NCBI GenBank assembly: GCA_017643365.1
Contig: JAEPNO010000003.1
Span: 1 to 64,000, forward strand
From: Balneolaceae bacterium
GTDB lineage: Bacteria > Bacteroidota > Rhodothermia > Balneolales > Balneolaceae
DNA: 64,000 nt
Direction of reading: 5' to 3'
Shown here: positions 1 through 64,000 of the stretch, piece after piece
How positions within the stretch are numbered: the stretch's first letter is position 1
How the letters are laid out: each line of letters begins with the position of its first letter
The notes under the pieces: generated by a model
Database searches by the model: none
The model's input: only the letters and a program-made list of their open reading frames with translations
Told to the model about the DNA's origin: nothing
Position numbers and translations under genes: made by a program

Positions 1-181
1 GATAGAATTCCCGTGCAGGTTCAACCGCATCAGTAACTATGCCGGTATAAGTTCCCGAACTAACTAAAACAGTATCTTTTTCCTTTCCACAAAATTGTAA
101 GATAGTTAAGCTTATTAAAATTAAAGCTATAAAAACTAAAGGTGTTCTTATTCTTTTTTTTATTTCTTTAGGTTTAAACAT
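1..181 (-). CDS. N-terminus of an unidentified lipoprotein (partial)
   Basis: An ATG at 181 on the minus strand opens a frame that stays open to the window edge (about 60 codons). The product begins with a basic stretch (MFKPKEIKKRIR), a hydrophobic segment (LVFIALILISLTI) and then LQFC, which fits a lipoprotein signal peptide with the lipidated Cys near residue 31. The rest (GKEKDTVLVSSGTYTG) is too short to name. It follows the PII-like gene by 25 bases on the same strand, so it is probably the last visible member of the metal-efflux operon. A second periplasmic adaptor is possible from the location, but nothing seen proves it. Confidence 0.5.
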   Translation of the reverse strand, partial: MFKPKEIKKRIRTPLVFIALILISLTILQFCGKEKDTVLVSSGTYTGIVTDAVEPAREFY

Positions 182-206
182 AGATATAAAATTTTAAGTG
201 TTAGGT

Positions 207-539
207 TTATACAAGATGCAAAGGCTCTCCGTTTTTTACCCGATATGCTTCTTTTATATCTGTTACATAAATAATCCCATCAGCAGGGTTCGTTGTTTTA
301 GCATGCTTACAGATAAGAGCTATCACAGTTCCTACCTCCTCATTGTGGCAAACAAGCTCTAATTTTACAATCGGGCTGTCTGTAAAGTGAAAGTCCAAAG
401 ATGGAGAAGCGTCAGGATTTTTGTAGGCTCCTGTTCCTTCACCTTTAGATAATGTAACACTGTCGAACCCTTCCTCATTTAAAGATCCAACCACTGCTTC
501 TACTCTGTTTGGCTTAATAAATGCTTTAACTTCTTTCAT
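207..539 (-). CDS. PII-like signalling protein of the metal-efflux-associated group
   Basis: A 110-residue protein with the PII ferredoxin-like fold pattern: an N-terminal MKEVKAFIKPNRVEAVVGSL strand-helix, a central strand-rich part (residues 50-70), and a C-terminal DGIIYVTDIKEAYRVKNGE like the GKI(F/Y)V hairpin of PII proteins. It lacks the usual T-loop uridylylation Tyr sequence of GlnB. From family knowledge, divergent PII proteins (the PII-NG group) are encoded beside heavy-metal RND pumps, as here, directly downstream of the CusB-like adaptor. A role in sensing or adjusting metal or adenylate status in the efflux pathway is inferred from this position. It is cytoplasmic and unlikely to control nitrogen assimilation. 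Confidence 0.75.
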   Translation of the reverse strand: MKEVKAFIKPNRVEAVVGSLNEEGFDSVTLSKGEGTGAYKNPDASPSLDFHFTDSPIVKLELVCHNEEVGTVIALICKHAKTTNPADGIIYVTDIKEAYRVKNGEPLHLV

Positions 540-609
540 AATTCTGATTTTTAATTTGACCTTAACCGAGTTATTCTATCGGTTAAGGTTCTTTATTTCT
601 ATTCCTTCA

Positions 610-1812
610 TTAATGGCCGTGAGAAGTATTAGATTTATTCATCTCAGCGATTAGGTAATAGGCGTTATTCATAACCACCTGCGCACCTTCCGGAAGTGGC
701 TCAAACAATTTAACTTCCACCCAGTTACCTTGCTGAATTCCTGTGTTAACTTCCACGGGAGTAAACTCCCACTCTACTTCCCCATTTTCAAGTTCCTTAT
801 CAGCTAAAAATATCAACGATTTACCATCTTCAGTTACTATTGCATCTTCCGGTATTGCCCATACTTTTTCTGAGGAGGTTTGAATAGTTCCCGTGATATA
901 CATTCCGGGAATCAGATATTCCTGAGGGTCATCAATTTCGGCATGTACATGAACCGCCTTTGGCTCTTTCTCAAACTTCTTACCTACCGAATAAATGCTT
1001 GCCACTAGTTCTTCGTCCGGTGCCGACTCAACAGTAAACGAAATTTGTTGTCCTTTTTTTAATTGATGCACGTCTTTTTCATAAACCATGAAATCAGCAT
1101 GTATATGTTCAATGTTTATTATCTCAAATAAGGTAGCCTGTGGATCTACATATTGTCCGATCTGAATTCCAACATCTTCAACATATCCTTCGATAGGAGT
1201 GACAACAGGGATTCTTTCATAGATCGTACCATTCCGGATTTCCTCAGCATTCAAATTTAACTGCCTTAAACGAGCTTCAGACCCCATCACTTCAGCTCGA
1301 GTGGCTTCATATTCAGCTTCGGTTTGTTGGAACTGCTGCCCAGACCCAATTTCTTCATCGAATAATCTTTTTTGTCGTTGGTATTCTCTTTCTAAATAAT
1401 TCATCTGTCTCCAACTACGTACATATTCCGTTTGTACCTGGATAAGATTGGGGTGAGAGAGATAAGCAAGTACCTGGTTCTGAGTTACGAAATCACCTTC
1501 AATTACTTCAATCGAAACAATATTGGCTCCTAATACCGAAGTTACGGTCGCTTCGTGTTGAGGAGGCACCTCGAGTTGCCCATTGACCCTAACGGTATTT
1601 GATAATGATCTTTTTTGAAGTGTATCTAATTCAATTCCCAGTGCATTAAACTTTAATTCTGAAAGATGAACAGTGGATTCTTCCTCGCTTTCTACCTCAG
1701 AGGTATGTTCGAACGCAACATCTGTTAGCTCTTCTAATTCTCCTTGCGAGCATGCCGCAGTAATTAGAAAAAACACGCTAAAAAGTGATAAATAAATGTG
1801 CTCTGTTTTCAT
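610..1812 (-). CDS. CusB/CzcB-type periplasmic adaptor (membrane fusion lipoprotein)
   Basis: A 400-residue lipoprotein: signal peptide with LITAAC at about residues 16-21, then the biotinyl-lipoyl-like half motif (ATVTSVLGANIVSIEVIEGD, about 88-107), an alpha-helical hairpin (about 120-190), the second lipoyl half (IPVVTPIEGYVEDVGIQIGQ) and beta-barrel domains. This is the standard order of HlyD-family adaptors that bridge an RND pump and an outer-membrane channel. The gene lies 19 bases downstream of the CusA-TolC fusion, so the two are co-transcribed. The N-terminal part carries many acidic residues. No Met-rich metal-binding motif of CusB is evident, so the substrate could be Cu/Ag or Zn/Co/Cd. 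Confidence 0.88.
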   Translation of the reverse strand: MKTEHIYLSLFSVFFLITAACSQGELEELTDVAFEHTSEVESEEESTVHLSELKFNALGIELDTLQKRSLSNTVRVNGQLEVPPQHEATVTSVLGANIVSIEVIEGDFVTQNQVLAYLSHPNLIQVQTEYVRSWRQMNYLEREYQRQKRLFDEEIGSGQQFQQTEAEYEATRAEVMGSEARLRQLNLNAEEIRNGTIYERIPVVTPIEGYVEDVGIQIGQYVDPQATLFEIINIEHIHADFMVYEKDVHQLKKGQQISFTVESAPDEELVASIYSVGKKFEKEPKAVHVHAEIDDPQEYLIPGMYITGTIQTSSEKVWAIPEDAIVTEDGKSLIFLADKELENGEVEWEFTPVEVNTGIQQGNWVEVKLFEPLPEGAQVVMNNAYYLIAEMNKSNTSHGH

Positions 1813-1831
1813 AATGATTATTCCTGATTAA

Positions 1832-4800
1832 TTAATTTCTTGATGATTGTGAGTAGTATTGAAGGATATAGCGACTATCCAATAAGTCACCGAAGGCATC
1901 CCAGGCTTTCAGTTCAATATTGAGAGCGTCTCTTAGATTTTGCAAAAACATGATATAATCAATTGCTCCTTCTTGGTACGCGGTAATTGCTGCACTTTGT
2001 TGTTCCTCTGCCAGAGGTAATGCCTCTTGCTTGTAATAGGTCCAGGAGTTATTCCATTTGATGTAATTCTCTTTAGCTTGAGAGTACATGCTCCAAAAAG
2101 TTCTTTCAGCTTCTTCAAATTGATTTCGGTTAATCTTTGTATGAATCTGTGAGGATTGAGTTTTTCCAAGTTGTGACCAAAAAAACAATGGAACCCGGAT
2201 ACCAACTTCATAGCTGTAAAATCCAGTTTGACCAGAAATTTCCTGTGCAGAATAACTTGCTTCAAGACGAGGTAGAAAGGCACTTTTAATGCTCTTAGAT
2301 TTTGCTTCTGAAACCTCGATATTTTGCTCTGCTTTTCTCAAAAATGGATGCATACCAGAACTATCGAATTGGCTTACAGATATATCAAGCAACTCTCTGC
2401 TCAGATCTTCCGTTGTGTACAGCATGTCTCCGTTAAACCATTGATTAAATGCTGACACCGCAGCCCGATAATCCTGCCTTGCTTGATCGGTCTGGATTTT
2501 CATATCATTCGCCTGATTGACCAGAGACAAATACTCCAGTTTTGAACTAGCCTCTGTTTCCAATCGTAGTTCTGCGGCTCTTGTAATCTCTGAGTATTGA
2601 GCATATAGCTTATCCAACAACTCAAATTTTTGCAGAGCTGTATATACTTCCGCCCAGCTTCGTTGAACCTGTAGCCGGATTTGAGCTTTGGCAAGTTCCA
2701 GGTTGTCCTCAGCCAATTGCTGCTTAGCTCTTTGTAAGTTTATCCTAGATGGAATCCCAAATAGGTCAAATTCCTGAGAAATTCCGAACCTTGTATTAAT
2801 TCCATCATTGCCATTTCCCACTTCTTCTTTACCGGTAAATATCCCGGTTTCTCCAAAGTCCCAAGCTGATTTTTTTAGGGCTTTTTCACTTTCAATACTA
2901 AGTTCCGCTGCTACTATAGCTGGATAGTTTTCTAGTGCCTTGCTAACAGCTTGTTCTACGGTTAATGGTATTAAACTTTGAGTATTTAACTCCTGAGCCT
3001 GTAGATTTCCAGAGAATAAAAAGGTACCACCTAGAATCAATACAATAGAACTTACAGTTGCTGCTTTTCTATTCCGCCGTTTCTCCTGCCATCTTTCTTC
3101 AATGGCATAAAGAACGGGAAGTATAACTAGTGAAAGTAGCGTAGCGGAAATAAGCCCACCGATTACTACCGTTGCTAACGGGCGTTGTACTTCGGCTCCG
3201 GCGGATGCTGAAAAAGCCATTGGAGTAAAGCCCATAATGGCAGCTGTTGCTGTAAGTAAAATAGGTCTTAGTCGCTCTTGCGTACCTGCCAAAATTCGTT
3301 CTTTCAAGTCAGCAACCCCTTCTTCTTTTAATGAATTAAATCTGCTAATAAGCACAAGCCCATTTAGTACTGCTACTCCAAAAAGTACAATGAAACCAAC
3401 TCCGGCAGAGATGCTGAACGACATTCCTCTCAGCTCCATAAAGAAAACTCCCCCGATTGCTGCCAGTGGAATGGCCAGGTAGATCATGACCGATTGTGCG
3501 AAAGAGTTGAGGGCAAAATAAAGCAGTACAAAGATCAGAAAGAGTGCAATAGGTACTACAATGCCAAGCCGACTTTTTGCCCGTTGCAGATTTTCGAATT
3601 CTCCACCATAGGTGATATAATATCCCGGAGGTAAGGAAAGTTCGGCATCAAGCCTGTCCTGAATTTCAGAAACCAAAGACTCAACATCACGACCACGAGC
3701 ATTTACGCCAACATAGGTTCTACGGAACGTATTGTCCCGAGATATCTGCATTGGTCCGGGCTGGTAACTTATATCAGCAACTTCTTTGATAGGAACCTGT
3801 GTGCCATTCTCAAGGTCGATGTATAGGTTTTGAAGATCTTCAATTCCAGTTCTGAACGTTTCATCAAAACGAACCACCAGATCGAAACGTTTTTCACCTT
3901 CGAACACAACTCCGGCTACACCTCCGGCAAAAGCAGTACTAACGTAATCGTTTAGTTTTTCAATAGTAAGACCGTATTGTGCTACTTTATCACGATTATA
4001 CTGAACCGTTATCTGAGGTAGCCCGGATATTCTTTCGGGACTTACATCCCCAACTCCGGGAACCATTTGAATGATCGAAGCCATTTCATTCACTTTTTGG
4101 GAAAGTATTTCTAAGTCTTCCCCATACAGTTTAACCGCAATATCCTCCCTTACGCCTTCCAATAGCTCATTAAACCGAAGTTCAACTGGTTGAGTAAATA
4201 CCAGATTCACTCCTACGAGAGATTCATCAAGTGTAGCTTTAATTTTATCGATAAGCTCATCTTTAGAATCAGCCGAAACCCAACTGTCTTTATCTTTATT
4301 TAGTATGATGTACATATCTGCAATATCAAATGGCATTGGGTCAGTAGGGATATCTGCAACACCAATACGAGCAGTAACGGTTTCTACTTCCGGGAACTCA
4401 TTAAGAAGTATTCTCTCAATTTTTTTGGATACTTCAATCGATTCTGTAAGACCGCTACCTGGCCTTATCAGAGCTTGCATTGCAATATCACCTTCATCTA
4501 GTTGTGGAATGAACTCTCCACCCATTCTCGTAAAAGTAAAAATAGCAGCAGCAAAAAGGATCACTGCCAGCCCAATAACCAATGCTTTTCGGTTCAGAGA
4601 CTGTATAATTACCGGACGGTAAACTTTTTGGATATGTTCTATAATCTTATTGCTGAATCGGTCTAGCGCACCTTCAATTCTTACAAACCAATTGGATTTG
4701 TTATTTGATGGTCGCATAACTACTGCCGAGATCATAGGTACATAGGTAAGGCAGAGAATAATGGCACCGAGCACTGCAAATCCGAAGGTAAAGGCCATTG

Positions 4801-6229
4801 GGCGAAACATTTTTCCTTCCACTCCTTCAAGAAAAAGAATGGGAGTAAATACAATGAGAATAATTAATTGCCCAAAGAACGCAGCGTTCATCATCGTGCT
4901 ACTGGCTTTATAAGAGATTTCGTCCATCTGCACTTTATTGAATGTGTGCTTTCCAGATTTTACCCTCTTTTGTATTTCATGAACTATGCCCTCCACAATG
5001 ATTACTGCACCATCTACGATGATACCAAAGTCGATGGCTCCAAGGCTCATAAGATTTGCCCAAACTCCAGTAGCCTTCATCAAAATAAAGGCGAATAACA
5101 AAGATAAGGGAATCAAGGAAGCTGTTATTAATCCCCCTCTCAGGCTACCAAGCAGTAATACTAATACGAATACGACTATTAATGCACCCTCGATCAAGTT
5201 TTTAGAAACCGTACTCGTAGTTCTCCCGATCAATTCACTTCGGTCAATGATGGGTTCTATGTGTAATCCTTCGGGCAATGAGTTTTGTATCTCAGCAATA
5301 CGATCACGAACCCTGTTCACTGTAGCATTGGGGTTTGAACCTTTCAGCATCATGATTATTCCACCGACCGCTTCTTCTCCGTCTTGTGTAAAGGCTCCAT
5401 AGCGGGTCTGAGTACCAAATTTTACTTCGGCGACAACATCATTAATTGTAATGGGCAAGCCCCCTTCATTTTTAACCACGATATTTCTTATGTCATCGAG
5501 CGTTCGTATAAGCCCTTCTCCACGAATAAAATTAGCCATACGATTTTTCTCAATGTATGCGCCGCCAGTATTTGTGTTATTCTCTGCAAGAGCTTCATAC
5601 ACTTCCGAGATCGTAATACCCATTGCATTGAGTTTCTCTGGATTGAGTGAGACTTCGTACTGCTTAATGCCTCCCCCAAATGAGTTTACCTCTACGACTC
5701 CTTCCAGCATCACCATCTGTCTTTTTATGATCCAGTCCTGGATGGTTCTGAGTTCGTTTGGGGTATATTCTGACTGAAATTCTGGATCTACTTTTATTGA
5801 ATACTCATAGATCTGACCCAATCCACTGGAAATGGGACCCATTTCGGGGCTTCCAAACTTATCGGGAATAGTTTCACCCAGTTCGTTTAGTTTTTCTTGC
5901 ACAAGCTGTCGGGGTAGATAGGTCCCCATATCATCTTCAAAAACGATAGTAACTACAGAAAGACCGAAACGGGAAATAGAACGTATTTCGGTGACCCCCG
6001 GTAAGTTTCCCATTGCAAGTTCAACGGGATACGTCACAAATTGCTCGATGTCTTCGGTACCTAGGTTTTCAGATACTGTAATTACCTGAACCTGATTATT
6101 TGTTATGTCGGGTACGGAACCGAGGTTAATGGTCAGCATAGAATAAATGCCAACACCAATTAAGGTTAGGACAAACAAGCTGATGATAAACTTGTTCCTA
6201 ACGGAAAACGAAATAATTTTATTGATCAT
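1832..6229 (-). CDS. CusA/CzcA-type heavy-metal RND pump fused to a TolC-type outer-membrane channel
   Basis: A 1465-residue protein. Residues 1 to about 1045 form a complete heavy-metal RND pump: 12 predicted membrane segments, two large periplasmic loops, and the TM4 proton-relay motif with acidic residues (GAIDFGIIVDGAVIIVEGI, about 395-413). Residues about 1078-1465 are a TolC-family channel (PLTVEQAVSKALENYPAIVA near its start, long coiled-coil helices). Between them (about 1050-1077) lies a basic stretch RRNRK, a hydrophobic stretch and LQAQ, which looks exactly like a signal peptide with its cleavage site. A normal CusA is about 1040 residues, so the extra 400 are a fused CusC. Such long CusA proteins occur in Bacteroidota. 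Cleavage into two proteins is an inference. The gene heads the operon with the adaptor and the PII-like protein. Confidence 0.9.
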   Translation of the reverse strand: MINKIISFSVRNKFIISLFVLTLIGVGIYSMLTINLGSVPDITNNQVQVITVSENLGTEDIEQFVTYPVELAMGNLPGVTEIRSISRFGLSVVTIVFEDDMGTYLPRQLVQEKLNELGETIPDKFGSPEMGPISSGLGQIYEYSIKVDPEFQSEYTPNELRTIQDWIIKRQMVMLEGVVEVNSFGGGIKQYEVSLNPEKLNAMGITISEVYEALAENNTNTGGAYIEKNRMANFIRGEGLIRTLDDIRNIVVKNEGGLPITINDVVAEVKFGTQTRYGAFTQDGEEAVGGIIMMLKGSNPNATVNRVRDRIAEIQNSLPEGLHIEPIIDRSELIGRTTSTVSKNLIEGALIVVFVLVLLLGSLRGGLITASLIPLSLLFAFILMKATGVWANLMSLGAIDFGIIVDGAVIIVEGIVHEIQKRVKSGKHTFNKVQMDEISYKASSTMMNAAFFGQLIILIVFTPILFLEGVEGKMFRPMAFTFGFAVLGAIILCLTYVPMISAVVMRPSNNKSNWFVRIEGALDRFSNKIIEHIQKVYRPVIIQSLNRKALVIGLAVILFAAAIFTFTRMGGEFIPQLDEGDIAMQALIRPGSGLTESIEVSKKIERILLNEFPEVETVTARIGVADIPTDPMPFDIADMYIILNKDKDSWVSADSKDELIDKIKATLDESLVGVNLVFTQPVELRFNELLEGVREDIAVKLYGEDLEILSQKVNEMASIIQMVPGVGDVSPERISGLPQITVQYNRDKVAQYGLTIEKLNDYVSTAFAGGVAGVVFEGEKRFDLVVRFDETFRTGIEDLQNLYIDLENGTQVPIKEVADISYQPGPMQISRDNTFRRTYVGVNARGRDVESLVSEIQDRLDAELSLPPGYYITYGGEFENLQRAKSRLGIVVPIALFLIFVLLYFALNSFAQSVMIYLAIPLAAIGGVFFMELRGMSFSISAGVGFIVLFGVAVLNGLVLISRFNSLKEEGVADLKERILAGTQERLRPILLTATAAIMGFTPMAFSASAGAEVQRPLATVVIGGLISATLLSLVILPVLYAIEERWQEKRRNRKAATVSSIVLILGGTFLFSGNLQAQELNTQSLIPLTVEQAVSKALENYPAIVAAELSIESEKALKKSAWDFGETGIFTGKEEVGNGNDGINTRFGISQEFDLFGIPSRINLQRAKQQLAEDNLELAKAQIRLQVQRSWAEVYTALQKFELLDKLYAQYSEITRAAELRLETEASSKLEYLSLVNQANDMKIQTDQARQDYRAAVSAFNQWFNGDMLYTTEDLSRELLDISVSQFDSSGMHPFLRKAEQNIEVSEAKSKSIKSAFLPRLEASYSAQEISGQTGFYSYEVGIRVPLFFWSQLGKTQSSQIHTKINRNQFEEAERTFWSMYSQAKENYIKWNNSWTYYKQEALPLAEEQQSAAITAYQEGAIDYIMFLQNLRDALNIELKAWDAFGDLLDSRYILQYYSQSSRN

Positions 6230-6365
6230 AAAAGGGTAGTACTTTTTTTTGCAAAGCCACTTGTTCTATGCCATGCAGAAAAGTGCGCATAGAAAACCAT
6301 TGGCTTCATTAAATTTTAAATGTGCATCAAGAAGATGCTTGAGAGCTCAAAGAAAGGAGTAAGAG

Positions 6366-6842
6366 CTAATTTTGTAGTACTACTGTTTTTAAAGAAAGGG
6401 CAGATTGATACGTTGCATTGGAAGGAGTGAACGAATGCGTTTGTTCGAATGCTGAGTTGGAGAGATAAGAATTAACTTGATTATTTTGTAATAATAAAGA
6501 CTCTAGAGCAGAGTTTTGATAAAACCGATTTGTGCGGTTATCCTTAATACAAGTTTCAGCAATTTCTACATCATAATGATCTGGAGAATCATTATGATAT
6601 TCTACACCTTCATGCTCGTGATGATTTGTCTCTGTATGTAAGATATGTTCACTCGAAATGCTTATTGGGAGATCACATTTGGTTTCAATATTAACCGAAC
6701 CATCCGATTCATAGCAGTAAATTAGGTATTCACCTAATCCATGAACACTAAATGTGTGCCATCCTGTTGCCAGCAATATTAATGCTGAAATGATTTTCTT
6801 CGCTATTTTATATCTTTTCGATTGCATTGGATATGCTACCAA
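6366..6842 (-). CDS. Small exported protein of the metal-efflux operon, His/Cys-containing
   Basis: A 158-residue protein with a basic N-terminus and one hydrophobic segment (IISALILLATGWHTF, about 19-33), so it is exported or anchored. A Met at residue 6 (6827) gives a more compact signal peptide and may be the real start. The mature part holds a His/acid-rich patch (HTETNHHEHEGVEYHNDSPD, about 89-108) and three Cys, plausible metal ligands. It lies about 136 bases upstream of the CusA-like gene on the same strand and is likely the first gene of the operon. I do not recognise a family. Metal chaperoning or sensing in the periplasm is inferred only from the His patch and context. Confidence 0.6.
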   Translation of the reverse strand: MVAYPMQSKRYKIAKKIISALILLATGWHTFSVHGLGEYLIYCYESDGSVNIETKCDLPISISSEHILHTETNHHEHEGVEYHNDSPDHYDVEIAETCIKDNRTNRFYQNSALESLLLQNNQVNSYLSNSAFEQTHSFTPSNATYQSALSLKTVVLQN

Positions 6843-6982
6843 TATAATGCTACTAAGAATGCAATCCTTACACTTTAATGTTTAAATGTTATCGGATTTT
6901 GTATGTCAGTAATAATGCTATTGAACTTTCCCAGAAGCTATTTTTACTAAAATTTCATTATGTCATCAAAAAATATATTTCG

Positions 6983-6990
6983 TATCTTTG
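6983..6990 (+). promoter_or_regulatory. Bacteroidota-type -7 box upstream of tRNA-Arg
   Basis: The octamer TATCTTTG matches the TAnnTTTG -7 element of Bacteroidota housekeeping sigma factors exactly. It sits about 125 bases upstream of the tRNA on the same strand. The -33 region (about 6957-6963) is weak, so a long leader would be transcribed. Confidence 0.4.
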
Positions 6991-7065
6991 GAGTCTTCTC
7001 AGGAAATTATCTGAGGTTTGACTTATTGACTGTGGAATTCCCAAATTTCCCTTTGTTCCCATCTA

Positions 7066-7089
7066 GTGGGTACATTTGAGGGTACAAAA
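7066..7089. repeat. Short direct repeat (GGGTACA twice) upstream of tRNA-Arg
   Basis: GGGTACA occurs at 7068-7074 and again at 7080-7086, exactly 12 bases apart and on the same strand. Short tandem direct repeats of this size near a tRNA gene resemble arm-type binding sites of tyrosine integrases. No integrase gene is present, so this is only suggestive. Confidence 0.4.
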
Positions 7090-7114
7090 TTTAGAAAACC
7101 TTAAAAAACAATAT

Positions 7115-7188
7115 GCACCCGTAGCTCAACTGGATAGAGTACCTGACTACGAATCAGGCGGTTAGAAGTTCGAATCTTCTCGGGTGTA
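7115..7188 (+). tRNA. tRNA-Arg (anticodon ACG)
   Basis: The cloverleaf can be drawn by hand. The acceptor stem GCACCCG pairs with CGGGTGT (one G-U). The D arm contains AGCTCAACTGGATAGAGT, the anticodon stem-loop is CCTGA-CTACGAA-TCAGG with anticodon ACG, and the T arm is AGAAG-TTCGAAT-CTTCT. The discriminator is A at 7188. CCA is not encoded. The gene is intact and stands alone. It marks the left edge of the accessory region, as tRNA genes often do for integrated elements. Confidence 0.95.
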
Positions 7189-7197
7189 CACCTAAAT

Positions 7198-7235
7198 AAG
7201 CCTCGTCGAAATTCACATTCGGCGGGGCTTTTTTT
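7198..7235 (+). terminator. Rho-independent terminator after tRNA-Arg
   Basis: A 13-base stem (AAGCCTCGTCGAA with TTCGGCGGGGCTT, two G-U pairs) with a 7-base loop is followed directly by a run of T. It lies 10 bases after the tRNA and would end its transcript. Confidence 0.85.
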
Positions 7236-7267
7236 ATACCCCATTCTCAGGTGGTTAGAATAATTTT

Positions 7268-7287
7268 GGGGCAACAATGGGGCAACA
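7268..7287. repeat. Short direct repeat (GGGGCAACA twice) downstream of tRNA-Arg
   Basis: GGGGCAACA is present at 7268-7276 and 7279-7287 with an 11-base period. Together with the GGGTACA pair on the other side of the tRNA, this resembles integrase arm sites flanking an attachment site, or the scar of a lost element. No integrase is visible in the window. Confidence 0.4.
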
Positions 7288-7318
7288 GAATTGAATGGCT
7301 TTTTTAGCTAACACTCTT

Positions 7319-7500
7319 GTTACAGATTTCAATTCTGTAACGCCAGTCCGGAGACTGCCTACCGGCAGAGGAAGGCTTCCAAATTGCATCACGAAAGTGG
7401 ATTACGTGTCGAGGGTAAATGTAAGTCTGGAGACTTACTTGGCTAAACTTTTAAGTCACAGACTTAAAAGATCTTGGGTTAATCAGGTTAGAATGGAAGC
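7319..7500. repeat. Hairpin cluster, copy 1 (repeat family H)
   Basis: This 476-base gap between the tRNA and hipB is filled largely by a run of separate perfect inverted repeats: GTTACAGA/TCTGTAAC (7319-7341), CAGTC/GACTG (7344-7357), GTAAGTCT/AGACTTAC (7421-7438) and CTTTTAAGTC/GACTTAAAAG (7448-7470). Several share an AGTC...GACT core. The stretch from GGCTTCCAAA to GTAAGTCT (about 7374-7428) is closely related to 10152-10208. The last part, ending in GATCTTGGG, is related to 9483-9555. A 72-codon open frame across it is not credible as a gene. See also the other two copies. Confidence 0.7.
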
Positions 7501-7577
7501 TCAGCGAACATAAAACACTGCTAATCAGTATTCTATGTATGATTTTTCATTCACTATTTATTATATTTTAGTATAAT

Positions 7578-7593
7578 GCATGATAAATCATGC
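7578..7593. promoter_or_regulatory. Candidate HipB operator 1 (perfect palindrome)
   Basis: GCATGAT-AA-ATCATGC is a perfect 7+7 palindrome about 72 bases before the hipB start. It overlaps the region right after a TATAAT-like sequence (7572-7577). HipB-type antitoxins repress their own operon through such palindromes, so this is a likely operator. Confidence 0.5.
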
Positions 7594-7624
7594 GCATTGT
7601 AATTAACTCTAATTTCGATTAACT

Positions 7625-7642
7625 TGAATGAGATTTCATTCA
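7625..7642. promoter_or_regulatory. Candidate HipB operator 2 (palindrome)
   Basis: TGAATGA-GATT-TCATTCA is a perfect 7+7 palindrome with a 4-base spacer, 22 bases before the hipB ATG. Its sequence differs from the first palindrome, so the two may not bind the same protein. Confidence 0.45.
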
Positions 7643-7664
7643 TTAATGGTGTAAATATTGTGTT

Positions 7665-8012
7665 ATGACTGATAATTCATTCAAAAATTGGGATTCCATG
7701 AGTGACAAAGCTCTTGCTGAGCATATCGGTGCATTTATCAAGCATCATCGCATGGAGCAGGACAAGACGCAGAACGTTTTAGCTACAGAAGCTGGAATCA
7801 GTCGTTCTACTTTAAGTCTGCTCGAACGCGGAGAAACCGTAAACCTCTCTACATTGATTCGAGTGCTCCGAGTACTGGACCAGTTACAGGTGATGAATTC
7901 TTTTACCATTCAGGAAACTATCAGCCCCTTGGCTTTAGCCAGAATTGAAAAGAAAAAGCGGAAAAGAGCTACCGGGAAAAGTCATGATTCTATCACTGAA
8001 ACAGATTGGTAA
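7665..8012 (+). CDS. hipB: HipB-like antitoxin, XRE-family DNA-binding protein
   Basis: A 115-residue protein with a helix-turn-helix of the XRE/Cro type: the stretch TQNVLATEAGISRSTLSLLE (about 36-55) has the typical Q...A...G(I/V)S...S..E pattern. The C-terminal tail is basic (KKKRKRATGKSHD) and probably disordered. It ends 3 bases before the HipA-like gene, the standard antitoxin-toxin order, and is expected to bind the toxin and repress the operon through the palindromes upstream. Confidence 0.88.
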   Translation: MTDNSFKNWDSMSDKALAEHIGAFIKHHRMEQDKTQNVLATEAGISRSTLSLLERGETVNLSTLIRVLRVLDQLQVMNSFTIQETISPLALARIEKKKRKRATGKSHDSITETDW

Positions 8013-8015
8013 ATC

Positions 8016-9335
8016 ATGAGCATCAAAGTAGCAGAAGTGCACATTTGGGGAAGATTAGCAGGTGCGGTAGCCTGGGATGAACGTACGGGGTATGCCAGCT
8101 TTGAATATGATCCCGAGTTTAGAAATTTGGGCTGGGAGCTCGCTCCTTTAAAAATGCCGGTGAATTCACCCAAGGATATATTCTCATTTCCGGAACTTCG
8201 AAAAGACAGAAATGACAGTTACGATGCTTTTAAAGGGTTGCCGGGACTGCTGGCCGATGCTCTTCCGGATAACTATGGAAATCAGCTTATCAATCTATGG
8301 CTGGCGCAGCAAGGTCGTCCCCAAGACAGTATGAATCCGGTGGAAATGTTATGCTTTATCGGGACTCGTGGAATGGGAGCCTTAGAATTTAAACCCACGG
8401 TTCTAAAAGAGAATGTACATACCTTTTCTGTAGAGATAGATAGTTTGGTAAGCATGGCTCAAAAGATGCTCTACCAACGGGAGGGATTTGCTACGAATCT
8501 GCAAAAGGATGAAGAAAAAGCCGTTTCTGAGATACTGAAAATCGGGACTTCAGCCGGTGGTGCACGACCAAAGGCGGTTATAGCTTGGAATGAAAAAACC
8601 GGGGAAGTAAAATCCGGGCAAACCAAAGCCCCTAAAGGCTTCGAACACTGGCTCATCAAGTTGGATGGAGTAAGCGATGTTCAACTGGGAGCAACCAAAG
8701 GCTATGGCCGGGTAGAATTGGCCTACTACAATATGGCAACAGATTGTGGGATCACTATGATGCCGTGTACCCTTTTGGAAGAATATGGGCGCGCTCATTT
8801 TATGACCAAGCGTTTCGACCGTGAAACAGGGTACATCAAACATCATGTACAAACTTTCTGCGGGCTAAAGCACTTCGATTATAATCAGGTGACAAGTTTC
8901 AGTTATGAACAGCTGTTCCAATGCATGAGGGAGCTCAAACTCACTTATAAAGATGCTGAACAGATGTTTCGCAGAATGGTTTTCAATGTGATTGCCCGTA
9001 ATTGCGATGATCACACCAAGAACTTTTCCTTTATGCTAAAGAAAGGCGAAAAATGGGATTTAGCTCCGGCTTATGATCTTTGCCACGCCTATCGCCCGGG
9101 AAGTCAATGGGTGAGCCAACATGCCCTCAGTATTAACGGTAAGCGAAAAGATATTACGAGAAAAGATCTGCTATCTGTGGGCGCAAGCATTTCCATGAAA
9201 AGTAAAAAAGCGGCTGAAATTATTGACGAGATCAATGAAATAGTACATAACTGGAAAACCTATGCAGACCAAGTAAAGATTGATCCCCTACTTCGAGATG
9301 AAATCCAACACACTTTGTTAGATCTGGCGAAATAA
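8016..9335 (+). CDS. hipA: HipA-like serine/threonine kinase toxin
   Basis: A 439-residue protein of usual HipA length. It has the N-terminal HipA_N region (residues 1-110), the Gly-rich loop TSAGGARPKAVI (about 178-189), the catalytic loop around Asn329-Cys-Asp-Asp-His333 followed by TKNFSF, and the metal-binding motif DLAPAYD (348-354), matching the two essential Asp of E. coli HipA. HipA toxins phosphorylate an aminoacyl-tRNA synthetase (GltX in E. coli) and cause dormancy. The actual target here is unknown. All key kinase residues are present, so the toxin should be active. It is cotranscribed with hipB. Confidence 0.9.
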   Translation: MSIKVAEVHIWGRLAGAVAWDERTGYASFEYDPEFRNLGWELAPLKMPVNSPKDIFSFPELRKDRNDSYDAFKGLPGLLADALPDNYGNQLINLWLAQQGRPQDSMNPVEMLCFIGTRGMGALEFKPTVLKENVHTFSVEIDSLVSMAQKMLYQREGFATNLQKDEEKAVSEILKIGTSAGGARPKAVIAWNEKTGEVKSGQTKAPKGFEHWLIKLDGVSDVQLGATKGYGRVELAYYNMATDCGITMMPCTLLEEYGRAHFMTKRFDRETGYIKHHVQTFCGLKHFDYNQVTSFSYEQLFQCMRELKLTYKDAEQMFRRMVFNVIARNCDDHTKNFSFMLKKGEKWDLAPAYDLCHAYRPGSQWVSQHALSINGKRKDITRKDLLSVGASISMKSKKAAEIIDEINEIVHNWKTYADQVKIDPLLRDEIQHTLLDLAK

Positions 9336-9388
9336 TTACTGGCTCTTTAGGGAGATTTGTGACGATTAGTACATACCACAAAAATATA

Positions 9389-9555
9389 GAATCACGGATT
9401 AAGCGGATTTAGGGATTACGCGGAGTTCTTATCTGTGGAATCTGTTAATCCTTTAAATCTGTGATTCAGAATTAGAATGGAAGCTGGAGACTTACTTAGC
9501 TAAACTTTTAAGTCAAAGACCTGTTTGCCGACAGGCAGGCTTAAAAGATCTTGGG
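9389..9555. repeat. Large imperfect hairpin plus hairpin cluster, copy 2 (repeat family H)
   Basis: 9389-9467 forms a long imperfect hairpin whose arms begin GAATCACGGATT and end AATCTGTGATTC. Each arm is itself made of degenerate tandem units around GGATTTA or CGGATTA. It is followed by AGAATGGAAGC and a second structure, CTTTTAAGTC (9505-9514) facing GCTTAAAAG (9539-9547), with a nested CCTG...CAGG hairpin in its loop. Both parts recur at 10051-10218. No gene is visible in this gap. Confidence 0.7.
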
Positions 9556-9570
9556 GAATTCTTCGTCATT

Positions 9571-9882
9571 TTATCTTTTTGGAGCTCTTTTCTTAGTACT
9601 GATCTCGGCGTCCTGGAGTTTTCTTCCAAGCTCATCATCTTTGGCTAGTAATAGAAAATCTTTCTCTAAGCCCAGCACTCTTAATACATTAATTAAATGC
9701 CCCATGCTTACGCCGGCATCTCCTTTTTCCAATCTCACAAGCGTTGAACGACCTATTCCTGCACGCTCTGCTACTTGTTCGCTGCTAAGTTTTCTTCTGA
9801 GCCTTGCCAATTTGATTTGTTCACCAACAGATGTAAGTATTCGTTCAATCTTTGGTAATAAAGTTGCACTTTTTTTTGCCAT
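9571..9882 (-). CDS. Lone HipB-like XRE-family regulator
   Basis: A 103-residue protein with an XRE helix-turn-helix (IKLARLRRKLSSEQVAERAG then IGRSTLVRLEKGDAGVS, about 23-60), and a C-terminal tail ending in KKRAPKR. The same family usually sits directly upstream of a hipA gene, but here no hipA follows: downstream on its strand lie only the hairpin cluster and, convergently, the end of the hipA already described. It may be an orphan antitoxin that cross-talks with that hipBA pair, or what is left of a second module. It is bracketed by two related repeat copies in the same orientation. Confidence 0.8.
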   Translation of the reverse strand: MAKKSATLLPKIERILTSVGEQIKLARLRRKLSSEQVAERAGIGRSTLVRLEKGDAGVSMGHLINVLRVLGLEKDFLLLAKDDELGRKLQDAEISTKKRAPKR

Positions 9883-10050
9883 AATGAGTCATTAATAAAC
9901 CAAACATACAACTATTTGTATCATTAATAAAACATTGTGATTATAACAAATCAAAATGAGAATGCTTTATTTACACCCAATTATCATGTGATGGAAAGAT
10001 TCACTCTTTTTCGTTCCACTCAGACTAGAACATACCTCTCACAATGCAGA

Positions 10051-10218
10051 AGCACGGATTACGCGGATTTAAGAATTATGCAGAGTTCTTAAACGCAGAA
10101 TCTGTTATTCAGGTTTAGAATGGAAGCTGGAGCCTACCTTTGCCGGCAGGCAGGCTTCCAAAATGCATCACGAAGGCGGACCTTCGTGACGAGTGGAAAT
10201 GTAAGTCTTGAGATTTAC
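10051..10218. repeat. Large imperfect hairpin plus hairpin cluster, copy 3 (repeat family H)
   Basis: 10051-10112 repeats the CACGGATTACGCGGATTTA... AGAGTTCTTAA...CAGAATCTGTTATTCAG pattern of copy 2. It continues as TTTAGAATGGAAGC, a GGAAGC...GCTTCC hairpin with a nested GCCGGC palindrome (about 10121-10158), the perfect hairpin TCACGAAGG/CCTTCGTGA (10168-10189), and GTAAGTCT/AGATTTAC (10201-10218). Nothing else is visible in the 357-base gap between the lone xre gene and the NTPase gene, apart from the AT-rich xre upstream region (9883-10040). Confidence 0.7.
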
Positions 10219-10239
10219 TAAGAGATAGGACTAGTTCAT

Positions 10240-13200
10240 CTAATAGTCTCTCAGAAAATCTCTTTTCTGCTCATTTTTAATCCACTTTCTTAAACCACTT
10301 ATACGATCGTCTAAATAGTTACGATGTTCTATAAAATCTAGTCCCTCCATTAAATCCTTAATTTCTTTAAGGAAATCGATTCTTCCTTGATACATTGGAA
10401 CAGCGCTACCACTCCAACTCCATCCAGAAGGCTCTATCGGTAAGTACTTAAAAGCATCAAAAGACACATTATTTAACAAGAAAGTACTAATATGATTTTT
10501 TCTTCTTTCTATTGAAAATTCCGTTATTGCATCAAATAATATAGTCATGTAATCCACATCTAGAGCAGATTTTTGTATTTCTTGGGTGATGAATATGTCC
10601 TGTCTTTTCTCTTTAGTTATTTGATCCTTATCATTTTTAACTATTTTAAAAAAATATTTGAGAATTCTATCCACCCTATTGGGCGTATCTCTTTCTCTTA
10701 AAAAATGGCTCACCTTCTTCATTCTCTCATGATAGTCATCGTATAACCATAGGAATGTAAAATTCCCATTTTCCAAAGTTGTTATGATTTTCGATTCATC
10801 AATTAAGAATTCTAAATACTCAAATAAGAAAGAATTATCGTACTCATAAAGCTTTTTGAAAGATGTGAAATCATAATCATGACTATCCTTAGCCTTTACA
10901 ATTTTAAAATACACTTCCTTTAAAATGTGAAACCTTCCATCAAATAGTTCTAATAATCTTTTATTTAGCTCTGAATACTTGTTGAAAATAATTGAATAAA
11001 TAAATGCAAAATTCACATCACCATTTCTATCCCTCTCTAGTAATATGCTAACTATTTCTGCAACAGCTCCTTTAAAAACTCTTTCATATTTTAAGACAAA
11101 ATCCAGATGACTATAAAGATCATTTATTGGAGAGTTTCTATACAAATCACAGAGTAGGGCAAAGTGATCTTTTGTAATCTCTTCTTTATACGCACTTGCT
11201 AGAATCCCCATTAGCAACGAATTTTCGAAATCGCTCTTTAAAGAGTATGCATATTCAAGAGTTTTGTCTACCCCTTGTTTTTTACTTAAATCTGACAATA
11301 TATAAGGCAAGTTGAATTCTAGAGGATTCCCATGAGTCAAACAATATTTCATAACTAGTAAATAACTCTCTAAATCCTTTTCCAAAAGATCATTAAATAC
11401 ATATCCAATAGAGCTCCTCAAAGTGTAATCTCTTTCTGTGTTTACTTGAAGTAATACCCTCGCTTCTTCGATGAAGCTCAAATAATCATCTACAGAGTAT
11501 GTTTCGAAGTAGTCATGAATATTTTGTAAGTGTAGTACACTACGTTCTTCATATTTAATATCACTGTCGGGATCAAAAAACATAAGCTCAATGAATTCTC
11601 TTTTCGAATTATTATAGCTTAATTCAATTTCTGATGAAAAATCTATTGAGTGTTCTTTCAAGAACCTTATATAATTTGAAACAAAATAAACATGTCCTAT
11701 ATCATCAGAAGACAAATTATCATTTATAAATGAATGAATATATTGAGAGTCAAAACTGAGAATTTCTTTTGAAGGATTGTATAATCCATTTGATGAATAC
11801 CCCTTAATTACATTGAATACTAATTGTGAAAATTCTTCTCCTTCTTTATAGAGAGTCATCAATCGTTCCCAAACTTTACCTCGAAGCGATTCTAACTTTT
11901 CTGTTTGATAAAGCTCAAAATTTATTAATGAGATTGAATTCCCTCTAGAATTTTTGGTACTAGAAAATGAAGTCTTTAAAAATGATTTTGAGAGTTTAAT
12001 AAATAGTAATCTAAAATTATGATCCCCATTTTTACAGACCTTCCAAAGCTCATTCATTAATATCTCTTGATAGACATACCCATATTTAAATGAATCATAT
12101 TCAAAAGAAAACCCTTCATTAAATATCTTAAATACCCTCCCTATATAGTTAAAATTCTTTTTCAAGATCATAATTAGAAGTTGAACAGCAGACCTATAGT
12201 GTCCTATTTCAGTTCTCTTGAACCCAGAGAGAATGCTTAAAATGGTATTCTTTTCTGTGCTTCCAACAGCTATGATTTCATCATATTTTTTTGCCATCGA
12301 CTCTACTTCTTCTATTTCATCTACGATCTTTTTTATCAGTAGAAGCGTTTTATCTATCCTTAAAAACCAAAAAAAATCAAGTAACTCAATAAGCTCATTT
12401 TGACTTCCCTGTTCGGTGAATTCCTTTATTTTTTCTTCTAAACTAGGATGAATAACCTTTTTTAAAGTTTCGAATTCAAAGGAACTAAAAATGGGGTTTA
12501 AAGCATCAACAAATTTGCTTCGATACTCTGGATAATAGGATTCAAGTAAATCTCCAAATGATAAAACCTTTTCCTTAAAACAAGCTAAATAGAGTATATA
12601 TGTTGATATAATCTGATCTGATACTTTCACTACCTCATCTTCATAGATGTCAACTAATTCCATGCTATGAAGCTTATTTGAAACCCTAATTATACTCTCT
12701 TTATCTAGCTGAATAGATTTCCTAAGAGACTCCATCAGAGTGTCATTTTTAAAATCAATAGCCCGAAAAAAGCTGATTGTTCCTGCTATCTTTAAATACT
12801 CAGGATTCTTTAACTCCTTAAATTCACCCTCTATTGATTCATAGTATTTACTATATAGATCGCTTACATCACTTAGACTTAACAAGGACTGAGATTGAAC
12901 AGCAATCTTACCTGCCATCATTGCTAGTCTAGGATTCCCATCCGCTATTTCATTTATCCGATTTAGATACTCTTGATTAGTAATATCATATTCATTCCCT
13001 AATAATTCATTTATTTGAGCCTCCTCCAGTTTTATAATCTCTATGCGACTTATGCTTTCTAACTTTTGAATACTACCTTCAATTTGATTACGAGCATAAT
13101 CTCTAACCGTTGCTACTATTTTTAAATTGAAACCCTCTTTAACTTCAGATAAATATTGTATGACATAATCAAATCTTGAAATTCTATTTGCATCATCCAC

Positions 13201-13998
13201 CAGTAAAATAATATTTGATGACTCTGACATTAATATATGTAGATCATTGAATAAGTCTTGATCAAACCTGTTAAAGATATAATAATCATCAAATTCATTT
13301 TTTTCTTCTACAAACTTCCCAACCGCTTCGATCGCTATCCTAGTCTTTCCCGTGCCTTGACCACCAGAAATTATAACTAAGTTTGAAAACTCTAAGTCAC
13401 TAACAATTTTTGAGATTTCCTTCTCTCTTCCTACAACTTTTGTCTTTAATGATGTAACAAATGAATTATTTGTATATGAACTTATGAACTCATCTTTCTT
13501 TAGTATTTGCCCTGTATCTACCTCAATATTTAAATGGTCTTTTGCTAGACCTTTGTACTTCTCTTTTAGATCATATGCAATTTGATCAATCCCAAATTGA
13601 TTGAAGTTAACCTTCTTCACTTTACACATTTCAGTTAATACTGCTAATTCATTTGCCTTCAACTGACCTGTATGACAAAGAACTATCTCATCTATCTCTT
13701 CAACCTTTAATCCTGTTTTAGATTCATCTAGACATTTCTCTATATCCTCTTCTAGCTTTTTTAATAGGCTTCCATTAATGTCCGCTTGTGTAGTGTATTC
13801 TTTAAATACGTACCCCTTTCCTTGAGCTTTGGAATAAGAATCAGGAGTCCCTTTTCGCACCTTATTTGAACCAACAGCGGAACCTAATGCTGTCAAATTT
13901 TTGTACCCCAGCTTATATAAATAATCGTCAGCCAGTTTCTGAAATTGACCACCATTTAAAGCTAGAATCTCTTTTTGTATTCGATTTATTAAAGGCAT
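10240..13998 (-). CDS. STAND-type NTPase with N-terminal nuclease-like domain, candidate antiviral protein
   Basis: A 1252-residue cytoplasmic protein. Residues 1-150 look like a PD-(D/E)XK-nuclease-type domain: GTPD (50-53) followed by GYVFKEYTT (62-70), giving Asp53 and Glu67. The usual Lys after the Glu is replaced, so activity is uncertain. Residues 185-365 are a P-loop NTPase: Walker A GGQGTGKTR (212-220), Walker B IILLVDDA (263-270), sensor-like ATVRD (296-300), and GNPRL (354-358), which matches the GxP motif of STAND ATPases. The remaining 880 residues are helical, repeat-like and without a known signature, as expected for a target-sensing region. This effector-STAND-sensor order is that of Avs-type anti-phage proteins. 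Codon use is clearly AT-rich compared with surrounding genes. A divergent partner gene starts only 39 bases away. Confidence 0.75.
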   Translation of the reverse strand: MPLINRIQKEILALNGGQFQKLADDYLYKLGYKNLTALGSAVGSNKVRKGTPDSYSKAQGKGYVFKEYTTQADINGSLLKKLEEDIEKCLDESKTGLKVEEIDEIVLCHTGQLKANELAVLTEMCKVKKVNFNQFGIDQIAYDLKEKYKGLAKDHLNIEVDTGQILKKDEFISSYTNNSFVTSLKTKVVGREKEISKIVSDLEFSNLVIISGGQGTGKTRIAIEAVGKFVEEKNEFDDYYIFNRFDQDLFNDLHILMSESSNIILLVDDANRISRFDYVIQYLSEVKEGFNLKIVATVRDYARNQIEGSIQKLESISRIEIIKLEEAQINELLGNEYDITNQEYLNRINEIADGNPRLAMMAGKIAVQSQSLLSLSDVSDLYSKYYESIEGEFKELKNPEYLKIAGTISFFRAIDFKNDTLMESLRKSIQLDKESIIRVSNKLHSMELVDIYEDEVVKVSDQIISTYILYLACFKEKVLSFGDLLESYYPEYRSKFVDALNPIFSSFEFETLKKVIHPSLEEKIKEFTEQGSQNELIELLDFFWFLRIDKTLLLIKKIVDEIEEVESMAKKYDEIIAVGSTEKNTILSILSGFKRTEIGHYRSAVQLLIMILKKNFNYIGRVFKIFNEGFSFEYDSFKYGYVYQEILMNELWKVCKNGDHNFRLLFIKLSKSFLKTSFSSTKNSRGNSISLINFELYQTEKLESLRGKVWERLMTLYKEGEEFSQLVFNVIKGYSSNGLYNPSKEILSFDSQYIHSFINDNLSSDDIGHVYFVSNYIRFLKEHSIDFSSEIELSYNNSKREFIELMFFDPDSDIKYEERSVLHLQNIHDYFETYSVDDYLSFIEEARVLLQVNTERDYTLRSSIGYVFNDLLEKDLESYLLVMKYCLTHGNPLEFNLPYILSDLSKKQGVDKTLEYAYSLKSDFENSLLMGILASAYKEEITKDHFALLCDLYRNSPINDLYSHLDFVLKYERVFKGAVAEIVSILLERDRNGDVNFAFIYSIIFNKYSELNKRLLELFDGRFHILKEVYFKIVKAKDSHDYDFTSFKKLYEYDNSFLFEYLEFLIDESKIITTLENGNFTFLWLYDDYHERMKKVSHFLRERDTPNRVDRILKYFFKIVKNDKDQITKEKRQDIFITQEIQKSALDVDYMTILFDAITEFSIERRKNHISTFLLNNVSFDAFKYLPIEPSGWSWSGSAVPMYQGRIDFLKEIKDLMEGLDFIEHRNYLDDRISGLRKWIKNEQKRDFLRDY

Positions 13999-14037
13999 TA
14001 TTCGCGCAGAATTTGTATCTATAAACTACTTATACTA

Positions 14038-15150
14038 ATGACTATATCTAATAAAATGCCAAATCAAATTCTACTAGATAATTGGACTTTACAGGAAATC
14101 TCTCATTTAAATCAATTAGGACTTTCAACTCAGAGTTCAGACAAAATAGTAATAGATAAAATGGCAGATACACATCATTTTGAAAAACTCACTCATGGCT
14201 TCGTTCAATTATATTCACTGTTTAGTTTTCTTCAAAATATTGTATTGAGAGAGACCATCATTACTGATGCCAAATTTGCATATGTTTGGAAGGATTGTAA
14301 ATCTTTATTGCAATTAGAGTCTTATGGCCTTATTAAAATCCATGCTTTTCAAGAAGAGAAGTTTCTTGAGGTTCGAAAAGCTATAGTTGAACAGTTGTGT
14401 ATAACTTCTAGCATAAGAAAAATACAACGATTAAATGAGGAAGAATGGGAAACGAATGAAGCATTAATCGATAAATTTATGTCTGCAATTATCTGGGGAG
14501 GCGCCGGAATGTTAGCTAGAGGGCATGTATATGAAACATTCTATTTACCACATCCACTTCGTGGATATGCTTTTCAACAATCTCCGATTGCAAAAAGAGA
14601 CGCCTTTACTGAAACACTCAGCTTTATTTCATCAAATCAAACCAAGTTATTATACTTTGACTGTAGCACTTCAAGTGCGATTAAAGCTAGATTTTCCCTT
14701 CCACCCTTGATTTCCCAGATAATTGAAGAGTCTAATAATTTTGATGATTTATTCAGTGTTGCCTTACAACTAAGGGAACGTTATTCAGATTTAAGACTTT
14801 GGCTAAAAACTTTTCAAGAATCGTTAGATACTGAAAACAGTAAGGGTATTTCAAAGCATATCAAAACACTTCAATCAGTTCAAAAATACATAGAGGACAA
14901 ATATAGCCCTGACAAGTATGGGAAACTTGACTTAAGCTTTGACTTCTTAAGTTTAAGTCCTAGTATTTCTGTTGGTGCCCCAATCAACAAACTTATAAAT
15001 AGAGTCGGAATTCGCTCAACAATTAACGATTTAATCCTAACAAACACCGGATATTCATCTATTAAGAAACTTCTGAAACTCTTAGATGAAGAGCATTCTG
15101 AACTTGGCAAAAAAGTTTACGATGAAGTAATTCAAAATTTTTCAAGTTAA
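14038..15150 (+). CDS. Unknown 370-residue protein divergent from the STAND NTPase
   Basis: A 370-residue soluble protein, mostly helical by eye, with no signal peptide or membrane segment. I recognise no family. Noted features are the internal stretch SAIIWGGAGMLARGHVYETF (about 149-168), His-containing HHFEKL near residue 46, and a C-terminal helical half. Its start is 39 bases from the start of the NTPase gene on the other strand, so the two share one intergenic promoter region and probably one control. The AT-rich composition is the same as for the NTPase, suggesting they moved together. It may be a regulator, partner or second effector of the defence protein. None of this is shown by the sequence. 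Confidence 0.7.
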   Translation: MTISNKMPNQILLDNWTLQEISHLNQLGLSTQSSDKIVIDKMADTHHFEKLTHGFVQLYSLFSFLQNIVLRETIITDAKFAYVWKDCKSLLQLESYGLIKIHAFQEEKFLEVRKAIVEQLCITSSIRKIQRLNEEEWETNEALIDKFMSAIIWGGAGMLARGHVYETFYLPHPLRGYAFQQSPIAKRDAFTETLSFISSNQTKLLYFDCSTSSAIKARFSLPPLISQIIEESNNFDDLFSVALQLRERYSDLRLWLKTFQESLDTENSKGISKHIKTLQSVQKYIEDKYSPDKYGKLDLSFDFLSLSPSISVGAPINKLINRVGIRSTINDLILTNTGYSSIKKLLKLLDEEHSELGKKVYDEVIQNFSS

Positions 15151-15211
15151 TTACTGCATTCACCTTCTTTCCAGTTTTTTTATTGGATATCCACGATTCA
15201 CCCCCAAAATA

Positions 15212-16768
15212 CTACTTACTCGAAAATCTCAGTGTAAAAACGGTACCGGATTCAGAATCGGGATGGGTGAAGGTGTATTCGGCTTCGAGTTGTTGCGAGA
15301 GGATGTCGATAAGGCGAAGACCGAGTGAATTCCCCGATTTCAATTCCGTTTCTGAAAAGCCCACGCCATTGTCTTCTATTTCGAGTGTTACTTGGGCGTC
15401 GGGTTTTTGCTCTAATCGAATAGAGATTTCTCCTTGCTCGCCATGCGTAAAGGCATGTTTATAAATATTGGTGAGCACTTCGTTAACAATCAGCGAAGCA
15501 GGCAATGCTTTCACTACATCCAGCGATACTTTATCTAGCTTCAAGTACAGCTTGACTGCATTATCCGGGTCGAAAGTTTTGGAAAGCTGCTCGCATAATT
15601 TGCGAATATTATCAGCAAAAACGAGAGAAGAAAATGACTCCGTTTTATACAACAGCTCATGCACGGCCGCAATAGTTTGTATCCTGTTGATACTGTTCGT
15701 GAGCTCTTCTTTCAGTTCCTGATTGGTGGAAGATTGCGACTGCAACTGCATCACCCCGGAAACAACCGCGAGGTTATTTTTAACTCTGTGATGGATTTCA
15801 GCCAGTAAGGTTTCTTTTTCCACCAACGAATCTTTAAGACTCCGTTCGTGCCTAAGTCGACTCAATCCTGATCCAAAAATATTGGCCGAAGTACGCAGAG
15901 CTTCTACTTCAATTTCGCTCCACTCAACGTCGTCCTTGCATTGATCGAAGCCAATAAAACCCCACCAGTCATCACCTACAAAAATCGGCAATATTAAAAT
16001 GGACGTGATTTCCTGTGCTTTAAGCACTTCTTGTTCTTCTTCCGGGAATGAGTCCACACTTCCCGAGAGCATTCCACCGGTCGATAACACCTGATGCCAG
16101 CGTTCAAAACCTAATTGCTCAAAGGGTGCATCTTGTAAATCGGGGTTGTCGATTTGAGGTTCAACTTCGTCGGAGCACCATTCATATCGTTGGCTGGCAA
16201 AGAGCGATTCTTCTTTCGTGTACACTTCAAAAATATAGGCTCGGCTGGCGTTTGATGCTTCACCAAAGGCTTCCAGCATTTCTGCCAAATTTTGCTCATT
16301 CAGGTCTTTCAACAACACATTCGCCGAAAAGCTAACAGCGTTTAAGATACTGTCGCGATGTAAAAGTGCTGCCTCGGCTTTTTTCCGTTCATCAATTACA
16401 ATATGCGCGCCCGACATAATGAGTGGGTTTCCATCTTCATCCCATTTCGAAATCGCTCCTCTATCAAGCACCCAAATCCAGTTCCCATTTTTGTGCTTCA
16501 ATCGGTGCTCATGCTCATACTCCGAAATCTCTTTGTTCATCAATTTCTCGGCCAATTGAATAGCAAGTTCACCATCTTCGGGATGAACCAACTCCTTCCA
16601 CTTATTCACCGACATGGGCATTAATTCTTCTACCGTATAGCCCAAATTATTACAAAACACTTCATTCCAGGTCGACTCTCCGGTTTGCACATTCCAAACC
16701 CATGTTCCGAGGTTAGTACCCTTGATAATAGATTTGAGCCGTAGAATTTGTTCTCTCAGATCTTCCAT
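15212..16768 (-). CDS. Soluble PAS-GAF sensor histidine kinase (HisKA_2 type)
   Basis: A 518-residue cytoplasmic kinase without membrane segments. Order: a PAS domain (about 15-130, ending in GNPLIMSGAHIVIDERKKAE), a GAF domain (about 145-305, with WWGFIGFDQC), a HisKA_2 dimerisation helix with the phospho-acceptor His in EIHHRVKNNLAVVSG (His326/327), and a HATPase_c domain with NEVLTNIYKHAF (N box), EDNGVGF (G1) and SLGLRLI. HisKA_2 kinases often control general stress or light responses through separate response regulators. No receiver or regulator gene is next to it. It converges with the unknown gene ending at 15150. Confidence 0.88.
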   Translation of the reverse strand: MEDLREQILRLKSIIKGTNLGTWVWNVQTGESTWNEVFCNNLGYTVEELMPMSVNKWKELVHPEDGELAIQLAEKLMNKEISEYEHEHRLKHKNGNWIWVLDRGAISKWDEDGNPLIMSGAHIVIDERKKAEAALLHRDSILNAVSFSANVLLKDLNEQNLAEMLEAFGEASNASRAYIFEVYTKEESLFASQRYEWCSDEVEPQIDNPDLQDAPFEQLGFERWHQVLSTGGMLSGSVDSFPEEEQEVLKAQEITSILILPIFVGDDWWGFIGFDQCKDDVEWSEIEVEALRTSANIFGSGLSRLRHERSLKDSLVEKETLLAEIHHRVKNNLAVVSGVMQLQSQSSTNQELKEELTNSINRIQTIAAVHELLYKTESFSSLVFADNIRKLCEQLSKTFDPDNAVKLYLKLDKVSLDVVKALPASLIVNEVLTNIYKHAFTHGEQGEISIRLEQKPDAQVTLEIEDNGVGFSETELKSGNSLGLRLIDILSQQLEAEYTFTHPDSESGTVFTLRFSSK

Positions 16769-16940
16769 CTTTGTTTCATGGAATTTTAATTAAACATGCT
16801 AAACTGATGGTGGTCATACTTTTTTATTATCGCTCTCACCGTAAACACCTTAACTGTTAAGCACTCGTAATTATACCATTTGAGATTAGATTTTCCATCC
16901 TTTTCAAGGATTTAATAAAACTGAACGTTGAATACGTGAT

Positions 16941-18434
16941 TTATACTACTGCAGAGGTGATATATGCCGACTCATCTTTTGTGAATACGAAACTAAAAGT
17001 ACTCCCAATTGTATTTTTGTACTTCAATTCACTATCCAGCTGAGCCACAAATTGATGCACTAATAACATTCCCAACGAGTCGGAATATTCCAGATTAATA
17101 TCTTTAGGCAAGCCAATGCCGTCATCCTGTACTTTAACAAAGATTTCGCTCCCCTGATCTATGATACAAATATCAATAGTGCCTCTTTTAAACCCTTTAA
17201 ATGCATGTTTGTAGGCGTTCGAAAGTAACTCGTTGATCGTTAATGCACATGGTATCGCCTGATTCATATTCAGGTTAATCTTATCACAGCTTATTACTAA
17301 ATCGATATTTTTATCGCCGGGGCAATAGGTGTTTGATATCTCGTTAGCCAGAACTTTAATGTAATCTTCCATATTAATAGAAGAAAAATCCTGCGATTTG
17401 TACAACTGTTCGTGGATGTATCCCATCGATTTAATACGCAGGATATTCTCATCGAGCACTCTTTTTACCCCATCATTATGGTTTCCTTTCATCATCTCTA
17501 ACTGAAGAAATCCTGAAACCACAGCCAGATTGTTTTTCACCCGGTGATGGATCTCGTTTAACAACACTGTTTTTTCTTTAAGGGATGTATTGATCTCGTA
17601 CGTGTGCTGTTCGATTTTTTTGCGAAGACTGTAATTCCATGCAACTACCCCAATTACAAGGCCTACAAAGCCAAAAGCGATGAAAATAAATACATTCGTA
17701 GGTATACCTATAACATAAATTTCTTTCGGATATCGGGGATATATTTGAATTAAGCCTTCAGCATTGTTTGCATTATCGAATCTGGAAATGACACCGGTTA
17801 TACTTAATCGTTCTCCGATACTGTATCTATCAAAATTGAAGCCAAAATTGTTGACCTGATATTGCCGCAGATACACATTAAACTCTTTGGATTTTCCGCT
17901 AACCGACGACACCTTCAGCCGAATGGATCCGCTATCCAGATATTCTTTAGATAACAGAATAAATTCGCCGGCCACAACAGTTCCCAGATAGTCGTCAAGG
18001 TTGTTGTGTATAAGAGCTAAATTTGCTGCTGGCGGACTTTTTGGTTCCGAGTATATGACGACAATATCTTCTACGATAATTTCGGGCATACCTCTGAATT
18101 TAAAAACTCTGCCTTTTACCACAAGGCTATCTCCCAGGCCAAAGTTGTAAATCGGATCTTGAGAATAGATAAGAACTCCCCCGGTTTTGTCCTGAACATA
18201 GCTGTTCAAATACTTATCGCTAATCATGTGAGAAGCGAAATTACTTCTACCGGCAATTACCACCATTTCATTCATACGGTCATATACACCGTTGCTGTCA
18301 GCATCTATAAATGCCTCTTCGATTGAAATGATTGAGTTGTTATTTAACTCTTTAGTTGGCTGAATCTCTTGATCTGCGAAGGCAGTTGAAACTGATAAGA
18401 CCGTCGCACTAAGAATCAGCAAGAAACGCTCCAT
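16941..18434 (-). CDS. Membrane HisKA_2 histidine kinase with periplasmic OB-fold-like sensor
   Basis: A 497-residue protein: signal peptide (cleavage after STAFA, residue 20), a periplasmic region (21-242), one membrane helix (about 243-268), then HisKA_2 with EIHHRVKNNLAVVSG (His296/297) and HATPase_c with NELLSNAYKHAF, QDDGIGLP and SLGMLLV. The periplasmic part appears to contain two OB-fold-like repeats, each with a G(D/E)xLxVxG strand (GDSLVVKGRVFKFRGMPEII near 101-120, GERLSITGVISRF near 207-219). OB-folds of this kind bind nucleic acids or sugars. Use as a kinase sensor is unusual. The kinase core is a close relative of the neighbour gene ending at 15212, suggesting duplication with sensor exchange. 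There is no response regulator nearby. The 172-base gap to that neighbour shows nothing special. Confidence 0.82.
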   Translation of the reverse strand: MERFLLILSATVLSVSTAFADQEIQPTKELNNNSIISIEEAFIDADSNGVYDRMNEMVVIAGRSNFASHMISDKYLNSYVQDKTGGVLIYSQDPIYNFGLGDSLVVKGRVFKFRGMPEIIVEDIVVIYSEPKSPPAANLALIHNNLDDYLGTVVAGEFILLSKEYLDSGSIRLKVSSVSGKSKEFNVYLRQYQVNNFGFNFDRYSIGERLSITGVISRFDNANNAEGLIQIYPRYPKEIYVIGIPTNVFIFIAFGFVGLVIGVVAWNYSLRKKIEQHTYEINTSLKEKTVLLNEIHHRVKNNLAVVSGFLQLEMMKGNHNDGVKRVLDENILRIKSMGYIHEQLYKSQDFSSINMEDYIKVLANEISNTYCPGDKNIDLVISCDKINLNMNQAIPCALTINELLSNAYKHAFKGFKRGTIDICIIDQGSEIFVKVQDDGIGLPKDINLEYSDSLGMLLVHQFVAQLDSELKYKNTIGSTFSFVFTKDESAYITSAVV

Positions 18435-18554
18435 TGAAAAATCCTCTCGTGAATATAATTCGTACCTCTATTATCGACCCATTTGATGTATTCTAAATCA
18501 AAAACAGGTATTAATAAGAGCGCACAAAGCTATTCATGAATCGTGAAAAATAAA

Positions 18555-18582
18555 AACCCCGTAGCCTTTAGGTTACGGGGTT
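18555..18582 (-). terminator. Rho-independent terminator after the beta-propeller gene
   Basis: AACCCCGTAACC pairs with GGCTACGGGGTT over a 4-base loop. On the minus strand it is followed by TTTTATTTTT. It lies 26 bases beyond the stop of the gene at 18608. Confidence 0.85.
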
Positions 18583-18607
18583 CATTAATAAGCTGGTAAT
18601 ACTAGGC

Positions 18608-21600
18608 TTACTGCTCAATAGGCGGAGCACCAATTGTGGTTAATCGGCGCTCGAATTGAGCAAAGCGATTGGCAATTGCGTTCAGTCCGCCTTTCATGGC
18701 GTCGAATTCCTTATTACCAATTTCAATCATTTGCTTATGCATACCGGTTGGACCGTATAAACTGGTCATCATCGCACGCATACCTACAAACATACGTTCG
18801 GATGGTGATGGTGGATTACGCTCGCCAATTTCGTTTTTGGCTTCGCTTCCATCTAACTTTTCCTTGAGCTCCAGTAGATCCATGTGGGTATCGTGCAAGC
18901 GTTTTTCAAGGGCTACATCTTCCTGATCTGCTCTGCTATAAGCAGTTTGCATAGCTTTAATGCGGTCGATGTGCTCTTCAACGGTATTCTCAAACGCTGT
19001 AATTGCTTGTTGTAACTCAATCACATTGTTTTGGAAAGCCACCATTTCGTCGTAATCGGCACCATCGAGTGTACCTTCACGTAACGGAACTACTTCAAAC
19101 TCCATAGGCTCGCTTAAATTGGTAACCTCGCCGTTTTCTACTTTCGATAGCGTTGCAGTATATGTTCCGGGCACAGCCATAAAGCCTCCGCCAAACCAAC
19201 CGCCTCCGCCACCGGATCGACCTAATTCAATCACGTTTTTGGACGGTAATCGCAGGTTCCAATTTACTCGGTTCATCCCTTTGCGGGCACTTCCTTTCAC
19301 ACGTTGCACTACGCGTCCATCCATATCTTTTATGGTGATTCGGATATAAGGCGGTGTTTCTCGCATCTCTGCGTCTAAGGCGTCCCAACCCGGGAAAGGA
19401 ATATCTTCGCCTTCGTCGATGGCCTTTTCAGATTTGATACGATCCGCTTTTTTAGAAGATAATCCGTCTTTTAGATAGTAAGTAAACATTGCGCCGAAGT
19501 CGGGGTTTTCAGCCGTATAGAACGATGCGCCCGGATCAATTTCCACGCTGCGTGGCAGATACCAAAATGCATCTCGTGCCGAAATCAATGCTGCTTCCTG
19601 ATTTAGCGTTGATTCACTCACAGCACGTAGCGGCGAGATATCATCCAACACAAAAAATCCGCGACCAAAAGACGCCGCAACTAAGTCGTCGTGCTGCCGC
19701 TGAATGGTGATATCGCGATATGCGATAGTTGGTGCGCCACCGTCCAGTTCAACCCATTCGTTTCCACCATCAACCGTAAAGAAAATACCGAATTCGGTGG
19801 CTGCAAAAAGCAGGTTTGGATTCACATGATCCTGCACCATTCGCCATACCAAATGTTTTTCGGGGATGTTTCCGGCGATGGAATTCCAAGAACGTCCTCG
19901 ATCGGTACTTTTGATCAGGTACGGGGTAAAATCACCATATTTGTGATTATCTAAAGCCGCATACACGGTATTTGGATCGTGCAGATCCGCGCGGATATCA
20001 TTCACAAAGGCTGCTTCGGGGATACCACGAATCTTACCAACTTCCAGTTTTCTCCAGTTTTCGCCACCATCTTCGGTTACCTGAATGATTCCATCATCCG
20101 TTCCAACGTATATCAACCCTTCAACCAACGGTGATTCGCCCAGCGACGAAATGGTGTTGTAATTCGACATCGCGTTAACATCCCAGGCATTATCCCAGCT
20201 TTGCTGACGCCCCATAATAGGCAGGGTGATTCGTTCTTCATCTCGTGTTAAATCACCGGAAATTGGCGTCCAGTTATCGCCACGATCGTCAGATCTCCAC
20301 ACTCGGTGCGAAGCAAAATACACGCGAGTTGGACTGTGTGGACTAATTAAAATCGGTGCATCCCAATTGTAGCGCTCAAAGTCTTCGCCTTCCAGCGGTT
20401 GAGGCTGAATGAAGGTTCGATCTCCACTCACCCGATCGATTCGGTGCAATCCACCTTGCTGTGTTTCGCCATACACGATATTCGGATTACCCGGCTCGGT
20501 GGCAGTATCATGACCATCAGCAAAGAGTATGTGTTTCCAATCGGTAGTGCGAATTCCATGTGATAAATCGGTGCGCGATGGGCCTTCATGCGTTCCGTTA
20601 TCCTGCGTTCCACCGTACATGTTATAAAATGGTGCTTCGTCATCCACCGCAACTTTGTAATACTGCGTGAGTGGCAAGTTTGGCATGTAGCGCCAGTTTT
20701 CGCCATGATCGAAGGTTTCGTACACACCGCCATCAGAGCCCATCAACAGGTAGTCGGGATCATCAGAACGGAAAGCCAACGCGTGATTATCGGAATGCTT
20801 ATCGCGCTCGGGCAGGTTGCTGTACGTCTTCCCATGATCGTTTGAAACGATGGTTCGAACGTTCATTAAATAAATGCGGCCAAAGTGATGAGGCGAAGCA
20901 TACAATTCCTGATAGTAATGTGGGCCGGTTCCACCGGAAACCATGTCCGACATTTTCTTCCAGCTTGCGCCACGATCATCCGACATAAACAAACCGCCTT
21001 TGGTTCGATCCAGCTCGATGGCTGCATACACGATGTCGGGATTTTGTGGAGAAATCGCCAATCCGATTTTACCGAGATTAGAGCCCGGAATTCCTTTTTT
21101 CAATGGCGTCCATGTGTTACCGCCATCGGTAGATTTGTGCAAACCTGAACCGGGTCCACCGCCCATATAAGCAGCTACGGTTCTATGACGTTGCCAGGTT
21201 GCTGCATACATTACATCCGCATTTCTTGGATCGAGAACTAAATCGGTTACTCCAACCCATTCGTCATCACCCAGGGTTTTTGTCCAAGTTTCGCCCCCAT
21301 CGGTTGATTTGTACAATCCGCGCTCGCCGCCTTTACTCCAAAGCGGACCTTGAGCTGCCACCCAAATTACATCGGAGTTTTCGGGATGAACCACCACTTT
21401 CGAGATGTGTTCGCTGGCTTTAAGTCCCATATTTTTCCAGCTCATTCCGCCGTCTTCACTTTTGTACACACCGTCGCCAAAACCTACATGCCGGCCACCT
21501 ACGTTTTCACCGGTTCCAACCCAAATGATATGCGGGTTTGATGGATCGATGGTAACACTCCCAATGGAGTACACCGGTTGATCGTCGAAAATAGGTTTCC

Positions 21601-21844
21601 AGGTTACCCCGGCGTTTTCCGTTTTCCAAACGCCACCCGAACCAACGGCAATGTACCATACATTTTCGTTGTGTGGATGGATTGCTATATCGGCGATTCG
21701 GCCGGAGGCAAAACCTGTGCTTACATTTCGTAATTCAAGTGCCCCATAATTAGTTGAAGAGATGATCGATTTATCCTGTGCAAACCCGAAAGTTGTAAAA
21801 ATGCCCAGAACCATCATCAACCCCAGAAATCTGAGTTTCATCAT
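18608..21844 (-). CDS. Exported sortilin/VPS10-like BNR beta-propeller protein
   Basis: A 1078-residue protein with a Sec signal peptide (MMKLRFLGLMMVLGIFTTFG, ending FAQ at about 21-23). From about 40 to 750 it carries many BNR/Asp-box repeats (for example SEDGGMSWKNMG, STDGGETW, SDDRGASW, SDDRGDNW, TEDGGENWRKL, STDRGRSW), forming one or more beta-propellers like those of sortilin and exo-sialidase families. The C-terminal third includes an FN3-like part (GRVVQRVKGSARKGMNRVNW, about 870-890) and a long helical coil near 950-1060. No catalytic residues can be assigned. Such proteins in Bacteroidota are usually annotated as glycosyl hydrolases without proof. It is transcribed alone and has its own terminator. 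Confidence 0.8.
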   Translation of the reverse strand: MMKLRFLGLMMVLGIFTTFGFAQDKSIISSTNYGALELRNVSTGFASGRIADIAIHPHNENVWYIAVGSGGVWKTENAGVTWKPIFDDQPVYSIGSVTIDPSNPHIIWVGTGENVGGRHVGFGDGVYKSEDGGMSWKNMGLKASEHISKVVVHPENSDVIWVAAQGPLWSKGGERGLYKSTDGGETWTKTLGDDEWVGVTDLVLDPRNADVMYAATWQRHRTVAAYMGGGPGSGLHKSTDGGNTWTPLKKGIPGSNLGKIGLAISPQNPDIVYAAIELDRTKGGLFMSDDRGASWKKMSDMVSGGTGPHYYQELYASPHHFGRIYLMNVRTIVSNDHGKTYSNLPERDKHSDNHALAFRSDDPDYLLMGSDGGVYETFDHGENWRYMPNLPLTQYYKVAVDDEAPFYNMYGGTQDNGTHEGPSRTDLSHGIRTTDWKHILFADGHDTATEPGNPNIVYGETQQGGLHRIDRVSGDRTFIQPQPLEGEDFERYNWDAPILISPHSPTRVYFASHRVWRSDDRGDNWTPISGDLTRDEERITLPIMGRQQSWDNAWDVNAMSNYNTISSLGESPLVEGLIYVGTDDGIIQVTEDGGENWRKLEVGKIRGIPEAAFVNDIRADLHDPNTVYAALDNHKYGDFTPYLIKSTDRGRSWNSIAGNIPEKHLVWRMVQDHVNPNLLFAATEFGIFFTVDGGNEWVELDGGAPTIAYRDITIQRQHDDLVAASFGRGFFVLDDISPLRAVSESTLNQEAALISARDAFWYLPRSVEIDPGASFYTAENPDFGAMFTYYLKDGLSSKKADRIKSEKAIDEGEDIPFPGWDALDAEMRETPPYIRITIKDMDGRVVQRVKGSARKGMNRVNWNLRLPSKNVIELGRSGGGGGWFGGGFMAVPGTYTATLSKVENGEVTNLSEPMEFEVVPLREGTLDGADYDEMVAFQNNVIELQQAITAFENTVEEHIDRIKAMQTAYSRADQEDVALEKRLHDTHMDLLELKEKLDGSEAKNEIGERNPPSPSERMFVGMRAMMTSLYGPTGMHKQMIEIGNKEFDAMKGGLNAIANRFAQFERRLTTIGAPPIEQ

Positions 21845-21988
21845 GATTGTTTCCTTTTATTGTGGTTAGTATTTCTTATCCCTGATAATATTATAGCCAG
21901 AACTACCCCTTATTCTGAAAAAATGCAATTTTTCCCGTCGCTTTTACCTTGTTTTATATTTGATGAAGGGCAATGTATTAACAACAAA

Positions 21989-23479
21989 TCAATACAGTAA
22001 ACCAACCCATAAAATCAAAATACTGAGTACCGCTAATATGAGTAATAGCGGCCAGATGAAGCGAAGCCACGTGTTATAGTTCACGTTTACCATTGCGAGC
22101 GATGGTAACACTAAGCCTGCGGGGGTTATAAACAGCATGATTCCAAAGCCAAATTGGTAAGCATTTACAATTTCTTCGGTGGGCACTCCTATAATCTGCG
22201 AAAGTGAACTCATGATGGGCATTGAAACAACGGCTAACCCGGAAGAACTTGAGATGAAGAACCCCATCACAAAAAAGACAACAAAAAGTGCCGGAAGAAA
22301 GGCAAAACCCGACATCCCTTCTACCATTTGTACAGACTCAAACAAGATGGTATCCGAGATTTTACCGTCGTTCATAATAATAGTAACACCTCTTGCAATC
22401 CCTATGATAAAACATACACCAAGTAAATCTTTGGCCCCATTTATAAACTCTTTCATAAATGCTTGTTCACCGGTTTGTTGAAGGAAACCCATTAATATGG
22501 ATGCGATCAAAAATAGCACGGTCATTTCCTCGAGCCACCAGCCCCATAATGCAACTCCGGCAATCATCACTAAAAATGTGCTGCCAAATAGTAACAACAG
22601 CAAGATGGTCTTGAGGCTGAGTGGTTCCGTTTTTTTATCAAGATGAATATGCTTAAACGGGCTACGGACATCCAATCCATGAAGTAACGATTTAGTAGGA
22701 TCGGCTTTAACTTTTTGGCCATATCGAACTATATAGGTGATGCAAATAAATGTGCCTAAAATAAGCATAGCTAACCGGCTTGATAACCCGACTGTCCAAT
22801 TTATTCCTGCTGCATCGGAGGCAATAATGGTAGCAAAGGGATTTACGGTACTCGCTAATGATCCCATGCTCGATCCTATATATATCACAGCTACGGGTAC
22901 TAATAAATCGTAGCCGGCGGCAAGAAAAACCGGCACTAGAATTGGATAAAACGCCAGCGTTTCTTCTGCCAATCCAAAAGTTGTACCTCCTATTGCGATC
23001 AATGAGGTTACTAATACAATGAGCAGGCTTTCTCGTCCCCTAAGTTTTTGCGACAATGCTGCCACGCCTTGATCTAAGGCGCCAGAGTTATTGAATACGC
23101 CAATAAATCCACCGATAATCAAAACTAGAAGTACGATATCGATTACTGCATACATTCCTTTAATAGGCGCCATAAAAACAGCAATAATTCCCTGGGGATT
23201 TGCTTCAACTTGTCGGTAAGTTCCCGGCACAGATACTGCCCGGTTTATATCACCATTGGTAAAGGTTTCCAGTGAAATAGTGATATTGAGTTCATCGAGA
23301 GTTGCCTCGGTTGCAGGCAATGTTTCGTTACCGTTTTCTGATGAAATTTCGAACACATCCTTAGTAGCATTATACTCGAGGGAGCTGTAATTACCGGCCG
23401 GTAAAACCCAGGTGGCAATTGCAGCAAAAACAATTACTCCCATCAATACGGTGTACGGAGTTGGAAATCGAAATTTCAT
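21989..23479 (-). CDS. YfcC/DcuC-type membrane transporter
   Basis: A 496-residue inner-membrane protein with about 12 hydrophobic helices. The N-terminus FPTPYTVLMGVIVFAAIATW, the VLPAGNY following it, and the central GGTTFGLAEETLAFYPILVP are typical of the YfcC family (C4-dicarboxylate/anaerobic carrier superfamily, which also includes arginine/ornithine antiporters). A periplasmic loop of about 70 residues follows the first helix. Substrate is not deducible: dicarboxylates, amino acids or peptides are all possible. The gene stands alone between the beta-propeller gene and a lipoprotein gene. Confidence 0.82.
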   Translation of the reverse strand: MKFRFPTPYTVLMGVIVFAAIATWVLPAGNYSSLEYNATKDVFEISSENGNETLPATEATLDELNITISLETFTNGDINRAVSVPGTYRQVEANPQGIIAVFMAPIKGMYAVIDIVLLVLIIGGFIGVFNNSGALDQGVAALSQKLRGRESLLIVLVTSLIAIGGTTFGLAEETLAFYPILVPVFLAAGYDLLVPVAVIYIGSSMGSLASTVNPFATIIASDAAGINWTVGLSSRLAMLILGTFICITYIVRYGQKVKADPTKSLLHGLDVRSPFKHIHLDKKTEPLSLKTILLLLLFGSTFLVMIAGVALWGWWLEEMTVLFLIASILMGFLQQTGEQAFMKEFINGAKDLLGVCFIIGIARGVTIIMNDGKISDTILFESVQMVEGMSGFAFLPALFVVFFVMGFFISSSSGLAVVSMPIMSSLSQIIGVPTEEIVNAYQFGFGIMLFITPAGLVLPSLAMVNVNYNTWLRFIWPLLLILAVLSILILWVGLLY

Positions 23480-23631
23480 GAAGTTTTGTTATTGATTAAC
23501 ATGCCTGATATTAAGTGAGAGGAGATCGGTAAGCAATGAAAAAAATTTTCCTTGAACTAATATCATTACGATTTAAAACTATAGTTTTACAAAATATTTA
23601 AGCCTTTGTAACTGAACATTGCGGTAGATTC

Positions 23632-24516
23632 TTAATTCAAATCATCCACTGTAAAAGTGATCATACCTCGTCGGATTCCGCCCAAAAACCCAATGCCATT
23701 TTCGATCTGACCGGAATCCAGCATATCAAAAACGTAGTAGTCGGATTCTTCAAATTGCTCCCATTCCGGACCAAAGTGGATGTATCTGATGTAAACTTCA
23801 TTGTTATCTAATTGGTGGCATTCAACTTCGGGTTTCCAAAATTCCGGAGGAACATTCGATGCACCTTCGCCGCCGATTGGTGGTGGAAATATATCAACAA
23901 GTAAATTTCGCACCGTTAGTTGCATATCCATGGTGTTAGTACCCTGAACATGATCGGGTTCATCTACACGTTCAACTTCGCCCCAATAAGTTTGACCGTC
24001 ATAATTCACTCCCGCTTCCGCCAATATATATTCCGGGGCGAGCACATTATCCCAAATAAACCTCACCTTGTGAAAACAATTTTGAACAGGATCACGGCTA
24101 ACGGTTAAATTTCCTACGCCCGGCATGGTAAAAGTTGAATGTACAATCTCATTGTCATTGAAATTCAGCATAAAGGTGTAAGAAACACGTGGCTGAAGAT
24201 CTTCAAGCACAATAAAATTTAGGGTGTAGTTACCGTTGTAGTTGATGGTTGTATCTCTCAACCCAATAACCTTGCCGCTTTCAACTTCAGTGAGCGAAAC
24301 TTGTAGATCTTCGTAACCCACCGAGGAGTCGGCTAAAAATGGGATGGTTACGTCGCGAACTCTGATCAGATTTTGTTCTTCATTCAATTCAACTGCGCCG
24401 TAAATAGAATAAGTGCCAATGGTTTCTTCGAAAGGATTAATAACTCGATTTCTATTACAGCTCACGATCGTAATAAAAACCATTGCCAACAGTAGTGTTG
24501 AAAAACGAATATTCAT
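23632..24516 (-). CDS. Lipoprotein, DUF4249-like
   Basis: A 294-residue lipoprotein: MNIRFSTLLLAMVFITIVSC places the lipid-anchored Cys at residue 20. The rest is strand-rich with an N-terminal beta-sandwich like part (about 35-145: IYGAVELNEEQNLIRVRDV, YNGNYTLNFIVLEDLQPRVS) and a second domain ending in a strand-rich tail. The layout resembles DUF4249 lipoproteins that accompany TonB receptors in Bacteroidota, but no receptor is adjacent. Function unknown. It stands between a transporter and the sugar-salvage cluster and is probably outside both operons. Confidence 0.6.
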   Translation of the reverse strand: MNIRFSTLLLAMVFITIVSCNRNRVINPFEETIGTYSIYGAVELNEEQNLIRVRDVTIPFLADSSVGYEDLQVSLTEVESGKVIGLRDTTINYNGNYTLNFIVLEDLQPRVSYTFMLNFNDNEIVHSTFTMPGVGNLTVSRDPVQNCFHKVRFIWDNVLAPEYILAEAGVNYDGQTYWGEVERVDEPDHVQGTNTMDMQLTVRNLLVDIFPPPIGGEGASNVPPEFWKPEVECHQLDNNEVYIRYIHFGPEWEQFEESDYYVFDMLDSGQIENGIGFLGGIRRGMITFTVDDLN

Positions 24517-24593
24517 GGAGTAAAGAGTGAGTTTTAAACAGCCTGTAAATACAATATTTTTTCGGGATAATTATTGCCTAACACATTTATTTA

Positions 24594-25334
24594 CTAAGCA
24601 TCGAGCTTTTTTAATTGCAAACTCTCGATGCCTTTAAAGATTCCCAAAAGCAGTAACGCCCAGATTAAAATTATAGCTTCTAATACTAAAATATATGTTG
24701 GCCACGGTGGCAGAATACTGAAAAATGTAGTGCCCGGCGGTTTCCCCATCACATACAAATAATTACTACCCAACAAAATATTGATTCCGTAAATAATAGC
24801 CGCAACCACATTCAAGGCTATAATGGTACGCCCAACATCTTTTAGTTCTAGTTTCCATTTCCAAACGATTGCGGGGTAAAGTGCTAATAACACCAATCCC
24901 AAATGTACGCTCCAATAACGGATGGCATCGTAATGGAACAGCGAATAGGTAACCGATGGTGTTAAATTAGCCTGAGAAACACCTAAGACAACCCAAAAGA
25001 ACGTAGTTGCCCAAACTAATCTGCTTTTCGAGGCATAAATCCAGATCATCACAAACGGGAGAAAATTACACATGTGTAACGGAATATCTCTGGTTACATC
25101 GAATGTGTTGGTGTATAGGTTGAGCGGAATTTTTGCCAGTTGCATACTTGCCATTGTTATCGCAATGGCTAGGAGTGTTCTCCGTTGTTTTTCATCCGTT
25201 TGTGTTTTCATCCATCGAATAAAAACGGTTACTCCAACTACGAAAAACGACAATACAACGAAATGCTCGGTAGTATAAGAAGTGAATAAATTGGTTGTTT
25301 CGAAAAATGAATTCATGTACAACAATGCCTGCAA
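24594..25334 (-). CDS. YwaF/TIGR02206-family integral membrane protein
   Basis: A 246-residue protein with about seven hydrophobic helices. The hallmark residues of the TIGR02206 family are seen: LPLHMCN-like IPLHMCNFLPFVMIWIYASK, the motif THF/EHF near the start (TTEHFVVLSFF), and the conserved GSNYLYVMGKPPG loop near the C-terminus. Function of the family is unknown. The start may be Met7 (MNSFFETTNLF) rather than residue 1. It sits 30 bases after the sugar-kinase gene and is probably the last gene of the salvage operon. Confidence 0.8.
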   Translation of the reverse strand: MQALLYMNSFFETTNLFTSYTTEHFVVLSFFVVGVTVFIRWMKTQTDEKQRRTLLAIAITMASMQLAKIPLNLYTNTFDVTRDIPLHMCNFLPFVMIWIYASKSRLVWATTFFWVVLGVSQANLTPSVTYSLFHYDAIRYWSVHLGLVLLALYPAIVWKWKLELKDVGRTIIALNVVAAIIYGINILLGSNYLYVMGKPPGTTFFSILPPWPTYILVLEAIILIWALLLLGIFKGIESLQLKKLDA

Positions 25335-25364
25335 CGTGATCTTGAGCAGAGGATAGTACTAAAT

Positions 25365-26405
25365 TTACTGGGTTGAAAACAAGGCGCACACCTTCAACTG
25401 GTTTTTAGCTCGTACCAGATTATGTTCCGGGTAAGATGTGGAATAGTAGACATCGCCATTCAGGTAATCGGTAATAAAACGAACACCCATGATGTACGCC
25501 ATGTAAGCGCCGGCATAGTCCAGACTTTCCACTTCAACGGGTTCTAAAAGTTTATCGGTAACGGCTAAATAGCCCTCTACAAACGCTTGTTTATATTGGC
25601 TAAGAAGCTCAATCGAATCGCAATCTCTTTCATCTTCTTTTGCATTAACGGCTATCGAGCGAAGCGCATCACCTACATCAAAAAACACATACCCCGGCAT
25701 TACGGTATCTAAATCAACCACCGTGCCTAAGTCGCGCTCGCCTAATAACACATTGCTCAGCTTTGTATCGTTATGCAGAATTCGTAGAGGCATATTTTTA
25801 GATTTCGCCTCTTTCAAACGGTTGCTCATTGTATCGCGTAATCGATCGATTTCTTGAAGCGATGACTCCGCGTTTTTCAGTCGATTTGCCACCGGTTTCT
25901 TTAAAGCCTCATCCAACTGTGATAAACGCACGTTGATATCATGAAAATCCGGTAGATGTGCGTTAACCTCTGAAATCGGAATTCCTTCAACAGCTTTTAA
26001 AAAACTACCATAAGTAAATCCTGCTTTGCGGCAGACTTCAGCGGAATCTGCAACTTCGAATGCCTTTTTTTGATCGATGAACTCAAGCATCCTCCAATAT
26101 TCTCCATCCGACTTTAGCACATATTCACCCGATTTCGTCGGAATGATGTCTGCCACCATTTCTCGGTACTGCTTTTGGTTTTTGATGTGATTGGTAACCA
26201 AAACCAGATTATTCATTAAGGCATCAACATCCGTAAAAACGTGATGATTAACCTTTTGAAGTAGAACATCGGGTTGATTTGAGATGGAGTTTTTTAGTCG
26301 AAATGATGAATTAATATGCCCTCCTTTTATCGGAATAACCGATTCGACATCAAGTTGAATGTCGAACCGGGTAGAAAGGCTTATCAATTTTTCATTTAGC
26401 TCCAT
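25365..26405 (-). CDS. APH-fold sugar kinase, N-acetylhexosamine 1-kinase-like
   Basis: A 346-residue kinase of the aminoglycoside phosphotransferase/choline kinase fold: Gly loop VIPIKGGHINSSFRL (about 24-38), catalytic loop LRILHNDTKLSNVLL (His-Asn-Asp), and metal-binding VVDLDTVMPGYVFFDVGDAL. This set, the length and the neighbour genes match N-acetylhexosamine 1-kinase (NahK), which makes sugar-1-phosphate from GalNAc or GlcNAc with ATP. It overlaps the nucleotidyltransferase gene by 10 bases, so the two are translated together, as kinase and uridylyltransferase of one pathway. Other hydroxy substrates of this fold (homoserine, choline) cannot be fully excluded. Confidence 0.8.
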   Translation of the reverse strand: MELNEKLISLSTRFDIQLDVESVIPIKGGHINSSFRLKNSISNQPDVLLQKVNHHVFTDVDALMNNLVLVTNHIKNQKQYREMVADIIPTKSGEYVLKSDGEYWRMLEFIDQKKAFEVADSAEVCRKAGFTYGSFLKAVEGIPISEVNAHLPDFHDINVRLSQLDEALKKPVANRLKNAESSLQEIDRLRDTMSNRLKEAKSKNMPLRILHNDTKLSNVLLGERDLGTVVDLDTVMPGYVFFDVGDALRSIAVNAKEDERDCDSIELLSQYKQAFVEGYLAVTDKLLEPVEVESLDYAGAYMAYIMGVRFITDYLNGDVYYSTSYPEHNLVRAKNQLKVCALFSTQ

Positions 26406-27292
26406 AGGTTCTTAGGATATTTCCCTTGCTCTACTAATGCTAAAATTTCTTGCTGAACGCGTGCTTTATCATCCGGGTAAGTCACGCCAAACCAGGTAGA
26501 TTTCGTTGCTTTTACAGGAATATCAATCCCTCGATCGATGAGTTCTTTTAATATCTGAGGGGCATAGAATTCGGATTTTAGCTCATGCTTATGATCTTTA
26601 TAAAATTGAACGAATAGTTCTTCCATTAACTCATAAACAGCAGGTGAAAATCCCATCAAATTCATACTTACGATAGTGTCGGCAGATAATTCCTGACCAC
26701 CATCATCGCGTACAGATATAATTTCCGATCCCTGTTTTTCGATTTGAGTATGCTCTTCAATTCCTTTCAAAAATCCATTTTCGATATCGCAAACCCCACG
26801 AGAAACACTTCCAAACTCAGATAATGTATCTGCTAGCTGATAGCCTACCATTCCTCCACCCAACGTTGCATCATCAATAGAATTTAACAGGCTATGCATT
26901 TGTTCGATGGCTTCAAATCCGTAGAAATCATCGGCATTAACCATACAAAACGGGGTATCAACTTCTTTTTTGGTTACCCAAAGTGCGTGCCCGGTTCCCC
27001 ATGGTTTTTCTCTGTTTGGAATTGGCGAGCAGCCGTCGGGAAGGTTATCTAACTCCTGATACACAAATCGTAAATCGATTTTGTCGGCAAATTTTCGTTT
27101 TGCAGAGTCCTCGAAATCTTCAGCAAACGCTTTTCTAATTACAAAAACTACGCGATCAAAACCGGATCGTATAGCATCGTACACGGTATAATCGAACAGT
27201 TGCTCTCCGGATGGCCCGAAAGTATCTACCTGTTTTAATCCTTTATATCGGCTACCAAGTCCGGCAGCAAGAATTACTAATGAGTTTGACAT
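26396..27292 (-). CDS. Sugar-1-phosphate nucleotidyltransferase
   Basis: A 298-residue enzyme with the NTP-transferase signature LVILAAGLGSRYKGLKQ (about 5-21) for nucleotide binding and the metal-binding Asp pair in FCMVNADDFYGFEA (about 114-127). It couples NTP (probably UTP) to a sugar-1-phosphate. The adjacent overlapping kinase gene suggests the substrate is GalNAc- or GlcNAc-1-phosphate, giving a UDP-sugar. It lacks the left-handed beta-helix of GlmU/GlgC, so it is a single-domain form. It follows the GH109-like gene by 11 bases. Confidence 0.82.
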   Translation of the reverse strand: MSNSLVILAAGLGSRYKGLKQVDTFGPSGEQLFDYTVYDAIRSGFDRVVFVIRKAFAEDFEDSAKRKFADKIDLRFVYQELDNLPDGCSPIPNREKPWGTGHALWVTKKEVDTPFCMVNADDFYGFEAIEQMHSLLNSIDDATLGGGMVGYQLADTLSEFGSVSRGVCDIENGFLKGIEEHTQIEKQGSEIISVRDDGGQELSADTIVSMNLMGFSPAVYELMEELFVQFYKDHKHELKSEFYAPQILKELIDRGIDIPVKATKSTWFGVTYPDDKARVQQEILALVEQGKYPKNLWS

Positions 27293-27303
27293 ATTGAATA
27301 ATT

Positions 27304-28653
27304 TTATAGGTCACCAAGACCAAAAATTGGTTTACGTGTTATCCATTTCCCTTCTGTAAAATCAGGAATTGGTTGAGGAGTTCCCCCCTCTTGTATCGAA
27401 ATTTCTGAAAGTGGTGTGATAGCTCGCATCACAGCGGCATCATACACATCTAACACTGGTTCCGTTGCTCTTCGAACGCTTTCAACAAAAGCCCGATCCA
27501 GGAAGAAATCCATTCCACCGTGACCACCACCAACGGCTTCCTCGCCGTACTTTTTCCACAATTCATGATCGTATTTATTAAACCAATCATCGCCAAAATC
27601 CCATCGATGAGAATCCGAAATACCTTCAACATGTACACGTTTGGTGTAATAATCGAATTCGGCCAGGCCATCTACCCCTTGAACTCTAAAGCCTAGTGAG
27701 TAAGGACGCGGTAAGTTTGTATCGTGGGTGATGATCATTGTTTCGCCACGCGCCGTTGTGATGGTTGATGTTACGATATCGCCCAATTTCCAGTCCACTT
27801 TAGTATAGGGATGATTCTCGCCACCGTCTGGGTGCTTTTTTGCAAAATGTTTTAGTGATCTGGCTTTGGTAGCGTGCGACGAAATCGAAACTAACCGATT
27901 TCCACGATTCATATCCATGTAGGTGGCTATTGGTCCTAAGCCATGAGTTGGATACAAATCACCGTTTCTATGTTCGGAGTGGGCGGTTCGCCAACGCGCT
28001 TCGCCATAACTTCCCTCACCGTAAATCAAACCGCCTTCGCCTTCGTTAAACTTTACGGCCCTTAAATCGTGCTGATATCCTCCTCTGAAATGAACCAACT
28101 CACCGAAAATATTATCTCTTACCATGTTTAATACGGCCATCACATCGCGACGATAACATACATTTTCGAGAAACATCAAGTGTGTTCCCGTTTGTTGATG
28201 CGTGTTCACTAAATCCCAACATTCGTCGACCGAAAAAGCGCCTGAGACCTCCGTTCCAACATACACTCCGGCTTCCATCGCTTCGATGCACATTGCTGTA
28301 TGCCAACGCCAATTTGTGGCAATTATCACCCCGTCGAGATCCTCTTTTGCGAGCATGTCTACGTACGAATATTCGTTGGCTGAATACACAGTTGGAGTTG
28401 CTTTATCTCGATCCGCAAACATCGCTAAGGTTTTCTCAACGGCATCGGGATCGATATCACAAAAGGCCGGGCATTCTACACCATCGGTTGCTAAAATATT
28501 ATTCACGTGATTTCTTCCACGCAGCCCGGTTCCGATAAATCCTATTCTTACTGTATCTGATTTTCGGGTTTTTGCTTTCAGGATAGCCGGAGCTCCAATT
28601 ACTGTTCCAAGAGTTGCTACAGTGCCGGTTTTAACAAAGGTTTTTCGATCCAT
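27304..28653 (-). CDS. GH109-like NAD-dependent glycosidase (Gfo/Idh/MocA fold)
   Basis: A 449-residue protein. The N-terminus (MDRKTFVKTGTVATLGTVIG) resembles a Tat signal peptide but has RK rather than RR. A Rossmann motif IGFIGTGLRGRNHVNN (about 37-52) binds NAD. The family-specific stretches GGYQHDLR, EARWRTAHSEHRNGDLYPTH and GLGP are those of GH109 alpha-N-acetylgalactosaminidases, which use NAD in a redox elimination mechanism. It would release GalNAc from glycans in the periplasm. The flanking Na+ symporter, kinase and nucleotidyltransferase fit a salvage route for that sugar. A plain dehydrogenase is the alternative. Confidence 0.82.
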   Translation of the reverse strand: MDRKTFVKTGTVATLGTVIGAPAILKAKTRKSDTVRIGFIGTGLRGRNHVNNILATDGVECPAFCDIDPDAVEKTLAMFADRDKATPTVYSANEYSYVDMLAKEDLDGVIIATNWRWHTAMCIEAMEAGVYVGTEVSGAFSVDECWDLVNTHQQTGTHLMFLENVCYRRDVMAVLNMVRDNIFGELVHFRGGYQHDLRAVKFNEGEGGLIYGEGSYGEARWRTAHSEHRNGDLYPTHGLGPIATYMDMNRGNRLVSISSHATKARSLKHFAKKHPDGGENHPYTKVDWKLGDIVTSTITTARGETMIITHDTNLPRPYSLGFRVQGVDGLAEFDYYTKRVHVEGISDSHRWDFGDDWFNKYDHELWKKYGEEAVGGGHGGMDFFLDRAFVESVRRATEPVLDVYDAAVMRAITPLSEISIQEGGTPQPIPDFTEGKWITRKPIFGLGDL

Positions 28654-28668
28654 GTTGATTAAGTCTAA

Positions 28669-30471
28669 TTATTCGAAATTCATTTTTGGCCACGTTCGCA
28701 GCATGAAGTAAATACACAGCCCGAAAATGCCTCCAAAAATCTGTCCCATTCCCCAATCGCCATACACAAAATAGCCTATCGAGAATAGTGCTGAGTAGAT
28801 TCCAATACTGCCTAAAAATACATTTAACAAACTCACTGGTAGATCCCATGATGCATTTTCTAGCTCAATTTCTTCACCCACTTCGCGAGCGTGAGTGGTT
28901 ACTCGCTTCCAGCCCGGGCCGCCTGGATGAACTTTTTTATAGAAGCCGAACAGCACTTCCATCGACTCCGGCTTAGTTGCATAGGTTGCAATTATCCAAA
29001 CAAGAGTAGTAACAAAAACTGCTATAAGTAATTTTACTGTTGCTCCATCGATTAATGATGTTGATACAGATTCATCGGGTACCCAAAAAACGAGTACAAC
29101 CGCAACAACGGTTGCAGAGACCATCGCTGCGATTTCTGTCCATGCATTTATTCGCCACCAAAACCAGCGAAGCAGATAAATGGCTCCTGAGCCGGCTCCT
29201 GAAAGGAGTAAAATATTAAATGCCTGACTTGCATTTTCTAACACGGTTAACGCGAGTATAGCGGAAAAAACCATCAGCCCAACGGTGGCTATTCGGCCTG
29301 TTTTAACCAGTTCCTTTTCGGTTGCTTCGGGACGAATAAATCGGCCGTAAAAGTCGCTAACTAAATATGAAGCTCCCCAATTTAGATGGGTACTTATGGT
29401 TGACATAAAAGCTGCAATCAACGAAGCCACAACTAAGCCGAGCCAACCGGGACCTAGTTTAGTGAGCATTACGGGATACGCGATGTCGTGCCCGAGATAT
29501 TGATCTGCTATATTTGGAAATTCTTGTTTGATGCTCATTAAGTCCGGATAAAGCACTAACGAACCTAACGCTACAATGATCCACGGCCATGGACGAAGTG
29601 CGTAATGAGCTACATTAAACAGTAAGGTTGCTCCCATCGCGTTTTTCTCGTCTTTAGCAGCCAGCATGCGTTGTGCGATATAACCACCGCCGCCGGGTTC
29701 CGATCCGGGATACCACACCGCCCACCATTGCACAGCAATTGGAATAATAAATAAGCTGATGAGAATTGACGGGTTAGATACATCAGGCATAAAACTGATT
29801 TTATCAATCACATTTGGGTGGGTAATTAAATTTGAAAGGCTACCAATTTCGGGTTCTTGAATTACAACATATGCCGCATAAACTGCCCCAAACATTGAGA
29901 TGCCAAATTGAAAAAAATCAGCCCAGATTACTCCTTTTATGCCACCTAGCGCTGAATAAAACACAACAATAATTGATAAAGAGATCACAATAGTTATGGG
30001 CTGCAACCCGAACATTATGGACCCAATTTTGATTGCCGCTAACGTAACTGTTCCCATAATTAAGCAATTGAACAGTACGCCTAAATACAATGCTCTAAAT
30101 CCCCTAAGAAAAGAAGCCGCCTTGCCGCCATAACGCAACTCGTACATACCTAAATCAGTGGTTAGGTCAGATCTACGCCAAAGTTTCGCATAAATAAAAA
30201 CTGTTACCATTCCCGTAATTAGAAATGCCCACCATGCCCAGTTATTTGCTACGCCATTTTCGCGAACGAGACCGGTTACCAAATTGGGGGTATCAGCAGA
30301 AAAGGTTGTTGCTACCATCGAAATACCCAGCAACCACCAAGGCATGCTTCTGCCGCCTAGAAAAAATTCGTTCGCACTTTTACCGGCTGATTTAGAAGCC
30401 CACCAGCCTATTATCAAAAGAAACGCAAAGAAAAGAAGGATGATCCCCCAATCGATGGAAGATAAAATCAT
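28669..30471 (-). CDS. SSS-family sodium:solute symporter
   Basis: A 600-residue inner-membrane protein with about 13-14 hydrophobic helices. The start (IDWGIILLFFAFLLIIGWWA), the ASKSAGKSANEFFLGGRSMP loop and GISMVATTFSADTPNLVTG are the signature of the sodium:solute symporter superfamily (sugar/acetate/proline type). It is longer than the usual 500-550 because of an extra C-terminal part (about 510-600). It lies 15 bases upstream of the GH109-like gene and is the first gene of the apparent salvage operon, so the amino sugar released there is its probable substrate. Confidence 0.88.
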   Translation of the reverse strand: MILSSIDWGIILLFFAFLLIIGWWASKSAGKSANEFFLGGRSMPWWLLGISMVATTFSADTPNLVTGLVRENGVANNWAWWAFLITGMVTVFIYAKLWRRSDLTTDLGMYELRYGGKAASFLRGFRALYLGVLFNCLIMGTVTLAAIKIGSIMFGLQPITIVISLSIIVVFYSALGGIKGVIWADFFQFGISMFGAVYAAYVVIQEPEIGSLSNLITHPNVIDKISFMPDVSNPSILISLFIIPIAVQWWAVWYPGSEPGGGGYIAQRMLAAKDEKNAMGATLLFNVAHYALRPWPWIIVALGSLVLYPDLMSIKQEFPNIADQYLGHDIAYPVMLTKLGPGWLGLVVASLIAAFMSTISTHLNWGASYLVSDFYGRFIRPEATEKELVKTGRIATVGLMVFSAILALTVLENASQAFNILLLSGAGSGAIYLLRWFWWRINAWTEIAAMVSATVVAVVLVFWVPDESVSTSLIDGATVKLLIAVFVTTLVWIIATYATKPESMEVLFGFYKKVHPGGPGWKRVTTHAREVGEEIELENASWDLPVSLLNVFLGSIGIYSALFSIGYFVYGDWGMGQIFGGIFGLCIYFMLRTWPKMNFE

Positions 30472-30579
30472 AATACCCGATTAATTAATGCGAAGGAATA
30501 TGGCAGGAAGAAAATTAAAAGGAAAGATAAGATTTGAAAATGACGCCCCGTAAATGAATCACAAATCAGGCTGTTAAAA

Positions 30580-31104
30580 TCAGCGGTTAGATTCTATTTC
30601 TGCTAATGATTTCGTTATCCCCTTTTTTATTCCGGGACTTAAAGAATTCAAGTATTGAGGTTGTGTAATTGCTTCAAGTTCGTTGCGTAAATCGGGATAT
30701 TTCCGCACCATGGCTAAGATATTTTCGAAAGCTACATACCTTACCGATGGCTGTTTGCCCACCGACTCCCAAATGGAAACACTGATATCATAAAGTACAC
30801 TTTCTTGATCTTCGCTTAGCTCCGCCTTTTGTAACAATTTCATCAATTCCCGTTGGTGGCCATCCTCCTTTTTTGGCAAAACTTGTAGAATCCGATCTAT
30901 GTATGGGATTAATTGTGCATCGTTTTTATCCACCGCAGATCGGATCACCCAAGCCGCTCTCCAACACATTGGTGGTTTATCGGTTAAACAAATCGGTAAA
31001 ATTTGTTCGATTAATTCAGGGTGATCTTGGATTGCTTGTACAGCTTTCGTCTTAAAGTATTTGGAAAGCAGTAATTCCAAAGGTGGTTGATCCGACATAT
31101 GCAC
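30580..31104 (-). CDS. Small HEAT-repeat-like protein
   Basis: A 174-residue soluble, all-helical protein. Repeated helix pairs such as CWRAAWVIRSAVDKNDAQLI and PSVRYVAFENILAMVRKYPD have the Arg/Asp pattern of HEAT repeats. No catalytic motif or signal peptide. The first Met (MHMSD) and third residue Met are both possible starts. It is monocistronic: a terminator lies upstream (31182-31209) and the symporter operon starts about 110 bases downstream. Likely a protein-binding scaffold. The partner is unknown. Confidence 0.6.
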   Translation of the reverse strand: MHMSDQPPLELLLSKYFKTKAVQAIQDHPELIEQILPICLTDKPPMCWRAAWVIRSAVDKNDAQLIPYIDRILQVLPKKEDGHQRELMKLLQKAELSEDQESVLYDISVSIWESVGKQPSVRYVAFENILAMVRKYPDLRNELEAITQPQYLNSLSPGIKKGITKSLAEIESNR

Positions 31105-31181
31105 GATATTCAGTTATTGATCAATAAAACGGATTTATGCTTAAGATAAAACGATCAGCTATCAAGACTTGGCAAAAATAA

Positions 31182-31209
31182 AAAAGCCTTACTTTCCAGT
31201 AAGGCTTTT
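31182..31209 (-). terminator. Rho-independent terminator of the motor operon
   Basis: AAAAGCCTTACT pairs with AGTAAGGCTTTT over a 4-base loop, a perfect 12-bp stem with a T run on the minus strand (TTTTTATTTT). It lies about 75 bases beyond the small gene at 31285 and would end the operon that begins near 39.6 kb. Confidence 0.82.
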
Positions 31210-31284
31210 GGGGTCATCTATCAATATGGCTCGCACAATCAAAAAAGCGAGCCGGGGGGGTATCTGGGTTCTCTAAAAAATCGT

Positions 31285-31443
31285 TTACGGTTGTTCTTTC
31301 AGATCATCAATACAATCAACCGAATTCAGCAAATCAGAAACCATTGTTCTAATTCCGTTATAGATATAAAACTTCGCCTCTGGATATTCTTCTAATAACA
31401 TCTCTAGCTGCATCATAATATTTCGAATGTCTCTTTCCATCAT
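31285..31443 (-). CDS. Small 52-residue acidic helical protein
   Basis: An ATG at 31443 preceded by GAGAGGG about 7 bases upstream, a clear ribosome-binding site, opens a 52-codon frame (MMERDIRNIMMQLEMLLEEY... ending LKEQP). Met1 and Met2 are both possible starts. The product is a soluble amphipathic helix pair, rich in Glu and Met, with one Cys, and no signal peptide. It lies 87 bases downstream of the SusC-like gene on the same strand and before the shared terminator, so it is probably part of the motor operon. Unknown family. The ribosome-binding site is the main support. Confidence 0.5.
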   Translation of the reverse strand: MMERDIRNIMMQLEMLLEEYPEAKFYIYNGIRTMVSDLLNSVDCIDDLKEQP

Positions 31444-31530
31444 CTGGCCCTCTCAGTAATTGTGTTACTTCTACCGTACCTCTTATTTATCGGTCGAATT
31501 CTGCAATATTAAATACAACTAACGTGCCAG

Positions 31531-34458
31531 TTATATTTTTACACGAAGTGAGCCTCCGAATCTTCGCGCACCTGGACCGGTTAAGTAATCAAATCCTAAG
31601 TTGTTAACCCCTGCCCCATTCGAATTTACATTAGGATCGAAGCCTGTTCCTTCCGGAATATTGTACATTTTCAGAAAGGCATTTTCTACCGAAAAGGAAA
31701 TAATTACCTCTTTTAAACCGGTTTTTTGTATCCAGTTTTGCGGAATTTGATATGAAAAGCCAATGTGTGCAATCCGTAAATGAGTCATGTCGTACACTCT
31801 TAACTCATCCGGACCGAACCCTAGATTATTGAAATAATATTGTTGTTTACTTATTTCGATTTCGTTTGGTGAGCCATCAAATTGCACTCCATCGATTACA
31901 AAGGTTTCATCTCTATCAAGTGTTGAGCTTACCAAACCCCTACCAATTAACGACCCAATCCAAGCGCTGTACATGTCGCCACCTTGTTGATAATCCACTT
32001 GCAGCGTTACAGTAAAATTTTTGTAATCAAATTGTTGAAGTACAGCTAGATTCCAATCAGGCACCGGGTTCCCTATAATTGAATTTTGATCGGTTATGTA
32101 ATTCCCGTTTCCATCAATAATAGGTGTTCCTATTGGCACGCTTCGCATATTTGGATCAGCTTGCTGGATTTCGCGAGTTACTCGCAAAATAGTACTACCA
32201 TACATGCTCATATAAGGCTCATTAATTTGTGCCAAATTCCCTCTAAAACCCTGGCTCTGCCCTAACTGAATAGCATTAAAGGTACCTGTGTATTCTTTAA
32301 CATCGGCTTTAGAAGTGCTGAAATTTGACGTTATTTGCCAGTTTACTTTGCCCTGAAGAGGTATGATTTTGGCCTGTGCGTCTAATCCTTCTACTTCCAT
32401 TTCAAGGAGATTATCTAAAATGGAGCTATATCCTAAACTAGGATTTACAGCAATTCTGGAGATTAAATCGGTATGAGTTCGATTGTAATATTTAACCGAC
32501 AATAAAATGCGATTATTTAATAATCCGATGGTTGAAGCCCATTGTTTTTCTATGGATCGTTCTGGCTTTAAATCTTCATTAAAACCAACACTTGCACGAT
32601 CTTGAACAAGTATTTCCAGTTCGGTTAAGATTGATCTCCCCGAGGTTAGATAAGAGTAGGAAATATCGAAGTAGCTGAATAATTCGGAGTTGGTTGATAG
32701 CAAATTTGTTGGTGTAATTCCAAGCGATACCGACGGGTAGGTAGCTTCCATATCCTGTTGATTTAAAGATTGGTTCCATTGCTTTCGTAAGCCTATTGAG
32801 CCATACACCCATTCATCGAAATTGAGATCAAATGTTCCAAAAGCTCCGACAGAACGCCTCTCAAATTCGCGTTCCATCAATTCGCTTGTAAATGAGTTTG
32901 TTGAACTTTGAACTCGAAAATTATCATGTTCAAATACCCCAAACCTCATGATATCAGTACTTTCAAGGCCTTTTTCATCAATATTTTCACTTATATAATG
33001 AGCTCCTAAATTAATCTCTGATTTCAATCTTTCAGAAAAATCAGGGCGGATAGTGGCCATTGCAAAATTATCAAGCAGTGTTCTGTCAACTTCTATTGTT
33101 TGATATAAGCCAAGAGTATAAGGGAAATTAAAGGTGCCATTTGGATTGAGTTTATACTCCTGATTCTCGTCATAACTATCAAAAGTATATTTGTAGAAAA
33201 ATTCGAATTGATTTGATGGTTTAAAAGTAAGTGCTGTTTTTCCGAGAATTCTATTTGTCTCGTTGGTTGTTGAAGCACTATTTGCAAGCCATTTAGGGTG
33301 TATTATATCTGGGCGATAATAAAGGAATCCATCATTATCGGGGTTTATACTTGGCAAATCTAAATCGATAGACCGCGGCGTAAAAAACAGATACGTGAAA
33401 GCGCCGGTTGTAGCTCCGCCTTCTACCACGCCACTCCCGCTCCCCGCCGATTGTGGTGGCATTTTAACATCAGTGAACAAAAATTGAACGCTTGAGTTGC
33501 CACTTACTTTATTTGTTATTTGATAACTTGCAGACGTACCAAAACTGTTTTTAAGTGTTGAGTTGTTAGGGGTAAAACCGTCTTCTTGATTTCCTGAGTA
33601 GTTAAAACTCCATGTGGTTTTACCTTTTTTGTAATTCACATCGATGAAAGAGCGGGTTGCTATCCCATTTCTGAAATACGATTCAATGGGTGTGTTTTTG
33701 GCTTCATATCGATAAACCTGCGTTGAATAATCCGGCGCATCATTTGAAGTAAAATTGTAATAGCCATAAGGATGATCTACCAGAACAGTGCCGTCATCAT
33801 CTAGACCATTGTAATTAGATGGGAAGTTTGCCGGGTCTTGGCTATCAAACGGAGCACCCCATGTACTATAAAATGCTCCATATTGTCCATTAAACCCTAT
33901 CCCATATTTATTTTGATAATCGGGCATGCTCGATATCGAAATTGAGTAAACACTTTGATCAATGTTGATCTCCAATCCCTCATTAAACTGCTCCCTTGCA
34001 CTTCTGATGGTGTTTATTTCAATTACACCATTCGTAGCTTCTTCTCCATAAATAATTGTGCCTTCCAATGAACTAAGTACACGAACATTGATAATTTCGG
34101 ATGGATGGATGTCGAAAGATCGATTAGGAGTAACTAGCGTGCCTCCGCCATTAAAAGCTGTACTGTTAAAGTTACTAGCTCCATCAAAACGAATTCCATC
34201 AATAATGATAAGTGGATCGCTTGCCGCATTTAAGCTCGAATAACTACGAATAACGGCATTCGTTCCAGTTCCCGAAACTCCGCCTGTTGATGTAATTTTT
34301 AACCCGGGAGCAAGCCCTGACAAGACTCTTAGGAAATCGGCCTGAGTTACAGCTTTTGAAGTAATGATATTTGTTGAATCAGGGCTTGTTTGAGATTTTA
34401 CCTGATTTATTCCGAAAAAGAGAAGTAAGAGCGACAGTAGAAGTTTTTTCATAGGCAT
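31531..34458 (-). CDS. SusC-like TonB-dependent outer-membrane receptor, no SusD partner
   Basis: A 975-residue protein: signal peptide (LLLSLLLLFFGINQVKSQ), a plug domain from about 30 to 155 (VLSGLAPGLKITSTGGVSGT, DPLIIIDGIRFDG, VRVLSSLEGTIIYGEEATNG), then a large beta-barrel ending in GARRFGGSLRVKI, with the terminal hydrophobic strand of outer-membrane barrels. The plug motifs match SusC/RagA proteins, but the usual N-terminal carboxypeptidase-regulatory domain is missing and no SusD gene follows. It lies 45 bases downstream of motB on the same strand, so it appears to be part of the motor operon rather than of a sugar-uptake locus. Confidence 0.82.
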   Translation of the reverse strand: MPMKKLLLSLLLLFFGINQVKSQTSPDSTNIITSKAVTQADFLRVLSGLAPGLKITSTGGVSGTGTNAVIRSYSSLNAASDPLIIIDGIRFDGASNFNSTAFNGGGTLVTPNRSFDIHPSEIINVRVLSSLEGTIIYGEEATNGVIEINTIRSAREQFNEGLEINIDQSVYSISISSMPDYQNKYGIGFNGQYGAFYSTWGAPFDSQDPANFPSNYNGLDDDGTVLVDHPYGYYNFTSNDAPDYSTQVYRYEAKNTPIESYFRNGIATRSFIDVNYKKGKTTWSFNYSGNQEDGFTPNNSTLKNSFGTSASYQITNKVSGNSSVQFLFTDVKMPPQSAGSGSGVVEGGATTGAFTYLFFTPRSIDLDLPSINPDNDGFLYYRPDIIHPKWLANSASTTNETNRILGKTALTFKPSNQFEFFYKYTFDSYDENQEYKLNPNGTFNFPYTLGLYQTIEVDRTLLDNFAMATIRPDFSERLKSEINLGAHYISENIDEKGLESTDIMRFGVFEHDNFRVQSSTNSFTSELMEREFERRSVGAFGTFDLNFDEWVYGSIGLRKQWNQSLNQQDMEATYPSVSLGITPTNLLSTNSELFSYFDISYSYLTSGRSILTELEILVQDRASVGFNEDLKPERSIEKQWASTIGLLNNRILLSVKYYNRTHTDLISRIAVNPSLGYSSILDNLLEMEVEGLDAQAKIIPLQGKVNWQITSNFSTSKADVKEYTGTFNAIQLGQSQGFRGNLAQINEPYMSMYGSTILRVTREIQQADPNMRSVPIGTPIIDGNGNYITDQNSIIGNPVPDWNLAVLQQFDYKNFTVTLQVDYQQGGDMYSAWIGSLIGRGLVSSTLDRDETFVIDGVQFDGSPNEIEISKQQYYFNNLGFGPDELRVYDMTHLRIAHIGFSYQIPQNWIQKTGLKEVIISFSVENAFLKMYNIPEGTGFDPNVNSNGAGVNNLGFDYLTGPGARRFGGSLRVKI

Positions 34459-34503
34459 TTTAGCTTCAATAACTGAAGCGACGACAGTTTAGTGCCTTGA
34501 AAA

Positions 34504-35196
34504 TTAGTTAGATGCTACTTGATAATAAATACGTACAACAATTCTTCTATTCAATGCTCTGTTTTCGATGATATTTCTACCTTCTTCATCCACATGAGGA
34601 ACTACCGGCTTCGTATCTGCATATCCTGAGGCTTTTAATCTTTCAGCTTCAATACCTTCTTCAATAAAGTATTTTACTACACCTGATGCTCTTGCAACAG
34701 AAAGCTCCCAGTTTGATGGGTAGATGGGAGTATTGATGGGTACATTATCGGTATGACCTTCTACATCCACATTGAACTTATAGAAATCCAGTTCGTTCAT
34801 TGCCTGTGTAACTTTATCGATAATTACCTGTCCGGTGGGTAGTAACTCAGCTTCACCTGATTGGTAAAACGAACTACTGGAGAAGTATAATTTGATACCG
34901 TCACGATCGAGGGTAATATCAACTAAGCCTTGAGTTTTTTCAACGGCTAGTAACGAATCCAAATCTGCTTTTACTTCAGCAAGAGGGGTACGAACATCTT
35001 CTTGTTTCGAAATTTCTGATCGTAAACCTTGCTTCATTTGCTCCCAGAGATTTAAATCTACATATGACACAGCTATCAGCATTGCAAAAAAAGCAAGTAA
35101 CAAGGTAATCATATCACTATAAGTGAGTAACCATTCCTGATCCTCAACATGCTCTTCCTTTATATCAGAATTTCCGCCGTATTCGCGTTTAATCAC
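34504..35196 (-). CDS. motB: MotB-like stator protein with OmpA-type peptidoglycan-binding domain
   Basis: A 230-residue protein: a cytoplasmic N-tail, one membrane helix starting WLLTYSDMITLLLAFFAMLI with the ion-carrying Asp at residue 28, a linker (about 55-90) including a plug-like helix, and an OmpA/MotB domain (about 100-225) with VEGHTDNVPI, SNWELSVARA and NRRIVVRIYY. All essential MotB residues (Asp in the pore, peptidoglycan-binding Asp/Arg) are present. Length is short of E. coli MotB (308). It follows motA by 13 bases. With MotA it should form an ion-driven 5:2 stator anchored to peptidoglycan. Ion specificity cannot be told. Confidence 0.9.
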   Translation of the reverse strand: MIKREYGGNSDIKEEHVEDQEWLLTYSDMITLLLAFFAMLIAVSYVDLNLWEQMKQGLRSEISKQEDVRTPLAEVKADLDSLLAVEKTQGLVDITLDRDGIKLYFSSSSFYQSGEAELLPTGQVIIDKVTQAMNELDFYKFNVDVEGHTDNVPINTPIYPSNWELSVARASGVVKYFIEEGIEAERLKASGYADTKPVVPHVDEEGRNIIENRALNRRIVVRIYYQVASN

Positions 35197-35209
35197 CGGA
35201 AGCCTCCTG

Positions 35210-36028
35210 TTAGTCTGCTACTTGCTTATTCTTGAAATCTCGTCGTAAATAAGTACTTAATTTATCCTGAATGTAGAAGGATGATTTTTTATCGTTGATC
35301 AACAAAATACCTTCGAGAATAAAATACTCGCGGAACCTGTTAAGTTGAGCTACATTTTTAATTTTCTCTGCAACCGGGTAGAAAATAAACCGAGCCAATG
35401 ATATCCCATAAAGTGTGGTTATCAATGCTGCTGCAAGTCCCGGTCCCATTCCTGAGGGATTTTCAAGTTGACCAAGCATCACAATTAAACCAAATAAAGT
35501 ACCGAACATCCCAAATGAAGGTGCCGCTGCCCCCATTGCACGTAGCACATCAACTACTACCAGTTGCCGAAAATATTGCTCTTCAATATGATTCGCTCCA
35601 AACGACTTAATATCCTCACTTGAATAATTAGTACTCATTAAAGAGAACAAGTAACCGGAAACTTCACCCACATGTTCGTCTTCCAGTTTCGAAAGCGCAG
35701 TTACGCGATTATTTTTAATCTGATCGTTCCAAACAAGCATTTCACCTAGATCAGATTCTAAGGTTTTGGATGATGTTTTAGCTTGGCTGAATAAGTAAAA
35801 TAATCCGGCAAATGCTTGCCCAACATATTTTGGTTGATAGGTAATAAATACAGCATTTAGGATACCACCCATCACTATAAATAAACTAGGAAGGTTTAAA
35901 AACGTGTATTGCGATAGAAAAGGGATGGAACTTAAAACGTTTGTGACGCTGGTGATCTCGGTTACCCCGAAAACCAGAATTCCCACACTAAAAAGTACCC
36001 CTAAAATATTTGTTAACGAAAGTCTCAT
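35210..36028 (-). CDS. motA: MotA-like stator channel subunit
   Basis: A 272-residue inner-membrane protein with four membrane helices (about 7-30, 43-63, 163-186, 197-219) and a large cytoplasmic loop (about 70-160), the MotA plan. The last two helices carry MFGTLFGLIVMLGQL and GPGLAAALITTLYGISLARF, the ion-channel motifs of MotA, including the Thr that faces the MotB Asp. Relationship is to MotA rather than ExbB/TolQ (three helices, shorter). The ATGA overlap of 4 bases with the upstream lipoprotein gene and the 13-base gap to motB show one transcript. The cytoplasmic loop would meet the FliG-like rotor encoded upstream. Confidence 0.9.
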   Translation of the reverse strand: MRLSLTNILGVLFSVGILVFGVTEITSVTNVLSSIPFLSQYTFLNLPSLFIVMGGILNAVFITYQPKYVGQAFAGLFYLFSQAKTSSKTLESDLGEMLVWNDQIKNNRVTALSKLEDEHVGEVSGYLFSLMSTNYSSEDIKSFGANHIEEQYFRQLVVVDVLRAMGAAAPSFGMFGTLFGLIVMLGQLENPSGMGPGLAAALITTLYGISLARFIFYPVAEKIKNVAQLNRFREYFILEGILLINDKKSSFYIQDKLSTYLRRDFKNKQVAD

Positions 36029-36651
36029 TGTCCACCGTCCTCTCGTAGTTCATTAATTAATGTTTCTAATTCCGGAATGCTTGGTACAGGAATATTCGGA
36101 TCCATCTGTACGGCTTTATTCCAATTTGCCCGAGCAGCAGTAATATTCTCCATCATAAAAAAGATAGTCCCTTTAAGTGCATAAGCGTCGGCAGTTTCTT
36201 GAATCCGCATCGTTTTTTCAACTTCGGCAAGGGCGTCGTTGTATTCGCCCAGGTAAAATAAATCCTGTGCTTTTCTATAACTCGCTAGCAAAGTTTGAAT
36301 ATCGCGAGCGCGGTTTTTAACCAGAGATGAATCAACCACGATAATGGAATCGGACTCCGTTGGAGTCATTCCTTTCAAATCTAAGTAGAACTCATCTTGG
36401 CTTGGATCAAGAGTTACCTGAATAGCAGAACTTGCATTTCGATAGGTTACGATAACAGGGTTTGGTCGCCTGGTTTCATTTTCCGATTCACCAGAATTCG
36501 AATTATTACTTAATTCCGGAATTGTTTGAATTCCATTCTGTGGCTCTTCCTGAGCTGCTTCAGTTGATTTACAACTATAGCCAGCCATAGCGATCAAAGT
36601 CACTAATAGAATCGATTTAAAATCTAACAACCGCGTGCACACCATATCCAA
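36025..36651 (-). CDS. TPR-containing lipoprotein of the motor operon
   Basis: A 208-residue lipoprotein: hydrophobic signal ending AGYSC, with Cys27 as lipid anchor, then a low-complexity Asn/Glu/Ser linker, a short strand-rich part (about 70-95), and TPR-like helix pairs (about 115-200: YRKAQDLFYLGEYNDALAEV, YALKGTIFFMMENITAARAN). The start overlaps the preceding gene by 35 bases. A downstream TTG is another possible start. TPR lipoproteins act as scaffolds or pilotins for envelope machines. Here it may link the motor to the outer membrane. No family name is certain. Confidence 0.72.
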   Translation of the reverse strand: MDMVCTRLLDFKSILLVTLIAMAGYSCKSTEAAQEEPQNGIQTIPELSNNSNSGESENETRRPNPVIVTYRNASSAIQVTLDPSQDEFYLDLKGMTPTESDSIIVVDSSLVKNRARDIQTLLASYRKAQDLFYLGEYNDALAEVEKTMRIQETADAYALKGTIFFMMENITAARANWNKAVQMDPNIPVPSIPELETLINELREDGGQ

Positions 36652-37702
36652 CCTTATTGTATGTTATTCTGTCGTTGTTGCTAAGTCGAAGCTCCTCACC
36701 GGATAATATCAGACTTGTATAAAACGAGAGACCTAAGTTTTTACTCATATTAAACATGATTCCGGGACGGGCCGTAAACATTTCTCCTTTTGTATTACTA
36801 AGGGGAAGCTGAACGCTGGTATTCAAGTACACCACCATTCTGTAACTATCAATGTCTTCATTTTTTTCAGGTGAAAGTGCCTGATAATAGGTCAAACCAA
36901 AGTTCAACAAGAATAAATTAAATTCATCGGCACGGCGCGCTCTTAAAATATTCACCCCACCCGTAAATCCTATATACGCACTATTCTCTCGGTTTAATGG
37001 CTGCCGATAGGTAAAATTGGCTGCATAATTTAAAACAGGAGTAGTAATCGAGGTATCCTGATTTGCAAAGGATGTATCGGCTCTGAATTTTGAATCTGTT
37101 TGCATCGAACCCGCACCAAATGCTAAAATTAAAGTTTGGCCTTTATCAACTTGTTCAACCACTTCGAAAGGATTGGCGATGAAGCTTTTTGCCCACACTA
37201 TTTCGCGTGATCTTGGATTCATCATTCGAACCGAAAGAATCAGTCCGTCGGGGTTACGGCGTTGTAAACCAACTTCAATTAAGCCATTTACACCATACTT
37301 TTCGGTAACTTCAGCAAGAAATTCAGGCGAAACATCTGCAAGCGATCTTCCTTGAATATTCAATATCTGAAGTGTGCTATCATTCCCCATGATTTTCATT
37401 TTATCATTGGGCTCAAGTTCTGGTGGCGAAAGTACTGTAATACCTGCGTACGTTCGCAGTGAAGACTCAATCTCGCTTCTAATAAATTCAACTTCTTGAA
37501 CAGTAAAGCGCATTGCATTATAGTTCATTTTATATACCGCAACACGGCGAACATTCGCCGGGATGTCGTTCAATTGATCCACCATTTGAAGGGTGATCAA
37601 TCCCATTTGATAAGGCACACCTTCTTCATGGGATTGTGCCTGTAAATTTTCAACTAATCCAAAGGTCAGTATCAGAAAACTAAACAGTACTACTCTTTTC
37701 AT
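36617..37702 (-). CDS. Exported FlgO/CsgG-like protein with C-terminal beta-barrel
   Basis: A 361-residue exported protein (signal peptide ending VENLQAQ at about residue 23). Residues about 30-185 resemble the alpha/beta fold of FlgO/CsgG/LpoB-type proteins: RRVAVYKMNYNAMRFT, then YGVNGLIEVGLQRRNPDGLI and SVRMMNPRSREIVWAKSFIA, the typical pattern of a two-layer sandwich with a GxG...L strand. Residues about 215-361 are alternating amphipathic strands ending in VGYGVHAVVRF, the terminal Phe of an outer-membrane barrel. FlgO proteins belong to flagellar basal bodies of Vibrio and CsgG to secretion pores. The likeness is by pattern only. Three bases separate it from the FliF-FliG gene. Confidence 0.65.
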   Translation of the reverse strand: MKRVVLFSFLILTFGLVENLQAQSHEEGVPYQMGLITLQMVDQLNDIPANVRRVAVYKMNYNAMRFTVQEVEFIRSEIESSLRTYAGITVLSPPELEPNDKMKIMGNDSTLQILNIQGRSLADVSPEFLAEVTEKYGVNGLIEVGLQRRNPDGLILSVRMMNPRSREIVWAKSFIANPFEVVEQVDKGQTLILAFGAGSMQTDSKFRADTSFANQDTSITTPVLNYAANFTYRQPLNRENSAYIGFTGGVNILRARRADEFNLFLLNFGLTYYQALSPEKNEDIDSYRMVVYLNTSVQLPLSNTKGEMFTARPGIMFNMSKNLGLSFYTSLILSGEELRLSNNDRITYNKVGYGVHAVVRF

Positions 37703-37705
37703 TGT

Positions 37706-39565
37706 TTAGCCCTCAGTCTTCATTTTTCTACGAACAGCATAGAGCACCGTTTTTTGTGCATCTTCAATACTAGCTTTTGGTACGTCAGCGGGATTGTCAA
37801 CTTCCGAGAGTATCAATTGCTGCTCACGTTTTGGACGAACTTTTAGAATTTTTTCTCTAACCGCAGCCGGGGCAGTTTTAAGTGCCAAAATCAACGTTTC
37901 TGTTTGAATATCTTCCAACGCACTTTGTACAAAATCATCTTTTACTTTAGGTAGATCATCAAAACCGATAAAGAATTTCTTAATGCGTTTTGCAAGATTT
38001 AAATCCTGCTCGGCAATTGAACGCACATAATCGTCCTGCTCAGAAAGTGGCATGGTCTCTAAAGTGGTTAGAATCGAATCTATACCATCGGCAGCTACGT
38101 ATTTCATGTCCGATACAGACAACGCTTTATTCGAGAAATGGGCAGCAACCTTTTTATACACCGAAATTGGAATATTATTGATCTTACCCATTTTCAACAG
38201 AATAGAAATCCTTTTTTGCTCATCCATTTTTTGGAGGATAACACCGGCTCTTTCTCCCGCAATCTGAGCTAACAAAATGGCTACTAATTCATCCGACTCT
38301 TCTTTAATGAGGTGCAATAACTGCACATCGGTAAGTTGGTATACAAAATCGAAAAGACTTGAGCCGGAATCGGCAGTGCCATTTTTAGAGTTTACCTGCT
38401 GAAGGCTTCTTCTCAGTGCTTTTACTTCATCAATCCTTTCATCAATTGGGATAGAGTCCAGGTTTTGAATAGAAAACTTTACCGATTCGTAATGATCCAC
38501 TTTCAAATGTGGTTCCAGCACATTAATTAATTTCTCATCAACGCTACTTAGTGCCCGAGCCGATCTAATTATTCCCTGCTCGTCATCACTTGCAATCCAT
38601 TGTCCAACCAAATCGGAAACTTTATCGGGATGACTAATGCACGAATTGGTCACATATGTTTTATCCTCTTCATGCTGTGCTAAAGTCTTAGCATCTGGGC
38701 CTTTTGGCTCCTCTTTCGTTTCTGATGCAGGCATTGCCATAGCGGCTTCATAACCAGGCATCGGAGGCATTCTATATTCTTCTTCTCGTTTCGATGGACG
38801 CTTCAATAGTGCCACTAACAAAGCGATTAAAAATAATACACCCAGAATGGCAATTACATATATAAGGTGTTGGGGATTATTCCAATCGATCCCTAAAAAC
38901 ATATTCTTTTCAGGCTCAGCAGTTTCTTGTTGATTCATCGCTGGGTCAAGCAATTCTACCTGCGGCTCTTCTTCTTGTTCAGGCTCTTCTTCTTCAATGT
39001 TTGAACGCCTTGCCAGAGCATCCTGTTCGATGGCACGAGCACTTCTTGGGAAAACTTTTTTCTCAACCGTTACAATATCGCCACGGAACGGATCTGCATT
39101 TGCAATTAAAGAAGTTGCTTCTTCAACAAATTCTACGTCTTCATCACTGTAAGATGTATCAACAAGTACTTTAATATTTAAGCGAGTCAGCCTGAAACGA
39201 GCATCAAACCCGGAGGCTTTTAAACTATCGGTAGTACCATTTGTAGACCTTTGAAGATTAGGTGGTACAAACGGAAGTCCCGGAAGATTTTCGATACGCA
39301 CAGGCTCTTCGCCTTCGATCACTTCATACCCTCTAGGAACCAGCACACGTTCAAGTGAAGCTTTCGCATCTACTATAAAAGTGCCTCGCCGATAGTAATC
39401 GGAAAGAGCGTTATTTAAAATTACCTCGTAATACTGCTCATACTTAGCAGCTTCCTCCTGAACATCGGTAGAAACTACCTGTCCGGGTAATGTTTGGGCA
39501 ATAATACCAGTGCTTAAACAGGTAAATACCAGTACTAATAGCCATTTATGTTTTTTCCCAACCAT
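37706..39565 (-). CDS. FliF-FliG fusion: membrane ring plus rotor protein of a non-flagellar motor
   Basis: About 619 residues from the start at 39565, chosen because it has AGGGG upstream and a proper signal peptide (KWLLVLVFTCLSTGIIAQ). A frame extends 31 codons further to 39658 but lacks these signs. Order: periplasmic part (45-175) like the FliF C-terminal half (LTRLNIKVLVDTS at 126-138, then RGDIVTVEKKVFP 161-173), an acidic linker (188-220), one membrane helix (234-255), a FliG-binding-like helix (SHPDKVSDLVGQWI, 311-324), then a complete FliG: N-like helices (331-392), middle domain (EESDELVAILLAQIAGERAG, 422-441), C domain with KRIKKFFIGFDDLP (526-539), LILALKTAPAAVREKIL (558-574) and AQKTVLYAVRRKM. 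Arg570 aligns with an E. coli FliG torque residue. First gene of the motor operon. Confidence 0.85.
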   Translation of the reverse strand: MVGKKHKWLLVLVFTCLSTGIIAQTLPGQVVSTDVQEEAAKYEQYYEVILNNALSDYYRRGTFIVDAKASLERVLVPRGYEVIEGEEPVRIENLPGLPFVPPNLQRSTNGTTDSLKASGFDARFRLTRLNIKVLVDTSYSDEDVEFVEEATSLIANADPFRGDIVTVEKKVFPRSARAIEQDALARRSNIEEEEPEQEEEPQVELLDPAMNQQETAEPEKNMFLGIDWNNPQHLIYVIAILGVLFLIALLVALLKRPSKREEEYRMPPMPGYEAAMAMPASETKEEPKGPDAKTLAQHEEDKTYVTNSCISHPDKVSDLVGQWIASDDEQGIIRSARALSSVDEKLINVLEPHLKVDHYESVKFSIQNLDSIPIDERIDEVKALRRSLQQVNSKNGTADSGSSLFDFVYQLTDVQLLHLIKEESDELVAILLAQIAGERAGVILQKMDEQKRISILLKMGKINNIPISVYKKVAAHFSNKALSVSDMKYVAADGIDSILTTLETMPLSEQDDYVRSIAEQDLNLAKRIKKFFIGFDDLPKVKDDFVQSALEDIQTETLILALKTAPAAVREKILKVRPKREQQLILSEVDNPADVPKASIEDAQKTVLYAVRRKMKTEG

Positions 39566-39819
39566 TTCAAACCCCTGTAGAGTAAGTTGATGCCTGTAGT
39601 TTTGAATTTTTTTACGAAAAGAGCTTAAGTATGCAGAATTTTTTAGAGTTTTCCACATCTTTCTTCAAAAAACTACATAATTCTACCTATAAAATTCTAC
39701 ACAAAATCACTATATCAACCCAATATGATGTTAAAATACACCTGAAGGACCTTATTTTTGTCGAATTATCCACATTTTTAAATTTATTGTGCTTTAAAAA
39801 GTCTAATGGAGCACTAATT

Positions 39820-41079
39820 CTACCTCGGCATAGATTTTAGCGTTAAATTTGCCAACTTTTCTTCTAGATAGGCCCTCTCAAACCGAGTTTTACTATACTC
39901 TATTGCTACCGTGTAATAAGATTTAGCTTTTTCAAGCTCGCCTATTTTTGTATGAACTCTTCCTAAAGCAGCAAATAGTACTGAAAATTGATTTGAAGAT
40001 TTCGATTCCAGCTTCTTTAAAAGAATTAGGCTTTTATCAACTTCTCCATGTTCGCAAAGTGCGATTGCTAATCCAGTTTCAACTTGGATTGAATCATCGA
40101 ATGAAAGTAAATGATGATACAAATCTATGATTCTCTCCCAATCGGTATCAGCATATGTGCTGGCTGTGCAGTGGATTGACGCAATACCAGACTCAATATG
40201 GAATCTGGACAGTGTATCAGTTTTTCTTGATAACTTTTGATGCGTTAGCCCTCGGTGGATGAGCTCTTTGTGCCAAAGTTCACGGTTTTGATCTTCAATA
40301 CTAATTGGTGTCCCTTTGGCATCTACTCTTGCTTCAAAGCGAGCGAATTGAAACAGCATCAAAGCGAATAATGCATGAGTGGAGGCATTACAAAGTACTT
40401 TATCATCAATTATCCACTCCGTTAATCGCATTGCTTCGAAACAAAGATCAGCGTTTATTTCTTGCTCGCCATTAGTGGTCGAATATCCTTCGTTAAACAT
40501 CAGATACAGAACCATTTCTACAATGGGTAATCTCTGCTGTAAATCCTTATCTGTGAGTTCCAGAAAATAGTTTTGATGTTCTTTTAAAGTAATTTTTGAC
40601 CTATAAATCGCTTTTCTTACTGCAGCCGACCCCATAAAAAAGGCGCTGGCAATTTCTTTATCACCGAATCCACACACCAATTTTAAAGTGAGCATAATTT
40701 GAGCTTTAACGCCCAATAAGGGACTACAACAACCAAATAATGCCTTTAGCTGAATTGCTTTCTCTTGATGATCAATCGCTCCAACTATTTCAGATTCTTC
40801 GCTAAAAGCTGGCACAAACTGTTTATTAAGCTCTTTGTGTCGACCTCTTTTCTTTAACTCGTTTATGGTTTTGTTTGTAGCTACTTTCATCAACCATGCT
40901 TCAGGATTTTCTGGTATCCCTTTCATCCCCCAAAGCCGTAGTGCAGTATAAAAAGTGTCTTGAATTACATCCTCAATCACTTCTGCATTATTGAACCCGA
41001 ACCTACCAATTAAAATAGAAGCCATCTTTCCAGACTGTTGCCTGAAAAGATGGTCGAATAGTTGGTTGTTAACCTTCAT
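39820..41079 (-). CDS. ECF sigma factor of the ECF42 type with C-terminal TPR-like domain
   Basis: A 419-residue sigma factor. Residues 1-75 are sigma-2 (DVIQDTFYTALRLWG, WLMKVATNKTINELKKRGR), about 100-165 are sigma-4 (GFGDKEIASAFFMGSAAVRK) with the DNA-binding helix, and residues about 175-415 form an additional helical TPR-like domain (ILLKKLESKSSNQFSVLFAA, KIGELEKAKSYYTVAIEYSK). This long C-terminus is the mark of ECF42 sigma factors, which have no anti-sigma factor and travel with DGPF/YCII proteins. The YCII gene directly upstream overlaps it by 4 bases, confirming the type. The regulon is unknown. Confidence 0.85.
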   Translation of the reverse strand: MKVNNQLFDHLFRQQSGKMASILIGRFGFNNAEVIEDVIQDTFYTALRLWGMKGIPENPEAWLMKVATNKTINELKKRGRHKELNKQFVPAFSEESEIVGAIDHQEKAIQLKALFGCCSPLLGVKAQIMLTLKLVCGFGDKEIASAFFMGSAAVRKAIYRSKITLKEHQNYFLELTDKDLQQRLPIVEMVLYLMFNEGYSTTNGEQEINADLCFEAMRLTEWIIDDKVLCNASTHALFALMLFQFARFEARVDAKGTPISIEDQNRELWHKELIHRGLTHQKLSRKTDTLSRFHIESGIASIHCTASTYADTDWERIIDLYHHLLSFDDSIQVETGLAIALCEHGEVDKSLILLKKLESKSSNQFSVLFAALGRVHTKIGELEKAKSYYTVAIEYSKTRFERAYLEEKLANLTLKSMPR

Positions 41080-41420
41080 TTCATTTCGATATGCATAACC
41101 GGCCGAACTTCAACTGATCCTCCCAAATTTAATATTGGGCATCCTTTAGAAAGTTCTGTTGCTTCTTCAAGGCTTTTCGCTTTAATGATATAAAACCCAC
41201 TTACCAATTCTTTTGCCTCGATGAATGGGCCATCAGTAACCATTCTATCTTTCCCACGAACAGAAAAGGAAGCATTTTCTAAAGGTTCGCCAGAATCGTA
41301 GCGGTCGCCAAGTTCAGCAATCCACTGCCCGTGTGCATTTATCTCTTTTTGATATTCCTCCGGCGTCATATTTGCATAACTATCACCAGATTCAAATAAA
41401 ATGAGCATATATTTATTCAT
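41076..41420 (-). CDS. YCII/DGPF-family partner of the ECF42 sigma factor
   Basis: A protein of about 114 residues from the start at 41420, where GGAG is well placed. A longer frame reaching to 41552 would begin in unlikely sequence overlapping a gene on the other strand, and is not needed. The product begins MNKYMLILFESGDSYANMTP and has DGPFIEAKELVSGFYIIKAK, the DGPF motif of YCII proteins. Such proteins probably act as sensors or small enzymes for their ECF42 sigma factor. It is translationally coupled to the sigma gene (ATGA). Confidence 0.86.
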   Translation of the reverse strand: MNKYMLILFESGDSYANMTPEEYQKEINAHGQWIAELGDRYDSGEPLENASFSVRGKDRMVTDGPFIEAKELVSGFYIIKAKSLEEATELSKGCPILNLGGSVEVRPVMHIEMK

Positions 41421-41504
41421 CTCGTCTCCTTTTTTTAATATTGATGTACACCCGTAATACAACTGAATGAAAGGAAACGGGACATCACTTAAAAATGCAA
41501 TGTC

Positions 41505-41930
41505 ATGAATATCAGCACCACAACTTCGCCAACTAACGAAGAAATCGACCAACTGCGTGCCGCTTTAAGGGCTTTCAATCAGTCGGTGACTGGACAAGCT
41601 GAGTATCATCAGATATATATAAAAGCCGAAGACGATAATGGCGAACTGATTGGCGGTGTATTCGGCAAGATAGCCTGGCAATGGTTATACATTGATTTAT
41701 TGTGGGTACATCCGAATCATCGCGAAAGTGGTTTAGGATCCACGTTGATGAACCGTATTGAAAAAGAAGCCAATAAGAATTCGGTGTATGCTTACTACTT
41801 GAGCACCAGCAGTTTTCAAGCTCCTGTCTTTTATCAAAAACTTGGTTATCAAATTTGTGGCGAGATAAAAGATTTGCCGCCGGGCTACGTCACCTATTAT
41901 TTAAAAAAACAGGCGTCAGGATTTAACTAA
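41505..41930 (+). CDS. GNAT-family N-acetyltransferase
   Basis: A 141-residue protein with the GNAT core: GGVFGKIAWQWLYIDLLWVH (about 50-69), the acetyl-CoA-binding HRESGLGSTLMNRIE (about 73-87), and the C-terminal YYLSTSSFQAPVFYQKLGYQ typical of the family. Substrate unknown. It is the only plus-strand gene in a run of minus genes, and its last 15 bases overlap the 3' end of the hybrid kinase gene on the other strand. Its start lies 85 bases from the YCII start, so the two share an intergenic control region. Confidence 0.85.
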   Translation: MNISTTTSPTNEEIDQLRAALRAFNQSVTGQAEYHQIYIKAEDDNGELIGGVFGKIAWQWLYIDLLWVHPNHRESGLGSTLMNRIEKEANKNSVYAYYLSTSSFQAPVFYQKLGYQICGEIKDLPPGYVTYYLKKQASGFN

Positions 41931-43751
41931 AGCAACCATCGCTTTTTGTAAATCAGCCGGATTGAAAGGCTTTGTTACAAAATCATTCATGCCACATTCA
42001 AAAACTTGTTCCTTCACCTCTTTTAGAGCCGCAGCAGTTAATGCAATTACAGGTACTTTGCTTTTAGCTTGATTATCCATCCCCCTAATTAATTCTGTAG
42101 CTTCGTAGCCGTCCATTACCGGCATTTGTAAATCCATCAGCACTACGTCGAAGTCTTCTTCTTTAATTGCTTCAACCGCTTCTTCCCCATTATCAACCAC
42201 TGTTAAATCAATATCCCAGCGTTCAAGGAATCGCTTCATCACTGTTTGATTTACGATATTATCCTCAGCCAAAAGTACGCGTTTCCCCCTCAGTGCAGCT
42301 ACATCTGAATCGATTACATTCTCAGGCGAATTACTTAGTGCATTTTCATCGCCTTTCTCGAAAGTTAACGTTGCTGTAAATGTTGTTCCTTTTCCTTCTT
42401 CACTTTCTAAATGTAAATCTCCGCCTTGTAGCTCGGTAAGCTCTTTACTAATGGCAAGCCCCAAACCAGTTCCGCCATACAAACGCTTTGTACTCCCACT
42501 AGCCTGAGTAAAGCTATCAAAGATAGTATCAATTCTATCCGCCGGAATACCAATTCAGGTATCTTTTACGGTAAAAGCGAGTGCTACATTTTCTTTTGTT
42601 TCAACGCGTTTTTTCACCTCAAGTAACACGTGGCCCTGTTCGGTAAACTTTACCGCGTTACTCATTAAGTTATTGATGATTTGCGTAAGCCGAGCCGGAT
42701 CGCCTATTAACACTTTGTGAATATCGTCATCGATTTCACTTTTTAGCTCAATCTTTTTATTTGCTGCCGACACTTTGAACGATTCTATAATTGAACCAAG
42801 CAAGCGTTCGAGATCAAATTCTGTGTGCTCAAATTCGATCCTACCAGCTTCTATTTTTGAAATATCAAGGACATCATCGATGAGAGTAAGAAGCGTTTTA
42901 CCGGAGAAATCGAGAATATTAAGCGGCTCGAGTTGGTCTTCTCTTGGCTCATCTTTTCTCAACATGTGCGTCATCCCCATAATGGCGTTCATTGGGGTTC
43001 TAATCTCGTGACTCATAGTAGCCAAAAACTCAGATTTTGCCTTGGTATTATGCTCGAGTTGCATTCGAGCTTCTTCCAGCTCAGCAATATATTTTTCCAG
43101 CTTTTTTTGGTTGATGGCCAGCTGTTTATTGAGTTCAATTTCTTTTTCCAGTAGTTCGGATGTTTTACTCTCTGCCGATTCTTTGAACTCGGAAAATGTG
43201 TTAAATATGAGCCATGTTGTGACAAAAGCAGCGGTAAGCACACTCCAGCGAATGATATTGTATCCATCTTCTGAAATCGCAACCTGATCAAAAATCACGT
43301 AGTCTAAAACGATGTACGACAATGCTGAGATTAGAATAGAAACATTGCGAAACTTAATATTGGTAGTATCGAACAGTAAGATTGAAAGCCCCATGGTTGG
43401 GATAAAGAAAGCTTGTATTAAAGCTTCGTTACCAAATACCGAACTGAGAACGATTATGCCGATATCGATATAGATGATATGCAGCATCTTGGCAGTATTC
43501 ACATAGCCTTGGCGAGCCAGAATGGGGATTAACCCAAAAGCGAGTGCTTCGGAGAGAAAAAACCAGGTTAAAGAAACAGAATCGTTGAAATGAAAGGGAA
43601 TCAAGAAAACAACACATACCAGAAGCAGAAAAAACGATACGCGGTTCATTATTTTGATACCGGGTTGTTCGATCTCTTCTAAAGGATTGCCAAAAAAATT
43701 GCTATCCTTTTTAACCGAGCCGATTCCTGTAAATGAGAATTTATGTTCCAT
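41916..43751 (-). pseudogene. Hybrid sensor histidine kinase interrupted by an in-frame TGA
   Basis: The frame encodes about 611 residues if one codon is read through. Order: N-terminal membrane helices (about 35-190, 5-6 segments), a coiled coil (about 200-240), HisKA with LATMSHEIRTPMNAIMGMTH, HATPase_c, then a receiver domain (VLLAEDNIVNQTVMKRF; Asp in DVVLMDLQMPVMDGYEATEL; TAAALKE; FVTKPF). The codon at 42555-42557 is TGA exactly where the G1 box DTGIGIPADR requires Gly (GGA): ACC-TGA-ATT-GGT. The frame continues without shift on both sides to the C-terminus. So a single G-to-T substitution either kills the kinase or is a sequencing error. The remainder shows no decay. Confidence 0.85.
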
Positions 43752-43791
43752 TAGTTCCTTATGGAAAACATATTAAAAAAAATCAGTATAC

Positions 43792-44232
43792 CTAGCTAAC
43801 AAGTTTTGATTTAAAAGCCATGGCATAAATTTTCATTTGCTTTACCATACTTGCCAACCCGTTAGCTCTAGTTGGTGACAGATGCTCTGCTAACCCAATC
43901 TGTTTCAAAAAATCGGGATTATGAGCCAGTATATCGTCCGGTGTTTGTCCGGAATACACTCTAATCATCAACGCAACCAACCCTTTAGTTATAGCGGCAT
44001 CGCTGTCTGCGGCAAACACTATTTTATCTCCATCTAAATCGGCCGTTAGCCAAACCTGGCTTTGGCATCCTTTTACCAGATTCTCGTCTTTATGATCTTT
44101 TTCCGGTAATGCTTCGAGCTTCGAACCCAGTTTTATGATGTGTTTGTATTTATCAGTCCAGTCATCAAACAAACTGAATTCTTTGATTATTCTTTCTTGG
44201 ATTTCGTTGATGGTCATAAGTAATTTATTCAA
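43792..44232 (-). CDS. sufE: SufE-family cysteine desulfurase-stimulating protein
   Basis: A 146-residue protein with the SufE hallmark NLVKGCQSQVWL; Cys56 is the sulfur acceptor that takes persulfide from SufS. Length and helical layout match SufE. Met6 is a second possible start. No sufBCD or sufS is close in this window. It lies about 40 bases upstream of the interrupted kinase gene on the same strand, but its function is unrelated. Confidence 0.9.
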   Translation of the reverse strand: MNKLLMTINEIQERIIKEFSLFDDWTDKYKHIIKLGSKLEALPEKDHKDENLVKGCQSQVWLTADLDGDKIVFAADSDAAITKGLVALMIRVYSGQTPDDILAHNPDFLKQIGLAEHLSPTRANGLASMVKQMKIYAMAFKSKLVS

Positions 44233-44256
44233 ATTCTTGAATCCACAATATAAAAA

Positions 44257-44276
44257 AAGCCCACATCAGTGAGCTT
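44257..44276 (-). terminator. Rho-independent terminator after the PAS-protein gene
   Basis: On the minus strand AAGCTCAC-TGAT-GTGGGCTT (8-bp stem with one U-G pair) is followed by seven T. It lies 25 bases after the stop of the gene at 44301. Confidence 0.7.
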
Positions 44277-44300
44277 GTTTAATCCGGAGTTTTCGGATTT

Positions 44301-45182
44301 TTAACTTTCTTTAAGTTCTAGCTTAACCACAGATTTTACCGATTTGATATCACCGGTAACCTCATCCTTAACAGGTTTGAATGATTGAAGCATATCTATA
44401 TACCCACCGGCTGAAGTTCTATATCTGCAAAGCTGAGCAGATTGTTCTCCGTTAAAAGCTTTATTAAGTGCCTCTAGAATATTGCTGTAATCGTCAGAGT
44501 GAATTACCGATGCCAAACCTTTGTCGAATATCACATCTTTATGCAATCCTGTAATCTCTTCGAAGGCTTCAGTTACTAATTTGCAATTATATTCACTTTG
44601 ATCGGTCGTTTTTTCAAACTTGATTGTGAACTCTTCTCTTCGCTTTAGCAATTCATCAAAATCGGTATTAAAGATTGCTTTAGCGGTTTCCTTCTTCTCA
44701 GTTACATCACGTTGGTACGAAACCCAATGCGTTACTTCACCTTCGGCATTTATCAATGGATGGATATCCCACTGATTAATAAATTCCGATCCATCTTTTC
44801 TGTAATTGATGGTGTGCCCAAAAAATGCCTGACCTTCAATAAGGCGGCGCTTCAATCGATCGAGGATAGCACGATCTGTTTTTTCGCCTTGCAGCATTCT
44901 TGGCGTATTACCAATTGCTTCTTCTTTGGAATACCCTGTCATTCGTGTAAATCCGTCGTTCACGTACACTATTTTAGGACCGGGCTTTTCTAAACCTAAT
45001 TCTGTAATTAGAATCGAATCATAGTCGTTGCGAATAGCACTTTCGAGTAAATCAACATGCTCATTCGCCTGTACATATTTTTTGTAAAGATCCCCAAATA
45101 GCTGTTCTAGTTGCTTAAAAGCCTCCGCGTCTTTTGCGTTTGCTTTAAGTTGTTCTAGAATTTGTTGTTGTTCATTACCCAT
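44301..45182 (-). CDS. Protein with a LOV-like PAS domain and a second PAS-like domain
   Basis: A 293-residue cytoplasmic protein. After a coiled-coil-like N-terminus (1-45), a PAS domain (about 48-165) has FTRMTGYSKEEAIGNTPRML followed by QGEKTDRAILDRL and INYRKDGSEFINQWDIHPLI. This is the LOV layout, but the photoactive Cys of GRNCRFLQ is Pro/Arg here (GNTPRMLQ), so it should not form a flavin adduct. A second PAS-like part (about 190-290) covers LVTEAFEEITGLHKDVIFDK and TSAGGYIDMLQSFKPV. No kinase, GGDEF or DNA-binding domain follows, so it would act through a partner. Confidence 0.78.
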   Translation of the reverse strand: MGNEQQQILEQLKANAKDAEAFKQLEQLFGDLYKKYVQANEHVDLLESAIRNDYDSILITELGLEKPGPKIVYVNDGFTRMTGYSKEEAIGNTPRMLQGEKTDRAILDRLKRRLIEGQAFFGHTINYRKDGSEFINQWDIHPLINAEGEVTHWVSYQRDVTEKKETAKAIFNTDFDELLKRREEFTIKFEKTTDQSEYNCKLVTEAFEEITGLHKDVIFDKGLASVIHSDDYSNILEALNKAFNGEQSAQLCRYRTSAGGYIDMLQSFKPVKDEVTGDIKSVKSVVKLELKES

Positions 45183-45303
45183 TCTTTGTCACTGATTTAT
45201 TTACTTTACTCGCCTATTACATTTGTCGTCTATCGTATTTAAACTTTGCCAAAGTACTTATCATTCCCGTAAATACTCAACTTATTAAAAAAATCTCTGA
45301 TAT

Positions 45304-46043
45304 ATGCGCAAGCATGCTCTACTTATAGCTCTAATCGCTTTTTTTCATCAAGCTGTTCAATTTTTAAAAAAACTATCGAAACATACAGCCCAGAAATGAT
45401 TGAGATTGAAGGTGGCGAGTTTTTATTTGGCGATTTTTATGAACTTTCGAATACCGATGCTCTTCCACTTCATCAGGTTAAAGTGAAATCTTTTTTGATC
45501 GGAAAATATGAAGTCACTTTCGAACAGTATGATGATTTTGCTTTAAAAACCGGTCGTGAACTGCCAAACGACGGCGCTTACGGAAGAGAGAAGCGCGCGG
45601 TAGTAGACGTCACCTGGGACGATGCCCTCGCATTTTGCAAAAGTTTAGGGTATCGACTTCCTTCAGAAATTGAATGGGAATACGCTGCCCGATCGGGTGG
45701 AAAAAATCACGTTATTTCAGGAACAGATAGCTTATCGCACCTCAAAGATTTTGCAATTGTTCGAAGCTCAGGAATAAACTTCAGTTTTATGGTCGGAACT
45801 AAGAAGCCCAATGAACTCGGGTTATATGATATGAGCGGTAATGTTTTTGAATGGATAGACGAGTTTTATCAGTTTTACAGCCTTCCGGATCAAAAACACG
45901 ATAATGATGCTGACGCAATTCGAATTATTCGTGGCGGTAGTTTTGGTGAAGAAGAGATGGCTACACGCACTTATTGGAGAGTGGGAACTTTACGTGATGT
46001 AAAAGCAACCGATATTGGCTTTCGGTGCGCTAAAAGTTTGTGA
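45304..46043 (+). CDS. SUMF1/FGE-sulfatase-family lipoprotein with an N-terminal frameshift
   Basis: The intact 3' part (45396-46043, 215 residues) is an FGE/SUMF1 fold: IEIEGGEFLFGDFYEL, VTFEQYDDFAL, LGYRLPSEIEWEYAARSG, LGLYDMSGNVFEW, RIIRGGSFG and DIGFRCAKSL. The formylglycine-generating Cys pair is not seen. Upstream, an ATG at 45304 reads MRKHALLIALIAFF and then leaves frame. One extra T in the seven-T run at 45339-45345 would give SSSCSIFKKT, a perfect lipoprotein signal with the Cys at about residue 18, joined in frame to the FGE domain. So the real gene is a lipoprotein of about 246 residues, and the frameshift is a sequencing error, slippage or mutation. Such proteins act in gliding-motility or envelope complexes. 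Confidence 0.72.
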
Positions 46044-46050
46044 AATAAAA

Positions 46051-46073
46051 AAGGGGGACCGTAGCCCCCCTTT
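46051..46073. terminator. Bidirectional terminator between convergent genes
   Basis: A hairpin of G5 against C6 flanked by A6 and T3 (AAAGGGGG...CCCCCTTT) lies between the convergent FGE-like and acyl-CoA dehydrogenase genes. The T run is strong on the minus strand, weak on the plus strand. Confidence 0.75.
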
Positions 46074-46083
46074 CCTCACTCAC

Positions 46084-47247
46084 TCATCGAAGTAGCAACT
46101 TAGCAATGGTGCTTAGTTGCATGTTCGTTGTACCCTCGTAAATTTTACCGATCTTTGCATCACGGTAAAACTTCTCAACAGGATATTCTTTTACGTAGCC
46201 ATTGCCACCGAACATGTCGATTGCCATTGATGCTACGCGTTCAGCCACTTCCGACGAATAAAACTTCGCCATGGCTGCTTCTTTTAAAAAGGGTTGGCCG
46301 GCCATTTTCATTCTGGCGGCGTTGTACACTAATAATCGAGCAGTTTCGATATCAGTTGCCATTCTTGCTAACTGAAACTGAATGCCTTGAAATTCTGAAA
46401 TAGCCTTTCCAAACTGCTTTCGTTGCTTGATGTAATCCACAGCTGCATCAAAAGCACCTTGCGCTATACCCACCATTTGTGCACCAATTCCGATACGACC
46501 TTCGTTCAATGTCTCGATCGCTACTTTATAGCCTTTGCCGTATTCGCCAAGGATATTTTCCTTAGGCACTTTACAATCTTCAAGGAGAATCTCGCAAGTT
46601 GAACTCGCTCTGATTCCCATTTTGTCTTCTTTGTTAGAAACCGAGAAGCCTTCAAAATCCCGTTCTACCACAAATGCAGTAATTCCTTTGTAGCCTAATT
46701 CAGGATTAACATTCGCAAACACCAAAAAGATGTCAGCTTCATTAGCGTTGGTGATCCACAATTTAGCACCATTCAACACAAAGTGATCATCTTCTTCTTT
46801 AGCAGAGCACTTTAACGCAAATGCATCGCTACCTGAGCCGGCTTCTGATAAGCAATAAGCACCAACTTTTTCGGTAGCTAATTGCGGCAAATACTTTTCT
46901 TTCAAAAAGTCGGAAGCGTAATTCACAAAAGCATTATTCACTAATGTATTTTGCACGTCCATAAAAACACCGGCAGAAGCATCCACTCGAGAAATCTGCT
47001 CGATAGCAACCACACTCATCATAAAGGTACCGCCACCACCTGAGTACTTCTCGGGAATATCAATTCCCATAAGTCCCATTTCAAAAAATTCCTTGATCAA
47101 ACCAGGGTTTAATTTGGCTTGTTCGTCCATTTCGCTTACTAACGGACCAATTGAACTTTTAGCAAAATCTGCGGCTGCGTCTCTTAGCATTTGCTCATCT
47201 TCAGTGAGCTGAGTTAAAGGAGGAATAGCGTTTTCGACTTGATTCAT
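46084..47247 (-). CDS. Acyl-CoA dehydrogenase
   Basis: A 387-residue flavoprotein of normal length: N-terminal helical domain (1-125), middle beta domain with AYCLSEAGSGSDAFALKC (about 130-147) and WITNANEADIFLVFANV, and C-terminal helical domain with QLARMATDIETARLLVY, MFGGNGYVKEYPVEKFYRDA and IYEGTTNMQL, where Glu is the catalytic base. It oxidises acyl-CoA to enoyl-CoA, passing electrons to ETF. Chain-length class cannot be told: short-chain or branched-chain is likely from the YEGTTNMQ position. It is downstream of meaB/mutase in the same direction but is separated by 128 bases with its own promoter. Confidence 0.9.
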   Translation of the reverse strand: MNQVENAIPPLTQLTEDEQMLRDAAADFAKSSIGPLVSEMDEQAKLNPGLIKEFFEMGLMGIDIPEKYSGGGGTFMMSVVAIEQISRVDASAGVFMDVQNTLVNNAFVNYASDFLKEKYLPQLATEKVGAYCLSEAGSGSDAFALKCSAKEEDDHFVLNGAKLWITNANEADIFLVFANVNPELGYKGITAFVVERDFEGFSVSNKEDKMGIRASSTCEILLEDCKVPKENILGEYGKGYKVAIETLNEGRIGIGAQMVGIAQGAFDAAVDYIKQRKQFGKAISEFQGIQFQLARMATDIETARLLVYNAARMKMAGQPFLKEAAMAKFYSSEVAERVASMAIDMFGGNGYVKEYPVEKFYRDAKIGKIYEGTTNMQLSTIAKLLLR

Positions 47248-47280
47248 TACTTAATTAAAGCATTCTCTATTTTAGCGAAG

Positions 47281-47288
47281 CAAAGATA
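47281..47288 (-). promoter_or_regulatory. -7 box of the acyl-CoA dehydrogenase promoter
   Basis: CAAAGATA on the plus strand is TATCTTTG on the minus strand, an exact TAnnTTTG box, 34 bases upstream of the acyl-CoA dehydrogenase start. The -33 region has only an AT-rich match. Confidence 0.55.
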
Positions 47289-47375
47289 CGATTGTAAGCG
47301 CTTTTTTACTATTAAAATGACGCTTTTGTAAAAAAAATTATTTTATAAAAACCCTAAGTAATTACACTAAAGAAG

Positions 47376-48341
47376 TTAGCCGATTTCGTCCATTAACCTA
47401 CGGGCAGCTTCAGTTGCGCTTATCTTTCCACTCAACATATCATCTTTTAGATCACTAACCATTTGCTGCGTCGACGCTTGGTTCCAAATTCTATGCAGCA
47501 CTTCATCTTCAACCAATCGCTTAAACCAATTCAGGTCTTGCTTATTCCTGTTTTTATCAAACAGATTATTTGATGTTAGGTGTTCTTTGAATTGATTTAC
47601 AGCTTCCCAAACTTCAGCAATTCCCTCTTTTTGCAAGGCACTAATGGTTAAAATAGCCACTTCCATCCCCGGATATTTTGGTGCCAGCATGTGAAAGGCG
47701 TTTTTATATTCCGATTTCGCCATTTCAGCTAATTTCTTTTGATCTCCATCCGCTTTGTTAATCACCATTACATCGGTGATTTCCAGAATACCACGTTTTA
47801 TGCCCTGCAGCGAATCGCCGGCACCGGGTAACATCAGCACCATAAAACAGTCTACCATTGAGGCGACTTCAAACTCGCTTTGCCCCACACCAACGGTTTC
47901 AACTAAAACGATATCATATCCGGCAGCTTCGCATAACTGAATCGACTCCCTCGTTTTTTTTGCAACTCCGCCTAAAGTTCCAGCGGTTGGCGATGGACGA
48001 ATAAATGCTTCCTCTTTCCCCGAAAGCAATTCCATTCGGGTTTTGTCGCCCAAAATACTGCCGCCTGTGGTAGGGCTACTCGGATCTACAGCCAACACGG
48101 CAACCCGATGCCCTTGTTCAATCAACAGGTTCCCAAAAGCTTCGATAAAGGTGCTTTTACCTACACCAGGTACACCGGAAATACCCAAGCGAAGCGTATC
48201 ATTTCGTTTTGGGAGCGCACTCAAAAGTTCCGCTGCTTTTTGCTGATCCTCTTCCCGGCTACTTTCGATCAAAGTGATCGCCTTCGCGAGATGTCGTCGC
48301 TTCCCCTTCGATATACCTTCGGCCAGCTGAGCTACGGTCAT
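47376..48341 (-). CDS. meaB: MeaB-type GTPase chaperone of methylmalonyl-CoA mutase
   Basis: A 321-residue protein with Walker [16 protein letters not shown] (about 56-70), VLAVDPSSP, and ETVGVGQSE for switch regions, plus NKAD (guanine specificity). This is the MeaB/ArgK family that protects and loads B12 in methylmalonyl-CoA mutase. It overlaps the mutase gene by 4 bases (ATGA), the usual pairing. The C-terminal dimerisation arm is present, so the protein is complete. Confidence 0.93.
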
Positions 48342-50485
48342 TTTTTCATTGCCCGAATTTCGTCGATTACTTCCGATGCTGCTTTCGGGATATTAGTTCC
48401 AGGACCAAAAATCGCCTTCACCCCGGCACCCTTTAAAAACTCATAATCTTGAACTGGAATTACTCCACCGGCAACGATCATAATGTCCTCGGCTCCTTCT
48501 TCTTTCAATAACTTGATGAGCTCCGGGATTAAGGTTTTATGTCCGGCAGCCAGCGTCGAAACCCCGATAACGTGCACATCATTTTCGATGGCCTGTTTTG
48601 CGGCTTCGTCAGGGGTTGAAAACAATGGTCCAACATCCACATCAAATCCCATATCGGCGAAGGCGGTTGCAACCACTTTTGCGCCACGGTCGTGACCATC
48701 CTGCCCCATTTTTACCACTAAAATTCGAGGTCGGCGCCCTTCTTCTTTGGCAAACACATCAATTTTCTTCTTTATCTGCTGATAATGCTCATCGTTTTGA
48801 TACACGCTTTCGTACACTCCTTTTATGGTTTGATTGTTCGCCTTATGCCGGCCCCAGGCTCGCTCCATTGCACTCGATATTTCGCCCACGGTTGCTCTAT
48901 TTCGGGTAGCATCCACAGCTAAATCCAACAAATTACCGGTTCCGCTTTTGGCGGCCTCGTAAATGGCTTCCAGCGATTCTTTCACTGCAACGGTATCTCT
49001 CGAACTTTTGATCTGCTCAATCAATTCGATCTGCTTTTTCCGAACCTCGGTGTTGTCGATATCCAGAATTTCAACAGGATCTTCTTTGTCGTTGATGTAT
49101 TTGTTCACGCCAACAATGGTAACGTCGCCCTTATCAATCCCGGCTTGTTTGATCGCCGCCGCTTCTTCGATTTTTCTCTTCGGATAGCCTTGCTCAATCG
49201 CTTTTGCCATTCCGCCCATTTCGAACACTTCGTTGATGATTTCCCGAGCTTTTTCTTTTAAGTCGTGCGTCATCGACTCAATAGCATACGAACCACCCAG
49301 TGGATCAACGGTGTGTGTGATGTCAGTTTCTTCCTGAATGATCGTTTGTGTGTTTCTTGCGATTCGAGAAGAGGTCTCCGTTGGCAAGCTGATCGCCTCA
49401 TCATAACTATTGGTGTGCAATGATTGCGTTCCGCCCAACACGGCAGCCATTGCTTCGATGGTGGTTCGGATCACGTTATTCAACGGATCTTGCGCTGTTA
49501 ACGACCAACCCGAAGTTTGGCAATGCGTGCGCAGCATCATCGACTTTGCATTTTTCGGATCAAAATGCTCTTTCATCAACTCGGCCCAAAGCATTCGTGC
49601 TGCCCGAAGCTTGCTCACTTCCATCAAAAAATTCATCCCGATGGCAAAAAAGAACGACAATCGTGGTGCAAATGCATCAACATCCAGTCCACGATCTACG
49701 GCTGCTTTTACATATTCCAATCCATCCGCCAACGTGAACGCCAATTCCAGCGCAGAATCAGCACCGGCTTCCTGCATGTGATAACCTGAGATCGAAATAG
49801 TGTTGAACCGAGGCATGTGCTTGCTGGCATACTCAATAATATCCGACACCAATCGCATAGATTCTTGCGGCGGATAGATGTAGGTATTTCGCACCATGAA
49901 TTCTTTCAAAATATCGTTTTGGATGGTGCCACTTAATGCTTCTTTGCCTACGCCTTGTTCTTCAGCCGCTACGATATAAGCTGCCAAAATAGGAATTACG
50001 GCACCGTTCATGGTCATCGAAACAGACATTTTATCGAGTGGAATTCCATCGAACAAAATCTTCATATCCTCTACCGAATCGATGGCTACACCGGCTTTAC
50101 CCACATCGCCAACCACACGCGGGTGATCGGAATCAAATCCTCGGTGTGTGGCTAAATCGAAGGCAACGCTAAGCCCTTTTTGCCCTTTTTCGAGCGCAGC
50201 ACGGTAAAAACGATTGGATTCCTCAGCTGTTGAAAACCCGGCGTATTGGCGGATTGTCCAAGGTCGTTGGGTGTACATGGTTGGGTACGGCCCACGCTTA
50301 AAGGGAAACTGTCCCGGAAATCCATCTTCTACTTTTCTTTTTTCGAGATCTTCCTGGCTGTATAAAGCTTGAATATTAATCCCTTCAGGACTCATTCTAT
50401 TGAGGGAGTCAACGGGTTTGCCTTTCAAAGCTTTTTCAGCCGCAGCTTTCCAATTCGATGATGCTTCGTTTTTCTCGTTCGACAT
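48338..50485 (-). CDS. Methylmalonyl-CoA mutase, large (B12-binding) subunit
   Basis: A 715-residue enzyme: TIM-barrel substrate domain with [20 protein letters not shown] and [20 protein letters not shown], and a C-terminal B12-binding domain with [20 protein letters not shown] (DxHxxG). It interconverts methylmalonyl- and succinyl-CoA in propionate and branched-chain catabolism. Members with this length and a B12 domain can act as homodimers or with a small subunit. No small-subunit gene is next to it in the window. It is translationally coupled to meaB. Confidence 0.93.
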
Positions 50486-50716
50486 ACGTTTGATTTTCTT
50501 TCGTGGAAACGGTTTTCTGTATCGAATGTACGGGTTTTATCGAAATCAAATAAGAGCAACTGTGTGAAAATGAAATGAAGGGGAGAATTTGTGCCGAAGA
50601 CATCCCTTGGAAGAATATGAAACTAGGAAACGATGCATGTGAAAAATAAAATCAGATATTTTAGAATTAGCCCATATTTTATTAGCTGTTCTACCATGCA
50701 CTAAAACTTGATTTAA

Positions 50717-51680
50717 TTGAAGAAGAAGGGTTACGTCTTATTTATTAATCTGGTTATACTGACCAGTATTTTTGGACTTCTTGAAATCGGTGTACGGCTT
50801 CTTTATCCCGAGATCCATTTTCCCGGCACAGATAAGAACTTGATCAAAGAAAATGTTTTTGAATCCACTCCGGGACTTCAACCAAACTCAGAAGGAATTT
50901 CGAATGGTGTTTTAAAGAAAGTTAGTGGTACTGGATTTTGGCAATATTCTACCAACTCCCAAGATGCTTCTTCAGATTCTTTTTCTTGGAGATTCTGTAA
51001 CTATGGGCATTGGAGTTGAGTCAGACTCCACATTCGCAGGCCACATACACCATTCCACAGATTCTATTTCAGTTCTAAATCCATCTCTAATCGGATATAG
51101 CAATGCGGATTATCTAAATATTTCCAGAAATGTTATTCAGTCCGATTCGCTATCCAATCAAATAAATTCGACCTATCTATTTTGGTGTCTGAATGATATT
51201 TATGCAAATGAATTTTCAACTATTGGCTTTACAAGCGATTCCATTCTAGACCGTTTAGTTGCCCTATTTCGAAACCATTCAAAGTTATTTCATTTCTTGA
51301 AAGCAACTTTAACAGATCGCCCAAAGCAATATTTTGCTCATGATGTGAAATTTTATTCCGAATCTGACCCAAATTTTAAACAAGCGATTCGAAATTTAGC
51401 ATCCATCGATTCGATAGCAATTGAAAATAATATTCCATTTACGATTGTTCTACTTCCTTATGAATATCAACTAAGAGATGACGCTCGTATCACTTCATCT
51501 CCATACAATGTTTTTGAAAAACACCTATCCAGCGAGGGAATAAAATATCTAAATCTAACAGATCAATTAAGCGCTTATAAAACCCCTTCACAGGAGCTTT
51601 ACTTGTATGGGGATGGAATTCATTTCTCAACTTTGGGTCACAAATTAATTGCCGAAGAATTACTGAAATCACTTAATTGA
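50717..51680 (+). pseudogene. SGNH/GDSL hydrolase-like protein split by a frameshift
   Basis: A TTG start at 50717 gives a membrane anchor (VLFINLVILTSIFGLLEIGV) and about 80 further residues in frame, then the frame is lost near 50955-50985. The other frame holds ILFLGDSVTMGIGVE (GDS block I of SGNH hydrolases), an internal LFWCLNDIY (Asn), and DGIHFSTLGHKLIAEELL (Asp-x-x-His, block V). Together they are one membrane-anchored SGNH hydrolase of about 320 residues, interrupted by a one-base insertion or a two-base deletion before the GDS motif. The rest is undamaged, so a recent mutation or a sequence error is likely. Substrate unknown. Confidence 0.68.
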
Positions 51681-51771
51681 AGCTCGGAACAGTTTCTTAT
51701 CAGTAGGCAACTATCCCTAATTTCATATTCAATTAATCATCCATAGATATACCTACGGCACTAGATGTATC

Positions 51772-52587
51772 CTATTTCAGATTCATCTCGGTTTGGGAGG
51801 AGCTGAAACCCATTTCTTCTTCGAATTTTTCGGTGCCAAAGGCTTCTTCCATTTCGGCGCGTAGTTTTTGGATGGACAAGCCTGAGGTAAGTGATCCATT
51901 TCGGGAGATGGAAATCCGTCCTGTTTCTTCAGAAACAACGAGCACAAACACATTGTTGATCTCACTCACACCAACTGCCGCTCTGTGGCGAGTACCAAAC
52001 GATTGGGAGATGTTCGGATTTTGCGAAATCGGGAGATACGCACTTGCTGCAATAATTCGATTATTTCGGATAATAACCGCGCCATCGTGCAAGGGCGTTT
52101 CTTTCTGAAAAATGGTGAGCAGCATTTCGCTGGTAATTTTAGAATCGATACCCACACCGCCATCAATAATATCTTGCAAGCCGGTGGTTCGTGCGAACAC
52201 TATCAATGCACCAATTTTTTCTTTCGACATCACTTTTACGGCTTCGATAACTTCGTCGATCATATCATCAGAATTGGAGCGGGCAAAAAACCGATCGAGG
52301 TTGGTGTTTTGTCCTAACCGATAAAGCAGTTTCCGTATTTCGGGTTGAAAAATGATGAACACAGCAAGAATCCCTACATCCAGAATTCCTGAAAGGATGA
52401 AATCTATGGTGTCGAAGCCGAGAACTCGAATCCCGAGATTTATCACCACAAGAAGCATAATTCCGATACCGGCCTGAATGGCAAACGTCCCTCTGATCCA
52501 TTGATACAGATATACCAGCACGCCTGCAATCAGCAGGGTTTCGATAAAATCCATAAGTCCGAAATCGAGAAATCCGATGGGAATCAA
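51772..52587 (-). CDS. cdaA: Membrane diadenylate cyclase CdaA (c-di-AMP synthase)
   Basis: A 271-residue protein with three N-terminal membrane helices (about 11-30, 38-55, 63-82), then the DAC domain with TPLHDGAVIIR (DGA at 168-170) and FGTRHRAAVG (RHR at 200-202), the residues that bind ATP and metal. It makes c-di-AMP from two ATP. It lies 12 bases downstream of folP, a neighbourhood common in Bacteroidota; GlmM and CdaR genes are not here. Confidence 0.93.
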   Translation of the reverse strand: MIPIGFLDFGLMDFIETLLIAGVLVYLYQWIRGTFAIQAGIGIMLLVVINLGIRVLGFDTIDFILSGILDVGILAVFIIFQPEIRKLLYRLGQNTNLDRFFARSNSDDMIDEVIEAVKVMSKEKIGALIVFARTTGLQDIIDGGVGIDSKITSEMLLTIFQKETPLHDGAVIIRNNRIIAASAYLPISQNPNISQSFGTRHRAAVGVSEINNVFVLVVSEETGRISISRNGSLTSGLSIQKLRAEMEEAFGTEKFEEEMGFSSSQTEMNLK

Positions 52588-52599
52588 AAGGGCAACCGT

Positions 52600-53427
52600 T
52601 TAACTGTGTGATATAATTGCGTTGAATATACGAATAGAATCGCTTGCTTCCTTTACATCATGAACACGCAATATTTTTGCGCCTTTCATCAACGAATGAT
52701 AATGCACGGCAATGGTTCCGGTAAGTCGTTCGTCGGTTGGGCGGCCGTCTAGAATCTGCCCGATCATGGATTTGCGTGAAGCTCCAACTAATACAGGGAA
52801 CGCTTTTTTGGTGAAAGTATCAAGCTGCGCGATGATTTTTGTGTTATGCTCGAGTGTTTTCCCAAATCCAATTCCCGGATCTAGTACAATCTGATCTACC
52901 CCGACTTGTTTTAGGTGTTCAATCTTTTGATCAAAAAACTGATCGATTTCCGAAATCACATCAGAGTAGGTAGGATTTTTCTGCATCGTTTGTGGATCTC
53001 CTTGGCTGTGCATCAACACATAGATTGCATTGAATTCAGCGCATAACTCAGCAAATCGAGGTTCTTTTTCTAGTCCACTTACATCATTAACAATGTGTGC
53101 CCCACAATCGAGTGCCTGACGTGCCACTTCGTACTTTGTGGTATCGATGGAAAAGTTACTTTCCGGAAATTCCTTGATGGCTTTTTGTAGCACCGGAATC
53201 ACTCGTTGCAGTTCTTCGGCTTCGCTCACCGGCTCGGCGTTGGGCCGAGTAGATTCCCCGCCCACATCAATAATGGCAGCGCCATCTGCTACCATTTGCT
53301 CGATTTGCCGAAGTGCGGCATCCACAGAAACGAACTGCCCGCCATCGGAAAAGGAATCGGGAGTAACGTTTAAAATCCCCATAATAATTGGGGATAGTGA
53401 GGGAAACATTGATTTTTGCTTAGACAA
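52600..53427 (-). CDS. folP: Dihydropteroate synthase
   Basis: A 275-residue TIM-barrel enzyme with IMGILNVTPDSFSDGGQF (residues about 15-32), the loop DVGGESTRPNAEPVSEAEE, and VLDPGIGFGKTLEHN. It condenses p-aminobenzoate with the pterin diphosphate in folate synthesis and is the sulfonamide target. All conserved loops are intact. It is first in a two-gene unit with cdaA. Confidence 0.95.
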   Translation of the reverse strand: MSKQKSMFPSLSPIIMGILNVTPDSFSDGGQFVSVDAALRQIEQMVADGAAIIDVGGESTRPNAEPVSEAEELQRVIPVLQKAIKEFPESNFSIDTTKYEVARQALDCGAHIVNDVSGLEKEPRFAELCAEFNAIYVLMHSQGDPQTMQKNPTYSDVISEIDQFFDQKIEHLKQVGVDQIVLDPGIGFGKTLEHNTKIIAQLDTFTKKAFPVLVGASRKSMIGQILDGRPTDERLTGTIAVHYHSLMKGAKILRVHDVKEASDSIRIFNAIISHS

Positions 53428-53439
53428 GAATGTTAAGTG

Positions 53440-53473
53440 TTAAATGCTAAATGAAAGATAATTTAGCATTTAA
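53440..53473. repeat. Perfect 13-bp inverted repeat between ferredoxin and folP
   Basis: TTAAATGCTAAAT at 53440-53452 is repeated in inverse at 53461-53473 with an 8-base loop. On the minus strand the loop carries TATCTTTC, close to the TAnnTTTG box. It could be the terminator of the ferredoxin gene, the promoter of folP, or both. Confidence 0.55.
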
Positions 53474-53497
53474 ATTTCAACATTTATCATTCAAAAA

Positions 53498-53833
53498 CTA
53501 CCACTCTTCAACTAAGTCGCCGAGTTTGTCTTCTTTTTCTGCCCATTCGTCGGCGTCAGGGAGTGCGTCTTTAGTTTCATTGATGATACGGTCTTCCCAA
53601 GCTTCGGCTAAGCGCTCGTTTAATTCGATGTAATGTTCCCACTTATCCGGTACTTCATCGTCAGGGAAAATAGCTTCCACCGGACATTCCGATACGCAAG
53701 CATCGCAATCGATACATTCATTAGGATCGATGGTTAAGAAATTCGGACCTTCGCGAAATGCATCAACCGGGCAAACAGCGGCACAGTTGGTGTATTTACA
53801 TTGGATACATGGCTCGGTAACTACGTATGGCAT
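53498..53833 (-). CDS. fdxA: FdxA-type 7Fe/8Fe ferredoxin
   Basis: A 111-residue ferredoxin with cysteines C9, C12, C17, C21 and C40, C43, C46, C50. This spacing (CxxCxxxxCxxxCP then CxxCxxCxxxCP) is that of Azotobacter-type FdxA: C9, C17 and C50 would hold a 3Fe-4S cluster and C21, C40, C43, C46 a 4Fe-4S cluster. The acidic C-terminal tail (50-111) is normal for this family. It works in electron transfer, partner unknown. It is an isolated gene. Confidence 0.9.
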
Positions 53834-53912
53834 TGTATTAGGATGAAATTTTTTGATGAAATAAGTGAGGATCGAATATCAAGGTGAACTGAATTAGATT
53901 CAATCCAAATTG

Positions 53913-55121
53913 CTACTTTAACACCGATTTTATTGCGTTAATATCACCATCTGTTCCCGCAGAATCAATATTCAATAAATGTGCGATCAATTCGTAAATG
54001 TGCACATTTTCAATTTCAGGAATTTGCTCTCCCTTTTTGAAATCAGGGCCATGCATTAATAACAAACCGTGCATCTCTTTCGCTTGATTATCGAAACCAT
54101 GCGTGCCACCGGTAGCATAATTCTGGCGAGATTCTACATGATCTCGAGTAGAAATAAGGTAACCAACATCTGCGATGGCAATTAAATCAGGGAATCGAGG
54201 TGAATTTTTAACTCGAAATCGTTCGGGTAGATCTTCTTTTTTAAATACTCTAAAATTTGTTTCGTTTTGCTTTAGCTGATTGTACACATGATCGATAGTT
54301 TCCATATCGCCGTTCATCATAAAGTTATCGCCCCACGAAACTACGTCTAAGTTTTCGGTTTCGATAAAGTCATCGATATAAACTATTCGATCTCTGGAGA
54401 GTTGAGCCATTCCATGATCAGCAACCAAAATTTTGTTTATCTGATCGGTTAATCCAAGTTCGGCAATTCGTTGCTGCAAGTAGCCGATCAATTCATCCGC
54501 TTGTTTTATAGCTTGAATTACCTCTTCAGATTCAGGCCCAAATCGGTGACCTGCGTCATCCACAAACGAAAAGTATAGCGTCCCAAAATCAACTTCTTTT
54601 TCGGTTCCAAGAGTCATCCATTTTAATACCGAATCAATACGATCTTGGTTGGGCATACTGCCATCGTACCGTTTCCAGTGAGTTGGCCGCATATTCTGGA
54701 TGGGCGCTTCTGAACCTACCCAAAACATAGTTCCGGCTCGAACCCCCTGTTTTTCTGCGGTATTCCAAATAGGCTCACCCAAGTACCAAGCAGGATTCTC
54801 TACCTGTTCCCGATTCCCCATCGAAAACCAAGTTCCAATGGTGCTATCGTACATAGAATTGTCAATGAAGCCGTTGTTTTCGGGATAGAGTCCGGTAGCG
54901 AGGGCATAGTAATTAGGGAAGGTGTTGGATGGAAAAATGGGAATTAATCCATCACTAATTACTCCATCCTTAACAAGTTGATCGAAATTTGGAGTATCAG
55001 TTTTGTCGAGATAATCGTGTCGAAATCCATCGAAAGAAATCAACAACACTTTATTGGGTGGGGACTCTGCAGCAGAGCATCCCATCCCAATAAAAAAGAG
55101 TAGAATGAGAAGCCTGTGCAT
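53913..55121 (-). CDS. NPP-type nucleotide pyrophosphatase/phosphodiesterase, lipoprotein
   Basis: A 402-residue lipoprotein (FIGMGC, Cys15) of the alkaline phosphatase superfamily. Asp31 in SFDGFRHDYL and Thr67 in FPSNTFPNYYALATGLYPEN (the nucleophile), with later VDDAGHRFGPE, LVADHGMAQ and YATGGTHGFDN, supply the two-zinc site of ectonucleotide pyrophosphatases. It would cleave nucleotide or lipid phosphodiesters outside the cytoplasm. It lies 15 bases downstream of the NHL-type lipoprotein gene and is last in the surface operon. Confidence 0.88.
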   Translation of the reverse strand: MHRLLILLFFIGMGCSAAESPPNKVLLISFDGFRHDYLDKTDTPNFDQLVKDGVISDGLIPIFPSNTFPNYYALATGLYPENNGFIDNSMYDSTIGTWFSMGNREQVENPAWYLGEPIWNTAEKQGVRAGTMFWVGSEAPIQNMRPTHWKRYDGSMPNQDRIDSVLKWMTLGTEKEVDFGTLYFSFVDDAGHRFGPESEEVIQAIKQADELIGYLQQRIAELGLTDQINKILVADHGMAQLSRDRIVYIDDFIETENLDVVSWGDNFMMNGDMETIDHVYNQLKQNETNFRVFKKEDLPERFRVKNSPRFPDLIAIADVGYLISTRDHVESRQNYATGGTHGFDNQAKEMHGLLLMHGPDFKKGEQIPEIENVHIYELIAHLLNIDSAGTDGDINAIKSVLK

Positions 55122-55136
55122 AGAATCGAAAATTAG

Positions 55137-56429
55137 TTACTCGAAATCGGAAGTTAGTTTGTAGCGAACGATTCGATTATTTCCTTTATCAGCTACATAA
55201 ACTATACGATCGAAATAGGCTACACCACTAGGGTTTTTGAATTCTTTAGGACCATTACCGAATTGTCCAAAAGAAACCAATACTTGCCTGGTTTGATCTG
55301 CAGCACCGGCCGGAGGTGGCACCCCTTCTTGTCCATTGGTTTGGAATTGGAAAAGTCGATTTAACTCTGCATCAACAACAAAAATAAAGCTGTTGTCATC
55401 GCCACTAAAGGCTATATCAGTTGGTTGGGCAAATTTATTGGGCTCGTAAAGAAAACCGTCGGCCTGAGTTGTATCCTGAGCGAGTAAGGATGCATTTTGT
55501 TGATAAATCAATCCATCAATAGTTTCAATGGCTTCGATCCAAAGAACTCTGAAGGCAATATCTTTTGTAGTATCTGCTTGAGCTACCAAGAAGCTCCGAT
55601 CACTGGTGAAAGAATCCCGTTGGGGTGGAGCTACGAAACTTGCAATTGCGCTCATTCCAACTCCACTTCTTAGCGATGGTACAGAGGGATTTAACGCGCG
55701 AATTTGGCGAACGTTTTGCATCTTATTTGTGGTGATGCCATCAACGGTTACTCTTCTAAATTCCAAAACGGTATTGTCGGGCGCAGCTACCTGTGTTGTT
55801 GAGTTTGATGGACCTCGACGGGTGGCATACAAAGTATTGTCAGCAAGTATACTTAAACCGGTTATCTCTACACGTTCATAATTTGTTGCCGAGTTTTTGT
55901 TCAGTCGAGCATTTTGTGCTGCCGATGTGCTTAAACTAGCGTCATCGAATGGAAAGATAAGCGTATCAACAAAGGTGATAGGCCCGGCACCATTGAGGTT
56001 TTTGATCTTAAAAATTGCCGGTAAATTCCAACTTACATTTGGATTGATAGATTCAATTACGGTATCAATGCGCGCAGAAACATACACGTTTAATAAACGG
56101 TCTTGTGTAATTGCGTTTGCTCCTTGAAGTGAGATGCTCAGCCTAGGTGATAAATCTGCTAAATCAAGTATATGAATGCCTTGAGCATCGGTTACATAAA
56201 CAAATTCATCGAAGCCAACATGCACATCAGAAGGGGCTTCAAAACCTGTCCACACCGGTTGTACCAGCGCATATCCTTCTTCGCTTTCCAGTGATGGATC
56301 AATTCTACCTTCAGCAAAAATCTCGTCTGTATCATCGTTCGATTTTGAATTGAAAATCGCTTCACAAGCACCGGCAAACGTACTGCCAATGATTACTAAT
56401 AGTAATAAGTAAATTCGTTGTTCTCTCAT
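55137..56429 (-). CDS. NHL-repeat-like surface lipoprotein
   Basis: A 430-residue lipoprotein (TFAGAC, Cys22). The body is beta-propeller-like: repeated strands such as SDVHVGFDEFVYVTDAQG, and the C-terminal FKNPSGVAYFDRIVYVADKG with NNRIVRYKL, the NHL repeat pattern. No catalytic site visible. It overlaps the PorV-like gene by 4 bases. Likely part of a surface or TonB-linked complex. Confidence 0.72.
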   Translation of the reverse strand: MREQRIYLLLLVIIGSTFAGACEAIFNSKSNDDTDEIFAEGRIDPSLESEEGYALVQPVWTGFEAPSDVHVGFDEFVYVTDAQGIHILDLADLSPRLSISLQGANAITQDRLLNVYVSARIDTVIESINPNVSWNLPAIFKIKNLNGAGPITFVDTLIFPFDDASLSTSAAQNARLNKNSATNYERVEITGLSILADNTLYATRRGPSNSTTQVAAPDNTVLEFRRVTVDGITTNKMQNVRQIRALNPSVPSLRSGVGMSAIASFVAPPQRDSFTSDRSFLVAQADTTKDIAFRVLWIEAIETIDGLIYQQNASLLAQDTTQADGFLYEPNKFAQPTDIAFSGDDNSFIFVVDAELNRLFQFQTNGQEGVPPPAGAADQTRQVLVSFGQFGNGPKEFKNPSGVAYFDRIVYVADKGNNRIVRYKLTSDFE

Positions 56430-57415
56430 AATGCTACATTAATAGCTATTCGGTGAATCTCACCGAGGCGTTCGTATAATGAAAATGCGTAGTCTGCGCG
56501 TATTTTATTGTTTCCAAATGGTAATTCTACACCAGCTCCGATGCTTGGAATCTTTCGTTCTTCGATTCCGAATTCGTATCCGGTTCTTACAAAAAATTGC
56601 TTCATAAAACCGTACTCTGCGCCAATGTTAAATTGCTCGGCGTTATCACTTGGGTTCGTGATTTGAGCCGTTACTACTAACGAATTTTCTTCGTTATCAA
56701 TCAGATCGTAAGCAGCTCCAATTAAAAAGCGTGTAGGCAGCGATTGTTGCTCTTCGGGTTCAATTACTTCAATCCCGTTAAGGTTTTCACGAGTAGTTGT
56801 GCCATCAGGACTTGAATCAAAACCGAAGTTGTTGATCCCAACCGCAAAACGTAATCCGGTATCACCTACGAGGTAAGAAAAGCCGAAATCTATTGCGCCA
56901 CTGTTATATTGAATTTCTTCAATTTTTTCCATCAAGTATCGGAATGTGATACCGTAACTAAACAACTCGGTAACTTTATGCGATACCGTAGCACCCGCTG
57001 ACAGGTGATGAGTTGCAAAGGTTCTTCCTGTTCCAAATGGCTGAAACTCGGTTGTTTCGGTAATATCGCCGGAACTTAGGTATTGAACGGATCCGCCAAA
57101 GGCAAAATCACCAACTTTTTGCACTACACTAAAATAATCTAGATTTATACCTGCGAAATATCGTGTATGGCTTAACATCACGTTACTGCCTTCCAATCGA
57201 GCAGAAAGTGCAGGATTCCAATATAAACTTGAAGCGTCATAAGCATCTGCCATGTTGGAATTTCCCATAGCAGCGCTTCTTGGATCAACGGCGATTTTAG
57301 TAAACTGAAAACCTTCGGTACCTGCACGGTCTTCGCCAAAACTGCCTTGAGCCAATAAGGGCGAACCAAGTACTACCAGTAAACAAATAGGGAGTAAAAT
57401 TTTCTTCATATGCAT
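56426..57415 (-). CDS. PorV/PorQ-family outer-membrane barrel protein
   Basis: A 329-residue protein: signal peptide (LLPICLLVVLGSPLLAQ), then FQFTKIAVDPRSAAMGNSNM and DASSLYWNPAL, the typical N-terminus of PorV/PorQ proteins, followed by beta strands to the end (IHRIAINVAL). PorV family members act in type IX secretion, taking cargo from the T9SS translocon to the surface, and the window has a T9SS cargo gene next door. The start codon overlaps the stop of the TonB-receptor gene. Confidence 0.82.
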   Translation of the reverse strand: MHMKKILLPICLLVVLGSPLLAQGSFGEDRAGTEGFQFTKIAVDPRSAAMGNSNMADAYDASSLYWNPALSARLEGSNVMLSHTRYFAGINLDYFSVVQKVGDFAFGGSVQYLSSGDITETTEFQPFGTGRTFATHHLSAGATVSHKVTELFSYGITFRYLMEKIEEIQYNSGAIDFGFSYLVGDTGLRFAVGINNFGFDSSPDGTTTRENLNGIEVIEPEEQQSLPTRFLIGAAYDLIDNEENSLVVTAQITNPSDNAEQFNIGAEYGFMKQFFVRTGYEFGIEERKIPSIGAGVELPFGNNKIRADYAFSLYERLGEIHRIAINVAL

Positions 57416-60372
57416 TAGAATCGTACGGATAAGCCAACCAAAATATGTCGCTGCTCGATGTAATTGGCAGGGTTATCGTAGGAAGGGAGATTATTATCTG
57501 TTGGATCCAGATAGCGAGGATCGCGAACACTGTTTGGAACATCATAACTTCGATTATCGCGAAGAGCAATTAACGCAGAGGGATCGGAAGGATATTGCTT
57601 ATATCCCTCGCCTGTAACTTGATTCACAATTACAGAGCTTCGGTTATTTAAAAGATTCGTGATTTCAACGAAGGTTGAAATTTGAGTCCCATTTATTTCG
57701 AACCATTTTCGGAAGTTGAAATCGACAGTAAACCAAGCAGGACCAACTTCGCTGTATCGTTTAGCAGGATCATCTACCGTTTCATAAATCGGTCGCCAAT
57801 CTTGTTCACCGGTAACAGGGTTTCGTTGAAAGCCTACAAATTCGGTTGGTGTGTATCGGGTTCCACTTCTCCAAACGGCCGAAAAGAACATCTGGAATTG
57901 ATTTAGAATACCTAAATCCAACAGCGGATCATTTCGATCGTAGGTGAACGTAACGTTTCCTTTTATATCGAATGGTCGATCCCAAGCTAGTGGAGTTTCA
58001 ACATTGCTACCGATATTTTGGCGCGCATTAATGCTATTTAAATTGTCATCATTGGTTGAGCTTAACCCTTCAGCACGCGAATAGGTAAATGAAACTTGAC
58101 CACGAACTAAATCTTTATAGCGTTTGAGATACGACATTTCAACACCGCGTGCTCGAGCGTAATCTCCATTAATTCTGAATGCTTTAGAAACATCACGCCC
58201 ATCCACATCTTGTACACGAATTAGTTGAGAGGTAACAAAATCGTATTTATCTCGCCAGAACGCTGAAATATTAAAGGCATCATTTGAGGTAATCTGATTA
58301 CGGAATCCTATTTCGTAAGAGATATCAATTTCTGGGTTCAGATTTGGGTTGCCCAAATCCGGTAAATCTGATTTATCCTGATAGAATGGATCAAGTCCGG
58401 CGTAAATAAAACTTGGATGCGGAACCCTCGCTGAGTGTCCGTAATTGAAGAATAATACTTGGTTATCTTTTACCGGGAACGACACATTTACTTTTGGCAG
58501 GAAACGGAATTTGTAGCGTAAGCCCAAAATCTCTGTTGTACTTTCTTGGTACTGTTCGGCAATAAATGTTGGAATTGTTGAGAGGGAATTATCTGCTAAT
58601 GCATCTTCAACGGCATTATCAACATAATTACCGGGCGCCCAATACTCTATACGTGCCCCAATATTTGCAATTAAGCCATTGTAACGAACTTTATCAGTGA
58701 TAAATAATGCACCTCTTTTCGGCTTCACTCGCCAAGCATCGAACGTTTCACCAACACGGAATGTCGTAGAAAATTCGTCCTCACTAATTTTAATCGGAGC
58801 ACCAATCCAAGGTCTGGTTATATCGATCCATTGGTAGTCGTTGAATTTAGCTTCGAACCCAACCACAATTTGATTAACCCGCTCACCGAAATACTTAGTA
58901 AATGATGATTTCAGCGTGACCTCTTCTGCAAAGTGATCGTGCCATAAACGCGCAATTCCACCATTGTTATAGTATCCGGGGCCTGCTAGTACGTAAGTGA
59001 AGTCGTCGGTTCCTTGAAATTCTTCGGCAGGACGAGTAACGATACTTTCTGGATCAAATTCACTATCAACATTATCCGGGCGCCAATCACGGCCATTTGC
59101 ATCGGCACGCAATTGGGTGAATAAACGGCTCAATTGTACTTCAAAATAAGAAGATTGATTGATGGTTTGTGTCCATTTTAAATAACTCAGATTACTATCG
59201 TGAGTATATGTATTGGCGTTATCCAAAAAACCATTCGAGAAGGCGAACTGAAAACCAGGGCGAATTTGTGTATCTGCACCGGTAATTTGCAACATCCTTG
59301 TGTTCTGGTTGATGGTAAGAGAACGCTGATAAGCTCCTTGAATACGAAGACCTGGACGTGGAGTGTACGTTAGTTTCATCATCCCGTTCCAGCGGTTTCC
59401 TTGACGTGGCGACCAGAATTCGCTATCCACAATTGAAGAACGAATTTGATTTGCTGATATCTTTGTATATCCATCGGTAAAGCCAACTTGTCCGGTAAGG
59501 AAAAAAGTAAATGTGCCCGGCAGATTTAGTCCTAATGAAGGCAATAGTTTTTCTGTGATAATGCCCGGACCACCTAAGGTAAACTCGTACACATCTTCGA
59601 AAAAATTGGCTTGGTTACTCATATTATTGGAGCCTAGGTTATCACGTTTGTGTGTGAATGTACCTTCGTAGCGATCGCCTCCATTTTGAGTTTGTACAGC
59701 AACAACACCGGATGTTACATCGCCATATTCGGCGCCAACACCACCCGTAATCACTTCCACATTCGAAAATGAATTGGAACCTAAATCGAGACCAAAACCG
59801 GTACCTGCCAAAGGATCCTGTGCAGAAACACCATCCACCACAAAACCGGTTTCGTATGCACGCCCACCTTTGATGTATAATCCCGTTGGATCTTTTACAA
59901 CACCTGATTGAAGCGATACAGCATCTTCAACACGCTGAATGGGCGCTGCTTCTAAATCTTGGCGTGAAATGTTTACCGATGTATTTGATTTTTCTACATC
60001 AAAAATTGGAGCTTCACCAATTACTACAATTTCGCCATCGGCTTCAAATACTTCTTCTTCTAGCGTCTGATTAACTTCGGTTGTTTCTCCGGCTACTACC
60101 TTCAGGCCGGTTACTTGTACTTTTTTAAAACCAAGGAATGATATTTCGATAGTATATTCACCCGGTCGAATTCCCCGAATGGTAAAGTTTCCATCAATAT
60201 CGGTTGCAGCACCCAAGTTAGATCCTACAATACGTACGTTTACAGCGGGTAACGGCTCATTAATGCCTGCTTCGGTAATTTTACCACTAATTTGCCCTGT
60301 TGATTGCGCTAGAGCCGGAATCGAACACAGAAAAATTGTGAGTAAAAATGCAGATAGATGTCTTTTTATCAT
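57415..60372 (-). CDS. TonB-dependent receptor with carboxypeptidase-regulatory-like domain
   Basis: A 985-residue outer-membrane protein: signal peptide (SAFLLTIFLCSIPALAQ), regulatory beta-sandwich (about 25-115: GQISGKITEAGINEPLPAVN, DIDGNFTIRGIRPGEYTIEI), TonB plug (about 135-245: VEDAVSLQSGVVKDPTGLYI, VEVITGGVGAEYGDVTSGVV) and a long barrel ending YIEQRHILVGLSVRF with a terminal Phe. Substrate unknown. Neighbours are a lipoprotein upstream and a PorV-like protein downstream on one transcript. Confidence 0.9.
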   Translation of the reverse strand: MIKRHLSAFLLTIFLCSIPALAQSTGQISGKITEAGINEPLPAVNVRIVGSNLGAATDIDGNFTIRGIRPGEYTIEISFLGFKKVQVTGLKVVAGETTEVNQTLEEEVFEADGEIVVIGEAPIFDVEKSNTSVNISRQDLEAAPIQRVEDAVSLQSGVVKDPTGLYIKGGRAYETGFVVDGVSAQDPLAGTGFGLDLGSNSFSNVEVITGGVGAEYGDVTSGVVAVQTQNGGDRYEGTFTHKRDNLGSNNMSNQANFFEDVYEFTLGGPGIITEKLLPSLGLNLPGTFTFFLTGQVGFTDGYTKISANQIRSSIVDSEFWSPRQGNRWNGMMKLTYTPRPGLRIQGAYQRSLTINQNTRMLQITGADTQIRPGFQFAFSNGFLDNANTYTHDSNLSYLKWTQTINQSSYFEVQLSRLFTQLRADANGRDWRPDNVDSEFDPESIVTRPAEEFQGTDDFTYVLAGPGYYNNGGIARLWHDHFAEEVTLKSSFTKYFGERVNQIVVGFEAKFNDYQWIDITRPWIGAPIKISEDEFSTTFRVGETFDAWRVKPKRGALFITDKVRYNGLIANIGARIEYWAPGNYVDNAVEDALADNSLSTIPTFIAEQYQESTTEILGLRYKFRFLPKVNVSFPVKDNQVLFFNYGHSARVPHPSFIYAGLDPFYQDKSDLPDLGNPNLNPEIDISYEIGFRNQITSNDAFNISAFWRDKYDFVTSQLIRVQDVDGRDVSKAFRINGDYARARGVEMSYLKRYKDLVRGQVSFTYSRAEGLSSTNDDNLNSINARQNIGSNVETPLAWDRPFDIKGNVTFTYDRNDPLLDLGILNQFQMFFSAVWRSGTRYTPTEFVGFQRNPVTGEQDWRPIYETVDDPAKRYSEVGPAWFTVDFNFRKWFEINGTQISTFVEITNLLNNRSSVIVNQVTGEGYKQYPSDPSALIALRDNRSYDVPNSVRDPRYLDPTDNNLPSYDNPANYIEQRHILVGLSVRF

Positions 60373-60376
60373 ACTT

Positions 60377-61870
60377 CTATTGCTTAAAATTTAAACGGTT
60401 AACGAGCAGCTCTGTAAGCACCTCAATAACATTATTATTGCCCATGATATCCTCTACATCCAAGCTGAAATAAATCAAGTTTCCTTCAGAATTTTCGATA
60501 GCAATATCTTCGTATCCATCGTATGCACGTACACCACGAGAAGTTCGACGATCAAAATCTGCCGTGTACAAACTCTTAGCACCACTAATTGCTTTCAAAG
60601 GTTGAGCGTAGTCGATGGCGAAACTCACATCTACTTCCATATCAAGATTAGAGTTTAATTCAACTGTGTCAGCCGGTACAGGTTTGTCATTTAAAATCAG
60701 GAAGTTTCCGTTTGCGATCGAATCAACCGGAATTAAATCAAATACCGGATGTTCCTGAGTAACACCCGTTATAGGTATATGCGCAAACAACGAACCGCCT
60801 TCATCAAAAAAGTCGCCCAAAATCTCTTGTGCAAAAGATATGTTTCTACGTAAATCGCTGGATAACCAGTAAATATGATCCCATCGAGCAAGCGTATTGG
60901 TAAGAGTTGGGTCTTTAACTGCCGGAAATGCTGATGAGAATGGAGCTTGGCCTTGATTGATGTCTCCATCATTGATAATCCAAATATCTGGATTTATACC
61001 AAGTTCTGCCAGATAACTTAGATGCTGAGCTTGTTTTTCGCTTGAGTTACCAGCCCGAAAATCATTAAAAAATAAAACTCGGGATGTTTGTTGTTTTATA
61101 AACCAACTAGTAGAATCTATGTTGCTTGTGGCTCCTGCATTATCAACCGTTCTAACATAAAACGTATTCGTTTCACCAACACGTAGCCCATTTAATGTTA
61201 CGTTCGGGAGCGTTGAAAAACTGCGCCCCTGATAAACTTTTGCTGATTTCTCACCTTCTGTTGAGTTATCAATTTCGAGTGAAATAAATAGCCTGTTTTC
61301 ATCTTCAGTTATAGGGATTTCCGTCCAACCATTTGCCACATCATTAATGGCTACTTCTGTTTTTTGGATATTACCAAACCCATCGGGGTCGTCAATTGTC
61401 CACCCAAAACTAGCAATAGAAAAGAGGGTGTCTGGTGGTAATTCGGTAAGGTTTAGCTCAACCGTTGGGTTCGAGTTTACTATTGGAAATATTAATTCGG
61501 CACCTGATTTATCAATGGCGCCATCATTGTCGACAGCTCGAATTTTAAATAATACATCGTCTTCTTCATTGCCTTCAGTAATTGGCAAGATAAATGTACT
61601 GTCGGTGGTGGTGGTAAAGCTCCAAGCGTTTTCTGAGGTATCGTTGATGGCATATTCGTATCCAACAATATATCCGTCGCTATCGGTGCCCCACCAAGAA
61701 ATTCTTATTTGGCTTGACAGTCTAAAATCGCCCTCTCTGTTAATTTCATCTACCGTTAAATAGGTATTAGGCGGTTGGTTTTCTATGAAATCTCCTGTTG
61801 GTGCAGTTTCGCAGCTTAGAAACAATCCAATAGAAAGAAATAGAAATATAAAATGGGTAGCTGTTTTCAC
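60377..61870 (-). CDS. Exported lipoprotein with FN3-like domains
   Basis: A 497-residue lipoprotein (IGLFLSC, Cys20). Residues about 35-260 look like two fibronectin-type domains with PPNTYLTVDEINREGDF, SWWGTDSDGYIVGYEYAI and FYVRTVDNAGA; residues about 265-490 contain a Rossmann-like part with RVLFFNDFRAGNSSEKQAQ and DHIYWLSSDLRRN, possibly a GATase-like fold. It is first in the operon, 4 bases upstream of the TonB receptor. Function unknown: surface recognition is inferred. Confidence 0.72.
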   Translation of the reverse strand: MKTATHFIFLFLSIGLFLSCETAPTGDFIENQPPNTYLTVDEINREGDFRLSSQIRISWWGTDSDGYIVGYEYAINDTSENAWSFTTTTDSTFILPITEGNEEDDVLFKIRAVDNDGAIDKSGAELIFPIVNSNPTVELNLTELPPDTLFSIASFGWTIDDPDGFGNIQKTEVAINDVANGWTEIPITEDENRLFISLEIDNSTEGEKSAKVYQGRSFSTLPNVTLNGLRVGETNTFYVRTVDNAGATSNIDSTSWFIKQQTSRVLFFNDFRAGNSSEKQAQHLSYLAELGINPDIWIINDGDINQGQAPFSSAFPAVKDPTLTNTLARWDHIYWLSSDLRRNISFAQEILGDFFDEGGSLFAHIPITGVTQEHPVFDLIPVDSIANGNFLILNDKPVPADTVELNSNLDMEVDVSFAIDYAQPLKAISGAKSLYTADFDRRTSRGVRAYDGYEDIAIENSEGNLIYFSLDVEDIMGNNNVIEVLTELLVNRLNFKQ

Positions 61871-61891
61871 TAATGGTATAAATTATAAAAA

Positions 61892-61921
61892 AGCAGACCG
61901 GACATGATTACCCGGTCTGCT
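61892..61921 (-). terminator. Rho-independent terminator after the T9SS cargo gene
   Basis: AGCAGACCGG pairs with CCGGTCTGCT over a 10-base loop. On the minus strand it is followed by TTTTTTATAA. It separates the T9SS cargo gene from the surface operon. Confidence 0.88.
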
Positions 61922-61933
61922 CTTAACGTTTGT

Positions 61934-64000
61934 TTATTTAATAAGCATCATTTTGCGAGTGCTTACGAAGCTACCTGCCTCAATACGGTAAATATACATA
62001 CCGCTGGCAAGAGCACTTGCATCGAACTGCACAGAGTGGTTCGCTGCCGGCATTTCGCTGCCATTCAACAAGGTTGCCACTTTACGGCCAAGCATGTCAT
62101 ATACAGTTAATGTCACTTTACTTGATTGAGGTAAAGCAAAATTAATGTTTGTGCTTGGGTTAAATGGGTTTGGATAGTTTTGCTTTAGGGCAAATTCACT
62201 TGGAATACCGAACTCATTTTCGTTGCTAGTAGATAAGCCACGAGTAAGTGTTAGCTCATTGTAAGTAGTAACAAAAGTGTTCGATTCGATATCGTAACTA
62301 TCAGCTGCAGCTAAAGTATCGCCACCAGCATTTACCATTACAGTCCAAATGAAGTCAGCACTTTGTCCAACTTCTAGATCTGCTGAAGCAAGTAATGCGT
62401 CAACTGTTTCGAGGGTAAGCGTAAGAACTGCATCTTCGCCTTCGCTATTTGAAGGAACAGCTACTACCTCGGTAGTATCAGCTGCATTAAACAATACCCA
62501 TGTATAGGTAATTGCATTGCCGTCGAAGTCTGAAGTAGAAGTCCATTCTACAGATAGATCGCCAGTTACTTCAATAGAAGCGTCGTTATCAGGCTTGTCT
62601 AGTGTAAAACGAGGATCCGGGTAAGTGAAATTTTCACCTTGGAAGAAATCAGGATTTCCACCAATCAGTTTTGCATTTCCAAAAGAGAAGTTAACAACAC
62701 CAGTAATTGACGTCATTGTCGCACCAATTTTCATGGTTTCATTTACAGTACCATTTAGCCTTCTTGACTGATCATCGTAACGTAAGCCTTCTCCGGCTTC
62801 AAGTGTATCAACAGCAACATCGCCACCTTGGCGAGAACCAAATTCGAATTCACCAAAGTCTCTGGTTCCATCAGCTTGGTTAGTAGTAATTTTTACATCA
62901 CTAAATGTTACAAGTACACCTTCGTATGGTTCGTAGTTTGCTGTAACGTCTTGTGTTAACACACCAGTTAATGCAAGTGTATCCATCTCAGCGTTAGTAC
63001 CAACTTTTGTGAATGAACCGATATTCATTGTTGAGATACCGAAGTTTTCGGTGATTTCGAAGCTCGTGATGTTGATCATGTCGCCTTCAACTAAAGCGTC
63101 AGCATCTCCACCGGTTGCTACAAAAATACCAGACCACATTGCTGCTCTATCCTGAATAGTAATAAAACCATCAGTTACGGCGCTAGTTACTACCGTTGCA
63201 GTAATATCTGCAGGTACAGATCCGGCACCGGCTAGTGGGCTGTCTCCTTCTTCTCCATCATCGGATTTTTGTACAAACTCGATGGTAGTGATTTGGGTAT
63301 TTGTTACGAAGAAGCTGTATTCGCCAGCTGCAGGTGCACTACCTACAAAACCACTGTCGTCGGTTGCTTCAATTTTGAAACTAACCGTAGTTAAATCCGG
63401 GAATCCAGGCATTTCTACCGAGTACTCAGTACCAGCTGTGTTTGTCATAGCTAAGGTATCAGCTTCGCCGGCAACCGTGTAAATCAATTCAACTTTTGCT
63501 AAAGTACCTTCTGCTGCTTCTGCATTCGCAGTAACAGTTATAGTTTGATTAGCTTCGATGGTAGAATCAGACAAAGCAACGTTAGATACAACCGGAGGAA
63601 GACCTAAAATCTCAAGGTCATTAATCCACTCAAATGTTCCACCTTCAGGCTCGCAGAATTCGCCATTTATACAATAGAAAGGATCGCCATTATCGTCGGT
63701 TAACCAACGGCCACCATCTTCAAATGGGTTAATACTAAGTGGCGCTTCATTGCCATAAATACCATCAGGGTCATTACCACCATTAACGATCAAGAAACCG
63801 TTAACGTTTACAAGAGCACCTGCCGGTGGGGCTACGAAATCACCTTCAACATCAGGGCGACGGAAGTTCCAGCCAGGTAAGTATCCTGAATCCATACGAT
63901 CGTTTCTAAAACGAAGCGATAAATCATAGGTGTAAATTCGGCTACCATTTTCGTTTACTGCCCAATCAACACGACGACCATCAAAAGCGATGTTACTTGC
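61934..64000 (-). CDS. T9SS-secreted protein with C-terminal sorting domain (5' end outside the window)
   Basis: At least 688 residues, and the frame is open to the window edge, so the N-terminus is missing. The end has the type A sorting domain: FALKQNYPNPFNPSTNINFA (about 85-66 residues from the end), then VYDMLGRKVATLLNG and ASGMYIYRIEAG, with KMMLIK at the C-terminus. In front are beta-rich domains with FEITENFGIST-like strands and a SusE/DUF5689-like part. It also has an FN3-like DSTIEANQTITVTANAEAAE section. It is expected to be secreted through the T9SS and attached to the surface. Confidence 0.9.
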   Translation of the reverse strand, partial: ASNIAFDGRRVDWAVNENGSRIYTYDLSLRFRNDRMDSGYLPGWNFRRPDVEGDFVAPPAGALVNVNGFLIVNGGNDPDGIYGNEAPLSINPFEDGGRWLTDDNGDPFYCINGEFCEPEGGTFEWINDLEILGLPPVVSNVALSDSTIEANQTITVTANAEAAEGTLAKVELIYTVAGEADTLAMTNTAGTEYSVEMPGFPDLTTVSFKIEATDDSGFVGSAPAAGEYSFFVTNTQITTIEFVQKSDDGEEGDSPLAGAGSVPADITATVVTSAVTDGFITIQDRAAMWSGIFVATGGDADALVEGDMINITSFEITENFGISTMNIGSFTKVGTNAEMDTLALTGVLTQDVTANYEPYEGVLVTFSDVKITTNQADGTRDFGEFEFGSRQGGDVAVDTLEAGEGLRYDDQSRRLNGTVNETMKIGATMTSITGVVNFSFGNAKLIGGNPDFFQGENFTYPDPRFTLDKPDNDASIEVTGDLSVEWTSTSDFDGNAITYTWVLFNAADTTEVVAVPSNSEGEDAVLTLTLETVDALLASADLEVGQSADFIWTVMVNAGGDTLAAADSYDIESNTFVTTYNELTLTRGLSTSNENEFGIPSEFALKQNYPNPFNPSTNINFALPQSSKVTLTVYDMLGRKVATLLNGSEMPAANHSVQFDASALASGMYIYRIEAGSFVSTRKMMLIK

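Follow-up and report, generated by a model that had tools for sequence, protein, structure and literature searches.

A conserved FliF-FliG and MotAB operon of Balneolaceae as a candidate rotary motor independent of the flagellum

We analysed a 64,000-nucleotide stretch of DNA from a Balneolaceae bacterium (GCA_017643365.1, contig JAEPNO010000003.1, positions 1 to 64,000), referred to here as the window. The seven genes of a proposed motor operon lie on its minus strand at 31285-39565, separated in order by 3 bases, an overlap, an overlap, 13, 45 and 87 bases. Re-reading of the open reading frames returned the same genes, coordinates and spacing as an earlier, model-made reading of the sequence (the original prediction), and the terminator that it placed after the operon corresponds to a strong terminator-like hairpin. 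The start of the fusion gene was set at 39565 because Met32 of the longest reading frame is invariant among relatives. Purifying selection acts on each of the seven genes, as judged by comparison with a locus from the same genus (dN 0.02-0.16, dS near-saturated). The features, all on the minus strand, are listed below.

37706..39565, minus strand: fusion, the FliF-FliG rotor protein, 619 aa (longest reading frame begins at 39658, conserved start at 39565)
39014..39475, minus strand: fusion, FliF RBM3-like (S-ring) periplasmic domain with the FliF 'RGD' motif (profile-profile E=5.5e-7)
38798..38866, minus strand: fusion, transmembrane helix (helix in the structure model; hydrophobic sequence)
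38579..38656, minus strand: fusion, FliF C-terminal tail joined directly to FliG (tail slice E=9.4e-7)
38108..38323, minus strand: fusion, FliG_M domain, with the FliM-binding EHPQ changed to ESDE (Pfam 5.3e-8; alignment with flagellar FliG)
37718..38020, minus strand: fusion, FliG_C torque domain, with the Arg281 equivalent and acidic 289 kept (Pfam 1.1e-20; alignment)
36617..37702, minus strand: outer-membrane protein, core component, 361 aa with export signal
37169..37612, minus strand: outer-membrane protein, LpoB/TolB-N-like (CsgG-type) periplasmic domain (VIA-align Z 10.8 to LpoB, rmsd 3.3, 124 aligned)
36620..37150, minus strand: outer-membrane protein, OmpA-like barrel of 8 strands (VIA-align Z about 14-16 to OmpA/OprF/NspA)
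36025..36651, minus strand: TPR lipoprotein, TPR matches and lipobox Cys27 (start TTG 36651 or ATG 36645)
35210..36028, minus strand: MotA, flagellar-type stator subunit with two conserved channel prolines
34504..35196, minus strand: MotB, stator subunit with channel Asp28, plug and OmpA-like peptidoglycan-binding domain (GHTD..NWELS..R)
31531..34458, minus strand: SusC/RagA-like outer-membrane protein, accessory (TIGR04056 2e-73)
31285..31443, minus strand: 52-aa protein, accessory (94% identity within the same genus)
31182..31209, minus strand: terminator-like hairpin with a 12-bp stem and a T tail, closing the operon

A scan of GTDB species genomes gave 16 named loci, of which 15 bear the name Balneolaceae or Balneola and the remaining one 'Rhodothermia bacterium'. 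The neighbourhood of the FliF-FliG protein is the same throughout: the order fusion, outer-membrane protein, TPR lipoprotein, MotA, MotB (type A) is found in the window and in 16/16 named relatives. The SusC-like and 52-aa genes were present in the window and in the same-genus locus only and were absent from the 15 other named loci; both were rejected as core parts, and the seven-gene system of the original prediction is thereby reduced to a conserved core of five genes, carried by marine Balneolaceae. The SusC/RagA-like assignment itself scored 248 bits, below the TIGR04056 cut-off of 368. Of 394 genomes sampled across the phylum, 22 carried the fusion, and the fusion-profile scores were bimodal (fusions at E <1e-148, flagellar FliG at >1e-34). 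A family of another class (f39) has these five kinds of component too, in the order outer-membrane protein, TPR lipoprotein, MotA, MotB, fusion, and its outer-membrane protein is homologous by profile to that of type A (E=2.5e-7).

The FliG part of the fusion was found directly by the FliG_C and FliG_M models. Of the profiles against which the fusion had been proposed to be checked, these two match and YscJ_FliF_C does not pass its cut-off with a single sequence (E=0.08), the FliF half being too divergent. The FliF assignment came from profile comparison, where the fusion matched flagellar FliF at E=3.7e-8 (hhalign), so the predicted FliF-FliG fusion is upheld on both sides. Tested as slices, the periplasmic part matched only the FliF periplasmic part and the transmembrane-plus-tail slice matched only the FliF tail, each at the E-value listed above, with unrelated controls at 0.0085 or higher. 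A profile of 21 fusion sequences matched FliG structures (2e-40), a FliG N-terminal-domain entry (1.9e-4) and the FliF MS-ring (0.006). The 'RGD' motif (R192-G193-D194) is invariant in 21 relatives. In flagella the FliF C-terminal tail is the FliG-binding helix. As read from its sequence, the fusion is a FliF RBM3 domain, a transmembrane helix and this FliG-binding tail running straight into FliG, with FliF RBM1 and RBM2 missing. The structure model of the fusion has a mean pLDDT of 55 and is unreliable in the periplasmic and FliG_M parts; therefore only its FliG match was used (FliG_C region against FliG structures, 9e-8, Foldseek).

Alignment with flagellar FliG showed which functional residues are kept. 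The FliM-binding motif EHPQ is intact in each of the 7 flagellar FliG but changed in 17/17 fusions, and the fusion also has a shorter FliG_N region, so the earlier description of complete FliG domains was too strong. Position 281, a torque residue, is basic in all FliG aligned (Arg kept, Lys in type D). Position 289 is acidic in the fusions of types A-C, and the acidic 288 is replaced by Ser in type A. The MotA partners of these residues in the flagellum (R90/E98, facing FliG D288-D289/R281) are rearranged in the alignment, and an equivalent of Glu98 is not obvious.

The two stator genes were readily recognised (MotA: MotA_ExbB 1.2e-18; MotB: OmpA 6.5e-16, MotB_plug 1.1e-13). The window MotA is closest to MotP/PomA/MotA models (5e-32), with TolQ at just 1.3e-3. 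Equally, a profile of the MotA set from the non-flagellar operons matched flagellar MotA at 8e-48 to 1e-26 and TolQ/ExbB at 3e-11 to 5e-6. By these comparisons the MotA of the operon is of the flagellar type with four predicted transmembrane helices, not of the ExbB/TolQ type. The channel residues singled out in the original prediction are in place: both channel prolines of MotA are kept, and the MotB channel Asp, together with the peptidoglycan motif, is invariant in every operon type. MotA and MotB adjoin the FliG-bearing fusion in nearly every complete locus examined.

The outer-membrane protein received no family name from the sequence family libraries searched, and sequence search gave no match to CsgG. 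Its structure model (pLDDT 75) has an 8-stranded OmpA-like barrel and a periplasmic LpoB/TolB-N-like domain, and a CsgG-type fold relation is suggested by this model only. The label 'FlgO/CsgG-like' given to it previously was thus close for the N-terminal domain but missed the barrel. The neighbouring gene is, as predicted, that of a TPR lipoprotein, with TPR family matches and a lipobox Cys (Cys27 in the window) that is invariant in 21 relatives across operon types A-C.

A second fusion is encoded in the window genome at C11:291-294 kb, in an operon of different composition (type B; L005:2457-13763, in the window genome C11:285-297 kb) whose synteny is kept in many Balneolaceae. Its order is pilin-like proteins (DUF4402-type), a chaperone-like protein, an usher-like protein with a TPR tail, the fusion, a TPR lipoprotein, MotA and MotB. 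The type B MotB has a long C-terminal extension with SPOR-like repeats, as assigned by sequence reading. Other Balneolaceae share this arrangement, as do an order-mate family and a single genome of family f39. In that genome (G410, L102:902-12122) a complete pilus-like and motor operon lies within an otherwise five-component family, which may reflect transfer or an old origin. Types A and B occur together in 9 genomes (Fisher p=9e-5, relatedness ignored), and a fusion-positive, FlhA-negative genome (G159) has both. Matches of the chaperone and usher candidates were weak (PapD_N in 2/7, TcfC E-set in 2/7). The 1000-aa protein of type B was also tried as an usher against profiles of four E. coli K-12 ushers and did not match (P 1.7%; EcpC 0.2%). 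The names usher and chaperone are therefore used here for putative functions, as a lead and not as a result. A stand-alone FliF-like RBM3 protein of 343 aa, with no FliG, was found beside usher-like and chaperone-like genes in an order-mate (G108, L101:8857-13649). No MotAB genes lie near it, and the ring protein can therefore apparently work motorless.

Taken together, we consider it likely (a probability of about 0.7) that the product of the operon is a rotary motor, ion-driven and independent of the flagellum, made from a flagellar rotor and stator and delivering work to an outer-membrane module. MotA5-MotB2 units would be held to the peptidoglycan by MotB, with ions passing Asp28, and would push the FliG_C torque domains in a ring built from FliF-FliG fusion subunits. 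The periplasmic S-ring (RBM3) would thereby be turned or strained and would act across the periplasm on the TPR lipoprotein and on the outer-membrane barrel protein with its LpoB/TolB-N-like domain, so that mechanical work would be passed to the outer membrane or the cell surface. In type B the partner may be the chaperone/usher-like pilus set, and the object moved a pilus-like fibre. Genes for a switch, export gate, rod, hook or filament were not found in the operon. Since FliM/FliN binding is lost, no direction switch would be expected; likewise, lacking RBM1 and RBM2 and with no FlhA, such a ring would have neither room nor need for an export gate. The original prediction had proposed a rotating ring acting on the envelope or surface; its link between rotor, stator and envelope parts is borne out by the independence from flagella, the separate clade and the dedicated outer-membrane protein and lipoprotein, but rotation is still inferred, and the biological role can only be suggested. 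Several points speak against a motor: the FliF part is RBM3 only, the outer-membrane partner differs among operon types, confidence in the periplasmic model is low, and the second charge pair between stator and rotor is not conserved in a simple way (288 being Ser in type A, with no obvious MotA Glu98).

The operon could instead be an accessory rotor and stator set for the genome's own flagellum, with whose parts its proteins are homologous. The statement that no flagellum genes are present holds for the window, but a genome-wide search located a separate flagellar cluster on contig C50 with FliF (552 aa), FliG (344 aa), a FliH-like protein, MotA, MotB, FlhA and two FliM/N-type proteins. The operon does not fill a gap in this cluster, which has its own FliF, FliG and MotA. 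FlhA and FliM/N are both absent in 14/22 fusion-bearing genomes of the phylum sample, and no FlhA or FliM/N was found in 10 of the 16 fusion-bearing Balneolaceae genomes. Whether a genome has the fusion bears no relation to flagellar FliG, which occurs in 6/16 fusion genomes and 12/29 others among 45 Balneolaceae genomes (Fisher p=1, relatedness ignored). In a tree, 17 fusions group by their FliG parts into a single clade that excludes 7 flagellar FliG, among them those of the window genome and of E. coli (support 100/100, long branches flagged). With the FliM-binding motif lost as well, an accessory role appears very improbable, and these comparisons support an operon that is flagellum-independent rather than a displaced flagellar piece.

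A Tol-Pal-like envelope motor deserves more weight, and we regard it as unlikely but worth serious consideration. Ion flow would here move or load a complex linked to the outer membrane and the peptidoglycan, serving outer-membrane constriction, lipoprotein placement or control of wall synthesis via the LpoB-like domain. The LpoB/TolB-N fold, the TPR lipoprotein and the peptidoglycan-binding domain of MotB would all fit, and type A has no conserved filament or adhesin gene next to it in the loci examined. However, the window genome has separate Tol/Exb-type stators, such a task needs no full FliG torque ring, and the sister operon type is linked to pilus-like genes. Less probable again is a non-rotating scaffold or sensor, in which the ring would be a periplasmic platform and MotAB would just gate ions or report load. 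The stand-alone FliF-like protein of the order-mate speaks for it, but the FliG-bearing loci nearly always have adjoining MotA and MotB, and the channel Asp and torque residues are kept.

The rotary motor that we favour was compared with known ion-driven systems. With the flagellar motor (MotAB/PomAB/MotPS) it shares the FliF RBM3, transmembrane helix and tail, FliG_M and FliG_C, a four-helix MotA, and a MotB with the Asp, plug and peptidoglycan-binding domain. It differs in the missing RBM1/2, the fusion of FliF to a FliG with a shortened FliG_N and no FliM-binding motif, the lack of FliM/N, export gate, rod, hook and filament, the presence of its own outer-membrane barrel and lipoprotein, and its occurrence in genomes without flagella. 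The GldLM (PorLM)/GldKN system, found in the same wider bacterial group, is alike in idea, being a 5:2 ion-driven motor that acts across the periplasm on an outer-membrane-associated structure; in the operon, however, the stator is MotAB and the rotor FliF-FliG. The GldL model TIGR03513 had no match in the window genome and a weak one in 1/22 genomes, although it may be too narrow, and no control genome matched. Gliding is unreported for Balneolaeota and Rhodothermaeota (PMC5167729); therefore a gliding role is not assumed and no phenotype is claimed. The Agl-Glt system of Myxococcus likewise couples a MotAB-class stator to envelope proteins, outer-membrane proteins included; its description mentions no FliF/FliG rotor (PMC13104615), and AglRS is placed in a generic, non-flagellar stator clade (PMC12505986).

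Tol-Pal and ExbBD-TonB also perform ion-driven work across the periplasm, with an outer-membrane partner carrying a TolB-N-like domain and, in the genus of the window, an adjoining SusC-like receptor; unlike these, the operon has a flagellar-type MotAB and a rotor, and neither TolA nor TonB. Zorya (ZorAB) is a further MotAB-like stator outside flagella, and the operon MotB resembles ZorB (1e-19), whereas the operon has a FliF-FliG rotor and outer-membrane parts; no match to ZorA, ZorC, ZorD or ZorE was found among its proteins. Type B resembles chaperone-usher pili in its chaperone-, usher- and pilin-like genes, with weak sequence support, set beside related motor genes. We know of no classical chaperone-usher system with a rotary motor.

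A FliF-FliG and MotAB system outside flagella was not found in the open-access papers searched, and as far as these show the components are known and the assembly would be new. Its core probably works much as the flagellar motor does, and hence it would be a variant of familiar machinery. Whether the operons make up a separate, undescribed class of rotary machine seems to us evenly poised. Such a class would comprise a FliF-FliG/MotAB motor with no switch, descended from flagella or sister to the flagellar motor, which occurs in a single phylum as several types of operon and powers structures of the outer membrane or the surface; for one of these types the structure would be a chaperone/usher-like pilus. 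Among published questions, the closest one left open asks why rotor genes are retained where filaments are missing (PMC12199754). The operon is a concrete candidate answer, with conserved rotor, stator and outer-membrane parts and no export or switch genes. It also bears on the evolution of the flagellum, because modular-origin models call for a motor able to function in the absence of a type III export gate.

The genes flanking the core vary. Directly upstream of the motor in the window, on the same strand (39820-41552), are an ECF sigma factor-like gene and an adjoining YCII-like gene, both named by sequence reading; relatives do not keep this pair next to the motor. A search for upstream partners shared by type A loci gave none, the neighbours examined encoding A2M plus PBP1C, methylmalonyl-CoA mutase, SMC, PAS, RpoC or T9SS-cargo-like proteins. 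As they vary by lineage, they are taken as chance neighbours. In other genera, the place of the SusC-like gene after MotB is taken by genes of some 120 aa and 350-400 aa (L058:15125-16749, with counterparts at L059, L060 and L042); the copy of 402 aa had no Pfam match.

Follow-up and report, generated by a model that had tools for sequence, protein, structure and literature searches.

The window analyzed here, a 64,000-nucleotide stretch of the Balneolaceae contig JAEPNO010000003.1, encodes on its minus strand a natural fusion of the C-terminal half of FliF with a full-length FliG, set in one operon with its own MotA and MotB. The genes probably encode a rotor-stator motor that is powered by ions, works without the flagellum, and transmits torque to a partner in the outer membrane; on this reading, it derives from the flagellar motor or is its sister. 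Domain homology, the operon, a single fusion clade, occurrence without FlhA and FliM, and the joint absence of FliG_C and MotAB are the observations behind it. The initial annotation had described one gene and was incomplete in missing the operon with its dedicated MotA and MotB; given the operon, a paralogue in the window's own genome, and relatives without a flagellum, the finding becomes a broader one of another kind, namely, a motor that appears to be independent of the flagellum.

TABLE 1 Features of the fusion gene and its operon in the window
Feature	Coordinates	Strand	Basis
FliF(RBM3-TM2-tail)-FliG fusion, 619 aa	37706..39565	minus	Pfam, PDB sequence matches, invariant Met
Signal-peptide-like N-terminus, MVGKKHKWLLVLVFTCLSTGIIAQ	39494..39565	minus	sequence and model helix, residues 3-21
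Periplasmic RBM3 domain (putative), shortened collar insert with PGLPxxP motif	39047..39463	minus	hhalign to FliF RBM3
Single transmembrane helix, FliF TM2 equivalent (predicted)	38804..38875	minus	model helix 231-254 and alignment to FliF TM2
FliG-binding tail motif of FliF	38588..38662	minus	aligned to FliF C-terminus
FliG N, M, and C domains	37709..38581	minus	Pfam, PDB sequence match, predicted fold
P0002, outer-membrane partner (candidate), LpoB/TolB-N-like periplasmic domain and 8-strand OmpA-type barrel	36617..37702	minus	structure prediction, Foldseek, VIA
P0003, TPR lipoprotein	36025..36651	minus	Pfam TPR_1/TPR_2; Cys following hydrophobic start in orthologues
P0004, MotA/PomA-type stator subunit	35210..36028	minus	MotA_ExbB E 1.2e-18; PomA E 2e-22
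P0005, MotB-type stator subunit, plug and OmpA domains	34504..35196	minus	Pfam; Asp conserved 40/40

The fusion retains the C-terminal half of FliF

The longest intact open reading frame at the locus spans positions 37706-39658 on the minus strand and encodes 650 aa. Met32 of this frame (position 39565, giving a 619-aa product) is invariant in 16/16 orthologues; hence, the start at 39565, which had also been chosen initially, is probably better than the upstream in-frame ATG at 39658.

Which part of FliF does the fusion keep? The Pfam domain YscJ_FliF_C matches it weakly, under the cut-off (E 0.08). We rely on profile-profile alignments between the fusion family, represented by 17 periplasmic domains, and 12 FliF sequences from the same class as the window genome. 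The periplasmic part pairs with FliF RBM3 over its full length (hhalign, 95.8%, E 6.8e-9), from the first helix of the domain through the RGD-V-T-V strand. With a longer profile, the whole N-terminal half aligns to FliF residues 226-555 of 557 (E 9.5e-13), a stretch that comprises RBM3, TM2, the cytoplasmic linker, and the FliG-binding tail. RBM1, RBM2, and TM1 are missing, the alignment starting at FliF 226 and being preceded only by a signal-like segment. Because the alignments run from residue 226 to near the C-terminus, the fusion is, by profile homology, a FliF without its N-terminal half, fused to FliG where the two proteins naturally bind each other. The initial annotation had correctly noted the loss of RBM1/2 and the first membrane helix, as well as a collar-like piece (the RGD-V-T-V strand) and a FliG-binding-like helix (the tail aligned to the FliF C-terminus), but it was mistaken in considering most of RBM3 gone. 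Its signal peptide and single membrane helix reappear as one internal helix at model residues 231-254 and an N-terminal segment that, judging from the sequence and model helix 3-21, is signal-peptide-like.

An AlphaFold2 model of the fusion, built from an alignment of 16 sequences, has a mean pLDDT of 57 and is poor outside the FliG part. Within the periplasmic domain, pLDDT is mostly 28-55; its secondary structure fits RBM3 at a confidence too low for a fold claim, and the FliG part (residues 330-619) takes up the VIA match list, with RBM3 barely represented. Since the domain is modelled at such low confidence, assignment of a putative ring fold, an expectation of the initial annotation, rests on homology to FliF RBM3 and draws no support from the model.

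A conserved operon with dedicated stator proteins

The fusion gene is followed, in order, by genes for P0002 (an LpoB-like domain plus an 8-strand barrel), a TPR lipoprotein, MotA, and MotB. All five genes are kept in this order at 15/15 loci from named genomes, namely, 14 metagenome assemblies (Balneola, Balneolaceae, and Rhodothermia) and Balneola sp. EhC07, whose record carries no metagenome-assembly mark. Compared with the nearest orthologues, dN/dS is ~0.02-0.08 for the four operon genes with estimable dS, which is saturated for motA and near saturation for the remaining genes. This conservation of gene order and the low dN/dS mean that the locus is not a chance arrangement, and the fusion gene is real and conserved. 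Could it nonetheless be a decaying, functionless remnant of a flagellar locus? Some relatives have indeed lost FliG_C or all of FliG, but the intact operon, the low dN/dS at nearly saturated synonymous sites, and the conservation of key residues across the fusion clade (see below) make this exceedingly improbable, and such conservation rules out a pseudogene in the window. A scan of viral contigs gave 54 pattern matches, with no relative among them.

The model of P0002 has a pLDDT of 73, and its barrel matches known structures with Z up to 15.8. Its predicted periplasmic domain resembles the C-terminal domain of LpoB, the PBP1B activator (4q6l; Z 11.5, rmsd 3.1 over 126 residues), and TolB and GNA1162 also match this fold; its sequence profile matched no solved structure.

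Other frames of the window were noted by eye, all apart from this operon: an apparent fusion of an RND efflux permease with an outer-membrane efflux protein (1832-6229, minus strand, 1465 aa), a HipA-like frame, likely a toxin-antitoxin kinase (8016-9335, plus strand), and a large surface-type protein whose tail resembles a type IX sorting domain (61934-63895, minus strand), in a genome in which GldM is not over the cut-off.

The fusions form one clade, and sister operons have different outer-membrane proteins

The window's own genome contains a second fusion, whose gene neighborhood is ordered differently: small pilin-like proteins, a chaperone-like protein, an usher-like protein, the fusion, a TPR lipoprotein, MotA, and a MotB with SPOR domains. 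We refer to the window's arrangement as type A, to the usher-bearing arrangements as types B/C, and to a set from family f42, which belongs to the same phylum but lies outside the class of the window genome, as type D. Type D consists of a barrel protein, TPR protein, MotA, MotB, and fusion, and its barrel protein is homologous to P0002 (hhalign 93.4%, E 2.5e-7). In a tree of FliG M-C domains, 46 fusions form one clade against 12 flagellar FliG proteins with a split support of 100; within the fusions, support is 87 for type A, 100 for B/C, and 100 for D.

None of the tabulated loci has an usher-like and a barrel protein together. The usher-like outer-membrane protein is ~1000 aa long and ends in TPRs; PF00577 matches 3/9 members (best E 6e-8) and a PefC-type usher profile likewise 3/9. 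The chaperone-like proteins are identified more weakly (PapD_N in 2/11 members, best E 7e-4), and no usher or chaperone structure in the PDB was matched by profiles of the sister-operon proteins. The TPR lipoprotein and the C-terminal TPR of the usher-like protein are homologous, a hint that they may share a docking site. The PGLPxxP motif in the collar insert of the fusion (39263-39283, minus strand) is nearly invariant in 17 aligned periplasmic domains of types A-C and is a possible binding site for a partner protein. One type B MotB (L036, 8880-10763) carries C-terminal SPOR domains besides OmpA and may be able to bind two kinds of wall sites.

Torque-generating residues are partly conserved

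The FliG half is full length, as the initial annotation had it, both in sequence and in predicted fold. Pfam detects FliG_C (E 1.1e-20) and FliG_M (5.3e-8) over the cut-off, and FliG_N just over it but positioned on the FliG_M stretch; the PDB sequences matching the fusion are FliG (best E 2.4e-15), and its FliG half matches full-length FliG. Foldseek matches the predicted fold to full-length FliG (8wiw_3, E 4.4e-9). Superposition of the entire FliG gives Z 15.2 over 253 residues at an rmsd of 17.8, taken as domain hinging in the model, and FliG_C alone superposes on MotAB-bound FliG with Z 13.0 and an rmsd of 1.9 over 86 residues. The analysis supports the minimal fused FliF-FliG membrane rotor that had been envisaged, with inseparable ring and torque parts.

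We then compared torque residues, numbered as in Salmonella FliG, across 46 aligned fusions (42 of types A/B/C and 4 of type D). The equivalent of R281, previously reported as not evident, is in fact present in the window protein as R611 of the 650-aa frame (R580 counted from Met32); it is Arg in 41/42 type A/B/C fusions and Lys in 4/4 of type D, so that 45/46 are basic. Position 289 is Glu in 39/42 fusions of types A/B/C, and position 288 is Ser in the window protein and acidic in 4/4 of type D. Position 264, Lys in the window protein, varies across the family, and position 297 is not kept. The EHPQ motif occurs in 0/46 fusions, which upholds the proposal of a changed FliM-binding site; the aligned window letters are E-S-D-E and not EESD as first read.

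On the stator side, MotB keeps its ion-binding transmembrane Asp throughout (40/40). The MotA equivalent of R90 is basic in 18/18 type A and 15/19 type B/C proteins and not basic in type D, and that of E98 is Glu in 3/3 type D proteins and Asp, Ser, Asn, Thr, or Ile in type A. Judging from the rotor and stator residues together, the stator-rotor contact is partly conserved and partly changed.

Distribution of the fusion and its probable independence from the flagellum

In 244 genomes of the class, the periplasmic-domain profile found 47 strong loci (E below 1e-9), spread over 34 genomes. Of a further 49 weaker matches, 46 lie on FliF-sized frames (486-575 aa); such frames carry YscJ_FliF_C in the 14 genomes checked. 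Strong matches are limited to one order of the class (families f1, f3, and f4) and, elsewhere in the phylum, to family f42, which was matched in 4/394 genomes in one scan and 5/197 in another. In the latter scan, 61/66 matching genomes were matched only by shorter FliG-like frames; the fifth type D genome (G641) is left out of the tables.

Is the fusion tied to the flagellum? Among 58 relatives, counting the window's own genome, a FliG_C-bearing fusion occurs in 17, of which 9 are without FliM and FlhA and 8 have both. FlhA is missing in 19/35 tabulated genomes with a FliG_C-bearing fusion; at a completeness of at least 97%, it is missing in 14/22 such genomes and present in 8, the window's own among them. 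Two of the nine relatives without FliM and FlhA (G034 and G043) consist of one contig each. Canonical FliG, FliM, and FlhA are all present in the window's own genome, as one would expect if the fusion served that cell's flagellum as an additional or substitute rotor. This reading is nevertheless very improbable, since so many carriers, near-complete ones included, lack FlhA, EHPQ is lost in 46/46 fusions, and the fusions form a clade separate from flagellar FliG; on these grounds we regard it as largely refuted.

Joint absence of FliG_C and the stator

Our locus table comprises 51 loci, 47 from the window's order and 4 from family f42, and 46 of them have FliG_C. We left out six loci with FliG_C that a contig end truncates ahead of MotA (L041, L048, L095, L119, L124, and L126); in the others, MotA is present in 40/40 and MotB in 39/40, the fortieth (L102) having its MotB side cut by the contig end. 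Of the loci lacking FliG_C, one (L052) is truncated at a contig end and does not enter the count, and the uncut ones have MotA/MotB in 0/4, judged within the locus only; all lie beside usher-like proteins. The chance of such joint absence is ~7e-6 (1 in 135,751, the number of ways to pick 4 loci from 44) if loci are independent, an assumption that these 44 loci do not satisfy. For this reason, we take the joint absence of FliG_C and MotAB as suggestive of rotor-stator coupling.

Shortened fusions are found at L049 (7892-9430), L050 (7814-8635), L051 (8857-9888), and L123 (3358-4032). One ends after FliG_M, keeping FliG N/M, and three consist of RBM3-TM only. They resemble motor-free versions in which the ring piece is still required.

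A proposed motor and its relation to known systems

How might these proteins work together? We infer that the fusion would assemble into one inner-membrane ring, with RBM3 forming a periplasmic S-ring-like collar, one membrane helix per chain, and FliG forming a cytoplasmic torque ring. Peptidoglycan-anchored MotA/MotB units would push FliG_C via the conserved Arg/acidic pair. Because EHPQ is lost and FliM is absent from the nine flagellum-less genomes examined, there would be no FliM/FliN switch, and any rotation would be one-way. With this topology, the collar would lie within reach of the TPR lipoprotein and the outer-membrane partner, and torque may pass from the periplasmic ring through the lipoprotein to a swappable partner as output: the LpoB-like barrel protein in the window or, in sister operons, an usher-like protein accompanied by a chaperone-like gene and pilin-like neighbors.

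With the flagellar FliF, FliG, and MotAB, the system shares RBM3, TM2, the FliG-binding tail, full FliG, MotA, MotB, and the R281/acidic pair. Unlike the flagellar rotor, the window protein is one fused chain without RBM1, RBM2, TM1, and EHPQ, and unlike the flagellum, the operon appears to need no export apparatus, has no rod or hook gene among its conserved five, and includes an outer-membrane partner. FliF-FliG fusions have been engineered (PDB 8z4d; a full-frame fusion in PMC6079021); the engineered form is also a single chain of FliF and FliG, but laboratory-made and with full-length FliF, whereas the window fusion is natural and lacks the N-terminal half of FliF. No description of this system was found in the paper library searched, and a study of MotAB evolution (PMC12505986), in the passages covered, mentions FliG once and Bacteroidota not at all.

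GldLM, Tol, Ton, and Agl are non-flagellar MotAB relatives in which an ion-driven inner-membrane stator is coupled to the outer membrane. The fusion operon resembles them in having an apparently ion-driven stator and outer-membrane coupling without a flagellum. By analogy, MotAB and the FliG ring might power outer-membrane secretion or gating with no external spin. The partners are swappable between usher and barrel protein, the usher-like protein ends in a TPR homologous to the lipoprotein, and textbook chaperone-usher systems have no energy source, all of which would suit such a transducer. This reading is unlikely: GldLM, Tol, Ton, and Agl are not known to have a FliG or FliF-type ring, and a full FliG that keeps its R281/acidic pair and is lost together with MotAB argues for torque on a ring. 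GldM (TIGR03517) was above the cut-off in 0/16 genomes, the window genome included, in a search in which no control genome was positive.

The LpoB-like domain might alternatively control a peptidoglycan synthase that the motor moves or gates. Apart from the LpoB match itself, the OmpA domain of MotB and the SPOR domains of type B MotB are in keeping with a cell-wall machine, but the TolB-N/LpoB/CsgG-like fold is widespread and gives no function on its own, and types B/C have no LpoB-like protein; we regard this explanation as improbable.

A more specific form of the torque-motor reading is possible, and we offer it tentatively: a new class of envelope machine, a modular flagellar-type rotary motor without a flagellum, its rotor plugged into either an usher-built surface fiber or, as in the window, a barrel/LpoB-like outer-membrane module. 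The usher version would be a chaperone-usher pilus that ions drive to spin or to be actively secreted, and the carriers would be Balneolaceae and related families along with another lineage within the phylum. The sister operons carry usher-like and chaperone-like proteins, candidate counterparts of those of chaperone-usher pili, but their usher-like protein has a C-terminal TPR and adjoins rotor and stator genes, and an usher is absent from the window's own operon.

All the parts come from known families, and the molecule is a variant of the flagellar rotor-stator; the system may deserve more than variant status if rotation is shown. A FliG rotor is not known from systems other than flagella. 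The link between the motor and a surface structure suggested by the joint absence of FliG_C and MotAB beside the usher-like protein is testable in cultured Balneola. If the proposal is true, one rotor and two stator proteins would offer a small system for rebuilding and measuring torque generation, and rotor-stator work and evolution would be separable from the export apparatus, which would bear on the origin of the flagellum.
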